Below the pieces are notes generated by a model, which ran no database searches, was not told the DNA's origin, and was given only the letters and a program-made list of their open reading frames with translations. A stretch of DNA of 57,947 bases from Verrucomicrobiota bacterium. Lineage in GTDB: Bacteria > Verrucomicrobiota > Verrucomicrobiia > Chthoniobacterales > UBA10450. The position numbers were made by a program, and so were the translations under genes. Location of the stretch: contig QHPG01000101.1 of the NCBI GenBank assembly GCA_003219005.1, positions 1 through 57,947 on the forward strand. The letters run 5' to 3'. How positions within the stretch are numbered: position 1 is the stretch's first letter; every line of letters begins with the position of its first letter. This document shows positions 1-57,947 of this stretch, in pieces.

Positions 1-7
1 TAGGCTT

Positions 8-559
8 GTGGACTTGCCCGAGGAGAAAGCCCGATTTCTTACACCGAGAATTCTGTTACTCGGCTTATCGTTCGTTAGTCTAGTGATTTGCGCCGTGAGC
101 GGCGCAGCGCAGCCTTCAAATCCACCTCGTCTCGAACGCGATGAGTTCAACCGGGCTGAAGGCGCTCCAGATGCCACTTATGACACACTCATCTCCCCTA
201 GGGACGCTACCACAGTGGTCCACTTGTTTTTGCATGATTATGACGACACGAGGGTTCTGTCGTTTTGTGGCGGCACACCTGTCATCATAATGACCCAGCA
301 GGATGTATGGAGTCATAATAAGAGGGCCATTGTTGATTATGTGCCCCAAAGAAAGGATCTAAAGCTAATCTGGGAAAGCGATCCAAAGACAAAGAGGAGA
401 ATCGCGATGTTCCGACCCCTCAGTGAGCTTGCGACTGCGGATTCCATTTCGTTTTCGTTCGGCGGAAGAGTAAGGATCTTTTACGTCATGAACATCCCCA
501 AAAGGAATATTCAGCAATTTCAGGAACGCGTCAGGGCGTTGCCGGCTACGCTTCTCTAG
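8..559 (+). CDS. hypothetical exported protein (possibly 5'-truncated)
   Basis: I do not recognise this 183-residue product. A hydrophobic stretch near residues 13-34, ending with AVSGAAQ, looks like a signal peptide or anchor; the rest is a soluble, mixed alpha/beta-looking sequence without repeats or known catalytic motifs. The listed start is GTG at position 8, and the frame is still open at the window edge, so the true start may lie outside. It converges on the methyltransferase at 633, with a small TCTCGC/GCGAGA hairpin between them. Codon use looks normal, and the ORF reads away from any better candidate, so I consider it a real gene of unknown role. Confidence 0.5.
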   Translation: MDLPEEKARFLTPRILLLGLSFVSLVICAVSGAAQPSNPPRLERDEFNRAEGAPDATYDTLISPRDATTVVHLFLHDYDDTRVLSFCGGTPVIIMTQQDVWSHNKRAIVDYVPQRKDLKLIWESDPKTKRRIAMFRPLSELATADSISFSFGGRVRIFYVMNIPKRNIQQFQERVRALPATLL

Positions 560-632
560 CCAGACCGATCTCGCGCTGGCGAGAGCGAGAGCGTATCGCC
601 AAGCGAGACCTTCAGCAGTCAGGACTCGCGGG

Positions 633-1388
633 TCAAACCTCGCTTGTGCACCAGCAAAACAAGAGATTCTGTGGAAGCAGTCGATTAAACAGAAATTCGA
701 TCTTCTCTGTGCCCAGCGCGAGTTGGCGAGAAATCGGCGCCAGGAATGGCGCTAGTCCATTGAAAGTTCCGATGTGACCTACTCTCCATCCGGCACGTTC
801 GCACATCGAGGACAGCTTTCGTTTATTGAAGTGCGTTACATGCTGTACCTCGTCGAGCTTCGCGACCAACGCGAACCTGTCCAAGAGCCATTCGATAAGC
901 GGCCACGCACTTCGATAATTAGGTGTGGTAAGAAAAAGCTGACCGCCTGGACTCGTCAGCTTGTGGAACAGCGAGAGAACATCTGCCACTTGATGTTCGT
1001 AAAGATGTTCGATGACTTCAATAGAATAGATTTTGTCGAATAGTTTCTCACCCACCAAATCATCAAATTGACCGAGTCGAAACTGTAAATTCGGCGCTTT
1101 GTAGGCGCTACTAGCGTATTTTATCGCGGATGGATTGCTATCAATACCCACCACCTCGCCAGCATGCAGAGACAAAAAGTGGCTAATCGTTCCTGATCCG
1201 CATCCGGCATCGAGTACGCGGTCGTGCTTCCCAGGCATTGCGGTCCGTTCTATCAACCTGAATTTTGCTTCGTGCCAGAAGCGTTGAGCCGCGCGGTCCG
1301 ACTTCAAAGCTCGGGCCTGATAGTCTCCACTAATGTGGATAGCGTCGCCTTCCCGCCGTTTTAGCGGATGTTCGTTCGGTAGCTCCAT
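633..1388 (-). CDS. class I SAM-dependent methyltransferase (UbiG-like)
   Basis: Predicted to transfer a methyl group from S-adenosylmethionine to a small molecule or sugar-lipid. Motif I 'VLDAGCGSGT' and the following acidic end of strand 2 (VVGIDSN) are clear, as are 'IEVIEHL' and 'LFLTTPN', typical of the UbiG/Coq3-like Methyltransf_11/23 families. The ORF track extends to 1595, but that would overlap the upstream glycosyltransferase by 155 nt; the ATG at 1388 (MELPNEHPLK) gives a normal-length 251-residue protein and a 52-nt gap after the neighbour's stop. Co-directional with a polyprenyl-phosphate-type glycosyltransferase, so probably in a glycolipid or cell-surface polysaccharide pathway. 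The substrate cannot be told. Confidence 0.85.
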   Translation of the reverse strand: MELPNEHPLKRREGDAIHISGDYQARALKSDRAAQRFWHEAKFRLIERTAMPGKHDRVLDAGCGSGTISHFLSLHAGEVVGIDSNPSAIKYASSAYKAPNLQFRLGQFDDLVGEKLFDKIYSIEVIEHLYEHQVADVLSLFHKLTSPGGQLFLTTPNYRSAWPLIEWLLDRFALVAKLDEVQHVTHFNKRKLSSMCERAGWRVGHIGTFNGLAPFLAPISRQLALGTEKIEFLFNRLLPQNLLFCWCTSEV

Positions 1389-1440
1389 CTCACTTATCAA
1401 GGCGTTTCCAATGTGCGCGGAGTACCTCGCAAACTGACGA

Positions 1441-2517
1441 TCAGCTGGCCAAGGTGGAAGTCGCCTCTGTTTGCATGTTTTCCGGAGCGCGCAAGAGTTT
1501 CTCATCCCCGTGGCTGCTGAGAGTTTCTGCAACGACGTAGCGCGGGCGATATTTAACTTCCTGGTAGATTTGAGCGATATACGTGCCAATGACACCCAGG
1601 CTAATCATTAACACCCCGCCGATCAGCAACTCGAGTATGATGACGGTGGTAAACCCAGGAAACGCCAGTCCGATAAAATACATTACCAGCGCGTAGCCTG
1701 AGAACAGCATCGCACACAGAAGGAAAAGCCCTCCAAGGATTGTCACTGCTTGCAGCGGCAGCGAGGAGAAGGCTGTGATGGCGATGACAGCTAACCGGAA
1801 AAGACCCAGAAAAGACCAGCGTGACTGCGTCAACCGGCGCCTTGGTACGGAAAACATTATCTGATTTCGACGATATCCAAGCCAGCTAATCATGCCTCGA
1901 AAGAAAGTGTTCCGCTCACGCATATCCAGCCATGCGTCAATGACTTTCCGGTCCAGGAGCTTGAAGTCTGACGACCCGTACAGGTTGTAACCTGAAAGAC
2001 CGCTCAAGGTGCGATAAAAGAAACGGGCACCGATTCGATTGATCAGCGACTCCGAGCCTCGCGTTTTCTTTATCCCTTCCACGATCTCCCAATGCTCTTG
2101 CCTCCAGAGCCGAACCATTTCAGGAATTAACTCGGGGGGGTGCTGCAGATCGGAGTCTATTACGATGCATGCTTGGCCGGATGAGTACGCCAGTCCGGCG
2201 CAGATTGCTGCTTCCTTTCCAAAATTCCGGCTAAACCGGAGCGCCTTTAGTTCCGGCATTTGCTCAGCCACCTTTTCCAAGGCTTGCCACGTGCTGTCTG
2301 TCGAGCCGTCATCAATGGCGATCATCTCCATCGGCAATCCTGTCTTTGATGCTTCCGCGTGTATGAGAAACAGATTTTGAGCTATTTGGTCGGTCTCATT
2401 GTGTGCGGGTATTACGACCGAAAAAATTACGTCGCTCTCCGGGCGGTGAGGAGATTCGGTTGCAAGAGGCTGGCCGCAGAGCCTGCAATGCCAGTCGTTT
2501 TGGCCCAACGCATGCAT
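1441..2517 (-). CDS. GT2 polyprenyl-phosphate glycosyltransferase (DPM/GtrB-like)
   Basis: Family-2 glycosyltransferase that would transfer a sugar to a polyprenyl phosphate at the inner membrane. The GT-A core starts at about residue 33 with 'VVIPAHNE', has 'IDDGSTDST' and the metal-binding 'VIDSDLQHPPE', and is followed by two strong C-terminal membrane helices (about 235-325), as in GtrB/ArnC-like proteins. The N-terminal 30 residues are unusual: they contain a CxxC (CRLCG) like the zinc-binding start of C-methyltransferases, not expected in this family. Upstream an AAGG sits about 6 nt before the ATG. It precedes the methyltransferase in the same direction. Confidence 0.9.
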   Translation of the reverse strand: MHALGQNDWHCRLCGQPLATESPHRPESDVIFSVVIPAHNETDQIAQNLFLIHAEASKTGLPMEMIAIDDGSTDSTWQALEKVAEQMPELKALRFSRNFGKEAAICAGLAYSSGQACIVIDSDLQHPPELIPEMVRLWRQEHWEIVEGIKKTRGSESLINRIGARFFYRTLSGLSGYNLYGSSDFKLLDRKVIDAWLDMRERNTFFRGMISWLGYRRNQIMFSVPRRRLTQSRWSFLGLFRLAVIAITAFSSLPLQAVTILGGLFLLCAMLFSGYALVMYFIGLAFPGFTTVIILELLIGGVLMISLGVIGTYIAQIYQEVKYRPRYVVAETLSSHGDEKLLRAPENMQTEATSTLAS

Positions 2518-2645
2518 GATGGCCTTAATTAAGCATATACCGGGACAAACCGATATGGAGTGATTGAGACGTTGTCAATCCGCTTCGCCCGGTTGTGGAT
2601 TCGGGCTTGCACGGCACCTTGGAACCGCCTATTAGCTTTACCCTC

Positions 2646-2963
2646 ATGGTTCATCATGTCGTTCTCTACAAGCTCAAGTCCGAGGTCACGCCGGCCCGCG
2701 TGGAAGCGATGATGATGAATGCGCGGATGCAGCTTTTGAAAATTCCGGAGGTCCTGAGCATCAAATGCGGGAAACGGATCGGTCCCGAAATGGACTGGCC
2801 GTTCTTCATTGCCATCGATTTTGAGTCGATGGACAAGTACGCCATTTTTCGCGAAGACCCAGTTTTCGTGAAGTTCACGGAAGAGATCATTAAGCCGAAC
2901 ACGGAGGATTTCCTGGCGCTGGATTTCGAGATGGACCCGGGTAAGGACGTCCAGTTTTCGTAG
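2646..2963 (+). CDS. Dabb (stress-responsive alpha/beta barrel) domain protein
   Basis: A 105-residue single-domain protein of the dimeric alpha-beta barrel (Dabb) fold. The family hallmarks are the opening 'MVHHVVLYKLK' strand, a central 'IPEVLSIKCG' segment and a final 'FLALDFEM' strand. The listed ORF opens at 2595, but the conserved domain begins exactly at the ATG at 2646, which I take as the start; no Shine-Dalgarno is seen. Biological role in bacteria is generally unknown; members act as stress-linked proteins or small-molecule enzymes. Stands alone between the minus-strand glycosyltransferase and the plus-strand polysaccharide operon. Confidence 0.8.
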   Translation: MVHHVVLYKLKSEVTPARVEAMMMNARMQLLKIPEVLSIKCGKRIGPEMDWPFFIAIDFESMDKYAIFREDPVFVKFTEEIIKPNTEDFLALDFEMDPGKDVQFS

Positions 2964-2997
2964 GGAATACGCGACGGCATGCGGCGCACACGGCCTG

Positions 2998-3022
2998 CCC
3001 GCCGTAGCCTCGGCGCAGACGG
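2998..3022. repeat. palindromic repeat, CCGTAGCCT family (copy 1)
   Basis: CCCG...CGGG arms around a GCCGTAGCCTCGGCG core. The same core, CCGTAGCCTTGGCGAAG, is present in the miaB coding region (40826-40863) and, on the other strand, at 55048-55077. Intergenic here. Confidence 0.6.
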
Positions 3023-3072
3023 GAGCGACGCGCCCTGCCATTGCTATTTTTGCGCGCCGCGCGTAATCATTG

Positions 3073-4950
3073 ATGCCGATGCGGCTTGGCTATCTCTATT
3101 CCCGGTATCCCATAATCTCGCAGACATTTTGCGACGCTGAGATGCTGGCGTTGGAGCGGTGCGGTGTGGACTTGGAAATCGGCTCGATCAATCCGCCATT
3201 CACGAGCCTTCGCCACGGGCACGGGTCGAATTTGCAAGCGGAAGTTCGCTACGCGCCGCCGCCGAGAGTCGTCCGAACGATGGCGCAGCTCGCACGCCGC
3301 GACGACACTTGGCCTGCCGCTCTCGTCGCAGAGCACGAGGCGCGATACGGCCCTGACTTCAAGGCCGAGCGACGCGCGCGCAACGCGCTTTTTTTCGCCG
3401 ACCACTTCGCCCGCAGTGGCGTGGCGCATTTTCATGTGCATTTCGCTAGGAACGCGACCCACACCGCGCTCTTCATCAAGGAGATCAGCAAAATCGGATT
3501 CAGCTTCACGGCGCACGCGCAGGACTTCATGCTTGATGTTGGCAGCGACGAACTGCTGCGCGAAATGTGCCGCGAAGCTGCGTTCGTTGTCGCAGTGAGC
3601 GACTACAGTCGCGAGTTGCTCGTCCAAAAGTGTCCCGAGGCCGCTAAAAAAATTTACCGGATCTATAACGGCATTGATCTGCAAAAGTTCCAGGCTAGCC
3701 CACCAAGGTCGCCTGCATTGCGGCCGCGCATCGTGAGTATCGGCCGGTTGGTCGAGTTTAAAGGCTTTCGCGACCTGATCGCCGCGTGTGCTGAACTAAA
3801 GAAGCGCGGCCTCCAATTTGAATGCGAAATCATCGGTGACGGACCGTTGCGGAACACGCTTCAAAACGCGATCGCTGCCGCAGGCCTCGACGGCGTCGTT
3901 CGGTTGCCGGGAGCACTACTACAGGAAGAGGTCGTGCGCCGCCTGGCCGATTGCGATGTGTTTGCTCTCGCAAGTATCGTCGATCGCGAAGGTGCGAGCG
4001 ACATTTTACCGACAGTTATCCTCGAAGCCATGGCTACCGCGCGGCCGATAGTCTCGACGCGACTTGCTGCCGTTCCGGAAATCGTTCGCGATGGCGAGAG
4101 TGGGCTGCTCGTCGCTCCAGGCCATGTCGAGGGGCTCGCCAATGCGCTCGAGTCGCTGTTACGCGATCCGCACCTGCGAACGCGACTCGGTGCGGCAGGC
4201 AGGCGCAACGTCGAAGAAAGATTCGACGTCGATGAAACCGCCGCACAACTCTTGGAGCTTGTCGAAGCTGCCGGAGTGCCGCGCCTTCCGCTTCAGAGTG
4301 CGAGTGGGCACTTGGAGCATTGCCTCCATCTCGTCTGGGAATGGCCGAATCCAAAATTGCCGGGGCTTGATCGCGAGCTAATGGCCCTCGCGGGCGCACC
4401 GGTTCAGGTCTGGCGCTCACGGTCAATTGCGCCCGCCAAAAGATCTGAGTGCCTCGTGCACGCGCTGGAATTCTTGCCGGATGCGATCGTAATCGAAGCC
4501 GAATGGCAGGCGCAGCGCTCGCGCGCGCATGAAATCGAGAGCTGGCGGCGCGAACTTCCGCCCGAGTGCAACACGGCTGATTATCTCGAAGCTGCGCGCT
4601 GCGCGCTTTACCTCGTGCCGAAGCTCGCGCGCAATGGAATCCGTCACGTCCACGCTACGGACTCACGCGCCCTGCTGTGCGCGTGGATTTTGCAGCGTCT
4701 CGCGAAAATCACAATCAGCGCGACGATTGAGTCACCACCGGCGTTTGCATCGGAGGTTGTGGAACGGTTGCTTGCGAGCTGCGCCGGTGGCCGTGTTTCG
4801 AACGCGAAAATCCGAGCCGGCTTTGACGGGCGCTTCTTGGCGGAACCGAAGCCACCGGGCTGGCGCAGATTATTTGGCCCAAGCGGGGCACACATCAACG
4901 AGCAATCTCTTCAGCAATGGCGTAATCAGCTCGAGACGTGGAGCCGATGA
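3073..4950 (+). CDS. GT4 glycosyltransferase with extra C-terminal domain
   Basis: Retaining GT-B glycosyltransferase (group 1), probably adding a sugar in surface polysaccharide assembly at the cytoplasmic face. Residues 1-395 carry the fold: 'HFHVHFARN', 'FTAHAQDF', the donor-site 'SIGRLVEFKG' and the 'PTVILEAMA' acidic-loop region. About 220 further residues follow (405-626), well beyond normal GT4 length; they contain 'NGIRHVHATDSRALL', which looks like a degenerate copy of the acceptor-domain segment near residue 120. Start: the track uses TTG 3070; ATG 3073 or 3079 fits better. The stop overlaps the next gene by ATGA, implying translational coupling. Confidence 0.88.
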   Translation: MPMRLGYLYSRYPIISQTFCDAEMLALERCGVDLEIGSINPPFTSLRHGHGSNLQAEVRYAPPPRVVRTMAQLARRDDTWPAALVAEHEARYGPDFKAERRARNALFFADHFARSGVAHFHVHFARNATHTALFIKEISKIGFSFTAHAQDFMLDVGSDELLREMCREAAFVVAVSDYSRELLVQKCPEAAKKIYRIYNGIDLQKFQASPPRSPALRPRIVSIGRLVEFKGFRDLIAACAELKKRGLQFECEIIGDGPLRNTLQNAIAAAGLDGVVRLPGALLQEEVVRRLADCDVFALASIVDREGASDILPTVILEAMATARPIVSTRLAAVPEIVRDGESGLLVAPGHVEGLANALESLLRDPHLRTRLGAAGRRNVEERFDVDETAAQLLELVEAAGVPRLPLQSASGHLEHCLHLVWEWPNPKLPGLDRELMALAGAPVQVWRSRSIAPAKRSECLVHALEFLPDAIVIEAEWQAQRSRAHEIESWRRELPPECNTADYLEAARCALYLVPKLARNGIRHVHATDSRALLCAWILQRLAKITISATIESPPAFASEVVERLLASCAGGRVSNAKIRAGFDGRFLAEPKPPGWRRLFGPSGAHINEQSLQQWRNQLETWSR

Positions 4951-6071
4951 AACAAATTGCCGTCGTCATTCCACTTTACAATCACGCGGCATATATTGGT
5001 GACGCTATCCGGTCGATTCTCGCCCAGACACGGGCTGTCGATAAGATTGTGATCGTCGATGACGGCTCGACTGACGATTCAGCCGAAATCGTGCGCGCGT
5101 TCGCGGAGCCGCGTATCGAATTGTACACACAGCCCAATGCGGGCGCGCACGCCGCCCTCAATCGCGGGATCGAGAAAGCTGTTGGGTGCGATTATGTTGC
5201 GATCCTCAACTCCGACGACGTTTTCGCTCGCGAGCGGATTTCCAAATGTGCGGCCTTGCTGGACGAGATGCCTTCGATCGATGTGGTCGCGACCCGGTTG
5301 AGGCTAATCGATAGCACCGGCACCGAGATCGCATTCTCTGACCCGCGCGCCAAATGGTTCGCGGCAGCCTGGTCGGTCCGCGGGTCCCAACTGGACCTCG
5401 TCGAGCAGCTCGGCGTCGCCAATTTTATTAGCTCGACCAGCAATCTCACCGGCCGCAGAGCGTACTTTCTGGACCATCCGTTTCGTCACTATCGCTACGC
5501 TCACGACTACTTTTTTGTGCTCCATTGCGCATTGCGTAACCGCCTCGCGGTGCTTGATGACGAGTTATTCTCGTATCGCGTGCATTCCCAGAACACGATC
5601 TCAGTCGCGCCGGAAAAACTCGTGCGCGAACTGCTCGAGATGAATGTTGACCTTTTGGCTGTGCTCGCGCCTGAGCTTGCCGGTTCGCCCAAGTTGCGGC
5701 GCGCGCTTGCTGCTTATCATCGTGCCGCCTGGGGCAATGTGTCGAGCTTTCGCGCCGATGTCTTCGTGTCACTCATCGCTTATTCGCTTCGCGAATGCTC
5801 TCCCGAGCAGATGAAGGCAGACATTGATGCCGTGATGGAGTTTCGCGAAGCGAGCGAGTTTCCAAATAAGGCCCTGGTAAATCTCGACGCCGGCGAAAAG
5901 CAACTTGGGACTCGGCTGGCGGAAAAGTATTCTCGGCTCCAAGGCGAGCTCACGGGGACAAAGGCAGAGCTCACTGCACTGCGAAGAGCGTGGCGTGAAT
6001 CGCCGTGGTTGCGGCTCGGTAAAAAACTTGGAATTAAATCGGCGCGGGAGATCGGGAGAATCCCTTCATGA
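4947..6071 (+). CDS. GT2 family glycosyltransferase (WcaA-like)
   Basis: Inverting GT-A glycosyltransferase with 'VVIPLYNHAAYI' at the start, 'IVDDGSTDDS', a QPNAGAHAALN nucleotide-sugar segment and 'ILNSDDV' as the metal-binding DxD-like motif within the first 110 residues. No membrane helices. The C-terminal third is helical and includes a short predicted coiled coil (KYSRLQGELTGTKAELTAL). I place the start at ATG 4947, which overlaps the previous stop as ATGA with GGAG just upstream; the track's GTG 4938 is less likely. Its own stop overlaps rfbA in the same way, so three genes form one coupled operon for nucleotide-sugar supply and transfer. Confidence 0.9.
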   Translation: MKQIAVVIPLYNHAAYIGDAIRSILAQTRAVDKIVIVDDGSTDDSAEIVRAFAEPRIELYTQPNAGAHAALNRGIEKAVGCDYVAILNSDDVFARERISKCAALLDEMPSIDVVATRLRLIDSTGTEIAFSDPRAKWFAAAWSVRGSQLDLVEQLGVANFISSTSNLTGRRAYFLDHPFRHYRYAHDYFFVLHCALRNRLAVLDDELFSYRVHSQNTISVAPEKLVRELLEMNVDLLAVLAPELAGSPKLRRALAAYHRAAWGNVSSFRADVFVSLIAYSLRECSPEQMKADIDAVMEFREASEFPNKALVNLDAGEKQLGTRLAEKYSRLQGELTGTKAELTALRRAWRESPWLRLGKKLGIKSAREIGRIPS

Positions 6072-6964
6072 ACAAGAAAGCCATTCTTCTCGCCGGTGGC
6101 GCGGGGACGCGCCTGTTTCCGCTGACGAAAATCGTCTGCAAACAACTGCTGCCAATTTACGACAAGCCGATGATTTGCTACCCGCTCGCGATCCTTATGC
6201 TCGGCGGTCTCCGCGAGGTTCTGATCATTTCCACGCCGAAAGATTTGCCGATGCTCGAAGATTATTTGGGCAACGGTGCACAACTCGGTATTCGCATCGA
6301 GTACGCCGAGCAGCCGAAGCCGGAAGGGATCGCCCAAGCTTTTTTGATCGGCGCAAAATTTATCCGTAACGCGGGCGCATCTCTCATTCTTGGCGATAAC
6401 ATTTTTTATGGAAAACTCGATTTCTACCGGGACGCGCTCGCCATCGAACGCGGCGCGTGCATTTTTGGCTATCAAGTGCGCGACCCGGAACGTTATGGCG
6501 TTGTCGAATTCGACGCCGATGGCAAAGCAATCAGCCTCGAAGAAAAACCGAAGCAACCGAAGAGCCATTTTGCCGTGCCAGGGCTTTATGTTTACGACGA
6601 TCAAGTTGTCGATCTTTGTCGCACTTTGCGCCCTTCGGCGCGTGGGGAGCTCGAGATCACCGACCTGAATTTACTTTATCTTCAGCGCAACGAGCTGCAC
6701 GTGAAACTGCTCAGCCGCGGCATGGCGTGGCTCGACACTGGCACTACCACTGCTTTGCTCGAGGCCAGCAATTACATCGCCACGATCGAGCATCGGCAGG
6801 GCTTGAAAATCGCGTGCCTGGAGGAGGTCGCGCTTCGCATGGGTTTCATCACCCAATCCGATCTCGCCAAGATCATCGATCGATTGCCGAAGAACGAATA
6901 CGGCCAGTATCTACGAATGGTCTGTGACGAGGGGCCCAGCGCCGGTCCCGAGCCCGTCGGCTGA
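6068..6964 (+). CDS. rfbA: glucose-1-phosphate thymidylyltransferase
   Basis: Makes dTDP-glucose from glucose 1-phosphate and dTTP, the first step to dTDP-rhamnose and related deoxysugars. The signature nucleotidyltransferase loop 'GGAGTRLFPLT' opens the protein and is followed by 'KQLLPIYDKPMI', 'ILGDNIFYG' and 'GMAWLDTGT', all diagnostic for RmlA/RfbA; 298 residues is the usual length. The start ATG overlaps the previous stop (ATGA), with GGGAGA ahead of it. rfbB, rfbC and rfbD are not in this window, so the rest of the pathway must be elsewhere. A palindromic repeat follows the stop. Confidence 0.95.
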   Translation: MNKKAILLAGGAGTRLFPLTKIVCKQLLPIYDKPMICYPLAILMLGGLREVLIISTPKDLPMLEDYLGNGAQLGIRIEYAEQPKPEGIAQAFLIGAKFIRNAGASLILGDNIFYGKLDFYRDALAIERGACIFGYQVRDPERYGVVEFDADGKAISLEEKPKQPKSHFAVPGLYVYDDQVVDLCRTLRPSARGELEITDLNLLYLQRNELHVKLLSRGMAWLDTGTTTALLEASNYIATIEHRQGLKIACLEEVALRMGFITQSDLAKIIDRLPKNEYGQYLRMVCDEGPSAGPEPVG

Positions 6965-6967
6965 TCC

Positions 6968-7020
6968 TGTAGCCGCTTTGCTGCGCGAAGCGGTCGTCGC
7001 GCACAGCGGGACGGCTATAG
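6968..7020. repeat. palindromic repeat, TGTAGCC family
   Basis: Ends are TGTAGCCG and CGGCTATAG, with an internal CCGCTT/AAGCGG hairpin. It fills the gap between convergent rfbA and the SCO1 gene, and the SCO1 stop codon (TAG, read on minus) lies within its right end. May double as a bidirectional terminator. Confidence 0.65.
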
Positions 7021-7674
7021 CCACTTTGGTTGCTCGCGTAACAAATGATTCGTATCGGCGACCAATTTTGTCATTGCATCTGCTTCGGTCGTGTCGTAAT
7101 AGCCGCGGATTTGGCCATGTCGATCCACGAGCACTATCCGCGTGCTGTGCACGGGAATCCCCTTTGCATCGCTGCGATCAGACACCGCTAGTTTGAAGCC
7201 GTCATGCGAAAGCTTGTAGATCGCAGATTTTGGTCCGGTGAGAAAATCCCAGCGGCCCGGCTCGGCCTGCAATCTCTCTGCGTAGCGGCGCAAAACCTCC
7301 GGTGTATCCTTGTCCGGATCGACACTGAACGAGACCAGATGCACGTCGGTTTTCTCCAACGGCTTTTGCAATTCGCTCATCCGGCTGCTGATCATCGGGC
7401 ACGGCCCGGGACACGTTGTGTAAACGAAATCGGCGATCCAAATCTTGCCGGCTAATTGCGGTGAACCGAATGGTTGTCCGTTCTGATTAGTGAACTGAAA
7501 CGAAGGCACTGTCCCGTAAGAAGAAACAGTGCGCTGCCGAAGCGCATTCACTTCTAGGTTCCGCAGCCATAGCAACAACGCCAGCGTCACCAGCGGGATG
7601 AGAATCAGCGTCACTTTCCAGATGATGCCGCTGCCGGACGCCGCCCGATGCATTGTCGCAGAAGTCGCGCTCAT
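7015..7674 (-). CDS. SCO1/SenC copper chaperone for cytochrome oxidase
   Basis: Membrane-anchored thioredoxin-fold protein that delivers copper to, or reduces, the CuA site of COX2. One N-terminal helix (about 20-38) precedes the periplasmic domain; the copper-binding CxxxC is 'TTCPGPCPM' (Cys88, Cys92) and the partner histidine is in 'LSHDGFK'. Last gene of the oxidase operon; its ATG overlaps the stop of the heme O synthase gene by ATGA. The stop codon is in the palindromic repeat downstream. Family length (about 200) fits. Confidence 0.93.
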   Translation of the reverse strand: MSATSATMHRAASGSGIIWKVTLILIPLVTLALLLWLRNLEVNALRQRTVSSYGTVPSFQFTNQNGQPFGSPQLAGKIWIADFVYTTCPGPCPMISSRMSELQKPLEKTDVHLVSFSVDPDKDTPEVLRRYAERLQAEPGRWDFLTGPKSAIYKLSHDGFKLAVSDRSDAKGIPVHSTRIVLVDRHGQIRGYYDTTEADAMTKLVADTNHLLREQPKWL

Positions 7675-8570
7675 GATTTCGTTAGAACCAAAGCTCCCAG
7701 TAACAGTGGAAGATAAATGATCGACGCAAGGAACAGCAAACGCGCTGCGCTCGGCGTCCGCATCCGCAGGAAGCGCATTGCAACCGCGACGAATAAACCC
7801 CCGAGCAAAAGTTCGATTGCCAGATAGACAAAAGTCACGATTCCAAGAAACGCGGGCAGCCCCGCAATTACCAATAGCAGGATGCAGAAAAACACGCTCT
7901 GGCTGGCGCTGCGTTCGCCGCTGCGATCATCGCTTGAGATCATGCGAAAGCCTGCGCGCGAATAGTCTTCCCGGTACATCCACGCGATGGCGAAGAAATG
8001 CGGCAGTTGCCACAGAAAAACGATCGCAAAGAGAGCCCACGCTCCGGCGCCGATGTTTCCGCGCGCGGCCGCCCACCCGATCAGCGGCGGAATTGCGCCT
8101 GGGACTGCGCCCACCGCAGTGTTTGCAGTGCTGGCGCGCTTCAGAGGTGTGTAAGCAAAAATGTAAATCGCGACTGTTATTGCCGTTAGCGCCGCGCTCA
8201 GCGCATTGCAGACAATCGCCAGATACGCGACGCCAAAAACGGATAGAACGATCCCGAGCGCCAGCGCTTGCAGCGGCGGCATTCGCCCTGCCGGGATCGG
8301 GCGCATTTTTGTACGGCGCATGAGCGCGTCGGCTCTGCGTTCCCACCATTGATTGAGAGCGGCTGCGCCCGCTGCCGCCGCCGCCGTTCCGAATACAGCG
8401 TGAAACAGTGCGACGTAATTGATCGGCGACTCAGATCCCAGGTAAAAACCAACGGCAGTCGTAAGCAGCACCAGCAGCGTCAGACGCGCTTTGACGAGTT
8501 CTGCCAGATCGGCAACGACACGATTCCGCGGCGGCGCCACGTTGGCATTTTCAATCGCGACCGTTTTCAT
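7671..8570 (-). CDS. ctaB: protoheme IX farnesyltransferase (heme O synthase)
   Basis: UbiA-superfamily membrane prenyltransferase that adds farnesyl to heme b to make heme O. Recognisable by 'VKARLTLLVLLTTAVGF', 'NQWWERRADALMRRTKMRPIPAGR' (the first Asp-rich prenyl-diphosphate site, D...RT..RP) and 'LPHFFAIAWMYREDY'. About nine hydrophobic helices in 299 residues. The track ORF runs to 8981, but that part is antisense-like overlap with ctaA; the ATG at 8570 overlaps the ctaA stop by ATGA and yields the standard protein. Works directly before heme A synthase in the pathway. Confidence 0.95.
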   Translation of the reverse strand: MKTVAIENANVAPPRNRVVADLAELVKARLTLLVLLTTAVGFYLGSESPINYVALFHAVFGTAAAAAGAAALNQWWERRADALMRRTKMRPIPAGRMPPLQALALGIVLSVFGVAYLAIVCNALSAALTAITVAIYIFAYTPLKRASTANTAVGAVPGAIPPLIGWAAARGNIGAGAWALFAIVFLWQLPHFFAIAWMYREDYSRAGFRMISSDDRSGERSASQSVFFCILLLVIAGLPAFLGIVTFVYLAIELLLGGLFVAVAMRFLRMRTPSAARLLFLASIIYLPLLLGALVLTKS

Positions 8571-9628
8571 GCGGAGATTGGTAGGGCGCGAACTCCGGGA
8601 GTGCCGTGCAGCGATACCGCCAACATTCGCCAGCGAATCGCAGAAATGCTCACACCAAAAGATAGCATGATCGCGCCGAGCGCGACATGCGCCGTGGCGA
8701 CATCGGCTGCTTTGTTGCTCCAGATCACCCAGGCGCCGAGCGCGATCTGGCAAATGACCAACGCAACCCAAAGGATCGACAATCGCTTCAGCGCTGCGAA
8801 ACGCGGCGCATCTCTCCAAACGCGAAGAGCAAACGCGATCACAGCGATCGCGATGATGAACGCGAGAAATCTGTGCGCCATTTGCAGCCAGATTTGGAAT
8901 GCGGTCACGTCCGATAAGCCGCGGGCGTCGCGCCACGCGTTGAGCTTTGCGAGAGAAGCCGCGCTTGTGTCCGGGATCCACGCGCCGTTGGCTGTCGGAA
9001 AATCGAGAATCGACAGGTCGCGATGTTGATGGCGCATCGTTGCGCCAAGCGCGAGCTGTACGTAAATCACAATTGTGATTGCCATCGCCAATTGGACCAC
9101 TCTGAGATTGGCGTCTGACACAGACGCCCTACAATCCATCGCCTGCCAGAAATTTGTCGTCACTAGCGCAATCACTACGAGCAGCCCGAGAAAGGCCTGC
9201 GCAACACAGGCATGAAAGATTCCGATTTCATCTTTCATCATGGTGACGCGAAGGCCGCCAAGAATTCCCTGTAAGATCACGCCGACCAGCGCGATTACGC
9301 CCAAGTTGCGCACCCATCGTCGATGTTCGCTGAGCCAAAGCCAGACAGCGAGAATGATGGTCAGAAATCCAACGAGCGAGCCCATCAAGCGATGCGTGTG
9401 CTCGAATAAAATTCCGCCGACCCATTTCGAGACTGGAAACAAAAACATGTTGTAGCCGAACGTGGTCGGCCAATCGGGGACGGCGAGCCCGACATTTTTG
9501 CTGGTGACCATTCCGCCGCTGCAAATGAGTAAGAGCGTCGCGACGCATGTGAGCCACGCGAAACCATTGAGCCAATTGCTGGAGCGGCGGTCTATGACTG
9601 CCGAGTTTGCTAGCGTCGACTGTCGCAT
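8567..9628 (-). CDS. ctaA: heme A synthase (COX15/CtaA)
   Basis: Oxidises the C8 methyl of heme O to a formyl group, giving heme A for COX1. Eight hydrophobic helices; family motifs are 'CSGGMVTSKNVGLAVPDWP', 'FEHTHRLMGSLVG' and 'QMAHRFLAFIIA' with the heme-ligand histidines. A loop near residues 166-173 reads CRASVS and is encoded by a palindromic repeat arm (see repeat 9110-9133), which looks like an in-frame insertion between helices. ATG 9628 chosen; the track start is a TTG two codons earlier. Stop overlaps ctaB (ATGA). Confidence 0.93.
   Translation of the reverse strand: MRQSTLANSAVIDRRSSNWLNGFAWLTCVATLLLICSGGMVTSKNVGLAVPDWPTTFGYNMFLFPVSKWVGGILFEHTHRLMGSLVGFLTIILAVWLWLSEHRRWVRNLGVIALVGVILQGILGGLRVTMMKDEIGIFHACVAQAFLGLLVVIALVTTNFWQAMDCRASVSDANLRVVQLAMAITIVIYVQLALGATMRHQHRDLSILDFPTANGAWIPDTSAASLAKLNAWRDARGLSDVTAFQIWLQMAHRFLAFIIAIAVIAFALRVWRDAPRFAALKRLSILWVALVICQIALGAWVIWSNKAADVATAHVALGAIMLSFGVSISAIRWRMLAVSLHGTPGVRALPISA
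9110..9133. repeat. palindromic repeat arm inside ctaA
   Basis: GGCGTCTG-ACA-CAGACGCC is a perfect hairpin, followed by CTACA. On the minus strand the 19 nt TGTAGGGCGTCTGTGTCAG are identical to 17316-17334 inside the FAD/Fe-S oxidase gene and are read in the same frame. Confidence 0.75.
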
Positions 9629-9637
9629 TGACAATCC

Positions 9638-9660
9638 GGCGCTGACAGAGCGCCGCTACA
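9638..9660. repeat. short palindrome between COX2 and ctaA genes
   Basis: GGCGCT-GACAG-AGCGCC hairpin ending in GCTACA (TGTAGC on minus). It lies in the 42-nt gap just upstream of ctaA and may attenuate or pace translation; same TGTAG-ended style as the other repeats. Confidence 0.55.
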
Positions 9661-9670
9661 GAAGTGCCAC

Positions 9671-10528
9671 CTATTCGCCGCTGGGACTTGGCGAGGCCGC
9701 GGGCGCAGGTGGTTTGTTTTGCGGCTGCTGCGGTGCACCTGGAGATGGCGACGGAGCAGCGCCTTGCGCGCCACCAGCGAGTTCGGTGCGTTCTTTCAGC
9801 CACGCTTGAAAATCCTGCGGCGTATCCACGACAAGCGTGCCTTTCATTCCGTAGTGGCCGAGACCGCACAGCTGGCCACAAATAATTTCGTCGGTCCCAG
9901 TCTTGATTGGTGTAAACCAAATCGGAATAAGCGAACCAGGAATTGCGTCGCCGGCGATTCGCATGCTAGGCAAAAAGAAATCGTGGATCACGTCCTTCGA
10001 CGACAATTCGGCAATCACCGGGCGATTCACCGGCACGTGCAGTTCGCCAGTCGTCACAATATCGTCTTTGCCAGCCGGATCATTCGGATCAAGACCAAGC
10101 GGATTTGAGTTGCTGACGAAACCAACATCGCGACGGCCAAATTGTCCGTCTGGCCCGGGCAGGTGATAGTTGAAACTGAACTGTTGCGCGACCACGTGCA
10201 CGACGAGCGCCTCTTTGCCTGGCGGAAACTGATTCACGCGTTTCGCCCAAAGCGGAATAGCGAAGCCGAGCAGGAGCACCGCTTCGATTAAGACGACGGA
10301 GAATTCCAGATGCGATGAAATGCCGCTCCTCACGCCCAGGTGATCCGCTTGAGGGTGGCGACGTTTCCGGAACCGAATCAGCACGAAAATAAAAAATGCC
10401 GACCAGCCAACAAAGAGCGCGCCCATGAACCAGTGACAAAACTCGAGGATATGGTCGATCTGATATCCATGCGACGAGGCATTCGGCGGCTGTCCGAGGA
10501 ATTCATTGATCAGCGCGAGGCTATTCAT
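9671..10528 (-). CDS. coxB: cytochrome c oxidase subunit II
   Basis: Accepts electrons from cytochrome c through the binuclear CuA centre and passes them to COX1. Two N-terminal membrane helices (about 27-53 and 77-97) precede the cupredoxin domain with the full CuA set 'CGQLCGLGHYGM'. No CxxCH is present, so there is no fused cytochrome c domain and the enzyme is aa3- rather than caa3-type. The last 30 residues are a Pro/Ala/Gln-rich tail that is probably disordered in the periplasm. The start overlaps the stop of the 36-codon gene upstream by 8 nt. Confidence 0.95.
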   Translation of the reverse strand: MNSLALINEFLGQPPNASSHGYQIDHILEFCHWFMGALFVGWSAFFIFVLIRFRKRRHPQADHLGVRSGISSHLEFSVVLIEAVLLLGFAIPLWAKRVNQFPPGKEALVVHVVAQQFSFNYHLPGPDGQFGRRDVGFVSNSNPLGLDPNDPAGKDDIVTTGELHVPVNRPVIAELSSKDVIHDFFLPSMRIAGDAIPGSLIPIWFTPIKTGTDEIICGQLCGLGHYGMKGTLVVDTPQDFQAWLKERTELAGGAQGAAPSPSPGAPQQPQNKPPAPAASPSPSGE

Positions 10529-10631
10529 ATTTACTCAGATCTTCCTCGGTAAGTTCCTGGTGAGGTTCCGTCGGCATGCGCCCATGGCGCCACAAGTGAA
10601 AACTAAATGCGATCGACCAAAACTTCTTCAT
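10521..10631 (-). CDS. 36-residue microprotein in the oxidase operon
   Basis: Too short for the ORF track. Starts MKKFWSIAFSFHLWRHG and ends ELTEEDLSKYE, basic-hydrophobic first half and acidic second half. Its ATG overlaps the stop of the 69-residue gene (ATGA at 10628-10631), and its TAG lies 8 nt inside the COX2 gene, so it fits exactly between two operon genes with overlapping junctions at both ends, a pattern typical of a translated, coupled ORF. I recognise no family; an oxidase assembly or accessory peptide is an inference from position only. Confidence 0.6.
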   Translation of the reverse strand: MKKFWSIAFSFHLWRHGRMPTEPHQELTEEDLSKYE

Positions 10632-10837
10632 GTGATGATACGAAGCCGCTTCATTTTTTTGTAGAACCAGATGCCGTAAATGATCAGCGCAACTGCGGTC
10701 GCGAACGACGCGATTGCGCCAGCAAGATAAATCGGTGCGCCTTCAACGAGATCGACCCAAACGCACCAGGCGCTGGTCCCGATCGCAAGCAGCGTCGAGA
10801 AAATGATGAAAACAATATGGAAAGCCTTAAGCGACAT
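10628..10837 (-). CDS. small two-helix membrane protein of the oxidase operon
   Basis: 69 residues with two hydrophobic helices (about 6-27 and 36-58) and a basic C-terminus (YKKMKRLR). It begins immediately after the COX4 stop codon and ends with an ATGA overlap into the microprotein gene, so it is embedded in the cytochrome oxidase operon. I do not recognise a named family. A role as an accessory subunit or assembly factor is likely from context; the helices and short loops would suit a small peripheral subunit next to COX3 or COX4. Confidence 0.75.
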   Translation of the reverse strand: MSLKAFHIVFIIFSTLLAIGTSAWCVWVDLVEGAPIYLAGAIASFATAVALIIYGIWFYKKMKRLRIIT

Positions 10838-11182
10838 TTACCGAAAGATCGGGTAGTCGTACCACGCCAATAATATAAGCCAGAAGAGGCCGAGCACAAA
10901 AAAGCCTGTGAAAATCAGGATGCGGTAAATCAGACGTTTTTCCGCGGCCAAATGCATGAAAACCGCGGCGACGGCGCCCGCTTTCAACGTCGCCACCAGC
11001 ATGGCGATGCCGATGTTGGCTTTGCGCGTTCCGAAATCGACATACGACAGAGCAACCGTGACCGCGGTGAACGTGAGCAGAAGCGCGCCTACCATCAAAT
11101 AACCTCTGACGTGCTTCTGCACGCCGTGGGCGTATTCCTCGTACTCTTTGGGATCTTGGGTGACGTCAGGCGGATTGTTCAT
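10838..11182 (-). CDS. prokaryotic cytochrome c oxidase subunit IV (COX4-like)
   Basis: 114 residues with three hydrophobic helices (about 28-48, 56-79, 86-108), a conserved 'KAGAVAAVFMHL' second helix and a soluble N-terminus rich in acidic and His residues. This is the COX4_pro/CyoD-like subunit, which stabilises the CuB region of COX1. Follows COX3 by 3 nt and abuts the 69-residue gene. Confidence 0.88.
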   Translation of the reverse strand: MNNPPDVTQDPKEYEEYAHGVQKHVRGYLMVGALLLTFTAVTVALSYVDFGTRKANIGIAMLVATLKAGAVAAVFMHLAAEKRLIYRILIFTGFFVLGLFWLILLAWYDYPIFR

Positions 11183-11185
11183 GGC

Positions 11186-12043
11186 TTAGAGCAAATAAAA
11201 AAGCGGGAACACAAATATCCAGATCAGATCGACAAAGTGCCAGAAAAGGCCGCTGACCTCGACGCGATTCGCCAAGTGTTCCGGGTTACGCTGGTAAAGC
11301 CTTTTGCTGACTGGCAGCCACATGTAAATGAACACCAGCACGCCGCCCAGCACGTGCAGTCCGTGCAAACCAGTGATCGTGAAATAACTGGCGAAATATG
11401 CGCTGTGCGTCGGCAAAAACATCGTCGCCCGCTCGACGTCTTCTTTCTCGATCGTCGCGATCTTGTCTGTGACGGGCAGCGGCAAAAAGTGCGGCCGATC
11501 CATCACTGGATTGTCTGGGTCGGCATTCACCGGATCGAGTGCAACTTCGTATTCCTTTGCGTTCTGGCTGTGCAAGTGGCCGGTGATTTCGATTCGCGGT
11601 TCCATCCCTTTTTCGGCGCGCCGCTCGTTCCCCAAATACTTTTCGTACTTCCCCAGCGCGTCCGGCTTAATGTAAGCACCGAAGTGCTCGAACTTCTGCG
11701 GCCATTCATAAGCGAGTTTGACCGTTAAAAAAATCACGCCGCACGAAATGGTGGCCAGCATGTACCACCAGTAGACGCGATATCTTCTCATCTTCAGCGC
11801 CGCCCAAGCCAGGACGACCGTAACCGACGATACGATGAGAATAGCAGTATTCCCCGTACCGACGGGAACGTTCAGCAGCCCGTGCGGCCATGTCCCCGGC
11901 GCTGCATCAATGCGCAGAAAAATGTAGGCGGAGAAAAGTGCGCCGAAGAGCATGACTTCGGACGCAAGGAAAAGCCAGATCCCGATCTTAGCGTTCCAAA
12001 GACCGGTGTCGGGACGAGTCGAAATTGTGTATGGAATTTCCAC
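11186..12043 (-). CDS. ctaE: cytochrome c oxidase subunit III with loop insert
   Basis: Membrane subunit that supports proton uptake and oxygen access to COX1. The start 'LWNAKIGIWLFLASEVMLFG' and the end 'GLHGLHVLGGVL' / 'VSGLFWHFVDLIWIFVFPLFYL' are unmistakable. Between the third and fourth helices lies a charged segment of about 85 residues (about 118-200, containing 'GHLHSQNAKEYEVALDP'), much longer than in typical bacterial COX3 proteins and probably a soluble domain. Start codon is GTG at 12043. Sits 26 nt after the COX1 stop. Confidence 0.93.
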   Translation of the reverse strand: MEIPYTISTRPDTGLWNAKIGIWLFLASEVMLFGALFSAYIFLRIDAAPGTWPHGLLNVPVGTGNTAILIVSSVTVVLAWAALKMRRYRVYWWYMLATISCGVIFLTVKLAYEWPQKFEHFGAYIKPDALGKYEKYLGNERRAEKGMEPRIEITGHLHSQNAKEYEVALDPVNADPDNPVMDRPHFLPLPVTDKIATIEKEDVERATMFLPTHSAYFASYFTITGLHGLHVLGGVLVFIYMWLPVSKRLYQRNPEHLANRVEVSGLFWHFVDLIWIFVFPLFYLL

Positions 12044-12069
12044 GGCTCAGCAGATCGCCATTAAACCAG

Positions 12070-13953
12070 CTACGCAGGAACAAGCTCGGCGGGAGGTTTG
12101 CGGCGAGTTCGCTCGGCTGGTTCCACCGGTTCGTTTTGCATCGTGTAATCGCGCTCGCGACCGGGAAGGCTGTATTCGTAAGGACCACGATAAGCAACCG
12201 GAGTGTGGACGAAGTTTCCGTGCGGCGGCGGCGAAGGCGCAGTCCATTCCAACGTGGTCGCTTCCCATGGATTGTCGTTTACTTTTTCGCCGTGCTTGAT
12301 GCTCCAGAAGAAATTAATGATGAACGGGATTTGGGCGAGACCCATTATCCAGGCCGCCCATGAGATCGGTGCGTTCCATTGAAATCCGGTTAGCCCCCAA
12401 ATCGTGTGTTCATTCGAAACGTTCCATCCCTGCCCGCCGTCATACCAGCGCCGATGCATCCCGGCCATGCCCTGCAAGAACATCGGAAGAAAAATTACGT
12501 TCATGCAGATGAGCGTCGGCCAGAAATGCACCTTGCCCCAGAAATCATTCATTTTTCGGCCGGTCGCTTTCGGGAACCAGTAATAAACGCCGGCGAAAAG
12601 CCCGAAGATTGTGCCTGGCGCAACGATGTAGTGGAAATGCGCGATGACATAGTAGGTATCGTGCAGATAAAGATCGGCTGAATTAAAAGCCAGCGGAATA
12701 CCTGTAAGTCCGCCGATTCCAAACATCGGCAGAAACGCAGTCGCGAAAAGCATCGGCACCGTGAACCGAATAGAGCCGCCCCAAAGTGAAATGAAGAACG
12801 CGCTCAAGATGATCACCGACGGGATCGAGATCAGCAATGTGGTCGTCTGAAAAAACGCGCTGACTGCTGTGCCCATGCCCGTCATCCACATGTGATGCGC
12901 CCAGACAATGAACGACAAAAAGCCGATCACGAGCACAGAAAAGACCAATGATTTGTAACCCCAAAGCGGCTTGCGTGAATTGTTCGCCAAGATTTCGGCG
13001 ACGATCCCAAACGCAGGCAGGATCAGCACGTAAACCTCGGGATGCCCGAGGAACCAGAACAAATGCTGCCACAAAAGCGGACTCCCCCCGCCGCTGATTG
13101 ACACCGGCGCGCCATTCACTACAAGCCCAGCCGGAAGGAAAAAGCTCGTGTGCGCAACTCGGTCCATCAATTGCATGATGATCGCAGCCTCGAGTGGCGG
13201 GAACGCCAGCAGCAGCAGAAACGCGGTCACAAATTGTGACCACACGAAGAATGGCAGCCGCATCCAGGTCAGGCCTTTAGCGCGCAGTTGGATGATGGTG
13301 GTGATGAAATTGACGGCGCCAAGCAACGACGACGTGATTAGAAAAATAAAACCGATCAGCCAGAGCGTCTGACCGTTAAACACCGGATTATGCCCGGGGC
13401 CAGCATCGGAGAATGCCGCCAGCGGCACGTAGGAAGTCCAGCCGCTCTTGGCCGCGCCGCCGGGAACGAAGAAACTTGTCAGCATGATGCTGCCTCCGAC
13501 AAAAAGTGCCCAATAGCTCGCCATGTTTACCTTTGGGAAGGTCATGTCCGGCGCGCCGATTTGGAGCGGCACAACGAAATTGCCAAACGCGGCGAACGCC
13601 AACGGCACGACCCCGAGAAAAATCATGATCGTGCCGTGCATCGCGCCTAGCGAGTTGTAAAAATCCGGCGTCATTTTCCCGTCCGGCATTGTGCCCGCCC
13701 CAAAGATGTGCGGGAGCCATTTACCAATCACCGGCAGCGCCTGACCGGGATACGCCAGTTGCCACCGCATGAGCATCATCAAGGAAAAACCGAGGAGCAG
13801 AAAAAGCAGCCCGGTGATTCCGTACTGAATCCCAATCACCTTATGGTCGGTGGAAAAAATGTATTTTCGCCAAAACCCGAGCTCGTGATGTTCATGCTCG
13901 GCGGCGTGTGCGTGTGGGTCTTGGTGAGTTTCGACAGAAGTGGAAGCGTCCAT
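12070..13953 (-). CDS. ctaD: cytochrome c oxidase subunit I (A1-type)
   Basis: Catalytic heme-copper subunit that reduces oxygen to water and pumps protons. The helix VI signature 'FLGHPEVYVLILPAFGI' holds the CuB histidine, the cross-linked tyrosine and the A1-family glutamate; 'WAHHMWMTG' and 'DTYYVIAHFHYI' supply the other CuB and heme histidines. 627 residues, about twelve helices plus a His-rich N-terminus (HQDPHAHAAEHEHHE). First gene of the operon here, whereas COX2 usually leads. Divergent from dinB, with the shared promoter region at 13954-14056. Confidence 0.97.
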   Translation of the reverse strand: MDASTSVETHQDPHAHAAEHEHHELGFWRKYIFSTDHKVIGIQYGITGLLFLLLGFSLMMLMRWQLAYPGQALPVIGKWLPHIFGAGTMPDGKMTPDFYNSLGAMHGTIMIFLGVVPLAFAAFGNFVVPLQIGAPDMTFPKVNMASYWALFVGGSIMLTSFFVPGGAAKSGWTSYVPLAAFSDAGPGHNPVFNGQTLWLIGFIFLITSSLLGAVNFITTIIQLRAKGLTWMRLPFFVWSQFVTAFLLLLAFPPLEAAIIMQLMDRVAHTSFFLPAGLVVNGAPVSISGGGSPLLWQHLFWFLGHPEVYVLILPAFGIVAEILANNSRKPLWGYKSLVFSVLVIGFLSFIVWAHHMWMTGMGTAVSAFFQTTTLLISIPSVIILSAFFISLWGGSIRFTVPMLFATAFLPMFGIGGLTGIPLAFNSADLYLHDTYYVIAHFHYIVAPGTIFGLFAGVYYWFPKATGRKMNDFWGKVHFWPTLICMNVIFLPMFLQGMAGMHRRWYDGGQGWNVSNEHTIWGLTGFQWNAPISWAAWIMGLAQIPFIINFFWSIKHGEKVNDNPWEATTLEWTAPSPPPHGNFVHTPVAYRGPYEYSLPGRERDYTMQNEPVEPAERTRRKPPAELVPA

Positions 13954-14056
13954 TTCAGAAAAAGTTACGGTTTAATATCTAAACGGACGAGCGATTTGCA
14001 AAGCCTGAATTTTGCGATGGGAAAGAGAAAACGCCAGATGGTCTGCTTCTTGTGTT
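13954..14056. promoter_or_regulatory. divergent promoter region of ctaD and dinB
   Basis: About 100 nt between two divergent genes, AT-rich at its left end (GTTTAATATCTAAAC, an interrupted inverted GTTTA/TAAAC). Both transcripts should start here, but I cannot assign -35/-10 boxes with confidence. Confidence 0.4.
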
Positions 14057-15130
14057 GTGCGAGATTTCTTCGTGCAAATCGAACAGAAGCCGCGAGCAAT
14101 CATTCACCTCGACATGGATTGCTTTTATGCGGCGATCGAAGTGCGTGATCGCCCGTCGCTGCGCGGGAAACCGGTGGGCGTGGGTGGCGCGCGCGACCGG
14201 CGCGGTGTGTTGACGACCTGCAATTACGAAGCGCGCAAGTTCGGTGTGCGCTCGGCGATGCCAACTTTCATGGCGCTGCAACGCTGCCCGAATTTGATCG
14301 TGCTGCCTACGCGCTTCGATGTTTATCGGCGCGAAGCCGCAGTCATTCGTGGAATCCTGCATCGGTTCACGTCGTTGATTGAACCGCTCTCGCTCGATGA
14401 AGCGTACCTTGATGTCACTGCGCACCCGAGCGCGCCGGGGCCGTTGGCGCAAGCGATCCGCAACACGATTTTTCACGAAGCGAAGCTGACATCATCGGCG
14501 GGAGTTGGTCCGAACAAACTCATCGCTAAGATCGCCAGCGAAATAAAAAAGCCGAACGGCCAATTCGAAGTGAGGTCTGAAGACGTGTCCGAGTTCATGA
14601 AAGATTTGCCGGTGCGCAAAATCTGGGGAATCGGCGAGAAGTCCGAGCGAAAGTTAGAGAAGATCGGCGTTAAAACATGCGGCAAACTTCAGCGCTTTTC
14701 GCGTCCGGAGCTTGTCGATGTTTTCGGCAAGTTCGGTCTCGAGCTTTACGATCTTTGCCGCGGCATCGATCATCGGTCAGTCGAACCGGATCGTCCGCGC
14801 AAATCTCTTAGCACTGAGGAAACCTTCGCTGCCGATCTGACCACGCTCGAGCAATGCGAAGAAAAACTGGAAGAACTCTTCCAGGACTTGATGGCCGATC
14901 TCGCGCAAAAAGAATCGACGCGTGAGATCACAAAAATTTTCGTGAAACTGAAATTCAACGATTTCACACGGACGACTGCCGAGCGCGCGGGTCTCGCGCT
15001 TACTTTGCAAGATTTTCGCTCGCTGCTTGCGGAAGCTTTTGCCCGCACTGGAAAACCCGTGCGCCTCATCGGCGTCGGCGTTCGTTTTGCGGAGGCAATG
15101 CCGGAAACCGCACAGCTGGATTTGTTGTAG
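14057..15130 (+). CDS. dinB: DNA polymerase IV (Y family)
   Basis: Error-prone translesion polymerase. The palm domain shows 'IIHLDMDCFYAAIE' and 'SLDEAYLDVT' with the catalytic acidic residues, followed by the thumb 'GIGEKSERKLEKIGVKT' helix-hairpin-helix and the little-finger domain. No beta-clamp motif is obvious at the C-terminus beyond 'AQLDLL', which may be the clamp-binding QxDLF-like peptide. The track starts at TTG 14012 with a non-conserved 15-residue lead; GTG 14057 or 14072 lies nearer the conserved start, and I chose 14057 without a Shine-Dalgarno to decide. No LexA site was recognised. Confidence 0.92.
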   Translation: MRDFFVQIEQKPRAIIHLDMDCFYAAIEVRDRPSLRGKPVGVGGARDRRGVLTTCNYEARKFGVRSAMPTFMALQRCPNLIVLPTRFDVYRREAAVIRGILHRFTSLIEPLSLDEAYLDVTAHPSAPGPLAQAIRNTIFHEAKLTSSAGVGPNKLIAKIASEIKKPNGQFEVRSEDVSEFMKDLPVRKIWGIGEKSERKLEKIGVKTCGKLQRFSRPELVDVFGKFGLELYDLCRGIDHRSVEPDRPRKSLSTEETFAADLTTLEQCEEKLEELFQDLMADLAQKESTREITKIFVKLKFNDFTRTTAERAGLALTLQDFRSLLAEAFARTGKPVRLIGVGVRFAEAMPETAQLDLL

Positions 15131-15150
15131 CGGAACTATTTGGCTGTAAC

Positions 15151-15225
15151 TGTCATGTTGAGCGGAGCGAAACATCTCTGATTATTTCCTCAAGCTCGAG
15201 ATTCTTCGCTTCGCTCAGAATGACA
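15151..15225. repeat. palindromic repeat, TGTCATTCTGAGCGAAG family (copy 1)
   Basis: Long inverted repeat: TGTCATGTTGAGCGGAGCG at the left and its near-complement CGCTTCGCTCAGAATGACA at the right, with an AT-rich centre. The right end is 2 nt from the ATG of the FAD oxidase gene, so the mRNA leader would fold into this hairpin. Related copies at 23171-23203 (half) and 38875-38969. Confidence 0.8.
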
Positions 15226-15227
15226 AA

Positions 15228-18119
15228 ATGACTTCCGCGCAGGAAAGGAAAATCAAGCAAACGGGGTGCGACGCGCGCTTTGATAATCTGACGCGTCAAC
15301 TATACGCGACTGACGCGTCCATTTATCAAATCGAGCCGGTAGGCGTCGCATTTCCGAAAAGTGCACAAGAGGCAAGTCTCGTTATCCGCGCAGCGGCTGA
15401 CGCGGGTTTTTCGGTGACGCCGCGTGGCGCCGGCACGAGTCTGGTTGGAAGTGCGATTGGCGAAGGATTGATCGTTGATTTTTCGCGCTATAACCGCCAG
15501 ATCACCGATCTCGATCTGGAAAAGCGCAGCGTGCGTGTCGAAGCGGGCGTGGTGCTCGACCAGCTCAACGATTTTCTGAGGCCGCACGGATTTTGCTTTG
15601 GCCCGGACGTCGCCACCAGCTCGCGCGCAACGCTGGGCGGAATGATTGCCAACAATTCCTCAGGCGCGCGTTGTCCTATCTACGGAACGACAGCCGATCA
15701 CGTTCGGTCGCTCGAAATCGTGATGGCCGATGGTCGGGTCGAAAAGATCGGCCAGACGCATGCATCATTGCGCAGCGAGCGCGCGAAGATTGAGGATTTC
15801 GTTCGCGCAGCGAAGTCAGAGATGACCGAGCGCTGGCCGCCGGGCTTGATCAAACGCTGGCCGGGTTACGGCATCGAGGGGTTCCTGCGCGCGCCGAATG
15901 ATCTCACCAATATTCTCGCCGGCAGCGAAGGCACGCTCGCCGCGATTTTCTCCGCCGAACTCAAGATCTCTCCGCTCCCGCGCGAAAAAGGATTGGGACT
16001 GATCTTCTTCGCATCAGTTGGAGAAGCGATGCAGGCCACCGTCGAGCTTCTCGATCTCAAGCCTACGGCGATTGAACACATCGATCGGCCTTTGCTCGAT
16101 CAAACCAAAGGCCAACTCCATTTTCAGGCGGCGCGTGATTTGCTCGAATTGGATTCAAAACCGTGCGAAGCGATTTTGATCGTCGAGTTCTACGACGAGA
16201 TTGCAGAGCGGTTGTCGATCTTGGAATCGAGAAAGATCGGGCTGCGCACGAAAATTCTGAGCGACCCGGCGCAGATGAATCTGGTCTGGTCGGTGCGCAA
16301 ATCTGGTCTCTCGCTTTTGACCGGCTGCATTGGGCCAGCAAAGCCGGTCGCATTCATTGAAGACGCTGCGGTGCGCCCGGCGCAACTGCCCGAATACGTG
16401 CGCGGACTGCAGTCGATCATGGAACCGCTCGGGCTGGAGGCGAGTTACTACGGCCATGCTGCCAGCGGATTGTTGCATGTCCGGCCTGTGCTCGATCTGC
16501 ATAGGGCGTCCGATCTGAAAAAATTCCGGCAAGTCGCTGATCAAACCTCGGCGCTGGTGCGGCAATTCAAAGGTTCGCTCTCCGCCGAGCACGGTGTCGG
16601 CATCGCGCGCACCGAATACATGCGCGACCAACTCGGCGACGAGCTCTTTGAAGTCTTGCGCGAGATTAAGCGCACATTCGATCCGAAGAACGTTTTTAAT
16701 CCTGGGAAATTTTTCAGCGACGGTCGCCACAAGATCGACAACCATTTGCGCGAAAACTTCACGCGCTCGCTCGAGCTTCCATTTCAACCGGTGCTCGCAT
16801 TCGCGTTCAAGGACCGCTCCTTCATCGGCAACCTCGAGCAATGCAACGGCTGCGGCGGCTGCCTCAAACAGACCGGCATCATGTGCCCAACCTTCATGGC
16901 CACTGGCGAGGAGGTCATGTCCACGCGCGGCCGCGCCAACATCATTCGCGCAGCCCTTGAGCTGCACGTAAACGGACGCGATGCCTTGAAATCCGAAGAA
17001 CTGGACGCCGCGCTGAGCAATTGTCTTTCCTGCAAAGGTTGCACGCCCGAATGCCCGTCGAACGTCAATCTCGCTCTCTTGAAAGCACAGATGCTTCACG
17101 CGCGGTGGCGGCGCGATGGCCTACCGTTACGCGAGCGAATCTTTAGCAACGTCGATGTGCTCGGACGAATCGGTTGCGCGGTGCGGGCGCTGGCAAATCC
17201 GATTCTCGACGTCAAGCCGTTGCGCGCGTTAATGGAGACAGCGCTTGGAATATCCGCGAAGCGCTCATTGCAACATTACGCACGCGAACGATTTGATCGC
17301 TGGTTTGCGCGACATTGTAGGGCGTCTGTGTCAGTCCCGAAAGCGTTCGGGATTCACAGAAACGCCCTACAGAAGCGTGGTCCCGTGATCCTTTGGGACG
17401 ACACCTTTGTGCGCTATCACGAACCGCACATTGGCATCGCCGCAGTAAAAGTTCTCGAAGCACTGGGGTTCGAGGTTGCGTTCGTGAAAAATCGGCGCTG
17501 CTGCGGACGACCAGCATTCAGCGTCGGAAATCTCGATGCCGCCGCGAAACTCGGCAAACACAACATTGCGCTTCTAAATTCTTCCACTTCTCACCTCTCG
17601 CCTCTCACGTCTCAACAATCGGCGCCGCCGATCTTATTCCTCGAGCCCTCTTGCTGGTCGATGTTCGTGGAGGATTATCGCGAGCTAAATATCGAAGGCG
17701 CAGACGACGTAGCGAAGCGCTGTTTCCTGTTCGAAAAATTTATTGACGATCTGCTCGCGCAAGAACCAGATGCACTTCAATTCGTCGAACGTCCGGCAAC
17801 CATTGCGATTCATCCGCATTGCCACGCAAAGTCGATCATGGATGCGACTTTCATGCGCAGACTGGCGGAACGCTTGCCGGGCAGGAAAGCCACCGTACTC
17901 GACACTGCGTGTTGCGGAATGGCAGGCGCATTTGGCGCACTCGCAGAGAAATACGACCTTTCCGTCCAGGTCGCCCAGCGCTTGCTCAACGCAATCGACA
18001 ATCAGCCGCCTGAGACAGAAATCGTCGCCTCAGGCACAAGTTGCCGCCATCAAATCACTGATCTAAGCAACGCGCGCCCAAAACACATGGCCGAGTTGCT
18101 CGCTGAAGCAATTGTGTGA
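15228..18119 (+). CDS. FAD-linked oxidase / Fe-S oxidoreductase fusion (D-2-hydroxyacid dehydrogenase type)
   Basis: A 963-residue fusion of a GlcD/DLD-like flavin half and a GlpC-like half, as in YdiJ-type D-2-hydroxyacid (for example D-lactate) dehydrogenases. FAD_binding_4 covers about 35-180 ('TPRGAGTSLVGS'), the C-terminal oxidase domain about 210-490 ('SAEHGVGIARTEY'), then two Fe-S clusters ('CNGCGGC', 'CLSCKGCTPECP') and two CCG-domain motifs ('CCGRPAF', 'CCGMAGAFG'). Two stretches look inserted in frame: residues about 697-715, encoded by a perfect palindromic repeat, and about 784-798, Ser/Leu/Pro-rich from a CT-rich repeat. Both are in linkers. Passes electrons to quinone or a cytochrome, inferred. 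Confidence 0.92.
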   Translation: MTSAQERKIKQTGCDARFDNLTRQLYATDASIYQIEPVGVAFPKSAQEASLVIRAAADAGFSVTPRGAGTSLVGSAIGEGLIVDFSRYNRQITDLDLEKRSVRVEAGVVLDQLNDFLRPHGFCFGPDVATSSRATLGGMIANNSSGARCPIYGTTADHVRSLEIVMADGRVEKIGQTHASLRSERAKIEDFVRAAKSEMTERWPPGLIKRWPGYGIEGFLRAPNDLTNILAGSEGTLAAIFSAELKISPLPREKGLGLIFFASVGEAMQATVELLDLKPTAIEHIDRPLLDQTKGQLHFQAARDLLELDSKPCEAILIVEFYDEIAERLSILESRKIGLRTKILSDPAQMNLVWSVRKSGLSLLTGCIGPAKPVAFIEDAAVRPAQLPEYVRGLQSIMEPLGLEASYYGHAASGLLHVRPVLDLHRASDLKKFRQVADQTSALVRQFKGSLSAEHGVGIARTEYMRDQLGDELFEVLREIKRTFDPKNVFNPGKFFSDGRHKIDNHLRENFTRSLELPFQPVLAFAFKDRSFIGNLEQCNGCGGCLKQTGIMCPTFMATGEEVMSTRGRANIIRAALELHVNGRDALKSEELDAALSNCLSCKGCTPECPSNVNLALLKAQMLHARWRRDGLPLRERIFSNVDVLGRIGCAVRALANPILDVKPLRALMETALGISAKRSLQHYARERFDRWFARHCRASVSVPKAFGIHRNALQKRGPVILWDDTFVRYHEPHIGIAAVKVLEALGFEVAFVKNRRCCGRPAFSVGNLDAAAKLGKHNIALLNSSTSHLSPLTSQQSAPPILFLEPSCWSMFVEDYRELNIEGADDVAKRCFLFEKFIDDLLAQEPDALQFVERPATIAIHPHCHAKSIMDATFMRRLAERLPGRKATVLDTACCGMAGAFGALAEKYDLSVQVAQRLLNAIDNQPPETEIVASGTSCRHQITDLSNARPKHMAELLAEAIV
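17316..17371. repeat. palindromic repeat inserted in-frame in the FAD/Fe-S oxidase gene
   Basis: TGTAGGGCGT..CTGTG at the left pairs with CACAG..ACGCCCTACA at the right, and the centre TCCCGAA-AGCG-TTCGGGA is a perfect hairpin. It encodes about 19 residues without a stop, between the Fe-S and CCG domains. Its first 19 nt equal the arm in ctaA. Confidence 0.85.
17579..17620. repeat. CT-rich tandem segment inside the FAD/Fe-S oxidase gene
   Basis: Degenerate repeats of CTTCTCACCTCTCGCCTCTCACGT type encode SSTSHLSPLTSQQS in the CCG domain just before 'LFLEPSCW'. Family members usually go straight from 'HNIALLN' into 'FLEPSC', so I read this as a second in-frame insertion. Confidence 0.5.
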
Positions 18120-18217
18120 GCGAAAAGGCAGATGGATTAAGAAGTATGTTTTTCTTCCGTACGTAATTCTTGCTTCCTGCTTCATTCCTTCCGTGTTCTT
18201 CTTTCATCGTTGATGTT

Positions 18218-18928
18218 ATGAAACTCGTGCCCATTACATTTTTCTCCGCCGTAACCATCGCCTGCGCCACGGATGTTCCCATCACTCAGGACGAACTCGT
18301 CCGTCGCAGTCAGGAACTCTACGACGCCATCGTTCCCGGCAATCAGGCGCCGTGGAAAAAATACTTCGCCGAAGACTGCATCTTTGCCGACGAGAAAGGG
18401 CGCATTTTCGATAAACCAAAACTGATCGCCGACATCAACCCGATGCCGGCCGGGTATTCCGGAGCGATTAAAATCGAGAACGCCCAGAGCCGAATTATCG
18501 GCAACACCGCCATACTCAGTTACGACGCTGACGAGACGGAGACGATCTTCGGCCAAAACCTGAAGGCGCGTTATCACATCACTGACACCTGGCTGCAGCG
18601 CAACGGCAATTGGCAGATCATCGCCAGCCAGGCGCATCGCTATTACGAAGACCCCGCCGTGGGAAAAGCCGATCCAAAAAAGTTCGCCGACTACATCGGC
18701 ACGTACGAACTGGGACCTGGCCAAACGAGATCTGTCATTGCCAAAGGCGACAATCTATTTGTCGAACGAAACGGCAAAAAGGAGCAACTGCTCCCGGAAG
18801 CATCAGAGATTTTCTTCCGCAAAGGTGTCGAAGGCAGAATTCTGTTTCATTATGCTGCTACCGGCAAAGTGGACGCATTGATCGATCGTCGTAACAACGA
18901 GGACGTCATCTGGCGCAAAACGAAATAA
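18218..18928 (+). CDS. exported NTF2-like (DUF4440/SnoaL) protein
   Basis: 236 residues with an N-terminal signal peptide (MKLVPITFFSAVTIACA) followed by an NTF2-like cone domain ('ELYDAIVPGNQAPWKKYFAEDCIF', 'ILSYDADETETIFGQ', 'NWQIIASQAHRYYEDP') and a C-terminal beta-rich domain of about 80 residues ('YIGTYELGPGQTR') like those after serine-hydrolase domains. Periplasmic; the Cys at the signal end may be lipidated, but the lipobox is weak. The track start at 18170 is upstream of the natural ATG at 18218. Function unknown; ligand binding or a stress role is typical for the fold. Confidence 0.8.
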   Translation: MKLVPITFFSAVTIACATDVPITQDELVRRSQELYDAIVPGNQAPWKKYFAEDCIFADEKGRIFDKPKLIADINPMPAGYSGAIKIENAQSRIIGNTAILSYDADETETIFGQNLKARYHITDTWLQRNGNWQIIASQAHRYYEDPAVGKADPKKFADYIGTYELGPGQTRSVIAKGDNLFVERNGKKEQLLPEASEIFFRKGVEGRILFHYAATGKVDALIDRRNNEDVIWRKTK

Positions 18929-19045
18929 TCGGTTTCGCTTTCCGCAATCTGCAATCCTTGTTTTCTCCCCGCTATAGCCGAATCCTATCGCGACTAGACG
19001 CATAAAGTATTTCAATCAGCGGCCTGCTTGTGGCCAGTTGATTAT

Positions 19046-19219
19046 ATGAAAACTACAATGCCGATAGGACAGCGCATTTCGCGCTTCCTGGAGGAACGAT
19101 ATGTGCACAGGGCGCATCCGCATTATTTTCCGGAGTTCGCCCTCTTTGGAGCAATCCTGCTCCTCGGCGTCTGGCCGATGCTATCGCTGGTGGCGAGGGC
19201 GCTGGAGACGATGAGATAA
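19046..19219 (+). CDS. small membrane protein, 57 residues
   Basis: Unrecognised. An amphipathic, basic first half (QRISRFLEERYVHRAHPHYFPE) precedes one hydrophobic helix (about 32-51, FALFGAILLLGVWPMLSL). Isolated between the NTF2-like gene and the convergent LysR gene, 5 nt from the latter's stop. ATG 19046 preferred to the track's 19028 because the natural protein seems to start MKTTMPIG. Confidence 0.55.
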   Translation: MKTTMPIGQRISRFLEERYVHRAHPHYFPEFALFGAILLLGVWPMLSLVARALETMR

Positions 19220-19223
19220 AATC

Positions 19224-20141
19224 CTAGCGCTTCGCGTCGCTCGCGATTGGCGCATCCTGGGGAGACAAGGCAGATGAAGCTTCCTGACGGAACGCTGCGG
19301 CCGCCTTGCTCTGAAACCGGAGCGGGTTGTAAAGAACATTGAGTTCCCGCTCGGGGACCGGTGGAGCGAACGGCAGACTGACGCATCCGGGCGTGGCGTG
19401 ATGTTTCACCATCATTTGCGGGACAATTGAAACGCCGATTCCGGCTGCGACCATGTTAGCAATCGTGCTGAGTTGGCTTCCAGCCAGCGCGACCTCCGGA
19501 TGCAAACGACGCGACTCGAGCAGGTGATGCACCTGTTGCGAGAGGCAATGCATCTCGTGCAGGAGCAGAAAACGTTGCGATTTAAGATCGTCGAACGTGA
19601 TCACGGTCTGCTTTGCCAGAGGATGTCCTTCCGGTACGAGCGCAAGCAACGGTTCGTTGCCGAGATGCTCGATGCGGAGAGTCGGACTTTTTTGACAAGT
19701 AGAGGCCAAGGCCACGTCCAGCTCACCGGTTTCGATGCGCCGAACGATTCGCTCGGTTGCGTCCTCCACGATGTGCAGTGTCACGTCTGGATAATGGTTT
19801 TGGAATGTCACGACCAGTTCCGGGAGGACATATGGCGCGATTGTGGGAATTGCGCCTACAGCCACATCGCCGGCAATTTTGCCCTTGAGCTCGTCCACGC
19901 AACGGCGTGCATCGCCGATCGACGCCAAAATTTGTCGCGCGTAATCGAGCAAACAACGCCCAGCTTCGGTGATAACGACCGAACGCGGCAGACGGTCGAA
20001 CAACGGCTGGCCGATCTCCGCTTCCAATTTTCGGATCTGCTGACTAAGCGAAGGCTGTGCCACTCGCACCTTCGTCGCCGCGCGGGAAAAATTTCCCTCG
20101 TCCGCCACCGCGACGAAATAACGCAACTGATGAAGTTCCAT
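19224..20141 (-). CDS. LysR-family regulator, OxyR-like
   Basis: DNA-binding LysR-type regulator. The N-terminal winged helix 'LRYFVAVADEGNFSRAAT..RVAQPSLSQQIRKLE' is textbook, followed by a periplasmic-binding-protein-like effector domain. The effector domain contains 'LLLHEMHCLSQQVHHLLE', closely resembling the region of the peroxidatic Cys in OxyR, but the second OxyR cysteine is not seen nearby. It could sense peroxide through one Cys, or bind a metabolite (CynR/BenM-like). No catalase or peroxiredoxin gene is in the window; upstream gene in the same direction is the arginase-fold protein, 51 nt away. Confidence 0.9.
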   Translation of the reverse strand: MELHQLRYFVAVADEGNFSRAATKVRVAQPSLSQQIRKLEAEIGQPLFDRLPRSVVITEAGRCLLDYARQILASIGDARRCVDELKGKIAGDVAVGAIPTIAPYVLPELVVTFQNHYPDVTLHIVEDATERIVRRIETGELDVALASTCQKSPTLRIEHLGNEPLLALVPEGHPLAKQTVITFDDLKSQRFLLLHEMHCLSQQVHHLLESRRLHPEVALAGSQLSTIANMVAAGIGVSIVPQMMVKHHATPGCVSLPFAPPVPERELNVLYNPLRFQSKAAAAFRQEASSALSPQDAPIASDAKR

Positions 20142-20192
20142 AGAAAAATCGTGTCGAAGGGAGAGTTACGGTAATCGCAATTTGGGATGAGT

Positions 20193-21035
20193 TCAGGCCA
20201 ACAACAGCCAGAGTTTTTCCAGAGCCGCAAAATTGATTGCGCGAATCTTTACTTCATCGGGTAATCGAATTTTCGGGTGATCGAATTCCGCGGCGAAACG
20301 CTGTTTGCGCCGCGTATATTTCGGCGGCGAATACGCGCCGCAAATATCGCCACCTATGATCCGGCAGGATTCGCGCAGCTTTCCGAGCGCCCACTGAAGA
20401 TCGACAACCGAGAACCGGCCACTCTCCCAATTTGTCACCGCCTCTTCGATGCGCAGGCAATCAAGATCGATGGTGACGTAGATATTTTCGTTAGCGAGGC
20501 TTTTGGAAAATTGCTCAAAACGCTCGCGCCAATTGTCGCGAAGGATGGCGCCTTTTCGTTGCCGATCTTTCGCTGGCCGATCGTCTGCCCACGGATGCAC
20601 TTCAAGAATACCGGCGCGTTCCGCGCGGCGATTGCCAAAAATTTGGTGCGGCCACCAGCATTCAAAATTCCCGCAGCCCCAAACGCTCACGCGGCGCACA
20701 TGCGGAAGTTCCAGCGCGCGATTGACCCAACCACCGCATCCCCATTTCGGCGGGCGCACGTCCCAGTCCGGATGATTGTCGAACGAAACCAGCACGACCG
20801 GTCCAGCGACGCGGCGTAATCGAAGCGCGGTTAAATAGTGAAAGTCGCCCGACCCGTAAAGCAGGAACGGCACGGTGAGATTCGTCTCGTGTTCGCCATA
20901 AAATTTTTCGATCAAACGCGGCGGCGCGGAGAAGCGCAATTGCGGCCCCCACTTGCGCGCATTCAGGGCAGGCAAATGCACCGGCTCGCCCTCCCAGGCG
21001 CCATCGAGATCAAAATGGAGCGCGCGCAAATCCAA
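20193..21035 (-). CDS. arginase/ureohydrolase-fold protein
   Basis: 280 residues with two metal-binding motif candidates of the ureohydrolase fold, 'VSFDNHPDWD' (compare DAHxD) and 'VTIDLDCL' (compare SxDxDxxDP), spaced as in arginase/agmatinase. The second motif lacks the final Asp-Pro, so activity on guanidino substrates is uncertain and deacetylase-like or unknown activity is possible. Start is TTG 21035 according to the track; no ATG nearby gives the conserved opening 'LRALHFDLDGAW'. Function not assigned with confidence. Confidence 0.7.
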   Translation of the reverse strand: MDLRALHFDLDGAWEGEPVHLPALNARKWGPQLRFSAPPRLIEKFYGEHETNLTVPFLLYGSGDFHYLTALRLRRVAGPVVLVSFDNHPDWDVRPPKWGCGGWVNRALELPHVRRVSVWGCGNFECWWPHQIFGNRRAERAGILEVHPWADDRPAKDRQRKGAILRDNWRERFEQFSKSLANENIYVTIDLDCLRIEEAVTNWESGRFSVVDLQWALGKLRESCRIIGGDICGAYSPPKYTRRKQRFAAEFDHPKIRLPDEVKIRAINFAALEKLWLLLA

Positions 21036-21057
21036 AGGCGTTTACGAAATTAGATAG

Positions 21058-21549
21058 ATGGCCGTCGAGACCAAGATTAAGAAACTACGCAAACACATCG
21101 CCCAGCGAAACTTTTTTGCGGTGATCGAATACGCTTTTCGCATCTTCGCCCGCCAATCCTCGTTCGTTCTCGGCAGCGCGTGGGCTTTTGTCTGGGCTGT
21201 GCTGGTCATTTTGGTCTGGGTACTTACCGGGCCGACATTCCATTTTTCAGACACCTAGCAGCTTGTCATCAACACAATCACCACGGTCATCACCTTCCTG
21301 ATGGTGTTTCTTATTCAGAACACACAAAACCGCGCCACCAAGGCCGTGCAGTTGAAGTTGGATGAGCTCATTCGCGCCGTCAGGAGCGCGCAATGAACTT
21401 CTCGATCTTGAAGATCTTTCCGATGACGAGCTGAGAAAGCTCCAAGCAATTTCAACGGCTGCGCAAAAAGGCCGAGCACGACGGCAATCAGCGCGGTGTT
21501 CGCGAGCAACATCGCGCGCCTGCCGCTACACAAGGCAAATCACTCTGAC
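21058..21549 (+). pseudogene. low-affinity iron permease family gene, decayed
   Basis: The first 66 codons read as the start of the Iron_permease (PF04120) family, ending 'TGPTFHFSDT', where relatives continue with W-QLVINT. The tryptophan codon is TAG here. The downstream frame continues with QLVINTITTVITFLMVFLIQ, exactly as in the family. Then the frame changes twice: after LIRAV (two bases missing before GARNELLDLEDLSDDELRKLQ) and again before QFQRLRKKAEHDG. One nonsense and two 2-nt deletions make a single intact protein impossible, so this is a pseudogene of an ORF once about 160 residues long. Two assembly errors plus a miscalled base are the alternative. Confidence 0.8.
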
Positions 21550-22202
21550 TTCGCTTCGCCCCTCCGCAAAAAAATCCTGCCGCTTGGGCACAATCGAAAA
21601 ACTTCGCAGTTCGAGCAATCTGGCTTGCGCGCGTAACAGCGGCGGCGTCCGTGCCAGATGAGCCAGTGACTCCAGTCCGTCCAATGCTCGCGGGGCACCA
21701 GCTTCATTAGATTGCGCTCGATTTTTTCTGCGTCTTTATGCTTCGTCAGGCCGAGACGCTGTGATAGACGGATCACGTGCGTGTCCACCACGATCCCCTC
21801 GTCCTTGTGAAACGCGTTGCCGAGAACGACGTTCGCCGTTTTGCGGCCAACACCCGGCAAAGCGTTTAATTCCTCCATGGTATCCGGGACTTTGCCGCCA
21901 TGTTCCTCTGCGATCGCGCGCATTGCGCCGCGAATGCTTTTCGTCTTGCTGCGATAAAACCCTGTCGATCTGATTGCATTCTCGAATTCGGCCTGCGGCG
22001 CATTCGCGTAGTCTTTCGCGGTTCGATATTTCTTGAACACCGCCGGCGTGACCATGTTGACGCGTTTGTCCGTGCATTGCGCCGAGAGAATCGTCGCCAC
22101 CAGCAGCTCGAGCGGATTACGAAAATCCAATTCGCAATGCGCGTCGGGATAAACTTTCGGCCAAGCTTTCACCAGCCTGGCAACGCGTTCCCGAGCAGTC
22201 AT
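21540..22202 (-). CDS. nth: endonuclease III
   Basis: Base-excision repair DNA glycosylase/AP lyase for oxidised pyrimidines. Shows the helix-hairpin-helix 'LPGVGRKTANVVLG' with the catalytic Lys, the catalytic Asp in 'VVDTHVIRLSQRLGL', and the 4Fe-4S cluster spacing Cx6Cx2Cx5C in 'CYARKPDCSNCEVFRLC'. The track extends to 22259, but residues before MTARERVARL come from a repeat-containing spacer, so I start at ATG 22202 (220 residues, normal). The 3' end overlaps the last codons of the decayed permease gene. Confidence 0.94.
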   Translation of the reverse strand: MTARERVARLVKAWPKVYPDAHCELDFRNPLELLVATILSAQCTDKRVNMVTPAVFKKYRTAKDYANAPQAEFENAIRSTGFYRSKTKSIRGAMRAIAEEHGGKVPDTMEELNALPGVGRKTANVVLGNAFHKDEGIVVDTHVIRLSQRLGLTKHKDAEKIERNLMKLVPREHWTDWSHWLIWHGRRRCYARKPDCSNCEVFRLCPSGRIFLRRGEAKSE

Positions 22203-22218
22203 CCGCGCATTATGTGGT

Positions 22219-22236
22219 GCAGACAATCTTGTCTGC
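22219..22236. repeat. short palindrome upstream of nth
   Basis: GCAGACAA-TC-TTGTCTGC, perfect 8-bp arms, followed by AGTGTGGAGCGC. Of the same style as the GCAGGCT/AGCCTGC element at 44973-45007. Confidence 0.6.
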
Positions 22237-22240
22237 AAGT

Positions 22241-22383
22241 GTGGAGCGCTTACGCGCAAATCTTTTGTCGGCGTGATTTCCTACGCGCTCGGCGTTGCCG
22301 CAACGTTCTTCAACGTGCACCTTGCGTTCGTGCTTTTACGCTCTGACCCCGCTATTCTTATCACTCCGCCGCATCCGAAGTAA
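22241..22383 (+). pseudogene. probable remnant of a TMEM175-like (DUF1211) membrane protein
   Basis: An open stretch with no start reads RKSFVGVISYALGVAATF, then a hydrophobic segment and a terminal ITPPHPK before TAA at 22381. This resembles the last helices of TMEM175/DUF1211 potassium-channel-like proteins ('..YALGIALAFVSPWLAL..'). The sequence begins directly after the repeat at 22219-22236, so the rest of the gene seems deleted. Short, so recognition is tentative. Confidence 0.4.
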
Positions 22384-22401
22384 TAGCTGGTAAAATTGCG
22401 C

Positions 22402-22650
22402 ATGAAATCAGAACAACTTGAAGAAGCGCCGAAAAAGTTCGGGCCCGTTGCGGTTCGTGCCCTGGCGGTAGGCGCGCAATCCATCGGCGCGATCGCCGCA
22501 GGCGCGCTCGCTATTGGCGCGGTGACGCTTGGCGTGGTCGCGATTGGCCGACTTGTGGTTGGGCGCGCGAAAATCAAACGTCTCGAAATCGGCGAGCTAA
22601 GAGTAACCCGCTTGTACGTCACCGAATCGCTCGACACGCCGAATCAGTAG
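22402..22650 (+). CDS. small GA-rich repeat protein
   Basis: 82 residues built from about eight short repeats of the type AxGAxxIGAI/ALAIGAV, followed by 'GRAKIKRLEIGELRVTRLYV'. The regular six-residue spacing of Gly and small residues suggests a membrane-inserted or beta-solenoid-like structure. Such small GA-repeat proteins are seen in diverse bacteria without known function. ATG 22402 is taken rather than the TTG 22396 used by the track. Confidence 0.65.
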   Translation: MKSEQLEEAPKKFGPVAVRALAVGAQSIGAIAAGALAIGAVTLGVVAIGRLVVGRAKIKRLEIGELRVTRLYVTESLDTPNQ

Positions 22651-22740
22651 CGATCGGGCTCGGACTTCGTCGCTTTCATGTGGAGGAGCGTGAATAATGG
22701 ATTTGCTGAAGCGTTTCGCGAGCAGTCCTGATTTCTCGCT

Positions 22741-23094
22741 ATGAAAAAGTTCTTATTACATTCGCTTATCGCAGGGGCCGCTCTGGCCGGGATGGCAGGA
22801 TGCGCCCAGGTAAAGAAACCGGTGGCGCAGGTCACGGCGGCGAAGGTCGGTTCGCGTTTCGATCAAGTCGGGCGGGTTACTCTGTATTCCGGCGAGCCGT
22901 GCACGTCGCAAATCATGTTCGATTTTGACGGTGCAGGATCAACGATCTGGTTGGCGGCGCCGAGGCGTGAAACGGACATTCTCACCGACGCGGCGAATCA
23001 AAAGCGGCGCGTTCACGTTTCGGGAAAATGGCGACGTGGCGGACAACCGGACTGTAGCTATGTTGAAGTCGCCGGCGCGGAGTTAAGGAGATGA
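22741..23094 (+). CDS. predicted lipoprotein
   Basis: 117 residues with a signal peptide and lipobox ending 'LAGMAGC', which predicts lipidation at Cys21. The mature part is a compact beta-rich sequence (VGRVTLYSGEPCTSQIMFDF) with two further cysteines that could form a disulfide. No family recognised; likely an outer-membrane or periplasmic lipoprotein. Confidence 0.75.
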   Translation: MKKFLLHSLIAGAALAGMAGCAQVKKPVAQVTAAKVGSRFDQVGRVTLYSGEPCTSQIMFDFDGAGSTIWLAAPRRETDILTDAANQKRRVHVSGKWRRGGQPDCSYVEVAGAELRR

Positions 23095-23170
23095 AATCAA
23101 ACCAGCCTTCGCGCTGAGATTTTGCAAGCAAGAACGACAATTTCCCGAAGTCTCAGTCGTCCGTAGTTAA

Positions 23171-23203
23171 TCGAGAGATTCCTCGACTTCGCTCGGAATG
23201 ACA
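23171..23203. repeat. half copy of the TGTCATTC-GAGCGAAG repeat
   Basis: Reads on minus TGTCATTCCGAGCGAAGTCG and then AGGAATCTCTCGA. Only one arm is well preserved; it lies just downstream of the ahcY stop. Same family as 15151-15225 and 38875-38969. Confidence 0.6.
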
Positions 23204-23208
23204 GACTT

Positions 23209-24642
23209 TCAGTAACGATAGTGCTCTGATTTAAATGGCCCGTCGATGGGGATGCCGAGGTAATCGGCTTGTTGTTGGGAAAGCTTGGTGAGCTTGACGC
23301 CGATTTTTTCCAAGTGCAGGCGCGCAACTTCTTCGTCGAGTTTTTTCGGCAAAACGTACACGCCAACTTTGTAGGTGTCGCGGTTTCTCCAGAGATCGAG
23401 TTGCGCCAGCACTTGATTCGAAAATGAATTGGACATGACGAAGCTCGGGTGACCGGTGGCGCAACCGAGATTCACCAGCCGCCCTTCGGCGAGCAGGAAA
23501 ATTTCGTGACCATCGGGGAACGTGTACTTGTCCACCTGCGGTTTGATATTGGTTTTTTTCACGCCTTTGGCGGCGTTGAGCGCATCGACCTGAATCTCGT
23601 TATCGAAATGGCCGATGTTGGCCACGATTGCCTGATCTTTCATCCGCTGCATGTGTTCAAGCCTGATCACGTCGAGATTGCCACTGGCGGTGATATAGAT
23701 GTCGCCGCGGCCGAGCGTGTCTTCGATCGTGGTGACTTCGTAGCCTTCCATCGCTGCCTGCAACGCATTGATCGGGTCAATCTCCGCGATAATGATACGC
23801 GCGCCCTGGCCGCGCAACGATTGCGCGCAGCCTTTGCCGACGTCGCCGTAACCGCAAATCACGGCGACCTTGCCGGAAAGCATCACATCAAGCGCGCGAT
23901 TCAATCCATCTACGAGCGAATGCCGGCAGCCGTAAAGATTGTCGAACTTCGATTTGGTGACGGAATCGTTCACGTTGATGGCGGGAACGAGGAGCCGATT
24001 TTCCTGCGCCATCTTGTAAAGGCGACGCACGCCGGTTGTAGTCTCTTCCGAAACGCCGCGCCAATCTTTCGCGATCTCGTGCCAGCGATAGGGGTTCTCG
24101 CGATGAATCTCCAGCAGCAAATCTTTGATGACTTGCTCCTCCTTATTCGCGGATTTGGATTTTGCCCAATCGCTGCCTTCCTCCAGCTCGTAGCCTTTGT
24201 GAATGAGCAAGGTGGCGTCTCCGCCGTCATCAACGACGAGCTGCGGGCCTTTGCCGTCCGGATGGGAAATCGCCCGGTAGGTGCACCACCAGTAATCCTC
24301 GAGCGATTCGCCTTTCCACGCGAACACCGAGATGCCTCTTTTCGCGATTGCCGCGGCGGCATGATCTTGCGTAGAGAAAATGTTGCAGCTCGCCCACCGC
24401 ACACTCGCGCCAAGATCAACCAGTGTCTCAATCAGCACCGCGGTCTGAATCGTCATGTGCAATGAGCCTGTGATGCGCACGCCAGCCAGCTGCTTTTGCG
24501 GCGCGTACTTTTCGCGGATGGCCATCAGCCCCGGCATTTCCTTTTCGGCGATGGAAATTTCTTTTCTTCCGAACTCGGCCAGGGAGATATCAGCGATTTT
24601 GTAATCCTGTTTTATCTTCGATTCAGTGATTGTCGCGCTCAT
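23209..24642 (-). CDS. ahcY: S-adenosylhomocysteine hydrolase
   Basis: Reversibly splits S-adenosylhomocysteine into adenosine and homocysteine, clearing the product of methyltransferases. All family features are present in 477 residues: '[13 protein letters not shown]', the long-form insert '[17 protein letters not shown]', the Lys/Asp catalytic '[15 protein letters not shown]', the NAD loop '[13 protein letters not shown]' and the C-terminal 'KSEHYRY'. 16 nt separate it from metK upstream, so the two methionine-cycle genes form an operon. Confidence 0.97.
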
Positions 24643-24658
24643 AAAAGTATTCGTTTTT

Positions 24659-25837
24659 CTATCTGACAGCCTGTTTCAACGCTTCGGCCTTGTCGGTCCT
24701 TTCCCATGTGAGGGCGTCAAGATCATCTACGCGCCCGAAATGGCCGTAGTTGGTTGTCTTGCGATAAATCGGCCGAAGCAGATTCAGCTGCTTAATGATC
24801 TCAGCCGGCTTGAAATTAAAAACTTCCCAGATCGCGCGCTCCAATCTTTCCTCATCGACTTTTCCGGTGCAGAAAGTATCGACGCTGACGCTTACCGGTT
24901 CGGGGTGACCAATGGCGTACGCGAACTGGACTTCGCAACGGTCCGCCAAACCGGATGCGACCACATTCTTCGCGATCCAGCGTCCCATATATGCTGCGCT
25001 GCGATCAACTTTGCTGGGGTCTTTTCCGGAAAATGCGCCACCGCCGTGCCGTCCCATTCCGCCGTAGGTATCGCAGATGATCTTGCGGCCCGTTATACCT
25101 GCGTCGCCCTCGGGGCCACCGATTACAAACCGGCCAGTTGGGTTGATTAAATAGGTTGTCTTCTCATCCAACCATTCCGCCGGCATCACTTCTTTAATGA
25201 GAAGTTCAGTGAGTGTCTCGCGCACTTCTTTTTGCTTCACATCCTCGGCATGCTGCGAAGAAACCACGAGGGTCGTAGCTCGCACCGGCTTGTAACCATC
25301 GTACTCGATCGAGACCTGCGTTTTGGCATCGGGACGAAGCCAGGGAATTTGGCCCGATTTACGCAAGCGCGTCAGCTCCCGCCCAAGTTTATGCGCAAAA
25401 GAAATCGGCGCAGGCATTAGCTCTGGGGTTTCATTGCAAGCAAAACCAAACATCAATCCTTGATCGCCAGCGCCTTGTTCCGCAGTACCCTTTCCGTCAG
25501 CTGGAGCCTCATCGACTCCCTGTTTGATATCGCGGGATTGCTCGCTCATTTCACAAATCACCCGGCAGGTATCGGCGTGAAAAATGCAATCGCCATTGAC
25601 ATATCCGATGTCGCGGATGGCCGTGCGAACGCATTCCTCAAGGTCAAACTTCGCGTTGCTGGTTATCTCCCCGGCGACGACGACGAGGTTGCCTTTAGCG
25701 AGCGTTTCGCAAGCCACGCGGCTCAACGGGTCCTGCTCAAGACAAGCGTCGAGAACGTAATCGCTGATGGTATCGCAAACTTTATCGGGATGCCCTTCGG
25801 TGACGGACTCAGAGGAAAAAATGTAACGACGAGACAT
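24659..25837 (-). CDS. metK: S-adenosylmethionine synthetase
   Basis: Makes S-adenosylmethionine from methionine and ATP. Motifs in order: '[12 protein letters not shown]' (ATP site), '[10 protein letters not shown]' loop hexapeptide and '[19 protein letters not shown]' P-loop-like element. 392 residues is normal. First gene of the metK-ahcY operon; its leader consists largely of a palindromic repeat (25842-25926), and the gene is divergent from an ArsR-methyltransferase fusion. ATG has no clear Shine-Dalgarno (AACAAAGCC before it). Confidence 0.97.
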
Positions 25838-25841
25838 GGCT

Positions 25842-25926
25842 TTGTTGAAGCGTTGAAGCGTTAAAGCGGCTGGCGGTCGTAGACGTTTTCAACGTTATAA
25901 CGATTCAACGCTTCAACGGTGTAACG
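25842..25926. repeat. inverted repeat in the metK leader
   Basis: CGTTGAAGCG (25851-25860) and its exact complement CGCTTCAACG (25909-25918), with additional TTGAAG units and an internal TTCAACGTTATAACG. Begins 4 nt upstream of the metK start codon, so the mRNA leader could form a large hairpin. No SAM-riboswitch consensus was recognised. Confidence 0.6.
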
Positions 25927-25951
25927 ATGTCCACAGACATATTGACCAATC

Positions 25952-25984
25952 ATGATGCGTGGATATATCGTTGGCTGGCATCAT
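25952..25984. promoter_or_regulatory. candidate operator between metK and the ArsR-type regulator
   Basis: ATGATGC and GCATCAT form a 7-bp inverted repeat 19 nt apart, enclosing the perfect 8-bp palindrome GATATATC (25962-25969). It touches the start codon of the regulator, a common place for an autoregulatory ArsR site. Function inferred from position and symmetry. Confidence 0.4.
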
Positions 25985-26915
25985 GGCGTCAACGATTAAT
26001 TTGTTGCGGTTGCTGGCAGACCCGACTCGACTGCGCCTGTTGCTGCTTCTCGAACAGGAAGAACTTTCTGTAGCAGAGCTCCAGCAACTTCTGGGCATGG
26101 GCCAATCACGAATTTCGAGTCATTTGGCGCAATTGAAACGCGCCGGCGTAGTCTCCGATCGCAGGGTCGGGAAGAATGTCTATTATGGCGCAAACCATCA
26201 GGGCCGGAATTTACAGCGAGAGCGTGTGGCAGAAATAACGCGGCTGCTGGCGCGCGAACTGCCGGAAACGTCGCGCGATCGCACCGGTCTCAAACTCGTC
26301 CTGCACAAGCGGCAGGACAAAGCGCGGAAATACTTCGACGAGCTGGCCGGCAAGTTTGGCCGAAGTTACGTGCCGGGCCGCTCGTGGAAGGCGCTGGCAC
26401 ATACGCTCATTACTCTTCTACCGCCGCTGACGGTGGCCGACCTCGGAGCAGGCGAGGGGACACTCTCGCAGTTGCTGGCGAAGAAGGCGCGCAAAGTGAT
26501 CGCCGTTGATAATTCGCCAAAGATGGTTGAGTTCGGCTCGCAACTGGCGAAGAAACATGGATTCAAGAACCTCGAGTATCGGCTCGGCGACATTGAAGAT
26601 CCGCCTATCGCGAAAAACAATATCGATCTGGCAATTCTCAGCCAGGCTTTGCATCACGCTATTCATCCCGAGCGAGCCGTCGCGGCTGCCCGTCGAATTT
26701 TAAAACGCAGCGGCCGATTGGTGATTCTCGATCTTTTGAGTCACCGATTCGAACGCGCTCGCGAATTGTATGCAGATCACTGGCTCGGATTCAGTGAAGT
26801 GCAATTGCATCAGTTTCTGGAAAAAGGCGGTTTCAGAGACATTGAAGTCAGCGTGGTTTCTCGAGAGACGCAGAGCCCGCATTTTCAAACCGTCTTCGCA
26901 ACAGGCATAAAGTGA
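25983..26915 (+). CDS. ArsR-family regulator fused to a SAM-binding methyltransferase domain
   Basis: 310 residues. N-terminal winged helix (about 1-75): 'LLADPTRLRLLLLLEQEELSV' and 'GQSRISSHLAQLKRAGVV'. C-terminal class I methyltransferase fold from about 140, with motif I 'VADLGAGEGTLSQLL', 'VIAVDNSPKM' and 'LDLLSH'. Divergent from metK-ahcY, which fits a regulator that measures SAM/SAH and controls the methionine cycle, as shown for the ArsR-type regulator SahR in Proteobacteria; this link is an inference. The track's GTG 25959 is possible, but ATG 25983 starts at the conserved helix. Confidence 0.88.
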   Translation: MASTINLLRLLADPTRLRLLLLLEQEELSVAELQQLLGMGQSRISSHLAQLKRAGVVSDRRVGKNVYYGANHQGRNLQRERVAEITRLLARELPETSRDRTGLKLVLHKRQDKARKYFDELAGKFGRSYVPGRSWKALAHTLITLLPPLTVADLGAGEGTLSQLLAKKARKVIAVDNSPKMVEFGSQLAKKHGFKNLEYRLGDIEDPPIAKNNIDLAILSQALHHAIHPERAVAAARRILKRSGRLVILDLLSHRFERARELYADHWLGFSEVQLHQFLEKGGFRDIEVSVVSRETQSPHFQTVFATGIK

Positions 26916-26986
26916 ACAAGGAGCGGCATCTTTGTGTCTAACGTTTGCCGTTGAGCTATAATCTGAACCAACCGAAATCTGTGGCT

Positions 26987-28987
26987 ATGAGCGGCTTCTT
27001 CGAGGAAGTGAAGCGGCGAAAAGTTTACCGCGTGGCCCTCGCCTACGTGGTTGTAAGCTGGGCACTGGCGCAAGGCCTTGCTCAAGTCCTTCCAGTTTTC
27101 GAAATTCCGAACTCGGTGATTCGCCCAGTGATTGCGGTAATGCTGATCGGTTTTCCGGTCGCGCTCGTTCTTGCCTGGGTGTTCGACGTGACGCCGCAGG
27201 GAATCAAAGCGACGCCGACGGTTGCGTCGCCCAAACAAGTTCGGCGCAACATCGCCTTGTTGACCGTTGCCGGCGTAGCCATTTCCGCCGGCGTGGGTTT
27301 TTTTGTCCTTCCGCGCGCAGTTGCCCACAAGATCGACAAATCGATTGCAGTATTGCCGTTTGAAAATCTAAGCGCCGAAAAAGAAAACGCCTATTTCGCT
27401 GATGGCATCCAGGACGACGTGCTCACCAATTTGTCGAAAATCGGTGATCTGAAAGTAATTTCGCGCACGTCGGTCATGCCGTATCGAGGAAAGGCATCGA
27501 ATGTTCGTGAAATCGGCAAGGCACTGGGCGTCTCGACGATTTTGGAAGGCAGTGTTCGCCGTTTCGGCAATCGGGTGCGTGTGAACGTTCAATTGATTAA
27601 CACCGCGAATGACCAGCACATCTGGGCGGAAGATTACGATGGCGATTTGACCGATGTGTTCGCAATTCAAACTGACCTGGCACAGAAAATCGCGAGTGAA
27701 CTCCGGGCGAAATTGTCACCAAGCGAAAAAGCGCAGATCGAAAGCAAGCCAACTGAAAATGGCGAGGCCTACTTTGCTTTTGTCCAGGCGCACAATCTTT
27801 CCTGCGCCTTTGAGGATTTCGACAAACTGAAACAAGGCGAGCAGCTCTATGACCGAGCAATCGAGCTCGACCCAAAATTCGCACTCGCCATGGCGCGCTA
27901 CTCGCAACTGGAAAGCTGGGTCGTGCACACATTCGAGCGCACGTCGCAGCGCCGGGAGAAAGCGCGCAATCTAGCCGAGCGCGGTTTGCAGTTGCAACCC
28001 GACCTTCCAGAGGCACATCTCGCCCTGGGGTTCTCATATTATTACGGCGACAACAACTTCGATGCGGCATTAAGAGAATTCGAAATCGCGCAGCAGGGAT
28101 TGCCTAACGAATCTGAGGTTTATCTCGCCATCGGCGCAATCCAGCGCCGGCAGGGAAAATGGGCAGAATCGACGGCTAGTCTGGAGAAAGCAGTCAGTTT
28201 AAATCCCAAGGACATCTGGTCGCTTCAAAATCTCAGTTTCAATTACCAGATGCTGCGAAATTACGATGCGGCTAACAAAACCATCGACCGCGCTCTCGCT
28301 CTCGACCCGACAGCTTTCGAACCATTGGAAGTTAAATCCAAACTGGCGATCGCTTGGAGCGGCGACTTCAGCGTCGCGGAGAAAGCATTCGAGGCAGTGA
28401 AATCGGTCCCGATGACCAAAGAGCAGAAAGTCAAGACTGCCGGAGGGCGGGCGAATGTCTTTCTGTTGGAACGCAAGTACAGCGAGGGATTGCAGGTAGC
28501 AGAAAGCCTGCCGGACGATCAACTCGCAGCTCTCTCGGGCGCCTTGTGCGGCAAGTACTATCTCATCGGCTTTGCCCGAAAATCTTTGCACGATGAGGAC
28601 GGCGCGCGAACGGCTTTTCTTAAGGCGAGGAGTGCTGCGGAGGAGCAACTGAAACGAAGTCCCGACGCTGCGGATACGCACATTCAACTGGCAAGAGTGC
28701 TTGCCTACCTCGGTGAAAAGGATGCTGCGCTGGCGGAGGCGCAACGGGCAACTGAACTGCAACCCGAGAGCAAGGACGCCTTTAGTGGCCCGGAGATCAC
28801 CGCTGGTGTGGCTGAAGTGCATGCGGTTCTTGGGAACAATGGTCGCGCGATTGAAATCCTCGACGGACTATTGAACCGGCCAAGCTCCATCACCGTGGAG
28901 TATTTAAAAGTAAATCCGATTTGGGATTCGTTGCGAAACGATCCGAATTTTCAAGTTTTGCTTACCAAATACAGTGGCAAAGCGTAA
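26987..28987 (+). CDS. membrane protein with TolB-like and TPR domains
   Basis: 666 residues from ATG 26987 (MSGFFEEVKRRKVYRVALAY). Two helices (about 18-35 and 46-66) and a third (about 84-105) anchor the protein; then a TolB N-terminal-like domain from about 117 ('KSIAVLPFENLSAEKENAYFADG') and about seven TPR repeats to the end. This arrangement is often annotated as adenylate-cyclase-like, but no cyclase domain is present here. Probably a scaffold or part of a signalling module in the envelope. The next gene starts before this stop (14-nt overlap). Confidence 0.85.
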   Translation: MSGFFEEVKRRKVYRVALAYVVVSWALAQGLAQVLPVFEIPNSVIRPVIAVMLIGFPVALVLAWVFDVTPQGIKATPTVASPKQVRRNIALLTVAGVAISAGVGFFVLPRAVAHKIDKSIAVLPFENLSAEKENAYFADGIQDDVLTNLSKIGDLKVISRTSVMPYRGKASNVREIGKALGVSTILEGSVRRFGNRVRVNVQLINTANDQHIWAEDYDGDLTDVFAIQTDLAQKIASELRAKLSPSEKAQIESKPTENGEAYFAFVQAHNLSCAFEDFDKLKQGEQLYDRAIELDPKFALAMARYSQLESWVVHTFERTSQRREKARNLAERGLQLQPDLPEAHLALGFSYYYGDNNFDAALREFEIAQQGLPNESEVYLAIGAIQRRQGKWAESTASLEKAVSLNPKDIWSLQNLSFNYQMLRNYDAANKTIDRALALDPTAFEPLEVKSKLAIAWSGDFSVAEKAFEAVKSVPMTKEQKVKTAGGRANVFLLERKYSEGLQVAESLPDDQLAALSGALCGKYYLIGFARKSLHDEDGARTAFLKARSAAEEQLKRSPDAADTHIQLARVLAYLGEKDAALAEAQRATELQPESKDAFSGPEITAGVAEVHAVLGNNGRAIEILDGLLNRPSSITVEYLKVNPIWDSLRNDPNFQVLLTKYSGKA

Positions 28988-29735
28988 GGCCGCGCTGCTC
29001 CTTCTCGCCGTTGCAGCCACGGCGCACGCGGATTGGACGATTCGCGCGACCGATTCGGAACCCGGACGCGCCGGCATCGCGCATCGGCATGTCGTTCTAG
29101 AAAACGCTAGTGGGAGTGAGAGCGCCGTTGTCGATCTTGCAATTTTCTCTGCTAAATCCTGCACCCTGCGCGTAATTGACAATCCAACCGGTGAAACTTT
29201 GTCCGACACGATGCCACGCGAGAAATGCGCCGCGGGCGTGAACGGCGGTTATTTCAGCGTGGATTTCGCGCCGATCGGCTTATTGATAAGCGATGGCAGA
29301 ATGATTGCGCCGTTGCAACGCGCTCGGTTGATTACCGGTGTGCTGAGCGCGTCGGCACGCGGAGTTCAGATCCTACGAGTCCGCGAATTTTCACTACGAG
29401 AAAAAATAGGCGCTGCGGTTCAATGTGGCCCGTTTCTTGTCGATCATGACGAGCGCGTTCGTGGTTTGAATGATTCGACTTCGGCGCGGCGGACTTTTGC
29501 CGCGATCGCAATGAATGATCGCGCGTTGCTTGGAGTTTGCTCTGAAATCTCGCTCGCCGAATTGGCAACAATTCTTGCCACAACGCGATTGGGGGATGAT
29601 TTGAAAATTCAGCGTGCACTGAATCTCGATGGCGGGTCGTCGAGCGCATTTTGGTTCGCGCGCGAGAACGGCAGCGCGTTTTCGATTCGAGAGCAAAAAT
29701 CGGTGCGGGATTTTGTAGCTGTCCTGCCGAAATAA
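28974..29735 (+). CDS. exported phosphodiester glycosidase family protein (NAGPA domain)
   Basis: 253 residues with a signal peptide (KAALLLLAVAATAHA) and a NAGPA/DUF2233 domain: 'GVNGGYFSVDFAPIGLLISDG' near the middle and 'ALNLDGGSSSAFWF' near the end are the characteristic motifs. Homologous domains uncover or remove sugars attached through phosphodiester bonds; the bacterial substrate here is unknown. GTG start overlaps the stop of the TPR gene, so the two are probably coupled. An intrinsic terminator made of a palindromic repeat follows. Confidence 0.85.
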   Translation: MAKRKAALLLLAVAATAHADWTIRATDSEPGRAGIAHRHVVLENASGSESAVVDLAIFSAKSCTLRVIDNPTGETLSDTMPREKCAAGVNGGYFSVDFAPIGLLISDGRMIAPLQRARLITGVLSASARGVQILRVREFSLREKIGAAVQCGPFLVDHDERVRGLNDSTSARRTFAAIAMNDRALLGVCSEISLAELATILATTRLGDDLKIQRALNLDGGSSSAFWFARENGSAFSIREQKSVRDFVAVLPK

Positions 29736-29737
29736 AG

Positions 29738-29800
29738 TTGTAGGGCAGGCGCTGCGCCTGCCATTTTTTTGATTCGGCAACCGGAGCGGTCGCCCTACAA
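29738..29800. repeat. palindromic repeat, TTGTAGGGC family
   Basis: Terminal TTGTAGGGC and GCCCTACAA, perfect 9-nt arms, enclosing a GGCAGGC/GCCTGCC hairpin. It fills the whole gap between two co-directional genes. Confidence 0.85.
29744..29770 (+). terminator. intrinsic terminator formed by the repeat
   Basis: GGCAGGC-GCTGC-GCCTGCC stem-loop followed by ATTTTTTT, 8 nt after the phosphodiester glycosidase stop codon. A good rho-independent terminator by eye. Confidence 0.7.
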
Positions 29801-29808
29801 TCTTGCCG

Positions 29809-30618
29809 ATGAAAACATTTGGCGGATTCAGATCAGGAAATGAATTTTTCTACGGCGAAGTGTGTGGCGACGATGTGCACGTGCTGGCAAAGCCGTATTG
29901 GATCGAGATCGAACCGACCGGCGATGTACGGAAGCTGCCAGATTTGCCTGTCGATCTTCCCGTGGCGCCATCGAAATTAATCGCGGTCGGCCTGAATTAC
30001 TCCGATCACATCGCCGAGATGAAACGAACCGAAGTGGGTGCGCCGTTAGTCTGGTTTAAGGCGCCGAGCTCGCTTTTGCCGCATAAGGGCGCGATCGAAA
30101 TTGCGTTTCCCGAAAATCGAACGGATTTCGAAGTAGAACTCGCGGTCGTGATCGGCGCTCCAACGAAAAACGTCAGTGTAAACGAGGCGCTCAATCATGT
30201 GTTCGGTTACACAATCGGCCTCGATATTACCGACCGCGATTTGCAAAAACAGGAAAAGCAATTTGGCCGTTGCAAATCGTTTGATACTTACACACCAATT
30301 GGGCCATTCGTTTATGCCGATGTGGATGTGAGCGATGTTTCGCTCGAGCTGCGGCAGAATGGCGAGCTGCGGCAAAGCACGCGCACGAGCCGAATGATCT
30401 ATTCGGTTGCGCAGCTTGTTTCATTCGCGAGTCAGTCACTTACACTTTTGCCGGGCGACGTGATTTTGAGCGGAACGCCCGCCGGCGTCGGACCGATTCG
30501 TGCCGGAGATCAATTGGAAGCAGCAATCGACAATTGGCCGCGGCTGCGCAACCGCGTCTCGGTCGCCGAGCGCGCTTCCGGCCGCGATGCTGAAGAAAGC
30601 CCAATTATTACAACTTGA
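29809..30618 (+). CDS. fumarylacetoacetate hydrolase family protein
   Basis: Member of the FAH/YcgM family, which hydrolyses, decarboxylates or hydrates 2-oxo acids from aromatic or sugar-acid catabolism. Conserved 'IAVGLNYSDHIAEM', metal-ligand 'DFEVELAVVIG', 'GYTIGLDITDRDLQ' and the terminal 'ILSGTPAGVGPI' make the family sure; the substrate is not. No pathway partner is adjacent. ATG 29809 preferred to the TTG used by the track. About 170 nt without a gene follow before exbB. Confidence 0.92.
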   Translation: MKTFGGFRSGNEFFYGEVCGDDVHVLAKPYWIEIEPTGDVRKLPDLPVDLPVAPSKLIAVGLNYSDHIAEMKRTEVGAPLVWFKAPSSLLPHKGAIEIAFPENRTDFEVELAVVIGAPTKNVSVNEALNHVFGYTIGLDITDRDLQKQEKQFGRCKSFDTYTPIGPFVYADVDVSDVSLELRQNGELRQSTRTSRMIYSVAQLVSFASQSLTLLPGDVILSGTPAGVGPIRAGDQLEAAIDNWPRLRNRVSVAERASGRDAEESPIITT

Positions 30619-30789
30619 AACACTTGCCTTACATCCCAGCAGTAGAGATATTTCGATTCAAAGATGCGACCTCGATGTAATCGTCGCCGAAAAAATGAAA
30701 AGTTTTGCTCGACTCGCAAGCAACTCGTCTGCGATAAGAGAAAACCTGTCTCGAAATCGAACCGGTCAGATCAAACTCCTGCTTCAACT

Positions 30790-31830
30790 ATGAAAACATT
30801 ACTTACGATCTCTCTATGCTCACTCGCGCTTGCGCTCACTTCGCTCGCGCAATCTCCGCCGCCGGCACAAGCTCGGCCCGCAGCGCCCGGTACGAATCCA
30901 GCGGCCCAGGCCCCGGGAAATCCTGCCGCGGCAGCGCAGGCGCCTGCTACAAACGTTCCGCCTGGGCAGGCTGCAGCGCCAGGGCAACCTGCAGCGGCAG
31001 GACAGCCCGCAGCGCCGGGGGCGCCAGCGGCGATGAGCCCGGCTGCGCCAGCTCAAGCTGGGAGCGTGCCGTCTGGCGAATCTCCCGCGGTCACCACTAC
31101 GATAAGCCCCGCAGCCGCAAACCCGCCGCCAGCTGCTGAAGCGCAAACCAGCGGCGGCGTACTGGGGAGCAATTGGTTGATCGACAAGTTTCACAAGGGC
31201 GGGCCGGTCATGTGGCCGATTCTGATCGTGTCGATCATTGCGCTTACGGTAGTGATCGAGCGAATCTTTTGGTGGAGTGGCCGCTGGTTCCGACGCGATC
31301 CCAAACGGATCGAGAAAGTGTTCACAGCGATTGAGAACGGCGACACCACTGAGGCCTCGCGGCTTTCGCGTGGATCGCGCGACCCGATTTTGCGCATGAT
31401 GTGGAACGGGCTCAACCACCAACACGCTTCGCTGCAGGGTGCTTTACAGGTCGCCGCTGGTATCGAGATCAAGCGCGCTGGCCGATTTCTCGTTGTGATG
31501 GACACTCTGGTCACACTTGCGCCTTTGCTCGGTCTGCTGGGCACTATTACCGGTCTTATCAGGTCGTTCAGTTTTCTCGGTAACGAAGAGCTCGCTGTAC
31601 AGGCGGTCACCGGCGGTATCGCCGAGGCGCTCATTGCCACGGCTTGCGGTCTTGGCATCGCCATCTTCGCTCTGATTCCCTTTAACTTTTTTACTTCCCG
31701 AGTGTCTAACTTAGAGTTCGAACTGCAGACGGCAGCCACAAACCTGGAGGTGATGTTGGGAACGCAAGCTGCGCAGCATGAAGTGGAGATCGCCAGAACA
31801 GCGACCACCGGGAAAGGCTCGTCGATTTAA
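30790..31830 (+). CDS. exbB: ExbB/TolQ-type proton channel with Pro/Ala-rich N-terminal region
   Basis: 347 residues. A signal peptide (MKTLLTISLCSLALALTSLA) is followed by about 100 residues rich in Pro, Ala, Gln and Gly, probably a disordered periplasmic stretch, and then the MotA_TolQ_ExbB domain with three helices: 'VMWPILIVSIIALTVVIERI', 'LVTLAPLLGLLGTITGLI' and 'EALIATACGLGIAIFALIPF'. Forms the proton-driven motor with ExbD to energise TonB. First gene of exbB-exbD-tonB-exbD. The ORF in the track begins 42 codons earlier in non-conserved sequence. Confidence 0.93.
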   Translation: MKTLLTISLCSLALALTSLAQSPPPAQARPAAPGTNPAAQAPGNPAAAAQAPATNVPPGQAAAPGQPAAAGQPAAPGAPAAMSPAAPAQAGSVPSGESPAVTTTISPAAANPPPAAEAQTSGGVLGSNWLIDKFHKGGPVMWPILIVSIIALTVVIERIFWWSGRWFRRDPKRIEKVFTAIENGDTTEASRLSRGSRDPILRMMWNGLNHQHASLQGALQVAAGIEIKRAGRFLVVMDTLVTLAPLLGLLGTITGLIRSFSFLGNEELAVQAVTGGIAEALIATACGLGIAIFALIPFNFFTSRVSNLEFELQTAATNLEVMLGTQAAQHEVEIARTATTGKGSSI

Positions 31831-31839
31831 GGTATTGTA

Positions 31840-32274
31840 ATGCACGTAGCCTCACCCATTCCTCACAAAAAAGCGCGGATCGAGATCATCCCGTTGATCG
31901 ACATCATGTTCTTTTTGCTCGCCAGTTTCATGATGGTGAGCTTGAGCCAGGTGCACATGAAAGGGGTGAAGGTGAACTTGCCATCGGGCGTTTCGGGTGA
32001 GACGCAGACAAAGCGCGAGTACCTCAGTGTATCGGTCGATAAAGACGGTCATTACTTTTTCGACAAAGACGAAGTCGGCGACGACGAGCTGCTGAATCGT
32101 ATGCGCAAAGCTCACCAAGCAGCCCCTGAAGCGAAAGTGTTTCTTCGGGGCGATCGGGAGTCGGCCCATCTGAACGTTGCCCATGCGCTCGAAATAATCC
32201 GCGCGTCCGGCTACTATAAAGTCTCGTTCGAAATTAAGAGCGAATCGCTGAAGGGAGTTCCTGGAGCCCGGTAA
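31840..32274 (+). CDS. exbD: ExbD/TolR-type biopolymer transport protein, first copy
   Basis: 144 residues with one N-terminal helix carrying the conserved aspartate of the proton path ('IEIIPLIDIMFFLLASFMM') and a periplasmic domain ending 'VSFEIKSES'. Works with ExbB. Nine nt after exbB with AAGG upstream of the ATG, and 6 nt before tonB. Its first 60 residues are nearly identical to the second ExbD at 32927, pointing to a duplication. Confidence 0.93.
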   Translation: MHVASPIPHKKARIEIIPLIDIMFFLLASFMMVSLSQVHMKGVKVNLPSGVSGETQTKREYLSVSVDKDGHYFFDKDEVGDDELLNRMRKAHQAAPEAKVFLRGDRESAHLNVAHALEIIRASGYYKVSFEIKSESLKGVPGAR

Positions 32275-32280
32275 CTGGTT

Positions 32281-32895
32281 ATGGCAAAAGAGCGAGTAAG
32301 ACCATTGATCTACCGGCCACCGCCCCGGTGGTATTTCTGGACCGCCTTTGGCCTTGCGTTAGCGATCCATCTCACAGCCGTCGCAGTGTCTCAAAGGCAC
32401 GAGGCCGCGGCAGTGGAGCTTCCTCCCCAACCGCCGCAGGTCGTTGAGGCGGTGTTGGCGCCCCCGGAGTCCACACCACCGCCGGAAGACATTCCGTTGC
32501 CTGAGCCTCCTCCTCCGCCCGACATTAAGCCAGAGTTCGTCGAGGAAAGAACACCGCCACCGCGGCCTCCACCAGCGGCTGAACGCCCGAAATTTACCCC
32601 GATCAAGCAATCCGCAATGTCGATGTCCCAAGCAAAAGCGCTTGCCGTTAACTCGCCGCGCCCGCCTTATCCGTACGAGGCACGTGCAAAGAGGATCACG
32701 GGCAGCGGAGTGATCACCGCCACCGTTGACCCAGCATCCGGCAACGTAACTGATGCTTCCGTCACGAAAAGTACTGGGAGTTCCATACTGGATGAGGCCG
32801 CCGTCAGCGCCTTTCGGCGGTGGAGATTTAGGCCGGGGTCAGTGTCCAAGGTCACGATTCCCATCACCTTTACTTTAACCGGCGCCTCGTACTAA
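32281..32895 (+). CDS. tonB: TonB-family energy transducer
   Basis: 204 residues: a membrane helix at about 20-37, a proline-rich spacer ('PPPEDIPLPEPPPPPDIKPE') that spans the periplasm, and a C-terminal TonB domain from about 115 with 'NSPRPPYPYEARAKRITGSG', 'AVSAFRRWRFRPGS' and a beta-strand end. Energises outer-membrane transporters. No TonB-dependent receptor is in this window. Located between two exbD genes. Confidence 0.92.
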   Translation: MAKERVRPLIYRPPPRWYFWTAFGLALAIHLTAVAVSQRHEAAAVELPPQPPQVVEAVLAPPESTPPPEDIPLPEPPPPPDIKPEFVEERTPPPRPPPAAERPKFTPIKQSAMSMSQAKALAVNSPRPPYPYEARAKRITGSGVITATVDPASGNVTDASVTKSTGSSILDEAAVSAFRRWRFRPGSVSKVTIPITFTLTGASY

Positions 32896-32908
32896 CCATT
32901 CAACTAAT

Positions 32909-33394
32909 ATGCAACTTTCATCGCCAGTTCCGCATAAAAGAGCACGCATCGAAATTATTCCATTGATTGACATCATGTTCTTTCTGCTTGCCAGCTTCAT
33001 GATGGTGAGCCTGAGCCAGACGCACATGAAAGGAATCCGGGTCAACTTGCCGGCTGCGCAGGGGCCTCCGCCAACTGGCCAACTAGATTTCGTCACCGTA
33101 AAAGTGCTGGAGGGGAACGCGATATTTTTCAATAACGAGTTCGTCCAAGACGACCAAGTGCTTCCGCGGCTTTTTGAGCTGCACCGAGGGAACCCGGACG
33201 TTAAACTGTCTCTCAGCGCAGCGCCCAAGGCCGTGTACGGTGACGTCGTCGGCGTGCTCGATAAAATTCGGCAGGTTGGAATTACAAAAGTCGGATACCA
33301 GATCAGAGCAGCTTCTGGAGTGGGTGGTGGCTCAGCTGCGCCTCCAGGCGCTCCACCGCCACAGGGAGCGCCGCCACCACCGCCCGGGCCTTAA
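32909..33394 (+). CDS. ExbD/TolR-type protein, second copy with proline-rich tail
   Basis: 161 residues. Same N-terminal helix as the first copy ('IEIIPLIDIMFFLLASFMM' and 'HMKGIRVNLP'), a diverged periplasmic domain, and a C-terminal tail of Gly/Pro/Ala (GGSAAPPGAPPPQGAPPPPP) missing in the first. Possibly forms heteromeric ExbD pairs with copy 1 or serves a second channel. Its stop overlaps the stop of rdgB by 4 nt (tail to tail). Confidence 0.92.
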   Translation: MQLSSPVPHKRARIEIIPLIDIMFFLLASFMMVSLSQTHMKGIRVNLPAAQGPPPTGQLDFVTVKVLEGNAIFFNNEFVQDDQVLPRLFELHRGNPDVKLSLSAAPKAVYGDVVGVLDKIRQVGITKVGYQIRAASGVGGGSAAPPGAPPPQGAPPPPPGP

Positions 33395-33993
33395 TCGGCC
33401 GTCTTAAGAGCTGCAAGTTTGGCGGTAAGCCTTCGAATTGCTTTCGCCCGATGGCTGACCGTGTCCTTCACCTCCGCGGGCAGTTCGGCAAAAGTTTCTT
33501 CAAATCCACGCGGAACAAAAATGGGATCGTAGCCAAATCCGTGTAATCCGCGCGCTCGGTCGACGATTGTTCCCTCGACAATTCCTTCGAACGTCCCGAG
33601 CAGTTTGCCTTGCCGGACCAACGCAATCACGCAGCGAAAGCGCGCCGATCTCTTGGTCTCTTCAGCCTTGATCCGAGCAAGTTCGCTCAGCAACCTGTCG
33701 ATGTTTTGTTTATCGCTCGCATTTTCACCTGCGTAGCGCGCGGAAAAAATTCCGGGCGCGCTACCAAGCGCATCGACTTCCAAACCTGAATCATCGGCAA
33801 CAATAAGCCCCGGCAAATGTCTGGACGCGCCGACTGCTTTCAGCATCGCATTTTCTTCAAATGATTTTCCGGTCTCGCGTATGTCGGGAATTTCAGGATG
33901 CGCGGACAAATCGCTGACCGTGAACGCTGGCCCGAGAATCCGCTGAATCTCGCGCGTTTTGTGTGCATTGCGCGTTGCGACAATCAATTGCAT
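33391..33993 (-). CDS. rdgB: XTP/dITP diphosphatase (RdgB/HAM1)
   Basis: House-cleaning pyrophosphatase that removes non-canonical purine NTPs (dITP, XTP). '[13 protein letters not shown]' at the N-terminus, '[25 protein letters not shown]', '[10 protein letters not shown]' and '[10 protein letters not shown]' are all family hallmarks in 200 residues. Starts 36 nt from the divergent leuS, so both promoters are packed in that short gap or inside the neighbours. Confidence 0.96.
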
Positions 33994-34029
33994 GCTCGAA
34001 TACTGGTTTTTGGAAGTTCGAGATCAAGC

Positions 34030-36615
34030 ATGAGAAGCGAGCGTCGCAAACCGTATCCGTTCGACCAGATCGAACCGAAATGGCAGGCCATCTGGGAAGA
34101 GAGGCAGCTTTTTCATGCGCCCAATCCTGGCGAAAAAGGTTTCGACCTTGGGAAGCCAAAATTTTACATCCTCGACATGTTTCCTTACCCGAGCGGGGCG
34201 GGCTTGCACGTTGGGCATCCCGAAGGTTACACCGCCACGGACATCGTAGCTCGCTACAAACGGATGCGCGGCTTCAACGTGTTGCATCCGATGGGTTGGG
34301 ACGCATTCGGCCTGCCCGCGGAGCAATACGCGATCAAAAGCGGCCAGCATCCCGCCGTCACTACGCGCGAGAACGTGGCGAAATTCAAGAGACAACTAAA
34401 GCGGATCGGTTTTTCTTACGATTGGCAGCGGGAGATCAACACGACCGATCCTCTCTATTATAAGTGGACGCAGTGGATTTTTCTCCAGATTTACAATTCC
34501 TGGTTTGATCCGGAGACAAAGCGGGCCGAGCCGATTTCAACCTATCGCGGGACTGATCCGGACAGCGTTCGGCTCGCATATGTCGCTGATGTCCCGGTGA
34601 ACTGGTGCCCGGAGTTGGGCACAGTCTTAGCCAATGAAGAAGTTGTCGATGGAAAAAGTGAAGTCGGCGGCTTCCCCGTTGTTCGAAGGCCGATGCGGCA
34701 ATGGATGCTGCGCATAACGGTGTATGCAGAGCGATTACTCGATGAACTCGACAAGCTTGATTGGCCTGAAGGAATCAAACTACTCCAACGCAATTGGATT
34801 GGCCGAAGCGAAGGCGCAGAGATCGATTTCAAGATCGACAAAGGCGACCAAGAAATTCGCGTTTTCACCACGCGACCCGACACGCTTTACGGCGGCACGT
34901 TCCTGGTGCTCGCGCCGGAACATTCGCTGGTCGATCTCATCGTTACAGAAGAACAGTGGCCTGCCGTTCGAGAATATCGCGAACGCACCGCGCGCAAGAG
35001 CGAGCTCGAACGTGTCGACCTGTCGAAGGAAAAAACCGGCGTGTTTACCGGCGCGTACGCAATTAATCCCGGGAACAACGAAAAGATTCCAATCTGGATC
35101 GCTGATTACGTTCTGGTTGGGTACGGGACCGGGGCAATCGGTGGCGTGCCTGCGCACGACGAACGCGACCTGGAATTCGCGAAAAAATTCGATCTAACGA
35201 TTGTCGTTGTAGTTCAGCCAACAGGAGATGAGCCGGCAATTGGATTCACCGGTGAAGGCATCGCCGTCAATTCGCCAATCATCAACGGTCTAACGAGCGC
35301 GGAGGCGAAGAAAAAAATCACGGCGTGGCTGGAGGAACGCGGCTTGGGGAAACGCGCGATCAACTACAAACTGCGCGACTGGTTGTTCTCGCGCCAGCGC
35401 TATTGGGGCGAACCGTTCCCAATTATTTGGAAAAATGGAAAGCATCGCTCGTTAGGCGAAAACGAATTGCCAGTTGTGCCGCCGTCCCTTGATGATTACA
35501 AACCTACTGGCACCGGCGAACCACCGCTGGCGAAAGCAAAAGAGTGGGTTCGTTATTCCGACAAAGCATTGCGCGAGACGAACACGATGCCCCAGTGGGC
35601 GGGCTCGTGCTGGTATTACCTGCGATTTTGCGATCCGCACAACGATCGCCGGTTTGTTGGTGAAGAAGCCGAACGCTACTGGAGTGGCATTGGCTTCCAG
35701 CCAATGTCCCATCGGCAAGACGCTAATGCCGCGGCCGGAATCGTCGATTTATACGTCGGCGGAACCGAGCACGCGGTGCTGCACCTGCTCTATGCGCGGT
35801 TCTGGCACAAAGTGTTGTTCGATCTTGGCTACGTCTCCAAGCCGGAACCATTCCAGCGCCTGGTGAACCAGGGAATTATCCTCGGTGAAGATAATCAGAA
35901 AATGTCGAAATCGCGCGGGAACATCGTTAATCCCGACGACGTGATCGATCAGTACGGCGCGGATGCATTTCGTTGCTACGAAATGTTTATGGGGCCGCTC
36001 GAGCAAATGAAACCGTGGAGTATGCGCGGTGTCGAAGGTGTAGCGCGATTCCTCGCCCGCGTCTGGCGCTTGATGATGATCGAGAATCAAGCTGCTGAGT
36101 GGGAATTGTCGCCCGCAGTAAAAGATGTCGATTCTACCAAGGCGCAGCAGAAAATTCTGCACGCCACCATCAAGAAAGTCACCCAAGACATCGAGTCGCT
36201 CTCGTTTAACACCGCCATTTCACAAATGATGATTTTCGTGAACGCGTTCACCAACGTTGACGCGATCCCCTTGTCGGCAATGCGCGCTTTCCTAGGTTTG
36301 CTGAATCCATTTGCGCCGCACACCACCTCCGAACTCTGGGAAAGATTAAATGCAAAATTCAGCGATGCGCGTGGCGGCATCACCGAACAGCGCTGGCCAA
36401 CCTATGACGAGCAGTTGCTTGTCGAGGACGAAACTGAAGTCGTTATCCAGATAAACGGCAAAGTGCGCGATCGAATAAAAATGCCGATTCTTGCAACGCA
36501 GGAAGAGCTTAAGAGTGCCGCGCTATCCAATCCAAAGATCCAAGACCGAATCGCTGGTAAGACAGTGCGCAATGTGATCGTGGTTCCGAAAAAGCTCGTC
36601 AATATCGTGGTATGA
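34030..36615 (+). CDS. leuS: leucyl-tRNA synthetase with an in-frame insert
   Basis: Charges tRNA-Leu. HIGH motif '[13 protein letters not shown]', editing domain with '[15 protein letters not shown]', and 'KMSKSRGN' near residue 624 are present in 861 residues. Between 'ERYW' and '[12 protein letters not shown]', joined by a few residues in other bacterial LeuRS, are about 19 extra residues ([17 protein letters not shown]) encoded by a palindromic repeat. The track ORF begins at 33898, inside the antisense rdgB gene; ATG 34030 is the natural start. Stop overlaps mscL by ATGA. Confidence 0.96.
35683..35739. repeat. palindromic repeat inserted in-frame in leuS
   Basis: CATTGGCT-TCC-AGCCAATG is a perfect 8-bp hairpin; 19 codons in total are added. 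Ends in GCCGCGGCC. Flanked on both sides by conserved LeuRS sequence, so it interrupts the catalytic-domain region before the zinc/KMSKS part. Confidence 0.75.
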
Positions 36616-37082
36616 AGAAGATCTGGAACGAGTTCAAGGAATTCGCAGTGAAAGGCAACGCCGTTGACCTTGCTGTTGGCGTAATTGTTGGCGCAGCTTT
36701 CACTGGGATCATCAATTCGCTAGTCAAAGACGTCATCATGCCGCCCATCAGTCTTCTTACGGGTGGACTCGATTTTTCAAACAAGTTTGTCATTCTGCGA
36801 GCGGCTAAAGACGGGTCGATGGCGTTCAACACTCCCGCTGACGCCGCGAAAGCCGGAGCGATTACGTGGAATTACGGCAACTTCATCACCCTGGCGATTA
36901 ACTTTCTCATTGTGGCAGGTGCAGTCTTCCTGCTTGTTCGCGCGATCAATAAATTGAGAGAGCCGGCTGTGGAAAAAGAACCCGACAAGAAAGATTGCCC
37001 GGAGTGCGCGATGAAGATCCCGGTTAAGGCGACGCGTTGTCCATATTGCACCAGCGAGGTATCGGAAGCGGCCGCAGGTTAG
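36612..37082 (+). CDS. mscL: large-conductance mechanosensitive channel with C-terminal zinc ribbon
   Basis: Emergency osmotic release valve of the inner membrane. '[25 protein letters not shown]' opens the first helix and '[20 protein letters not shown]' the second, as in MscL. After the second helix, the usual charged tail is replaced by a zinc-ribbon pattern [18 protein letters not shown] (Cx2C-x10-Cx2C), a feature of some MscL subfamilies. 156 residues. Coupled to leuS through ATGA. Confidence 0.95.
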
Positions 37083-37227
37083 CGTTTGGTGTCCCACGTT
37101 CACGCGGCTCGACGAGGGAAAAACCGGCTAAAGCCGGAACTCCAAGCCCCGAGTGTCCTAGGAAAATTCTTTAATTTATTGCTTGCCCTTGGCCGAGCGG
37201 GCTGCTATTGAGGGCGCGATACTGCAG

Positions 37228-37749
37228 ATGCCTAGATGCCTTAACCTTACGCTTGCAGGAGCTGTAGCTTGCTTAATCGCGGGCTGTGCCACGCAATCGA
37301 AACCGACTGTCACTACCGCACGTCGCATACCAAATGTGCGCACCACCGCTTACACGCACCGCGAGGGAGGAAGCGGATGCGCGAACGCGCTTGGTTGTCG
37401 GCTTTCCGGCCAGCATGTGATGAGTGCTGCGTCCGATTGGTCGCACTTTCCTCTCGGGACCCGATTCCGAATTGCCGATACAAAGGAAGAATATGTCATC
37501 GACGATTACGGGTCTGCGATGATCGGCACCGATACCATCGACCTCTACAAGCCGAGCCGGCTTGAAATGAACCGCTGGGGCGTCCGCCATGTAGACATTG
37601 ACATTTTGGAATGGGGCTCGGAGGAAAAAAGTCTGAAAGTCCTCGCTCCCCGTTGCAAGCATCGTTGCGTGCGGCAAATGGTCGCTGTTCTTGAGAAAAA
37701 GAAGGGCAAAACAGTCGCCCAATCTTCTCCCAACCGCCCTTCACTTTGA
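37228..37749 (+). CDS. 3D-domain (double-psi barrel) lipoprotein
   Basis: 173 residues from ATG 37228. Signal peptide with lipobox 'LIAGC' (lipidated Cys near 19), then a 3D domain: 'VRTTAYTHREGG', 'PLGTRFRI', 'IDDYGSAMIGTDTIDLY' and 'WGVRHVDIDI', containing the conserved aspartates. Related domains bind or cut peptidoglycan (RlpA/MltA-like fold). The C-terminal 35 residues are basic. Likely outer-membrane attached, acting on the cell wall. Confidence 0.82.
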   Translation: MPRCLNLTLAGAVACLIAGCATQSKPTVTTARRIPNVRTTAYTHREGGSGCANALGCRLSGQHVMSAASDWSHFPLGTRFRIADTKEEYVIDDYGSAMIGTDTIDLYKPSRLEMNRWGVRHVDIDILEWGSEEKSLKVLAPRCKHRCVRQMVAVLEKKKGKTVAQSSPNRPSL

Positions 37750-37752
37750 TGT

Positions 37753-37806
37753 TGTAGGGCGCGAGCGCCCGGCGCGCCGGACGGCTTGGCGAACTTGTCC
37801 CTACGA
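37753..37806. repeat. palindromic repeat, TGTAGGGC family
   Basis: TGTAGGGCGCGAGCGCCC at the left and GTCCCTACGA at the right, with GGCGCGCC in the centre. In the 101-nt gap between the 3D-domain gene and galE. Confidence 0.65.
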
Positions 37807-37850
37807 TTCGCCTTTGATTCAAAGCGAATCACGCTGCATTTTCCCCGCCC

Positions 37851-38822
37851 ATGAAAATTTTCCTCACTGGCGGCGCGGGTTACATCGGCAGCGTCTGCAC
37901 GGAACAGCTGCTGAATGAAGGCCACGAAGTCGCGATTTTTGATAATCTGAGCGAAGGCCATCGCGGCGCAGTCGATCCGCGGGCACGATTTATTGAGGGC
38001 GACCTGGCGCACCCCGATCAAATCGAGACCGCCCTTTCCAGTTGTCGCTCCGACGCCGTGATGCATTTCGCCGCAAACGCACTGGTTGGCGAATCAATGC
38101 AGAATCCGTCCAAATATTTCCGGAACAACATTTCCAACGGATTGAACCTGCTCGACGCCATGATCGCAACCGGCGTCCGGCGAATGGTGTTCTCTTCGAC
38201 CTGCGCCATCTTCGGCCCGCCGGATCGTCTGCCAATCGACGAAACCGCTTCGCCGCGCCCGATCAGCCCTTACGGCGAATCAAAACTGGCTTTCGAAAAA
38301 ATTCTACGCTGGTACGACCAGATTTATGGTGTGACGTTTGTTTGCCTGCGCTACTTCAACGCTGCCGGCGCCACCGGGAAGTTCGGCGAAGATCATCGGC
38401 CGGAGACACATTTGATTCCCGCAGTGCTGAAGGTCGCGCTGGGCCAAAAACCGAATGTGGAAATTTACGGCACTGATTATGAGACGCCCGACGGAACATG
38501 TATCCGCGACTACATCCATATTGTCGATCTTGCGCGCGCGCACATTCTGGCGCTTGCCGCAACTGCCAGCGGATTCTACAACCTCGGCACTGGAGGCGGC
38601 TCCAGTGTTCGGGAGGTGATCGCGGCCTGCCGCAAAATCACCGGGCGAAAGATCGACACGATTGAAAGGCCACGCAGGCCCGGCGATCCCGCGCGGCTTA
38701 TCGCCTCTTCGGAAAAAATCAAAAACGAGCTTGGCTGGCGACCGCAATTCCAGTCGCTCGACGCCATTATCGAGAGCGCTTGGAAATGGCATCAGAAGTT
38801 TCCACGCGGCTACGAAGAGTAA
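37851..38822 (+). CDS. galE: UDP-glucose 4-epimerase
   Basis: Interconverts UDP-glucose and UDP-galactose for surface polysaccharides. SDR extended fold: NAD motif 'LTGGAGYIGS', catalytic 'SPYGESKLAFE' (YxxxK), and 'YFNAAGATGKFGEDHRPETHLIP' are characteristic of GalE; 323 residues. A heptosyltransferase lies convergent downstream across a palindromic repeat, in line with a surface-glycan role. Confidence 0.95.
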   Translation: MKIFLTGGAGYIGSVCTEQLLNEGHEVAIFDNLSEGHRGAVDPRARFIEGDLAHPDQIETALSSCRSDAVMHFAANALVGESMQNPSKYFRNNISNGLNLLDAMIATGVRRMVFSSTCAIFGPPDRLPIDETASPRPISPYGESKLAFEKILRWYDQIYGVTFVCLRYFNAAGATGKFGEDHRPETHLIPAVLKVALGQKPNVEIYGTDYETPDGTCIRDYIHIVDLARAHILALAATASGFYNLGTGGGSSVREVIAACRKITGRKIDTIERPRRPGDPARLIASSEKIKNELGWRPQFQSLDAIIESAWKWHQKFPRGYEE

Positions 38823-38874
38823 AACCTCAACGTCGCGGCTGCCCACGAGACATTTCCACAAGCCGATCTCATAT

Positions 38875-38969
38875 TGTCATTCTGAGCGAAGCGAAGAATC
38901 TCAGATCAATTTTGGCTGATCCTCCCAACGGGAACAGGCCAGAGATATTTCGCTTCGCTCAACATGACA
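38875..38969. repeat. palindromic repeat, TGTCATTCTGAGCGAAG family (copy 3)
   Basis: TGTCATTCTGAGCGAAGCG at the left, CGCTTCGCTCAACATGACA at the right. Between convergent galE and the heptosyltransferase gene. Confidence 0.8.
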
Positions 38970-38990
38970 GCGCCATTTATGAGACGAATG

Positions 38991-39953
38991 CTAATAGCTA
39001 CTAAGGAGCGCCAGTAGCGCTGCTTCGACCGGTCGGATTTCCACATCGCTGACGTTCCCGCTTTCCGCGCGAAGAACTTGTACGTTTTGGTTACGCGGCG
39101 CCCACACATCGGGATTTGTTGCACCGAAGAGCAACATGCAGTTCGCCCCCGCCGCCGCAGCGAGATGCGAGGTTCCACTGTCGTGTCCCATGAAGATCGA
39201 GCGCTCGAGGACCGCTGCCAACTGAGGCAGCGATAAATTTTTTGCGAAACGGACATCTCGATCTTTCCACTCGCATTCCAATTGCTCGGTCTGTGCTTTG
39301 TCCGCCTCGCCTGAAATGATAACCAAGGAAGGACATCGGCATCCACCTTTGCCTTTGGCGCTTGCTAAACCGCCTTCTCTTGAAAACAACGTGATCCAAT
39401 TTTCCAGCGGCCAGTTTTTTTTCTTGCTGCCGCTTCCTGGATGAATCGTGATAATCGGCTGCTGTAAAGGCCGGAGAAAATCGCTCGCGAACTGTCGATC
39501 TTCTATTAAGGGGAAAACTTTTTCGCTAAGATCGACAACTCTGATACCCAAGTCTTCGACCGGTCGCGCGAGCTGGCGGGCGGCGTGGTCAGCTTTTTCG
39601 ACGATCTTGGACGGTCCACAAAGCAGATTTTCAACGCAACAACCGCGCAGGTTGTTTTCAAAGATTCGATCTGGATCGTACAGATAGCTGATGATCAAAT
39701 CGAAACTCGCGAAGTAATTTACCAACTCTGGTGGCAGTTCCGAGTTCCTCGCGAAAAATCTGGAGAGCGGCCCATATTCGATCGAGCGTACCGCCTGCGC
39801 GTAAAACCGATTTTCCGCAAGCACCGCAATATGCTTGTAACCAAGAATCTCAATATGCGCACGCGGACAGGCGTCCCGCAGCGCCTTGAGCGCCGGCAGA
39901 GTGAGAATGAAATCGCCGATCGCGCCGCCGCGGATCACCAGTATGCGGTTCAT
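38991..39953 (-). CDS. glycosyltransferase family 9 (heptosyltransferase-like)
   Basis: GT9 transferase of lipopolysaccharide core heptose type. 'VIRGGAIGDFILTLPALKALRDA' at the N-terminus and 'IFMGHDSGTSHLAAAAGANCMLLFG' near the C-terminus are the family signatures (ADP-heptose binding). The phosphate-binding segment 'TIHPGSGSKKKNWP' is also conserved. 320 residues. Substrate could be a heptose or another sugar; LPS core assembly is likely in this Gram-negative organism. Confidence 0.9.
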   Translation of the reverse strand: MNRILVIRGGAIGDFILTLPALKALRDACPRAHIEILGYKHIAVLAENRFYAQAVRSIEYGPLSRFFARNSELPPELVNYFASFDLIISYLYDPDRIFENNLRGCCVENLLCGPSKIVEKADHAARQLARPVEDLGIRVVDLSEKVFPLIEDRQFASDFLRPLQQPIITIHPGSGSKKKNWPLENWITLFSREGGLASAKGKGGCRCPSLVIISGEADKAQTEQLECEWKDRDVRFAKNLSLPQLAAVLERSIFMGHDSGTSHLAAAAGANCMLLFGATNPDVWAPRNQNVQVLRAESGNVSDVEIRPVEAALLALLSSY

Positions 39954-39960
39954 CTTCTAC

Positions 39961-40036
39961 TGTAGCCACGGCCCTGCGGGCCGTCCCAGAATACATCCAC
40001 GGGGTCGGCGTCACCGGCCACAGGCCGGTGGCTACA
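39961..40036. repeat. palindromic repeat, TGTAGCCAC family
   Basis: Perfect terminal TGTAGCCAC/GTGGCTACA (9 nt), with two internal perfect hairpins, ACGGCCC-TGC-GGGCCGT and CACCGGCC-ACA-GGCCGGTG. Between two minus-strand genes. Confidence 0.85.
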
Positions 40037-40048
40037 GCGAAACGCCCG

Positions 40049-40597
40049 TTAATACTGCGTAAAGGCGAAGGTGAGAATCACGCAGCCGTAAATGAGCGCG
40101 GCAGCATGCAAACAGCGCCAGCGAAAGACTGTTCGCGCGCTCCAGTTAATTTGATCGCGAAGCACGTACGGGATCGCGACCCAAAACAGTCCGGCAATGA
40201 TCAGCAGATAAGCGAATACAGTTACAAGTAATCGGCTGCGTTCGTAGCGCAGAAACGCCGCATCGAGCAAGGGTTCGGCAGCCAGCAGGCAAAGAATTCC
40301 AAGAGCGCGCACCGCGAGGAATTCATCGACGAAACGCAGGGCGAGCCCGTAACCAATTGGCAACGCAATGAGGAGTGGGCGGCGGAAGGCGGAGAACTCG
40401 CCCATCTGGATCGTCGCAAGCAGCCAGAACGTCCACACGAGACAAATGGTAAGCAGAACAACTCCCGCAACGCGAGAGCGCGGGAAGCGTTGCATGACAC
40501 TGGCGAAGTGCGGTTTTAGCAATCCGAGCAAACCGATTAAAACAAGAAATGCTCCCGCGATGATTCCGGCGGTGTGCAGAGAGAGATGGTAAATCAT
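40049..40597 (-). CDS. hypothetical integral membrane protein
   Basis: 182 residues with about five or six hydrophobic helices (for example GIIAGAFLVLIGLLGLL and VAGVVLLTICLVWTFWLL) and few charged loops. No family that I can name; no catalytic motif visible. Lies between a repeat and miaB, all on minus. Confidence 0.65.
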   Translation of the reverse strand: MIYHLSLHTAGIIAGAFLVLIGLLGLLKPHFASVMQRFPRSRVAGVVLLTICLVWTFWLLATIQMGEFSAFRRPLLIALPIGYGLALRFVDEFLAVRALGILCLLAAEPLLDAAFLRYERSRLLVTVFAYLLIIAGLFWVAIPYVLRDQINWSARTVFRWRCLHAAALIYGCVILTFAFTQY

Positions 40598-40674
40598 GCG
40601 TCGAATTTCACTGATGGCGTGTGAGTTTGGACAGGGTAGCGCAAGTTTTCAACGTGCGATTGAGCCGGTGCAAC

Positions 40675-42183
40675 TTAAAAAGTTGCCAGGCTAGCGCATG
40701 CCTCCGGCTTACAGTCGAACTTAGGCAAGCAAGAGGCTCGCTTTACTCTGACCGGCGTACCGCACAAGCTGAATCCATTCGCTTGCTCGACTCGCACATC
40801 CACAAGTTCTCCTATGAGCTCCTCGCCGCCTTCACCTGTCCGCCGTAGCCTTGGCGAAGGCGGAAATACTACGATTTTGTTGGTGCGTGTGCGGCCCATT
40901 AGGCGCGCCGGATTTGTTTTGCTCGGTCCTTCGCAAAGAACCTCTACGTGGCGTCCGACCAGGCGTTCGAGCTTCCGGCGGTTTGATTCGTTGACGATTT
41001 GGAGCAAATCCTGATTGCGCGCTTCCTTGGTGCGTTCGTCGATTTGATCGGGCATCTGCGCGGCCGGTGTACCGCGCCGCGGCGAATAGCGAAAGACAAA
41101 TGCGTTATCAAACTGGATTTGCTCGACCAGATCGCGTGTCTGTTTGTAATCTCCTTCTATCTCCCCGGGGAATCCCACAATGATGTCGGTTGTGATTGCG
41201 ATACCGTCGCGCGCCTGCCGGATCCGTCGGACAAGATCGACATATTTTTCCGCGGTATAGGCGCGGTGCATCGCCTTGAGAATTTTGTTGGAGCCAGATT
41301 GCAGCGGCAGATGAACGTGCTCCGCCAGCTTCGGCAAACGCGCGATCGCGTCGATTAAGTCGTCGCGAAAACCGATCGGATGCGGCGAAGTGAACCGTAG
41401 CCGCTCCAGTCCGTCTATCTCGTGGATACCTTCCAACAACTGCACGAACGGAGATTTGTTGTCGATCTTCGGGAACTCGTGGCGACCGTAGAGATTCACG
41501 ATTTGTCCGAGTAGCGTGATTTCTTTCACGCCGCGCGAAACGAGGTCGCGCGCTTCGCTCACGATCTCGTCAATGAATCGGCTGCGTTGCGTCCCGCGCG
41601 TCTGCGGCACGATGCAAAATGTGCAGTGCATGTTGCAACCCTGCATGATTGAGACAAACGCCGTTGCCTGCTTCGGTGCGAGTTGCTGATCGCAAATCGT
41701 CGATTGCGAGCCCGCTTCCTCCGCGACGTCAACGATCGAGAAACGCAGATCATCCATGCGGCTTTGAATTCGGTGTTGGGCGTTGGGCGTTGGACGTTCG
41801 GCGTTCTTAGAAATCGGGTTGTTCTTCAGAGCCACCAATTCCTCCACGTACTCTGCCACCCGGTGAAATTTCTGCGTTCCCACGACAAGATCGACATGCG
41901 GCAACCCTTTCAGCAGTTCGCCACCACGTGCCTGGGCCATGCAGCCGAGGAATCCGAACACCACGTGCGGCCGTTCTTTCGCCATGCGACCGAGCATTCC
42001 CATTTTCCCCAGCGCCTTTTGGTCGGCCATGTCACGCACACTGCAGGTGTTCAGGAGCACGACGTCGGCTTTAGCTTCGTGCGTGACGCGTTCGTAACCG
42101 CGCGCGATCAACGAATGCGCGACCTGTTCCGAGTCGCGCTCGTTCATCTGGCAGCCATAGGTCTTGATGAAAAATTTCGGCAT
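40675..42183 (-). CDS. miaB: tRNA-2-methylthio-N6-dimethylallyladenosine synthase with two in-frame inserts
   Basis: Radical-SAM methylthiotransferase that adds the 2-methylthio group to i6A37 of tRNAs. N-terminal UPF0004 domain with 'KTYGCQMNERDSE' (first Cys ligands), radical-SAM 'GCNMHCTFCIVPQTRG', and C-terminal TRAM domain. Two segments are non-conserved and repeat-encoded: residues about 127-140 (NAERPTPNAQH) in the linker, and about 441-453 (PPSPRLRRTGEGG) in the TRAM domain. The C-terminal 20 residues (after 'VRVKRA') are also atypical. ATG 42183 selected; the track begins 14 codons earlier. Confidence 0.93.
   Translation of the reverse strand: MPKFFIKTYGCQMNERDSEQVAHSLIARGYERVTHEAKADVVLLNTCSVRDMADQKALGKMGMLGRMAKERPHVVFGFLGCMAQARGGELLKGLPHVDLVVGTQKFHRVAEYVEELVALKNNPISKNAERPTPNAQHRIQSRMDDLRFSIVDVAEEAGSQSTICDQQLAPKQATAFVSIMQGCNMHCTFCIVPQTRGTQRSRFIDEIVSEARDLVSRGVKEITLLGQIVNLYGRHEFPKIDNKSPFVQLLEGIHEIDGLERLRFTSPHPIGFRDDLIDAIARLPKLAEHVHLPLQSGSNKILKAMHRAYTAEKYVDLVRRIRQARDGIAITTDIIVGFPGEIEGDYKQTRDLVEQIQFDNAFVFRYSPRRGTPAAQMPDQIDERTKEARNQDLLQIVNESNRRKLERLVGRHVEVLCEGPSKTNPARLMGRTRTNKIVVFPPSPRLRRTGEGGEELIGELVDVRVEQANGFSLCGTPVRVKRASCLPKFDCKPEACASLATF
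40826..40863. repeat. palindromic repeat in the miaB TRAM region (CCGTAGCCT family, copy 2)
   Basis: CCGCCTTC and GAAGGCGG at the ends with a CCGTAGCCTTGGCG core. The miaB frame is kept through it. Other copies 2998-3022 and 55048-55077. Confidence 0.75.
41771..41805. repeat. GTTGGGCGTTGGACGTT tandem repeat in the miaB linker
   Basis: Degenerate GGCGTTGG units. The 17-mer at 41782-41798 is identical to 49093-49109 (intergenic), and the 16-mer at 41790-41805 to 49080-49095. Confidence 0.75.
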
Positions 42184-42304
42184 GGACGAGCGGAAACAAT
42201 ACACCGGGCAGCTTGTCTTTGGCAAAGCGCGTTAATGCCGCGAAGCGCTCCCCGGATTATCCGCTTTTCATGGCGTCGATGTTTGCGATTTAATCAGCAA
42301 GCGA

Positions 42305-43171
42305 ATGAAAGACAAAGCGCCAGCAATCGGCATTATCGGCGGGAGCGGCCTATATCAGATGGAGGAATTGCGCGACGCGACCGAACACAAGATCGACACC
42401 CCATTTGGGCCGCCATCGGACACGCTCGTCGGCGGAACGCTGGGCGGGCATCAGGTTTATTTTCTGCCGCGCCATGGTCGCGGTCATCGGATTCTGCCAC
42501 ACGAAATCAATCATCGGGCCAATATTTACGGGCTTCGTTTGCTCAACGTCCGGTGGATCATCTCTGTGGCGGCGGTGGGCAGTTTGCAGGAGAAATACGC
42601 GCCACGAGATGTGCTCTTGCCTTCGCAGTTTTACGATCGGATGAGCAACCGCGCCGCTCACACGTTTTTTGGCGAGGGCATTGCCGCCCACATCGCCTTC
42701 GCTGAGCCGATCAGCGCGAACCTGCGCAATCTCCTGGCCGAATCAGCCAGGTCGCTCGGCGTGACGGTGCATAACGGCGGTACTTATGTGAACATGGATG
42801 GGCCCGCGTTTTCGACGCGCGCGGAATCGGAATTCAATCGGCGCAACGGCTTTGACGTCATCGCCATGACGAATCTCCCGGAAGCGAAACTGGCGCGTGA
42901 AGCGGAGATTGCGTTTGCGACGATGGCGATGATTACTGATTACGATTGCTGGAAGGTGGAAGAAGAACCGGTCTCTGCGCAGACGGTCCTCAGCCATTTA
43001 GTAGCGAACGCCGAGACAGCGAGGAGAGTGATTGTGGACGTCATTCCACGAATTCCGACGGAGCCGAATTGGCCGGAACACTTCGCGTTGGACACGGCGC
43101 TTGTCACGGATCGCAAGCTCTGGCCTAAGAAAACAGTCGAAAAGTTAGGGCCGATTTTAGAACGTTTCTAG
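42305..43171 (+). CDS. mtnP: S-methyl-5'-thioadenosine phosphorylase
   Basis: Cleaves methylthioadenosine from polyamine or ethylene synthesis to adenine and methylthioribose 1-phosphate, starting methionine salvage. PNP/MTAP family motifs: 'IGIIGGSGLYQMEEL', 'LPRHGRGHRILPHEINHRANI', 'VNMDGPAFSTRAES', 'VIAMTNLPEAKLAREAEI' and 'ITDYDCW'. 288 residues. The 120-nt gap to miaB (divergent) contains both promoters. Other salvage genes are not adjacent. Confidence 0.95.
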   Translation: MKDKAPAIGIIGGSGLYQMEELRDATEHKIDTPFGPPSDTLVGGTLGGHQVYFLPRHGRGHRILPHEINHRANIYGLRLLNVRWIISVAAVGSLQEKYAPRDVLLPSQFYDRMSNRAAHTFFGEGIAAHIAFAEPISANLRNLLAESARSLGVTVHNGGTYVNMDGPAFSTRAESEFNRRNGFDVIAMTNLPEAKLAREAEIAFATMAMITDYDCWKVEEEPVSAQTVLSHLVANAETARRVIVDVIPRIPTEPNWPEHFALDTALVTDRKLWPKKTVEKLGPILERF

Positions 43172-43215
43172 ACACGAGTTACACGAATTCACACGAATTT
43201 CGCGTTTGAGTCATC

Positions 43216-43289
43216 GGTAGGGCGCGCAGTCCTCTGCGCGCCGTTTATTCGCAATTCACGACGGCGCGCACGGAGTGACACGCCCTACC
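43216..43289. repeat. palindromic repeat, GGTAGGGCG family
   Basis: GGTAGGGCG/CGCCCTACC ends (9 nt, perfect), with CGGCGCGCA.. and ..TGCGCGCCG inside. In the 263-nt non-coding gap between mtnP and the VOC gene; the rest of that gap holds nothing I recognise. Confidence 0.8.
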
Positions 43290-43434
43290 AGCACAATCTC
43301 TGGGTCTTGCGAAGTGCTGACTTCGCGAAGATGCCGATCCAACGAAGCCGCACGAAGCGCCTTCAATTGATCTGCGAAGAGGTCCTGCATCACGAACGAT
43401 TGAATTGCGACGCGAACCAATTGAGAATCACAAA

Positions 43435-43863
43435 ATGAAAACGCGTTGCTTTGATCATATCGACCTACGGGTAAAAGACATGGAAGTGGCCAAAAAGTTC
43501 TACGCAAAATTTCTGCCAAAGCTTGGATTTGTTCGCGAAAGCCATGAGCCGGCACCCGCTGAAGTGTCGGGCGAAGATTTTCATACGTTTTATTCTGCGG
43601 GTGGCGACAGGCCGGCAGAATTTTTCGGTTTCACGGAGGATAAGAACCATCAGGCAAATGGCACGCGCATCGCGTTTTGGGCGGATACGCACGAAGAAGT
43701 GGATCGAGTGGCGAAGCTGGTGCGCGAAGCGGGCGGCAAGGCGCTCGAAGGGCCCGAAATCTGTGCCGAATACAGTCCCGGCTATTATGCGTTTTTCTTC
43801 GAGGACCCCGATGGCAACAAGCTGGAAATTTGCTGCAGGGAAAGTCCCATCATTGCGCAATGA
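43435..43863 (+). CDS. VOC family (glyoxalase-like) protein
   Basis: 142 residues with two beta-alpha-beta-beta-beta modules: 'FDHIDLRVKDMEVAKKFY' at the start, and 'GYYAFFFEDPDGNKLEICCR' at the end, the usual VOC metal-site positions (His, Glu). Could be a dioxygenase, isomerase or resistance protein; no context decides. ATG 43435 begins at the conserved domain, whereas the track adds ten codons. Confidence 0.85.
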   Translation: MKTRCFDHIDLRVKDMEVAKKFYAKFLPKLGFVRESHEPAPAEVSGEDFHTFYSAGGDRPAEFFGFTEDKNHQANGTRIAFWADTHEEVDRVAKLVREAGGKALEGPEICAEYSPGYYAFFFEDPDGNKLEICCRESPIIAQ

Positions 43864-43888
43864 CGGAGTTGCGGCGAAGAGTTGAAGA

Positions 43889-44425
43889 ATGAGTAAGCCA
43901 GCACACGAGCCTGCGATTCTGCAGGAGCCGCGTCGCCATCGTTATCTCAAGCTGATCGCGCTCTTCAAAATCGGCAAAGGCGTGCTGTTGCTGCTGCTTG
44001 GTGTTTCACTGCTTTTTCTCAACGCGCGCACCCGTTGGATGGATGCCATTTCGGATTGGACCGCCGATGAAATCTTGCTGGAACACAGCAAGGCCGTCAC
44101 CTATCTGCTTAACAAACTACAAGCAGTGCTTGCAGGCGGCACGTTGCGTGCCACCGGTTTTTTGGCGCTCTTTTATACGGCGGTTCTTTTTACCGAAGGA
44201 ATCGGCGTTTATATGCAGCAACGCTGGGCGGAGTTACTCATGATCTTCGCGACCGCGGCACTGATTCCACTAGAAGTCCGTCATCTCTGGCATCGGCCGG
44301 GTTTGGTGGGCGTGCTCATTCTGCTGGCGAACTGTTTCATTGTTTGGTTTTTGTATCGCGTCCTTAAACGGGACAAGCCCAAGGCGCACGTCGTGCACCG
44401 GAGTGAATTGGTCGAGACGCGTTAA
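43889..44425 (+). CDS. DUF2127 family membrane protein
   Basis: 178 residues with about four helices. The 'HRYLKLIALFKIGKGVLLLLLG' opening and the 'LALFYTAVLFTEGIGVYM..RWAELLMIFATAALIPLEV' middle are typical of DUF2127. Function unknown. Begins 25 nt after the VOC gene, perhaps one transcript. Confidence 0.85.
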   Translation: MSKPAHEPAILQEPRRHRYLKLIALFKIGKGVLLLLLGVSLLFLNARTRWMDAISDWTADEILLEHSKAVTYLLNKLQAVLAGGTLRATGFLALFYTAVLFTEGIGVYMQQRWAELLMIFATAALIPLEVRHLWHRPGLVGVLILLANCFIVWFLYRVLKRDKPKAHVVHRSELVETR

Positions 44426-44512
44426 ACAAATCATCGGTTTGCAAGCGGGGACACGCTCGGCAGGCGAGCGAGCGGCGAATACTTCTAGCGGGGAACCAGG
44501 GATTGAGTGTCC

Positions 44513-44773
44513 ATGCAAAGGCCAAAACTTGATGACAGCATGACTTTGCTGGCGGATTTCGGAAAGACCGAAGCAATCTGCGTCGAGGTACTGGATAATC
44601 CGGCGGCCGAGCAGGGCATTTTGCTAAAGGTGATGGCCCGCGGCCCATTCGAACAAGGCCAGCAAGTTTGGATCGTCGATCGCGACGGATCAAAAGTCGG
44701 CGCGACTGTAGAAAATGTCGTTCAACAAACCATCGATAGCGAAGTGACGCTATCGACCGTGTTGCCGGCATAA
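44513..44773 (+). CDS. small hypothetical soluble protein
   Basis: 86 residues from ATG 44513 (GTG 44507 is an alternative). Looks like a small beta-barrel (VEVLDNPAAEQGILLKVMARGPFEQGQQVWIVDRDG). I do not recognise a family. About 300 nt without a gene follow (44774-45075); that stretch holds the repeat 44973-45007 and, on minus, an open fragment resembling an outer-membrane-barrel end. Confidence 0.5.
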   Translation: MQRPKLDDSMTLLADFGKTEAICVEVLDNPAAEQGILLKVMARGPFEQGQQVWIVDRDGSKVGATVENVVQQTIDSEVTLSTVLPA

Positions 44774-44972
44774 TTGTAGGCCAGCGTGAATTGTCCGCCG
44801 AACGGATTCTCCCGAAACGTGACATGGGGCGCTGCTTCGTAATCGTTCACACCGCCACTAACCGCATGCCATCCTCAGCTCGTAGAGGTCAGTCGTTAGG
44901 GCGGTGAAGCTGTGAAGTGGTAGCTTCATCATTCGACTCGCAACTTAAACACCCAAGGCGGTTCCGCGAGTT

Positions 44973-45007
44973 CTGGGGAGCGCAGGCTGCCAGCCTGCAC
45001 TCCCCAG
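44973..45007. repeat. perfect palindrome CTGGGGAG...CTCCCCAG
   Basis: CTGGGGAG and CTCCCCAG flank GCAGGCT-GCC-AGCCTGC. Arms perfect except one unpaired base in each. Intergenic. Confidence 0.8.
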
Positions 45008-45075
45008 AAGCATGTGGCTCGCCTGCAGTCCCCCAGACACGACCACTGCGACTTCGCAAGACGTTTCCCAGATGA

Positions 45076-45921
45076 ATGGCGATGAAGCGAAAATCGGAAC
45101 GGACCGAACGCAGCTTTCCGTTCCTACAGGTTAACCAGCGCGAAACCAAACCGCGCAAGCGCGGCTTAACGGAAATCCGCGGGCCGTACTACTCCGTAGT
45201 CGGCCGGCGATATCTCGAAGACTTGTTCGAAACAATGGGCGCGTATGTCGATTCGCTAAAGTTCGCCGGCGGCTCGTTCACGCTGATGCCAGAGAAGGCT
45301 GTGCGGGCAATCATTGCTCTTTGTCACAAATTTGATGTCCTCGTTTCCACGGGCGGCTTCATCGAGCGCGTGCTTGCCCAAGGCAGCGATGCGGTTCGCA
45401 GATATGTCGCCGAATGCAAGAAGCTGGGCTTCGACATTATCGAAATCTCGGCCGGTTTCGTTTCTATTCCGACTGATGATTGGCTGCGGCTGATTGACTT
45501 CGTGCGCAAATCCGGATTAAAAGCGAAACCGGAAGTTGGAATTCAGTTCGGCGCTGGCGGTGCGACCGCACCTGCAGAACTAAAAGCCGAAGGCACACGC
45601 GACCCGAACTGGGCGGTTGCTCAAGCAAAACGATTTCTCGAAGCTGGCGCGGAGATCATCATGATTGAGAGCGAAGGGATCACGGAGAATGTCGATCCCT
45701 GGCGCACCGATGTGCCGGCGAAATTCATTGACGAGCTCGGCGCGGAGAAGCTGATGTTCGAGGCGGCTGACCCAGACGTGTTCGCGTGGTACATCAAAAA
45801 CTACGGCGCAGACGTGAATCTCTTTGTCGATTACAGCCAGATTGTGCAATTGGAATGTCTGCGTGCTGGAATTTGGGGAACGAAAAGCCTGTGGGGAAGG
45901 GTCGTGACGTACAAAGAATGA
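45076..45921 (+). CDS. phosphosulfolactate synthase family (ComA/HSA32-like)
   Basis: 281 residues matching the ComA TIM barrel: 'MGAYVDSLKFAGGSFTLMPE', 'DVLVSTGGFIERVLAQG', 'GFDIIEISAGFVSIPTDDW', 'AGAEIIMIESEGITENV' and 'YGADVNLFVDYSQIVQLECLR'. In methanogens ComA joins sulfite to phosphoenolpyruvate in coenzyme M synthesis; the plant homologue HSA32 has a heat-tolerance role. No other coenzyme M gene is nearby, so the function here is open. Its stop codon (TGA) is in the first bases of the palindrome that follows. Confidence 0.88.
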   Translation: MAMKRKSERTERSFPFLQVNQRETKPRKRGLTEIRGPYYSVVGRRYLEDLFETMGAYVDSLKFAGGSFTLMPEKAVRAIIALCHKFDVLVSTGGFIERVLAQGSDAVRRYVAECKKLGFDIIEISAGFVSIPTDDWLRLIDFVRKSGLKAKPEVGIQFGAGGATAPAELKAEGTRDPNWAVAQAKRFLEAGAEIIMIESEGITENVDPWRTDVPAKFIDELGAEKLMFEAADPDVFAWYIKNYGADVNLFVDYSQIVQLECLRAGIWGTKSLWGRVVTYKE

Positions 45922-46041
45922 CGAAGCACGAATGACAAATGACAAAGGAAATCCAAATGCTCAAATGCCGAAGGCCGCGCGGCTAAACTGTTTCGTCATT
46001 CGGATTTTGTCATTCCTTCGTCATTAGACATTCGTCATTCG
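45916..46041. repeat. palindromic repeat, GAATGACGAA...TTCGTCATTC
   Basis: Arms of GAATGAC/GTCATTC with several internal GAATGACAAATGACAAAGG and TTTGTCATTCCTTCGTCATT units. Between convergent genes; both stop codons lie in its ends. Confidence 0.75.
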
Positions 46042-46679
46042 CGAGCGAGGCGAAGCGAAAACCAATCGCTCGCGAGCTTGGCGACTTTCTCCAGCGCGCC
46101 CGGCTCCTCAAAAAGATGCGTGGCGCCAGCAACGATCTCCAGCTTTACTTCGCAGCGCATTTGATCGCGCGCCATCTCGTTTAGCTCAATCACAATGTCG
46201 TCATTTCCACCAACGATGAGCAACGTCGGCGCCTGCACTTTTGGCAATGCGTCACCAGCCAGATCCGGACGTCCACCGCGCGAAACCACGGCGCCCACAT
46301 CTTGCGGGATCTCCGCCGCTGCAACCAACGCCGCCGCCGCGCCTGTGCTCGAACCGAAGTAACCGATGCGCAAATCGCGCGTTTGTTTTTGTTGTTTTGC
46401 CCATCTTGTGGCGTGAACGAGGCGTTCAGCGAGCAAACCGATGTTGAATCGATGCTCGCGAGTGTGCATGTCGGTTGCTTCCTCCTCCTGCGTGAGCAAA
46501 TCAAAAAGTAACGTTGCCAGTCCCGCATCGTTCAACGTGCGCGCGACAAATTGATTGCGCGGGCTGTGCCGGCTGCTCCCGCTGCCGTGTGCAAAGAGCA
46601 CGAGCGCAACCGCGCCATCGGGGATAGTCAGATTTCCTGAAAGAACTGCATGCCCGGCCTGAATCTCAACTTCGTTCAT
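46035..46679 (-). CDS. alpha/beta hydrolase (dienelactone-hydrolase-like)
   Basis: 214 residues with the nucleophile elbow 'GYFGSSTGAAAAL' (GxSxG), 'LVLFAHGSGSSRHSPRN' oxyanion region, 'LIVGGNDDIVIELN' with the acid and 'ATHLFEEPGALE' with the catalytic His. Family includes phosphoribosyltransferase-linked hydrolases. It is 200 nt from the erythromycin-esterase-like gene, in the same direction; these three families are commonly found together in bacteria. Confidence 0.88.
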   Translation of the reverse strand: MNEVEIQAGHAVLSGNLTIPDGAVALVLFAHGSGSSRHSPRNQFVARTLNDAGLATLLFDLLTQEEEATDMHTREHRFNIGLLAERLVHATRWAKQQKQTRDLRIGYFGSSTGAAAALVAAAEIPQDVGAVVSRGGRPDLAGDALPKVQAPTLLIVGGNDDIVIELNEMARDQMRCEVKLEIVAGATHLFEEPGALEKVAKLASDWFSLRLARE

Positions 46680-46712
46680 CTTTAGTTCATATTCCTATTG
46701 TCGGTCATTGTG

Positions 46713-46832
46713 GTAGCGAAAGCGATGCGAAGCCACATCGCACTCCAAAAGCACTTCGTGCGAAATGCGCGCCAGGCGCGGGTTCGGTTTCGCGAAGCTT
46801 TGGAGTGCGCACGCGTTCTCGCGTCGCTTTCT
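46713..46832. repeat. palindromic repeat GAAAGCGATGCGA ... TCGCGTCGCTTTC
   Basis: Outer arms pair in 12 of 13 positions; inner arms GCACTCCAAA (46740) and TTTGGAGTGC (46799) pair perfectly. A GAGCAAGAGCAG-type hexamer tandem follows at 46836-46866. Fills most of the 201-nt gap between the hydrolase and esterase-like genes. Confidence 0.8.
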
Positions 46833-46880
46833 TTCGAGCAAGAGCAGGAGCATGAGCAAGAGTAGGATTAAGGGCGTAAA

Positions 46881-48203
46881 CTAAACTTTGAACGGATACG
46901 TTTCTGGTAACTCACCGGAGTCCCAAACGCCGGTCCGCTCCAGCGGTTCGACTGCGCGCGTTTCATCGATGTGAATGATCGCATCGAACTGTTCCGGTAG
47001 CCGCGCATGAAAATAATGACTCAACCGTTCGCTTTCGGGTCGATAGATCACACCGATAGCCCTCTCAATCCGACGCTGTTGCAGCACACCGATCTGGCCG
47101 GCGCCTCGCAAATCGATCCAAAATCGAGACAGTCCCGTCTCATGAAACAAATCTTCGTAACTGCCTCGTAGCGCTGGTCGCACATTTTTGCGCTCGGCAG
47201 GCGCGCCCCAATCTGTTGCTGCGGTCACAGTGCCGTGATACGTGCTGAAGCCGATGAGCACGGCTTCGTCGCCAAATCGTTCGCGAATGAGTTGGCCGAC
47301 ATTCATTTCGCCATAATGACTCATCTCGGCGGCGCGCGCGTCGCCGAGATGGGAATTGTGCGCCCAGACAATTGCTTTCGGTTGCCGGCCGCCATCGAGA
47401 TGCGCGACCAGATTTTCGATTGTCTCCACCATGTGTCGGTCGCGCAGATTCCACGAAGACGCGCGACCGCGAAACATCGCCCGGTAATATCGCTCTGAGT
47501 CTTTTACGAGTCGCGCGTTCTGCTCCGCGAAAAAGAGTTCCTCCGCGGCCACTTCGCCATCGCGTCTTAAGAATTCGGCTGCTTTTTGCTGCAACTCGAC
47601 CAGCTGCTCGACAACCGCGTCCTCACAAGATTCGATTGCGCCCGCAGTCGTGGCATACCCGTACTCCTGCGGGTTTCGACTAAAGTGATCAAAACAGGAA
47701 TACCGTAAACGTGCGCGTTTCGCAGAGTCAGGATCGACTTTGTCGAGATATTTCAACACCGCTTCAATCGAGGCATGCAGGCTGTAGAGATCCATTCCAT
47801 AGAATCCAACCGGCGCGCGTTTCGGCTCGATGTTTTTGTTAAAATCGCGCAGCCACTCGACGAATTCGACGACGACCGTGTTGCGCCACATCCACGTGGG
47901 GAACCGGCGAAACCCCGAAAGCGCTTTATCTGCGTTAGCGTCCACTGTAGCGCCGCGCACGTAACGATGTACTCGAGACGAATCCGGCCAGTCTGCCTCA
48001 ATGGCCAGAATCGAGAAGTCCTTTTCGGCGATCAGCCGTCTAGTGATCGCAGCGCGCTCAGAATAAAATTCGTGAGAGCCGTGAGTCGCTTCGCCCAGCA
48101 GAACAAATCGCGCATCACCGATCAACTCCAGCAGCTTGCCGAAATCGTTTGCATCGCCAGAAAGTGGCTGAGCGATTTCTCGAACAAGTTCGGCGTCCGT
48201 CAT
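46881..48203 (-). CDS. erythromycin esterase family protein
   Basis: 440 residues of the PF05139 family: '[20 protein letters not shown]' near residue 35, '[18 protein letters not shown]', '[18 protein letters not shown]' and '[17 protein letters not shown]' carry the conserved Glu/His residues. True macrolide esterases (Ere) are one branch; the branch next to a phosphoribosyltransferase is common in non-pathogens and its substrate is unknown, so resistance cannot be claimed. Start overlaps the stop of the upstream phosphoribosyltransferase gene by ATGA. Confidence 0.92.
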
Positions 48204-48871
48204 TGTTGATCCCCCGATATCTTTTGCGCTGCGGTGGTCAGCAACTCACGAACATCATCGTCGCTGGTCTGCGAGAAATCTTCATAATATTGGCCGACAG
48301 CCTGAAAAAATTCCGGCCTGCTGAGGCAAATTGTTTCGTCGGCTTCTTCCTCGAACTCGCGACAAGTGTCTGGTGGGCCGACCGGCACGGCTACGACAAT
48401 TTTTGCGGCGCCGCTCTGTCGCAGCGCCTTTACTGCGGCCCGCATAGTTGCGCCGGTGGCCAGACCATCATCGATCAAAATTACAACGCGATCGCGCAGT
48501 TCCGGCGCTAGCCGGCCGTCGCGATATTCTTGTTCGCGCCGTGCCAATTCGGCTGTTTCCCTCGTGGTCACCGCTTCGATGGCTTCCTCTGCATGCGGTA
48601 TCGCGCGCATGACGTCCTCATTTAGAACGCGCACTCCGCCCGAGGCGATCGCGCCAGCAGCTAATTCTTCGAAACCGGGGACACCCAGTTTGCGGACGAT
48701 GAAAACGTCGAGTGGAGCGCCTAGGCGTTTTGCGACTTCGTAGGCAACAGGCACGCCGCCGCGAGGCAACCCAAGCACGATCACGTCATCGCGATCGGCA
48801 TATTGGACGAGCTTCTCCGCAAGCAATTTCACCACAGGCAATGTGACTCGGCATATCTTTGATCGCGCCAA
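48200..48871 (-). CDS. phosphoribosyltransferase family protein
   Basis: 223 residues, PRT fold with PRPP-loop '[21 protein letters not shown]' and N-terminal '[16 protein letters not shown]'. '[20 protein letters not shown]' is typical of the subfamily linked to hydrolases and Ere-like proteins. The base or substrate is unknown. The TTG start at 48871 is weak; a TTG or GTG about 9-12 codons later (before VVKLLAEKL) could be used instead. Starts just inside from the tRNA-Ser gene. Confidence 0.88.
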
Positions 48872-48899
48872 CCGCAGCTGCCAATCCTGCCAAGCAGCA

Positions 48900-48989
48900 T
48901 GGCGGAAGGGGTGGGATTCGAACCCACGGTGGGTTTCCCCACGCTCGATTTCGAGTCGAGTGCCTTAAACCGGACTCAGCCACCCTTCC
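48900..48989 (-). tRNA. tRNA-Ser (CGA), CCA encoded
   Basis: On minus: acceptor GGAAGGG/CCCTTCC, anticodon stem CTCGA/TCGAG with loop CTCGAAA (anticodon CGA, codon UCG), a long variable arm (GTGGGGAAACCCAC) typical of serine tRNA, T loop GTGGG-TTCGAAT-CCCAC and discriminator G followed by CCA. The ORFs that overlap it are artefacts. Confidence 0.97.
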
Positions 48990-48999
48990 TTCAGTGAAG

Positions 49000-49112
49000 A
49001 GAACGCCGAACGCTGAACGTCGAACATCCAATGCCGAAGTATTCGCGAGTGGGCGTGGAATGCAAATTCCACTCTAAAATTGGACGTTCGGCGTTGGGCG
49101 TTGGACGTTTTT
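49000..49112. repeat. repeat region with GAACGTC and GTTGGACGTTCGGCGTT units
   Basis: Left side AACGCCGAACGCTGAACGTC, right side TTGGACGTTCGGCGTTGG and GTTGGACGTT form a long inverted structure. Shares 16-17-mers with the miaB coding region. Lies in the 323-nt gap between tRNA-Ser and nrdJ. Confidence 0.7.
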
Positions 49113-49234
49113 CTCAATCGGCCAGGCGCTGCCTCAGCGTAGCAAAAAATGTTACAATTTTATGCTTGCCATGCCTACGCCAGGGCCTGCATATTGTATG
49201 TCCAACCGGACAGCCACGCTATTACTTGTTGTTG

Positions 49235-49273
49235 ACTGGTATTCACAGGTTTTTAGCACCGCTGTTCACCAGT
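49235..49273. promoter_or_regulatory. inverted repeat upstream of nrdJ
   Basis: ACTGGTATTCACAG and CTGTTCACCAGT can form a stem (ACTGG/CCAGT and ACAG/CTGT) around TTTTTAGCACCG, 40 nt before the nrdJ ATG. Could be a regulator site or leader hairpin. No cobalamin-riboswitch B12 box was found in the gap. Confidence 0.4.
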
Positions 49274-49312
49274 ATTCGCATCTTATTCGAACTTTAACCC
49301 TCCCTCACCGCC

Positions 49313-52300
49313 ATGATTCAACTAAAACCCGGAATTCCGCCCGCTTCACTTAACAGACCGCCTCGATCCGTCACAGGCCGAAAAAACAGGACGACAAAAA
49401 GGAAAAATACCGGCCTGCACTTCAAGCGCGTGTTCAGCGATGCTGCCGTTGCGCCGTTCGATCAAATCGAATGGGAACGGCGCACTGCGGAAATCAATGA
49501 CGACAGTGGCAAAGTCATTTTCAAACAGGAGGACATAGAAGTCCCGAAAAACTGGAGCGCCTTGGCGACCAAGATTGCGGTCTCAAAATATTTCTACGGC
49601 GACATCGCCAACGGCACCGATCCATATAAAGGCGGACGAGAAACTTCCGTGCGGCAATTGATTCATCGGGTCACGCGCACGATCACCGACTGCGGAATTG
49701 CGGATGGCTACTTCGCGGATGAAGAAGCTGCGGAAATTTTTTACGACGAACTGACCTGGCTGTGTTTAAACCAGCACGGCGCATTTAACTCGCCAGTCTG
49801 GTTCAATGTTGGATTGTATCATCAATACGGCATCGGCAAGGACGGAGGTGCCGGGAATTATTTCTACAATCGCGAGACCGGCAAAGCGGAGCGAGCACCG
49901 TCGCAGTACGAATATCCGCAGGGCAGCGCCTGTTTCATCCAAAGCGTGGACGACACGATGGAAGACATCATGCGTCTGGCCATGAGCGAAGCGATGCTCT
50001 TCAAGTATGGCAGCGGCACCGGCACTGATCTTTCTTCGCTAAGATCGACACGAGAAAAATTGAGCGGCGGCGGCAAACCGAGCGGTCCGCTCTCATTCCT
50101 AAAAGTTTACGATCAGGTTGCGAACGTTGTGAAGAGCGGCGGGAAAACAAGGCGCGCGGCCAAGATGAACACGCTCAAAGATTGGCACCCGGACATCGAA
50201 GAGTTCATCGACGCAAAGCAAAAGGAAGAGAAAAAAGCGTGGGCGCTCATCGAGCAAGGTTATGATGGCAGTTACAACGGCGACGCGTACGGCTCGGTGA
50301 TGTATCAAAACGAAAACGTGAGCGTGCGGGTTAGCGACGAATTCATGGAAGCAGCACAGGAGGGGCGCGAATGGTGGACGCGCCGCGTAACCGACGGTCA
50401 GCCATGCGAGAAGAAAAACGCGCGCGCGTTGCTGCGCAAAATCGCCGAAGGCACATGGGTCTGCGGCGATCCTGGGATGCAATTCGATACGACCATTCAC
50501 AAGTGGCACACGTGCAAAGGCACAGACCGGCAAAATTCCACGAACCCGTGCAGCGAATATCTCTTCCTCGACAACACAGCCTGCAATCTCGCGTCGCTGA
50601 ACTTGATGAAGTTCAAGACCGCCGAGGGCCATTTTGATGTCGAGCGATTCAAAGCGGCTGTGCGCATTTTCATCACCGCGCAGGAGATCATCGTCGATAA
50701 CGCAAGCTACCCGATCAAAGACATCGCGGAGAACTCGCATATTTTCCGCACGCTGGGGCTTGGTTATGCGAATCTCGGCTCGCTCGTCATGAGTTACGGC
50801 TACGGTTACGACAGCGTGGAAGGCCGGGCGCTGTGTGGCGCCGTCACCGGCATCATGACCGGGGAAGCTTACGAGCAAAGCGCGCGCATGGCGCAGGCGC
50901 TGGGACCGTTCCCCGGCTATCACGACGCGCACGCCAGCGGCTTCCCGAAGCCGGTCGCAAAGGACAATGTCGCGTCGATGTTGGAGGTGATCGAGCTGCA
51001 TCGCTGTGCAGTGCGCGAAATTTCGGATGCGAAAGAGTTCGCGCACTTGAAAGAGGAAGCCGCGAAAGTTTGGGACAGTGCGGCCGAGCTCGGAAAGCGC
51101 CACGGTTATCGCAACGCACAAGTCACCGTGCTGGCGCCGACGGGCACGATCAGTTTCCTGATGGATTGCGACACCACGGGAATCGAACCGGACATCGCGC
51201 TGGTGAAATACAAGCTGCTCGCGGGCGGCGGCATGCTCAAAATTGTCAACCAGACTATTAAGCTCGCTCTCGAAAAACTGAGTTACAATGCCGAGGAGAT
51301 CGAACGCATCATCGCGCATATCGACGCGTTCGACACGATTGAAGACGTTACCGACACGGACGGATCCGAGATCTCATCCGGTTTGAGACCTGAGCACTTG
51401 TCGATCTTTGATTGCGCGTTCAAGCCATTCAAAGGCGAACGCAGTCTCAATTACATGGCGCACCTGAAAATGATGGCGGCCGCGCAGCCGTTCCTGAGTG
51501 GCGCGATTTCGAAGACCGTCAACATGCCGGAAGCAGCCACCGTGGACGACATCATGAGCACCTACATCGAAGGTTGGCGGCTGGGGTTGAAATCGATCGC
51601 GATTTATCGCGATGGCTCGAAGCGCTCCGCGCCGCTAAACACACGTAAAACAAAAGACATGGGCGCAACTGTAGCCGGCATCGGGGATGCCGGCTCGGAT
51701 ACGAACGCGTTGCAAAAGCGCATTCTTGAACTGGAAGAAGAACTGGCCACGCTGCGCAGCCGGCTCAATCAACCGGTTCGGCATCGCATGCCAGACACAC
51801 GCAATTCCATGACCCATCGGTTCGAGATTGCTGGTCACGAGGGTTACATCACCGTCGGTCTGTATGAAGACGAACAGCCCGGTGAGCTTTTCATTACCAT
51901 GTCGAAGGAAGGCAGCACCATCGGCGGTTTGATGGACACAGTTGGCACGCTCACCTCAATCGCGTTGCAGTACGGCGTACCGCTGGAGAGTCTGGTGAAG
52001 AAATTCGCGTATCAGAGATTCGAGCCGAGCGGGTTCACAAAAAATCCCGACATTCGTCACGCGACGAGCATTACCGATTACGTGTTTCGCTGGCTCGCGT
52101 GCCAATTCATCAAAGGCTACAAGGAAGCAACGTCGCCAAACCGAAGTCAGCCGGACTTGCCGCTCAAGGAAATTCCCGAGATCGAGAAGAAAGCTCTGAA
52201 CCGGCCAGTCACTGATTTAGCGCGCACTGGCGACAAACAAGTGATCGACGTGATCACGAACAAGTCGTCCAATCCTGCAAATGGCGGAAGCGTGGAAGGA

Positions 52301-52459
52301 AATGGCAACGGCACCAGCAACTCGCCGGACCGCGTAGCGGTCGCGCTTGGCAGCGTCTTCATGGGCATCATCTGTTCGGTGTGCGGCAGTGACAAAGTCA
52401 TCCGCGCCGGCGCCTGCGGCGTCTGCATCGAATGCGGCACGAGCCAGGGCTGTAGCTGA
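49313..52459 (+). CDS. nrdJ: adenosylcobalamin-dependent ribonucleotide reductase (class II)
   Basis: Makes deoxyribonucleotides with a B12 radical, oxygen-independent. 1048 residues. Conserved 'LNQHGAFNSPVWFNVG', 'QGSACFIQSVDDTM', substrate-site 'NSTNPCSEYLFLDNTACNLAS', and 'LAPTGTISFLMDCDTTGIEP' are diagnostic; a C-terminal Cys-rich module (CSVCGSDKVIRAGACGVCIECG) binds zinc or recycles the disulfide. Residues about 786-794 (VAGIGDAGS) are encoded by a palindromic repeat in the linker before the C-terminal domain. Needs B12 supply, which many soil bacteria obtain from others. Confidence 0.96.
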   Translation: MIQLKPGIPPASLNRPPRSVTGRKNRTTKRKNTGLHFKRVFSDAAVAPFDQIEWERRTAEINDDSGKVIFKQEDIEVPKNWSALATKIAVSKYFYGDIANGTDPYKGGRETSVRQLIHRVTRTITDCGIADGYFADEEAAEIFYDELTWLCLNQHGAFNSPVWFNVGLYHQYGIGKDGGAGNYFYNRETGKAERAPSQYEYPQGSACFIQSVDDTMEDIMRLAMSEAMLFKYGSGTGTDLSSLRSTREKLSGGGKPSGPLSFLKVYDQVANVVKSGGKTRRAAKMNTLKDWHPDIEEFIDAKQKEEKKAWALIEQGYDGSYNGDAYGSVMYQNENVSVRVSDEFMEAAQEGREWWTRRVTDGQPCEKKNARALLRKIAEGTWVCGDPGMQFDTTIHKWHTCKGTDRQNSTNPCSEYLFLDNTACNLASLNLMKFKTAEGHFDVERFKAAVRIFITAQEIIVDNASYPIKDIAENSHIFRTLGLGYANLGSLVMSYGYGYDSVEGRALCGAVTGIMTGEAYEQSARMAQALGPFPGYHDAHASGFPKPVAKDNVASMLEVIELHRCAVREISDAKEFAHLKEEAAKVWDSAAELGKRHGYRNAQVTVLAPTGTISFLMDCDTTGIEPDIALVKYKLLAGGGMLKIVNQTIKLALEKLSYNAEEIERIIAHIDAFDTIEDVTDTDGSEISSGLRPEHLSIFDCAFKPFKGERSLNYMAHLKMMAAAQPFLSGAISKTVNMPEAATVDDIMSTYIEGWRLGLKSIAIYRDGSKRSAPLNTRKTKDMGATVAGIGDAGSDTNALQKRILELEEELATLRSRLNQPVRHRMPDTRNSMTHRFEIAGHEGYITVGLYEDEQPGELFITMSKEGSTIGGLMDTVGTLTSIALQYGVPLESLVKKFAYQRFEPSGFTKNPDIRHATSITDYVFRWLACQFIKGYKEATSPNRSQPDLPLKEIPEIEKKALNRPVTDLARTGDKQVIDVITNKSSNPANGGSVEGNGNGTSNSPDRVAVALGSVFMGIICSVCGSDKVIRAGACGVCIECGTSQGCS
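51670..51695. repeat. palindromic repeat inserted in-frame in nrdJ
   Basis: TGTAGCCGGCATC-GGG-GATGCCGGCT: perfect 10-bp stem AGCCGGCATC/GATGCCGGCT. Starts with the TGTAGCC seen in the intergenic elements at 6968 and 39961. Confidence 0.75.
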
Positions 52460-52497
52460 GCTGCGCGAATCACGCAGATCTAGGCGAAACAAGCACT

Positions 52498-52518
52498 ACA
52501 GCCGATCGGCTGTATAAT
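52498..52518 (+). promoter_or_regulatory. palindrome overlapping a -10 box before the acyl-CoA dehydrogenase gene
   Basis: ACAGCCGATCGGCTGT is a perfect 16-bp palindrome directly followed by ATAAT, so that TATAAT (52513-52518) overlaps its last base. It is 76 nt from the start codon. It fits an operator for a TetR- or MarR-type repressor, as found for fatty-acid genes; no clear -35 is seen. Confidence 0.45.
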
Positions 52519-52594
52519 CGGACTGACATGCGTTTGATTGGACACGCGGTCGCACATGGTTACACTGCGCCCGCCGACTTTGGCTACGAACTAA

Positions 52595-54376
52595 ATGAAC
52601 AAATTCGACGCGCAGAGACAGAAAGAAATTCAGCAGGCTGAGGAACTGCTTTTTGCCGGGCCGCAGGCGCTGGGTTTCGCCAAAGGGCTTTTCCAAGGCC
52701 ACTTCGTCTCCGATTGGGTGATGCCGTATCCGCGTATCCCCGCCGCGCAACAGATCGAGCTGGACGAAACGCTCAGCGAACTTCGCCAATTTCTCGATGA
52801 ACATCTCGATGCGGCCGAGATCGATCGGCAGGCAGACATTCCACGCGAGGTGATTGATGGCCTTGGCCGCGTCGGCGTGCTCGGTATGACGGCGCCGAAG
52901 GAATATGGCGGACGCGGTTTCTCGCAAATGGCGAACTGCAAGGTGCTGGAAGAAATCGGCCGCCGTTGCGCATCGACATCGGTCTTCGTCAACGCGCATC
53001 ACTCCATCGGGATTCGCGCGTTGCTTTTGTTTGGCACGGACGAGCAAAACCAGCAATGGCTACCAAAACTCGTGAATGGTGAGCAACTGGGCGCATTCGC
53101 GCTCACTGAGAAAGAAGCCGGATCCGATGCGGCAAATGTGCAGATGCAGGCGCGGCCCACCGAGGACGGAGCGCACTTCATTTTGAACGGCGAAAAACGT
53201 TACATCACCAACGCCGCAATCGCGCATGAGCTCACCGTGATGGCGCGCACGCCTGTGCCTGGTTCAGACAAGACCGCGATCACGGCATTTCTCGTCACGC
53301 CCGACATGCCCGGATTCGAAATTCTCGAAGGGCGCATGCCGAAGATGGGGATTCGAGGAACCGCCACGGGTCGGTTCGCGTTGCGCGACGTCAAAGTGCC
53401 CAAGGAAAATATCCTAGGCCAGATGGGCAAGGGATTGAAGGTGGCGCTGACGGTGCTCGATTTCGGGCGGACAACTTTCGGCGCCTGTTGCACCGGCGCA
53501 GCCAAAACCTGTTTGGAACTCGCGGTCCAGCACGCGAACACGCGCAAACAATTCAACAAAACGCTGGGCAATTTCGAGCTGGTGAAAAAGAAAATCGCGC
53601 GCATCGCGGCGGATGCTTACGCGATGGAAGCGATGACCACAGTTACCGGATCGTTCATTGACCGCGGTCTGGAAGATTACATGCTCGAGACGGCGATGCT
53701 GAAGGTGTTCACCACCGAGCGACTCTGGGAATGTATCAATGACGTGTTCCAGATCCATGGCGGTGCCGCTTACATGGCCGATCTTCCACTGGAGCGAATG
53801 ATGCGCGACGCGCGCATTAACCAGATCGGGGAAGGCGCGAACGAAGTGCTCACTTCGTTCATTGCGCTGGTCGGGATGCGCGGACCCGGCATGGAGTTCA
53901 AAGAAATTTACGACACGATGATGAAACCGTCGCGCGATCGGATGAGCAAAGCGTGGGCCGCTGGCAAGAACCGCCTCGGCGCGACGGTTCGCGTGCCTGA
54001 TGTGCCGGTGCAGAGCGAGCAGTTGCGCACGCATGCACAAAAGCTCGGCCGCTTGATCTGGCGTTTTAACTTCGCCGTCAACCGGGCGTTGATCACTTAT
54101 CGCGAACCGATCCTTGACATGCAGCTTGTTCAGGAACGGATTGCGAATGCAGCGATGGATCTTTTCGCCTCGACGTGTGTTCTCAGCCGCCTGGACAGCG
54201 AAATTCGTTTCGCTCGTCGAAATGGCGATGCGACAGCGCCCGATCACTCCGCTGCCGAACTGTTTTTGCGACAATCATTTCGACGCATTCGCGGTTTCCT
54301 TGGAGCACTGACGGACAACGACGACAAAGCGCTGCTCGCAGCCGCAAAATCCTGCCTCGCTAATCCTCCGAGCTAA
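52595..54376 (+). CDS. acyl-CoA dehydrogenase (VLCAD/ACAD9-like)
   Basis: FAD enzyme for the first step of fatty-acid beta-oxidation. 593 residues, longer than short-chain ACADs, with a C-terminal extension like very-long-chain enzymes. 'EYGGRGFSQMANCKVLEEIGRR', 'FALTEKEAGSDAANVQ' , 'GEKRYITNAA', 'MGIRGTATGRFALRDV' (FAD/substrate) and 'QIHGGAAYMADLPLERMMRDARI', followed by the 'GEGANEV' region bearing the catalytic Glu, are clear. No other beta-oxidation gene is adjacent. Confidence 0.93.
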   Translation: MNKFDAQRQKEIQQAEELLFAGPQALGFAKGLFQGHFVSDWVMPYPRIPAAQQIELDETLSELRQFLDEHLDAAEIDRQADIPREVIDGLGRVGVLGMTAPKEYGGRGFSQMANCKVLEEIGRRCASTSVFVNAHHSIGIRALLLFGTDEQNQQWLPKLVNGEQLGAFALTEKEAGSDAANVQMQARPTEDGAHFILNGEKRYITNAAIAHELTVMARTPVPGSDKTAITAFLVTPDMPGFEILEGRMPKMGIRGTATGRFALRDVKVPKENILGQMGKGLKVALTVLDFGRTTFGACCTGAAKTCLELAVQHANTRKQFNKTLGNFELVKKKIARIAADAYAMEAMTTVTGSFIDRGLEDYMLETAMLKVFTTERLWECINDVFQIHGGAAYMADLPLERMMRDARINQIGEGANEVLTSFIALVGMRGPGMEFKEIYDTMMKPSRDRMSKAWAAGKNRLGATVRVPDVPVQSEQLRTHAQKLGRLIWRFNFAVNRALITYREPILDMQLVQERIANAAMDLFASTCVLSRLDSEIRFARRNGDATAPDHSAAELFLRQSFRRIRGFLGALTDNDDKALLAAAKSCLANPPS

Positions 54377-54442
54377 CTCCGAAAGCTTTCGCGAGTAAAA
54401 TTTGGCCGCTCGCATTTACACCGTCAAATATCCCGAAAGCAC

Positions 54443-54613
54443 ATGAGGTCTGCGCTGCGCGGCATTCGCTCAGGAAAATTTGCACGCGCATTTATTCGGG
54501 AGATGGAAACCGGTGCGCGGTCGCGCGCATCTGCGCATCTGCTACGCAAAGCTGAAGCGCACCCGATTGAAAAAGTGGCGCGCGAACTGCGCGGCCTAAC
54601 GAGGTGGAAATAA
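54443..54613 (+). pseudogene. ilvC: 3' remnant of ketol-acid reductoisomerase (ilvC)
   Basis: 56 codons read MRSALRGIRSGKFARAFI and then 'RKAEAHPIEKVARELR', which is the C-terminus of IlvC (family: ..ILKEIQSGEFAREWI.. and ..RRKEAEHPIEKVGEKLR..). Nothing upstream in this window encodes the catalytic or NADPH-binding parts, so the gene has been deleted down to the last sixth or less. Sits behind the acyl-CoA dehydrogenase gene. A small expressed protein is unlikely but cannot be excluded (it has an ATG). Confidence 0.75.
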
Positions 54614-54711
54614 AAACAAAACGCGGTTGCCGCTGCCGTGTCGAGCAGCGTGCCGCTCGCCGAACTCCGGTTTTTGGCGAAGTTGCTTAGTCTTAGCTCA
54701 GCACGCGATAA

Positions 54712-54966
54712 CTAGTTGCCGAGCGCAGCAGTTGCGGTCACTTGGCCGCCGCCCTCCGGGGCGCGGCCGATTATCGTTAGCGGGCTGGCCGTGGTCGGAA
54801 CTATGCCGAAGTACCTTACGCATGGTTGCGGAATGCCAGAGGCGATGGTCTTCACATAGCAGATTTTTGCGACCGTTGGTTGGGCAACCACATTCTTGCC
54901 CGGGTCCGTAGCGAACGCCGACCCGCAAAATGCGAGCGCGAGCAGGATGCCTACATATGTTTTCAT
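54712..54966 (-). CDS. small exported protein
   Basis: 84 residues from ATG 54966, with a signal peptide (MKTYVGILLALAFCGSAFA) and a mature part of about 65 residues containing two cysteines (KICYVKTIASGIPQPCVRY) that may form a disulfide. Unknown family. Convergent with the ilvC remnant. Confidence 0.6.
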   Translation of the reverse strand: MKTYVGILLALAFCGSAFATDPGKNVVAQPTVAKICYVKTIASGIPQPCVRYFGIVPTTASPLTIIGRAPEGGGQVTATAALGN

Positions 54967-55047
54967 GCCCTGATTGTGAGGCCGCATCGAACTTTGCGCA
55001 AGCGAATTCGAAGCGTCTTTAGGACAAAGAAACGGCGCTGTCGGCCA

Positions 55048-55077
55048 CCCGTCTTCGCAAGGCTACGGTGCGACGGG
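55048..55077. repeat. palindromic repeat, CCGTAGCCT family (copy 3)
   Basis: CCCGTC and GACGGG enclose CTTCGCAAGGCTACGG (CCGTAGCCTTGCGAAG on minus). Intergenic, between the small exported protein and the TPR protein. Confidence 0.65.
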
Positions 55078-55115
55078 AAAGCTTCGGCTGGTGAGTCAGT
55101 TGGCAGCGCAAAGCT

Positions 55116-57575
55116 TCAATCTGCCCAAAGAAAATGTTCCAGGCGCAGATGATTCAGCCGGGCCTTGGCTTCATCACTTCGGTTGCCACCCGCCGCTGCC
55201 AAGCGCTCGTAAATCGCAGCCGCGGACTCCCATTTCGAATCTTCCTCCAGCAGCCGCGCGGCATTAAATCCGGCCTTGTAGTACCAAAAGAGTTCACGTT
55301 GTTCGTATGGGCGTCCCGCAACTGCGGGATCTTCCAGAATTTTGTAAAAGGTCTCGAGTGCGCCGGCTCGGTCGTTTTTCTTTTCAAGACAGAGCGCCTT
55401 TTTGAATAGTGCCTGATTGCGCCAGTGGCTGGGCTCGTTCTTGTCCGATGCCAGTTGATCATAAATTTCGATGGCCTGCTGGTAATTTTCGCTCCCTCCT
55501 ATCTCAAAAAAAATGTCGCCCTTGCCGCAAAGCGCTTCCCGTTTTTCAGACTGCGGAGCGTCGCTTTTCAGCACTTCATCGTACAACGGGATAGCGTCTT
55601 TGGTCTTGCCAAGCTTGCGCTCGATAAGGGCTTGTTCATTGCGCGCGGACCACCGCATCGCACCGTTTTTCTGTACGACCTGATCGAAGAGAACAATCGC
55701 CTGATCCAATGAATGCTCGCCCATGCTCGACATCGCCGATTCTGCCGCAAAAAAAAGCGCTTTTTCTGCGAGAGCGTCATCCGGATTTTGTTGCGCGATA
55801 ATTTCAAACTGCGTCTGCGCGTTTGCGAAATCCTGACGCCGATAATAAAGCTCCGCTAATTTCATTCGAACTTCCGGAGCGAAGGGCGAGAGTCCATGTT
55901 GCTCCAGAAATCGCTTTGCAAGCTCAATGACTTTCGTCTCGTTTCCACCTGCTGACTCTTCTACCCAGATGCTGAGATAATCGGCGCGCTCCACGGCTGC
56001 GGCGGTCGGCGCCGATTCTGCCGCATGAGCCAGATTTTTGCGCGCTTCATCCACGCGCGGCGGCGATGAGTGAAAGGCCAGCTCGGCCAGGACGACCCAT
56101 GCTTCAGACACGCGCGGATTCTTGGGAAAATCGCGAATGAACTGCTGCAACGATGCCTCCGCTTTTTTGTCGCCTTTCGCGGCCTGCATCAGACCTTCCT
56201 CCAATCGCAAATTGGCACGAATCTCTTTGTCGCCTCCCTGCTGCTCCAGCTCGGTGTAGTCAACCAGGAAACGGGCGTGGTTGCCAAGTTGCAACCAGCC
56301 GCTGGAGGCGTTCAAGAGCGCAGCCTTCGCCCAGGGCGAATTGGAATGCGCGATTTGTTCAAAAGCCGCTGTCGCGGTATCAAATCGCTTCGCCAGGTAG
56401 TGCGCTTGCGCGGACAAAAAATCGATTCGAGCCACCAAAGCCGGTTCGGGATGCAGCAGACGCGCATCATCCAAGATCGCAATTGCCTCATCGAAATGGC
56501 GGTCTTGCATTTCAAATTGTGCAAACTCAAGGAAAGCACGTGCGATCACCGGGGATTTGATGCTGGTGTGTCGCAGATCGGAAAATAATTGCCGGGCTCG
56601 CTCCCTCCGCCCGGCGCGAATTTCCAGCCGAGCAAGATACCATCGCGCAAACGTTCGCCGCGGCTCTTCCGGCCTGCGCACCCATTTCTCCAGCTCGTTG
56701 CGCGACGGTTTGTGCTCTGTGCGATACAGCTCATCTAATTTTGCAAAGAGAAGAGGCAGATCCGGGTCTGCTGGGTGAAGATCGATAAATTCCTCGACGA
56801 CATCGTCTCCACTTTCCGGAGTTTTTAGTTGCAGCTGCGCTTCGGCTATGCCGAAGAGTGCCGCGATGAGCGTGGCGTGACCGGCTTTCTCCGGCCTTTT
56901 CAGGAGCGCTTGAAACATACCGATTGCTCTTTCTGGTCGCTGCAAAATCAGCTCCAGGCGTCCGCGCAACAGGCGCTGTTCTCTCCGCTCGGCAACCGAT
57001 GTGGGCTTCATTTCTTCCAAGAGACGCTGTGCATCAGGAGCATCGCCAATTTCAATGTATAGTTCTGCCGCTCGTAACTGCGCTCGGATAGCCCATTCTT
57101 TGTTATGGAAGAGAAGGTTAAGCTTTCTCAAAGCTTCTTCTCGCTTTCCTAACGCGCACAGCATCTCTGCCGCCCCAAACGTGGCGGCCACGCGAAACGG
57201 CGAAGCTTCGTCTGCGGCCAATTCCCCATATAGCGGCAGCGCATCGGCCCATCGATTCAGGCCCGCCAAGGCTTGGGCACGCCAGAACTTTGCCCATGGG
57301 AGTTTGCGTACTCGAGCATCTGCCAACAAGACAAGAGTATCTTCCGGCTCTTTTGCAGCCACTTGGGCTTCGGAAAGTTTCTCGGCCACGGCGCGCCATT
57401 CGGCATCGGGCAGATTCCTGTTCAGCAAGGTTTGCAACCGCTCGACAGCCACCTCGGGCACGCCTTCTGAAAGTGGCGCGCTCGCTTGGGCGAGTTCAAC
57501 GGAAATGTCGGCGCGCGCGAATGACGCGAGTATGCTCATGAGACCTATGAGACCTATGTGTCTTATGAGAGTCAT
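55116..57575 (-). CDS. exported TPR-repeat protein
   Basis: 819 residues with a signal peptide (ends SFARADI) and a long array of helical TPR-like pairs covering almost the whole protein; examples are '[16 protein letters not shown]', '[15 protein letters not shown]', '[24 protein letters not shown]' and '[13 protein letters not shown]'. Periplasmic or outer-membrane scaffold, similar in style to tol-pal associated or BamD-like TPRs, but with no recognised partner. The first codons, coding for the signal peptide, are a 9-bp tandem repeat (57540-57575). Start overlaps the uvrA stop by ATGA. Confidence 0.85.
57540..57575. repeat. 9-bp tandem repeat at the start of the TPR gene
   Basis: Four units on plus: GAGACCTAT, GAGACCTAT, GTGTCTTAT, GAGAGTCAT. 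The last contains the start codon and uvrA stop. Codes for [12 protein letters not shown]. Confidence 0.8.
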
Positions 57576-57947
57576 GTTTTCTCCAGGACCCGCCGCAGGT
57601 ATTTGCCGGTATGACTCTGCGAGACATCGGCAATTTCTTCCGGCGAACCTGCTCCTACTACCTCGCCGCCACCTTCGCCACCTTCAGGTCCCAGATCGAT
57701 GATCCAGTCGGCGCACTTGATCATCTCCAGATTATGTTCAATCACAATCACTGTATTACCTGCATTGCGCAGCTTCATTAATACTTGCAGCAGTTTCTCA
57801 ATATCTGCGAAATGCAATCCGGTCGTCGGTTCATCGAGAATGTAAAGGGTGCGTCCGGTTGCCTTTTTCGCAAGCTCGGTCGCCAGTTTCACCCGCTGCG
57901 CTTCTCCGCCCGAAAGCGTTGTTCCGGCCTGGCCAAGCCGCAGATAG
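57572..57947 (-). CDS. uvrA: UvrA, C-terminal part (runs off the window)
   Basis: Excinuclease ABC damage-recognition ATPase, second nucleotide-binding domain. The ABC signature '[15 protein letters not shown]', Walker B '[15 protein letters not shown]' and the H-loop '[11 protein letters not shown]', and the '[14 protein letters not shown]' stretch after it, are standard. About 125 residues visible; the N-terminal part lies to the right of the window. Coupled to the TPR gene through ATGA. Confidence 0.96.

Follow-up and report, generated by a model that had tools for sequence, protein, structure and literature searches.

A genus-specific GTAG-class REPIN read in frame within a verrucomicrobial FAD-linked oxidase, and the varied fillings of the same linker in related species

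REP sequences owe their name to their extragenic location. In the GTAG superfamily of these elements the GTAG tag sits at the 5' foot of the hairpin, inverted dimers are formed and most copies are intergenic, often supplying the stop codon of the neighboring gene, while some lie in frame within genes, DNA repair genes included (PMC3733652). Such intragenic GTAG REPs were reported in 2013 as being most abundant in the verrucomicrobium Opitutus terrae, and the same study found different REPs at about the same recB site in two Xanthomonas species (PMC3733652). REPINs comprise two inverted REPs and a short spacer that together act as one hairpin unit, and they occur alongside RAYT genes and single REPs (PMC3116915). 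The group 3 REPtron of S. maltophilia has a 23-nt REP with GTAG, an 8-bp perfect stem and a 3-nt loop (PMC8266576), and the Rickettsia-type palindromic elements (RPEs) are palindromes translated in frame as part of many unrelated housekeeping proteins (reviewed in PMC10969869). Counterparts of these traits are found in the genome described below, where the element family of interest is termed F1. It was encountered in a stretch of 57,947 nt (the window) on contig QHPG01000101.1 of a Verrucomicrobiota bacterium, whose genome is a draft MAG of 2.69 Mb with 86% completeness.

The element at 17316-17371 of the forward strand reads TGTAGGGCGTCTGTGTCAGTCCCGAAAGCGTTCGGGATTCACAGAAACGCCCTACA. A sequence-only reading of this DNA had correctly pointed out its TGTAG...CTACA ends and inner hairpin, and had described the 56-bp inverted repeat as perfect; in fact the arms, which flank a 4-nt loop, are complementary at 22 of their 26 positions, giving a strong yet imperfect palindrome. 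Its predicted fold has an energy of -21 kcal/mol against -6.0 +/- 2.2 for shuffled versions (z ~ -7), with none of 200 shuffles being as stable. A BLAST search of its own genome recovered five more copies of this particular form at 91-96% identity, making six close copies in all. The readings of the element that were considered and rejected are a chance palindrome, an assembly chimera, a tandem repeat and a conserved insertion domain. The relevant features of the window are as follows:

15228..18119, + strand: host gene, an FAD-linked oxidase with 4Fe-4S and CCG domains, 963 aa, YdiJ/GlcD-GlpC-like, below the NCBIfam equivalog cut-offs
17307..17375, + strand: hypervariable linker slot, residues 694-716, between the conserved W692-F693 and R717-G718; in relatives it holds different palindromes or is empty
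17316..17371, + strand: F1-type GTAG REP dimer (REPIN), a derived subform with the inner hairpin TCCCGAA-AGCG-TTCGGGA, recognized from its sequence, its fold and five other genomic copies
17316..17334, + strand: left REP remnant, TGTAG-GGCGTCTG-TGT-CAG (a canonical unit goes on ACGCC)
17353..17371, - strand: right REP remnant, in the minus-strand reading TGTAG-GGCGTTTC-TGT-GAA (a canonical unit goes on ACGCC)

In this copy TCCCGAAAGCGTTCGGGA stands in place of the inner halves of both units, so that two canonical hairpins are merged into one; on account of this merger the copy may have lost its status as a RAYT substrate.

The element lies inside a single open frame and codes for residues 697-715 of the oxidase (CRASVSVPKAFGIHRNALQ), between the Fer4 (536-613) and CCG (728-785) domains detected with Pfam. 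The named homologues of this oxidase come from soil Verrucomicrobia MAGs, one of which is labelled Candidatus Udaeobacter. The earlier statement that some 19 residues were added in frame between the Fe-S and CCG domains is right as to the open frame and the residues encoded, and wrong as to the addition: 56 nt is not a multiple of three, making a clean in-frame insertion impossible. Between fixed protein anchors the window has a linker of 78 nt, where most relatives outside the order-level group have one of 39 nt; the net gain is about 13 residues, and the frame is kept because the 56-nt element is accompanied by 22 nt of residual linker. In an AF2 model of modest overall quality (pTM 0.53) the pLDDT falls below 50 at residues 693-714, as would be expected of a flexible linker, and the PDB templates among the matches listed covered the FAD domains alone. 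The sole match in an Rfam search of the region, near 15151-15225, was sub-threshold and is probably due to chance.

Two further repeats were observed in the window. Another dispersed repeat, with the core TGTCATTCTGAGCGAAGCGAAGAATCTC, has 34 copies in the 1.06 Mb sampled from the genome, and no called gene contains any of them; inverted paired copies of it occupy 15150-15216 and 38862-38970, one such pair lying just 5' of the oxidase gene. Positions 31840-31982 and 32909-33051 form a 143-nt direct repeat with 79% identity, probably a local gene duplication.

F1 is dispersed through the genome in more than 30 copies. The 13-mer TGTAGGGCGTCTG, with at most one mismatch, has 36 matches as against 3 for the reversed control pattern; BLAST with the element gives 49 matches at E<=10, and the exact 19-mer TGTAGGGCGTCTGTGTCAG would be expected about 3e-6 times in a genome of this size. 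With one mismatch permitted, every one of the 35 genomes of this genus, counting that of the window, contains the 19-mer TGTAGGGCGTNTGTGTCAG, and all 23 genomes from other genera of the same family and order lack it; nearly all of the genomes compared are draft MAGs. No F1 was found in plasmids, searched at E<=0.01, or in viral_contigs, scanned for exact matches. Most copies are canonical dimers of the form TGTAG-GGCGTCTG-TGT-CAGACGCC-spacer-GGCGTTTC-ACA-GAAACGCC-CTACA, wherein each 23-nt unit consists of GTAG, an 8-bp stem and a 3-nt (TGT) loop, and the two units are inverted. Two stem positions distinguish the unit types from each other, the changes being compensatory on both sides. An unbiased scan over a 1.06 Mb sample of the genome shows GTAG to be enriched 7.4-fold just 5' of hairpins (118 cases), second to the overlapping TGTA at 7.6-fold. 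The canonical dimers are thus inverted REP pairs forming one hairpin unit, as REPINs are, with the window copy a merged derivative, and F1 has the GTAG tag at the 5' foot and the high-copy, dispersed, mainly extragenic distribution of the GTAG class. F1 is a new family of GTAG-class REPs/REPINs, restricted to one genus among the genomes tested.

The sequence-only reading had taken the RPEs for the closest parallel. In-frame insertion in unrelated housekeeping genes is indeed an RPE hallmark (PMC10969869), and F1 too is read in frame within unrelated genes. Nevertheless, the GTAG tag, the 23-nt units, the inverted dimers and the RAYT genes of this genome point to the GTAG REP class, of which the anatomy of F1 is an exact instance, whereas the intragenic RPE-4 and RPE-6 of R. 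conorii belong to the CGTC class (PMC3733652), whose tag was not seen in the window element with its TGTAG/CTACA termini. Membership in an RPE-type family is therefore highly unlikely, and the intragenic GTAG REPs published for Opitutus terrae (PMC3733652) supply the description within the phylum of which that reading had known none.

A second F1 copy in the window lies in an unrelated gene on the opposite strand:

8567..9634, - strand: host gene, COX15/CtaA
9110..9133, - strand: single canonical F1 REP, TGTAG-GGCGTCTG-TGT-CAGACGCC, in frame as CRASVSDA

The 19-nt identity between the oxidase element and ctaA noted previously extends to 21 nt at 100% (9115-9135, minus strand), and both proteins read it in the same codon phase as CRASVS, as had been stated. 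This 24-nt REP entails no net change in length relative to most orthologues, indicating that an equal length was replaced. The notion that an element was simply added also fails in three genes in which the place occupied by the element has lost about 17-21 nt of the former linker. A few congeners have other insertions near the CtaA site.

To what extent REPs enter genes was assessed in the 1.06 Mb sample, which was partly selected for contigs with matches, using a home-made codon-usage gene caller. The 118 GTAG hairpins therein fall between genes in 72 cases, within called genes in 33 (some of these being chance hairpins) and at gene ends in 13, where the tag frequently provides the stop codon; the F1 dimers comprise 14 intergenic copies, 5 at gene edges and 3 in genes. 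Besides the oxidase, the clear in-frame cases include CtaA, IspG (an F1 dimer), PurL (two dimers) and ArgS (a single REP), together with DnaX, UvrD and an ABC exporter, each of which has an F2 dimer; these proteins were recognized by their Pfam domains. A second FAD/Fe-S oxidase is a further case. F1 is read as CRASVS in the oxidase, CtaA and IspG, in the same phase in all three, and two of its three forward frames avoid TAG. A different dispersed repeat, GAGCGAAGCGAAGAATCTC, has 34 copies of which none is in a called gene, as against 10 of 49 GTAG dimers (p = 0.004). These observations bear out the sequence-only view of a dispersed, selfish-type element tolerated within genes, with more than 30 copies that are mostly intergenic and some in frame in conserved genes. 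Neither of the outcomes named as speaking against that view was obtained: further genomic copies exist in that number, and the residues at the site differ among orthologues.

Dimers of the family F2 (GTAGCCGGG...) are found in genes about as often as outside them, and encode linkers of the pattern VAG(x)xDPG...DPGYS. It could be argued that Gly/Pro-rich REP peptides of this kind were domesticated, i.e. selected as flexible linkers, and the in-gene excess of F2 dimers (7/15 versus 3/34 for F1 and F3 together; Fisher p = 0.005), all in a single codon phase, agrees with this. However, only one forward frame of F2 is open, and this alone dictates the phase; further, sister species do not conserve the peptide, in most relatives outside the group the linker functions without it, and the sample is small. 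We consider domestication improbable, and regard the encoded peptides as probably near-neutral.

The genome has four Y1_Tnp matches. One of these, L061, scores 112.5 bits against a cut-off of 80 with the NCBIfam model NF047646 (REP-associated tyrosine transposase) and is adjoined on one side by the GTAG hairpin GTAGCCGGGATC-GGT-GATCCCGG; L062 and L063 fall below that cut-off and have GTAG hairpins on both flanks. The genome thus contains REP-flanked RAYT genes, as expected for REPINs and REPtrons. The RAYT-like frame of L063 (1264-1917) seems to extend on either side into the GTAG hairpins that flank it. No RAYT lies beside an F1 copy among the matches listed for F1 and Y1_Tnp and the RAYT loci scanned in this 86% complete genome, and it is for this reason that we infer, rather than observe, the mobilization of F1 by a RAYT. 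By analogy with the known class, F1 REPINs would be non-autonomous hairpins that spread as single-stranded DNA by means of RAYT (Y1 HUH) transposases. Most copies would settle intergenically, and those landing in flexible interdomain linkers with an open frame would persist, because the resulting peptide of about 16-28 residues is tolerated.

To better understand the history of the oxidase site, its linker was compared across orthologues. In relatives outside a Chthoniobacterales-like group it is mostly 39 nt between the anchors and has no inserted palindrome. Within this group the shortest linkers, which are empty, have 36 nt and the longest 144-162 nt, and the fillings comprise F1 as well as several further GTAG families, composites and palindromes without GTAG, so that nearly the same nucleotide position is filled differently, or is empty, across related species. 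All observed linkers keep the frame with the sole exception of L216 (G030:C106), where 103 nt between the anchors entail a loss of frame, implying that this oxidase may be broken or split. In L204, L205 and L211 a non-GTAG palindromic repeat (TCATCCCGAGCGAAGTCGA...) lies in frame in the same slot; hence, not every filling is explicable by RAYTs, and the tolerance of the linker matters too. Comparable variation is seen elsewhere: at the IspG and ABC exporter sites congeners have different palindromes or none, while other genera have a short, near-constant linker. The IspG linkers of L386 and L390 contain in-frame GAATGACGAATGACGAAAG...CGTCATTC repeats and those of L368 and L370 tandem GGATTGC repeats.

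The boundaries of the fillings are near-identical across species. Of 17 oxidases with both TGTAG and CTACA ends, 15 have their TGTAG start within a single 3-nt bin, which was matched by none of 100,000 uniform placements under the assumptions of uniform insertion and independent rows. The residual linker follows the length of the element, with those of 50, 56, 71, 80 and 122 nt (all 2 mod 3) mostly leaving 22 nt and those of 0 mod 3 leaving 24-27 nt. In a tree of 58 oxidase orthologues built with the linker excluded the families are unclustered and 28 changes are needed; one row, L224, was scored as F2 by a loose motif while its 39-nt linker is actually empty, which leaves the conclusion unaffected. 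Composites in the oxidase linker, for example an F3 remnant followed by an F1 dimer, show that one REP has entered another. From the constant boundaries together with the composites we infer REP-for-REP exchange. A filled linker would accordingly become a reusable slot, in which the resident REP is replaced by, or fused with, members of other REP families via the common TGTAG/CTACA ends, and selection would retain only the frame-preserving products.

Fixed boundaries would also be expected if the elements favored a particular target site or if the slot was inherited. The steps of spread and linker survival follow the known REP class; for the step of exchange, insertion at a preferred target is the foremost alternative. 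A related alternative is that the linker is the sole tolerant place, where any repeat that happens to land persists and no element is exchanged for another. The non-GTAG palindromes in the oxidase slot, the other repeats (L386, L390) or tandem GGATTGC in the IspG linkers of some congeners, and the interspersion of empty oxidase linkers on the tree are all compatible with such independent insertions; against them stand the match of boundaries within a few nucleotides across families, the constant leftover linker and the presence of REPs within REPs. We hold this explanation to be doubtful, albeit one to be taken seriously. A further possibility is that the hairpin itself functions as a nucleic acid, e.g. 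in translational pausing at the domain boundary or in mRNA stability, with structure being kept and sequence exchangeable. The strong folding of all the different families at the oxidase site, and the location of that site at a domain boundary, are in its favor, but a strong hairpin is lacking there in several Chthoniobacterales and in almost every other relative, and the CtaA and ABC exporter sites are frequently without one as well, which makes such a function very improbable. Short repeats can cause misassembly of MAGs, which raises the prospect of contigs falsely joined at a repeat. In this case, however, both flanks belong to one protein that aligns end-to-end with orthologues which were obtained in several independent studies and have elements at this very site, and an assembly artefact is scarcely credible.

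The reading that we favor, with a probability of roughly four in five, is that the palindrome is a genus-specific GTAG-class REPIN and that the linkers serve as reusable, frame-selected slots with REP turnover. A stronger version can be put forward tentatively: in Udaeobacter-like Verrucomicrobiota the interdomain linkers of housekeeping enzymes might be frame-filtered cassette slots in which REPINs are swapped at the GTAG/CTAC ends that they share, RAYT cleavage or conversion being the probable route, such that transposon-derived peptide is continually reshuffled between species. REPs have repeatedly entered essential enzymes (IspG, PurL, ArgS, DnaX) in frame, and across dozens of species one and the same linker has received different families, amounting to a replicated natural experiment in the creation of protein sequence by mobile DNA. 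A comparison of close relatives in which a given site is empty or filled also offers a way to ask whether RAYTs exchange REPs.

A full-text search of the papers available found no paper on palindromes in Udaeobacter, and it is from the systems described in other organisms that F1 has to be distinguished. Compared with the GTAG REP superfamily at large (PMC3733652), F1 is confined to one soil genus among the genomes tested and has a subform with a merged inner hairpin, and the reuse of slots extends here across dozens of species and three genes. It differs from the REPINs (PMC3116915) in lying partly in genes, in its short spacer (~9-14 nt) and in that no RAYT adjoins F1 among the matches listed. 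The stem sequence differs from that of the S. maltophilia REPtron (PMC8266576). The RPEs, which are ~150 bp long (PMC10969869) with the short ones tagged by CGTC (PMC3733652), are set apart by their descriptions from F1 with its GTAG and 23-nt units. Thus, intragenic GTAG REPs as such were already known, and what is new is the genus-specific family, its merged subform and the turnover of slots in multiple species and multiple genes.
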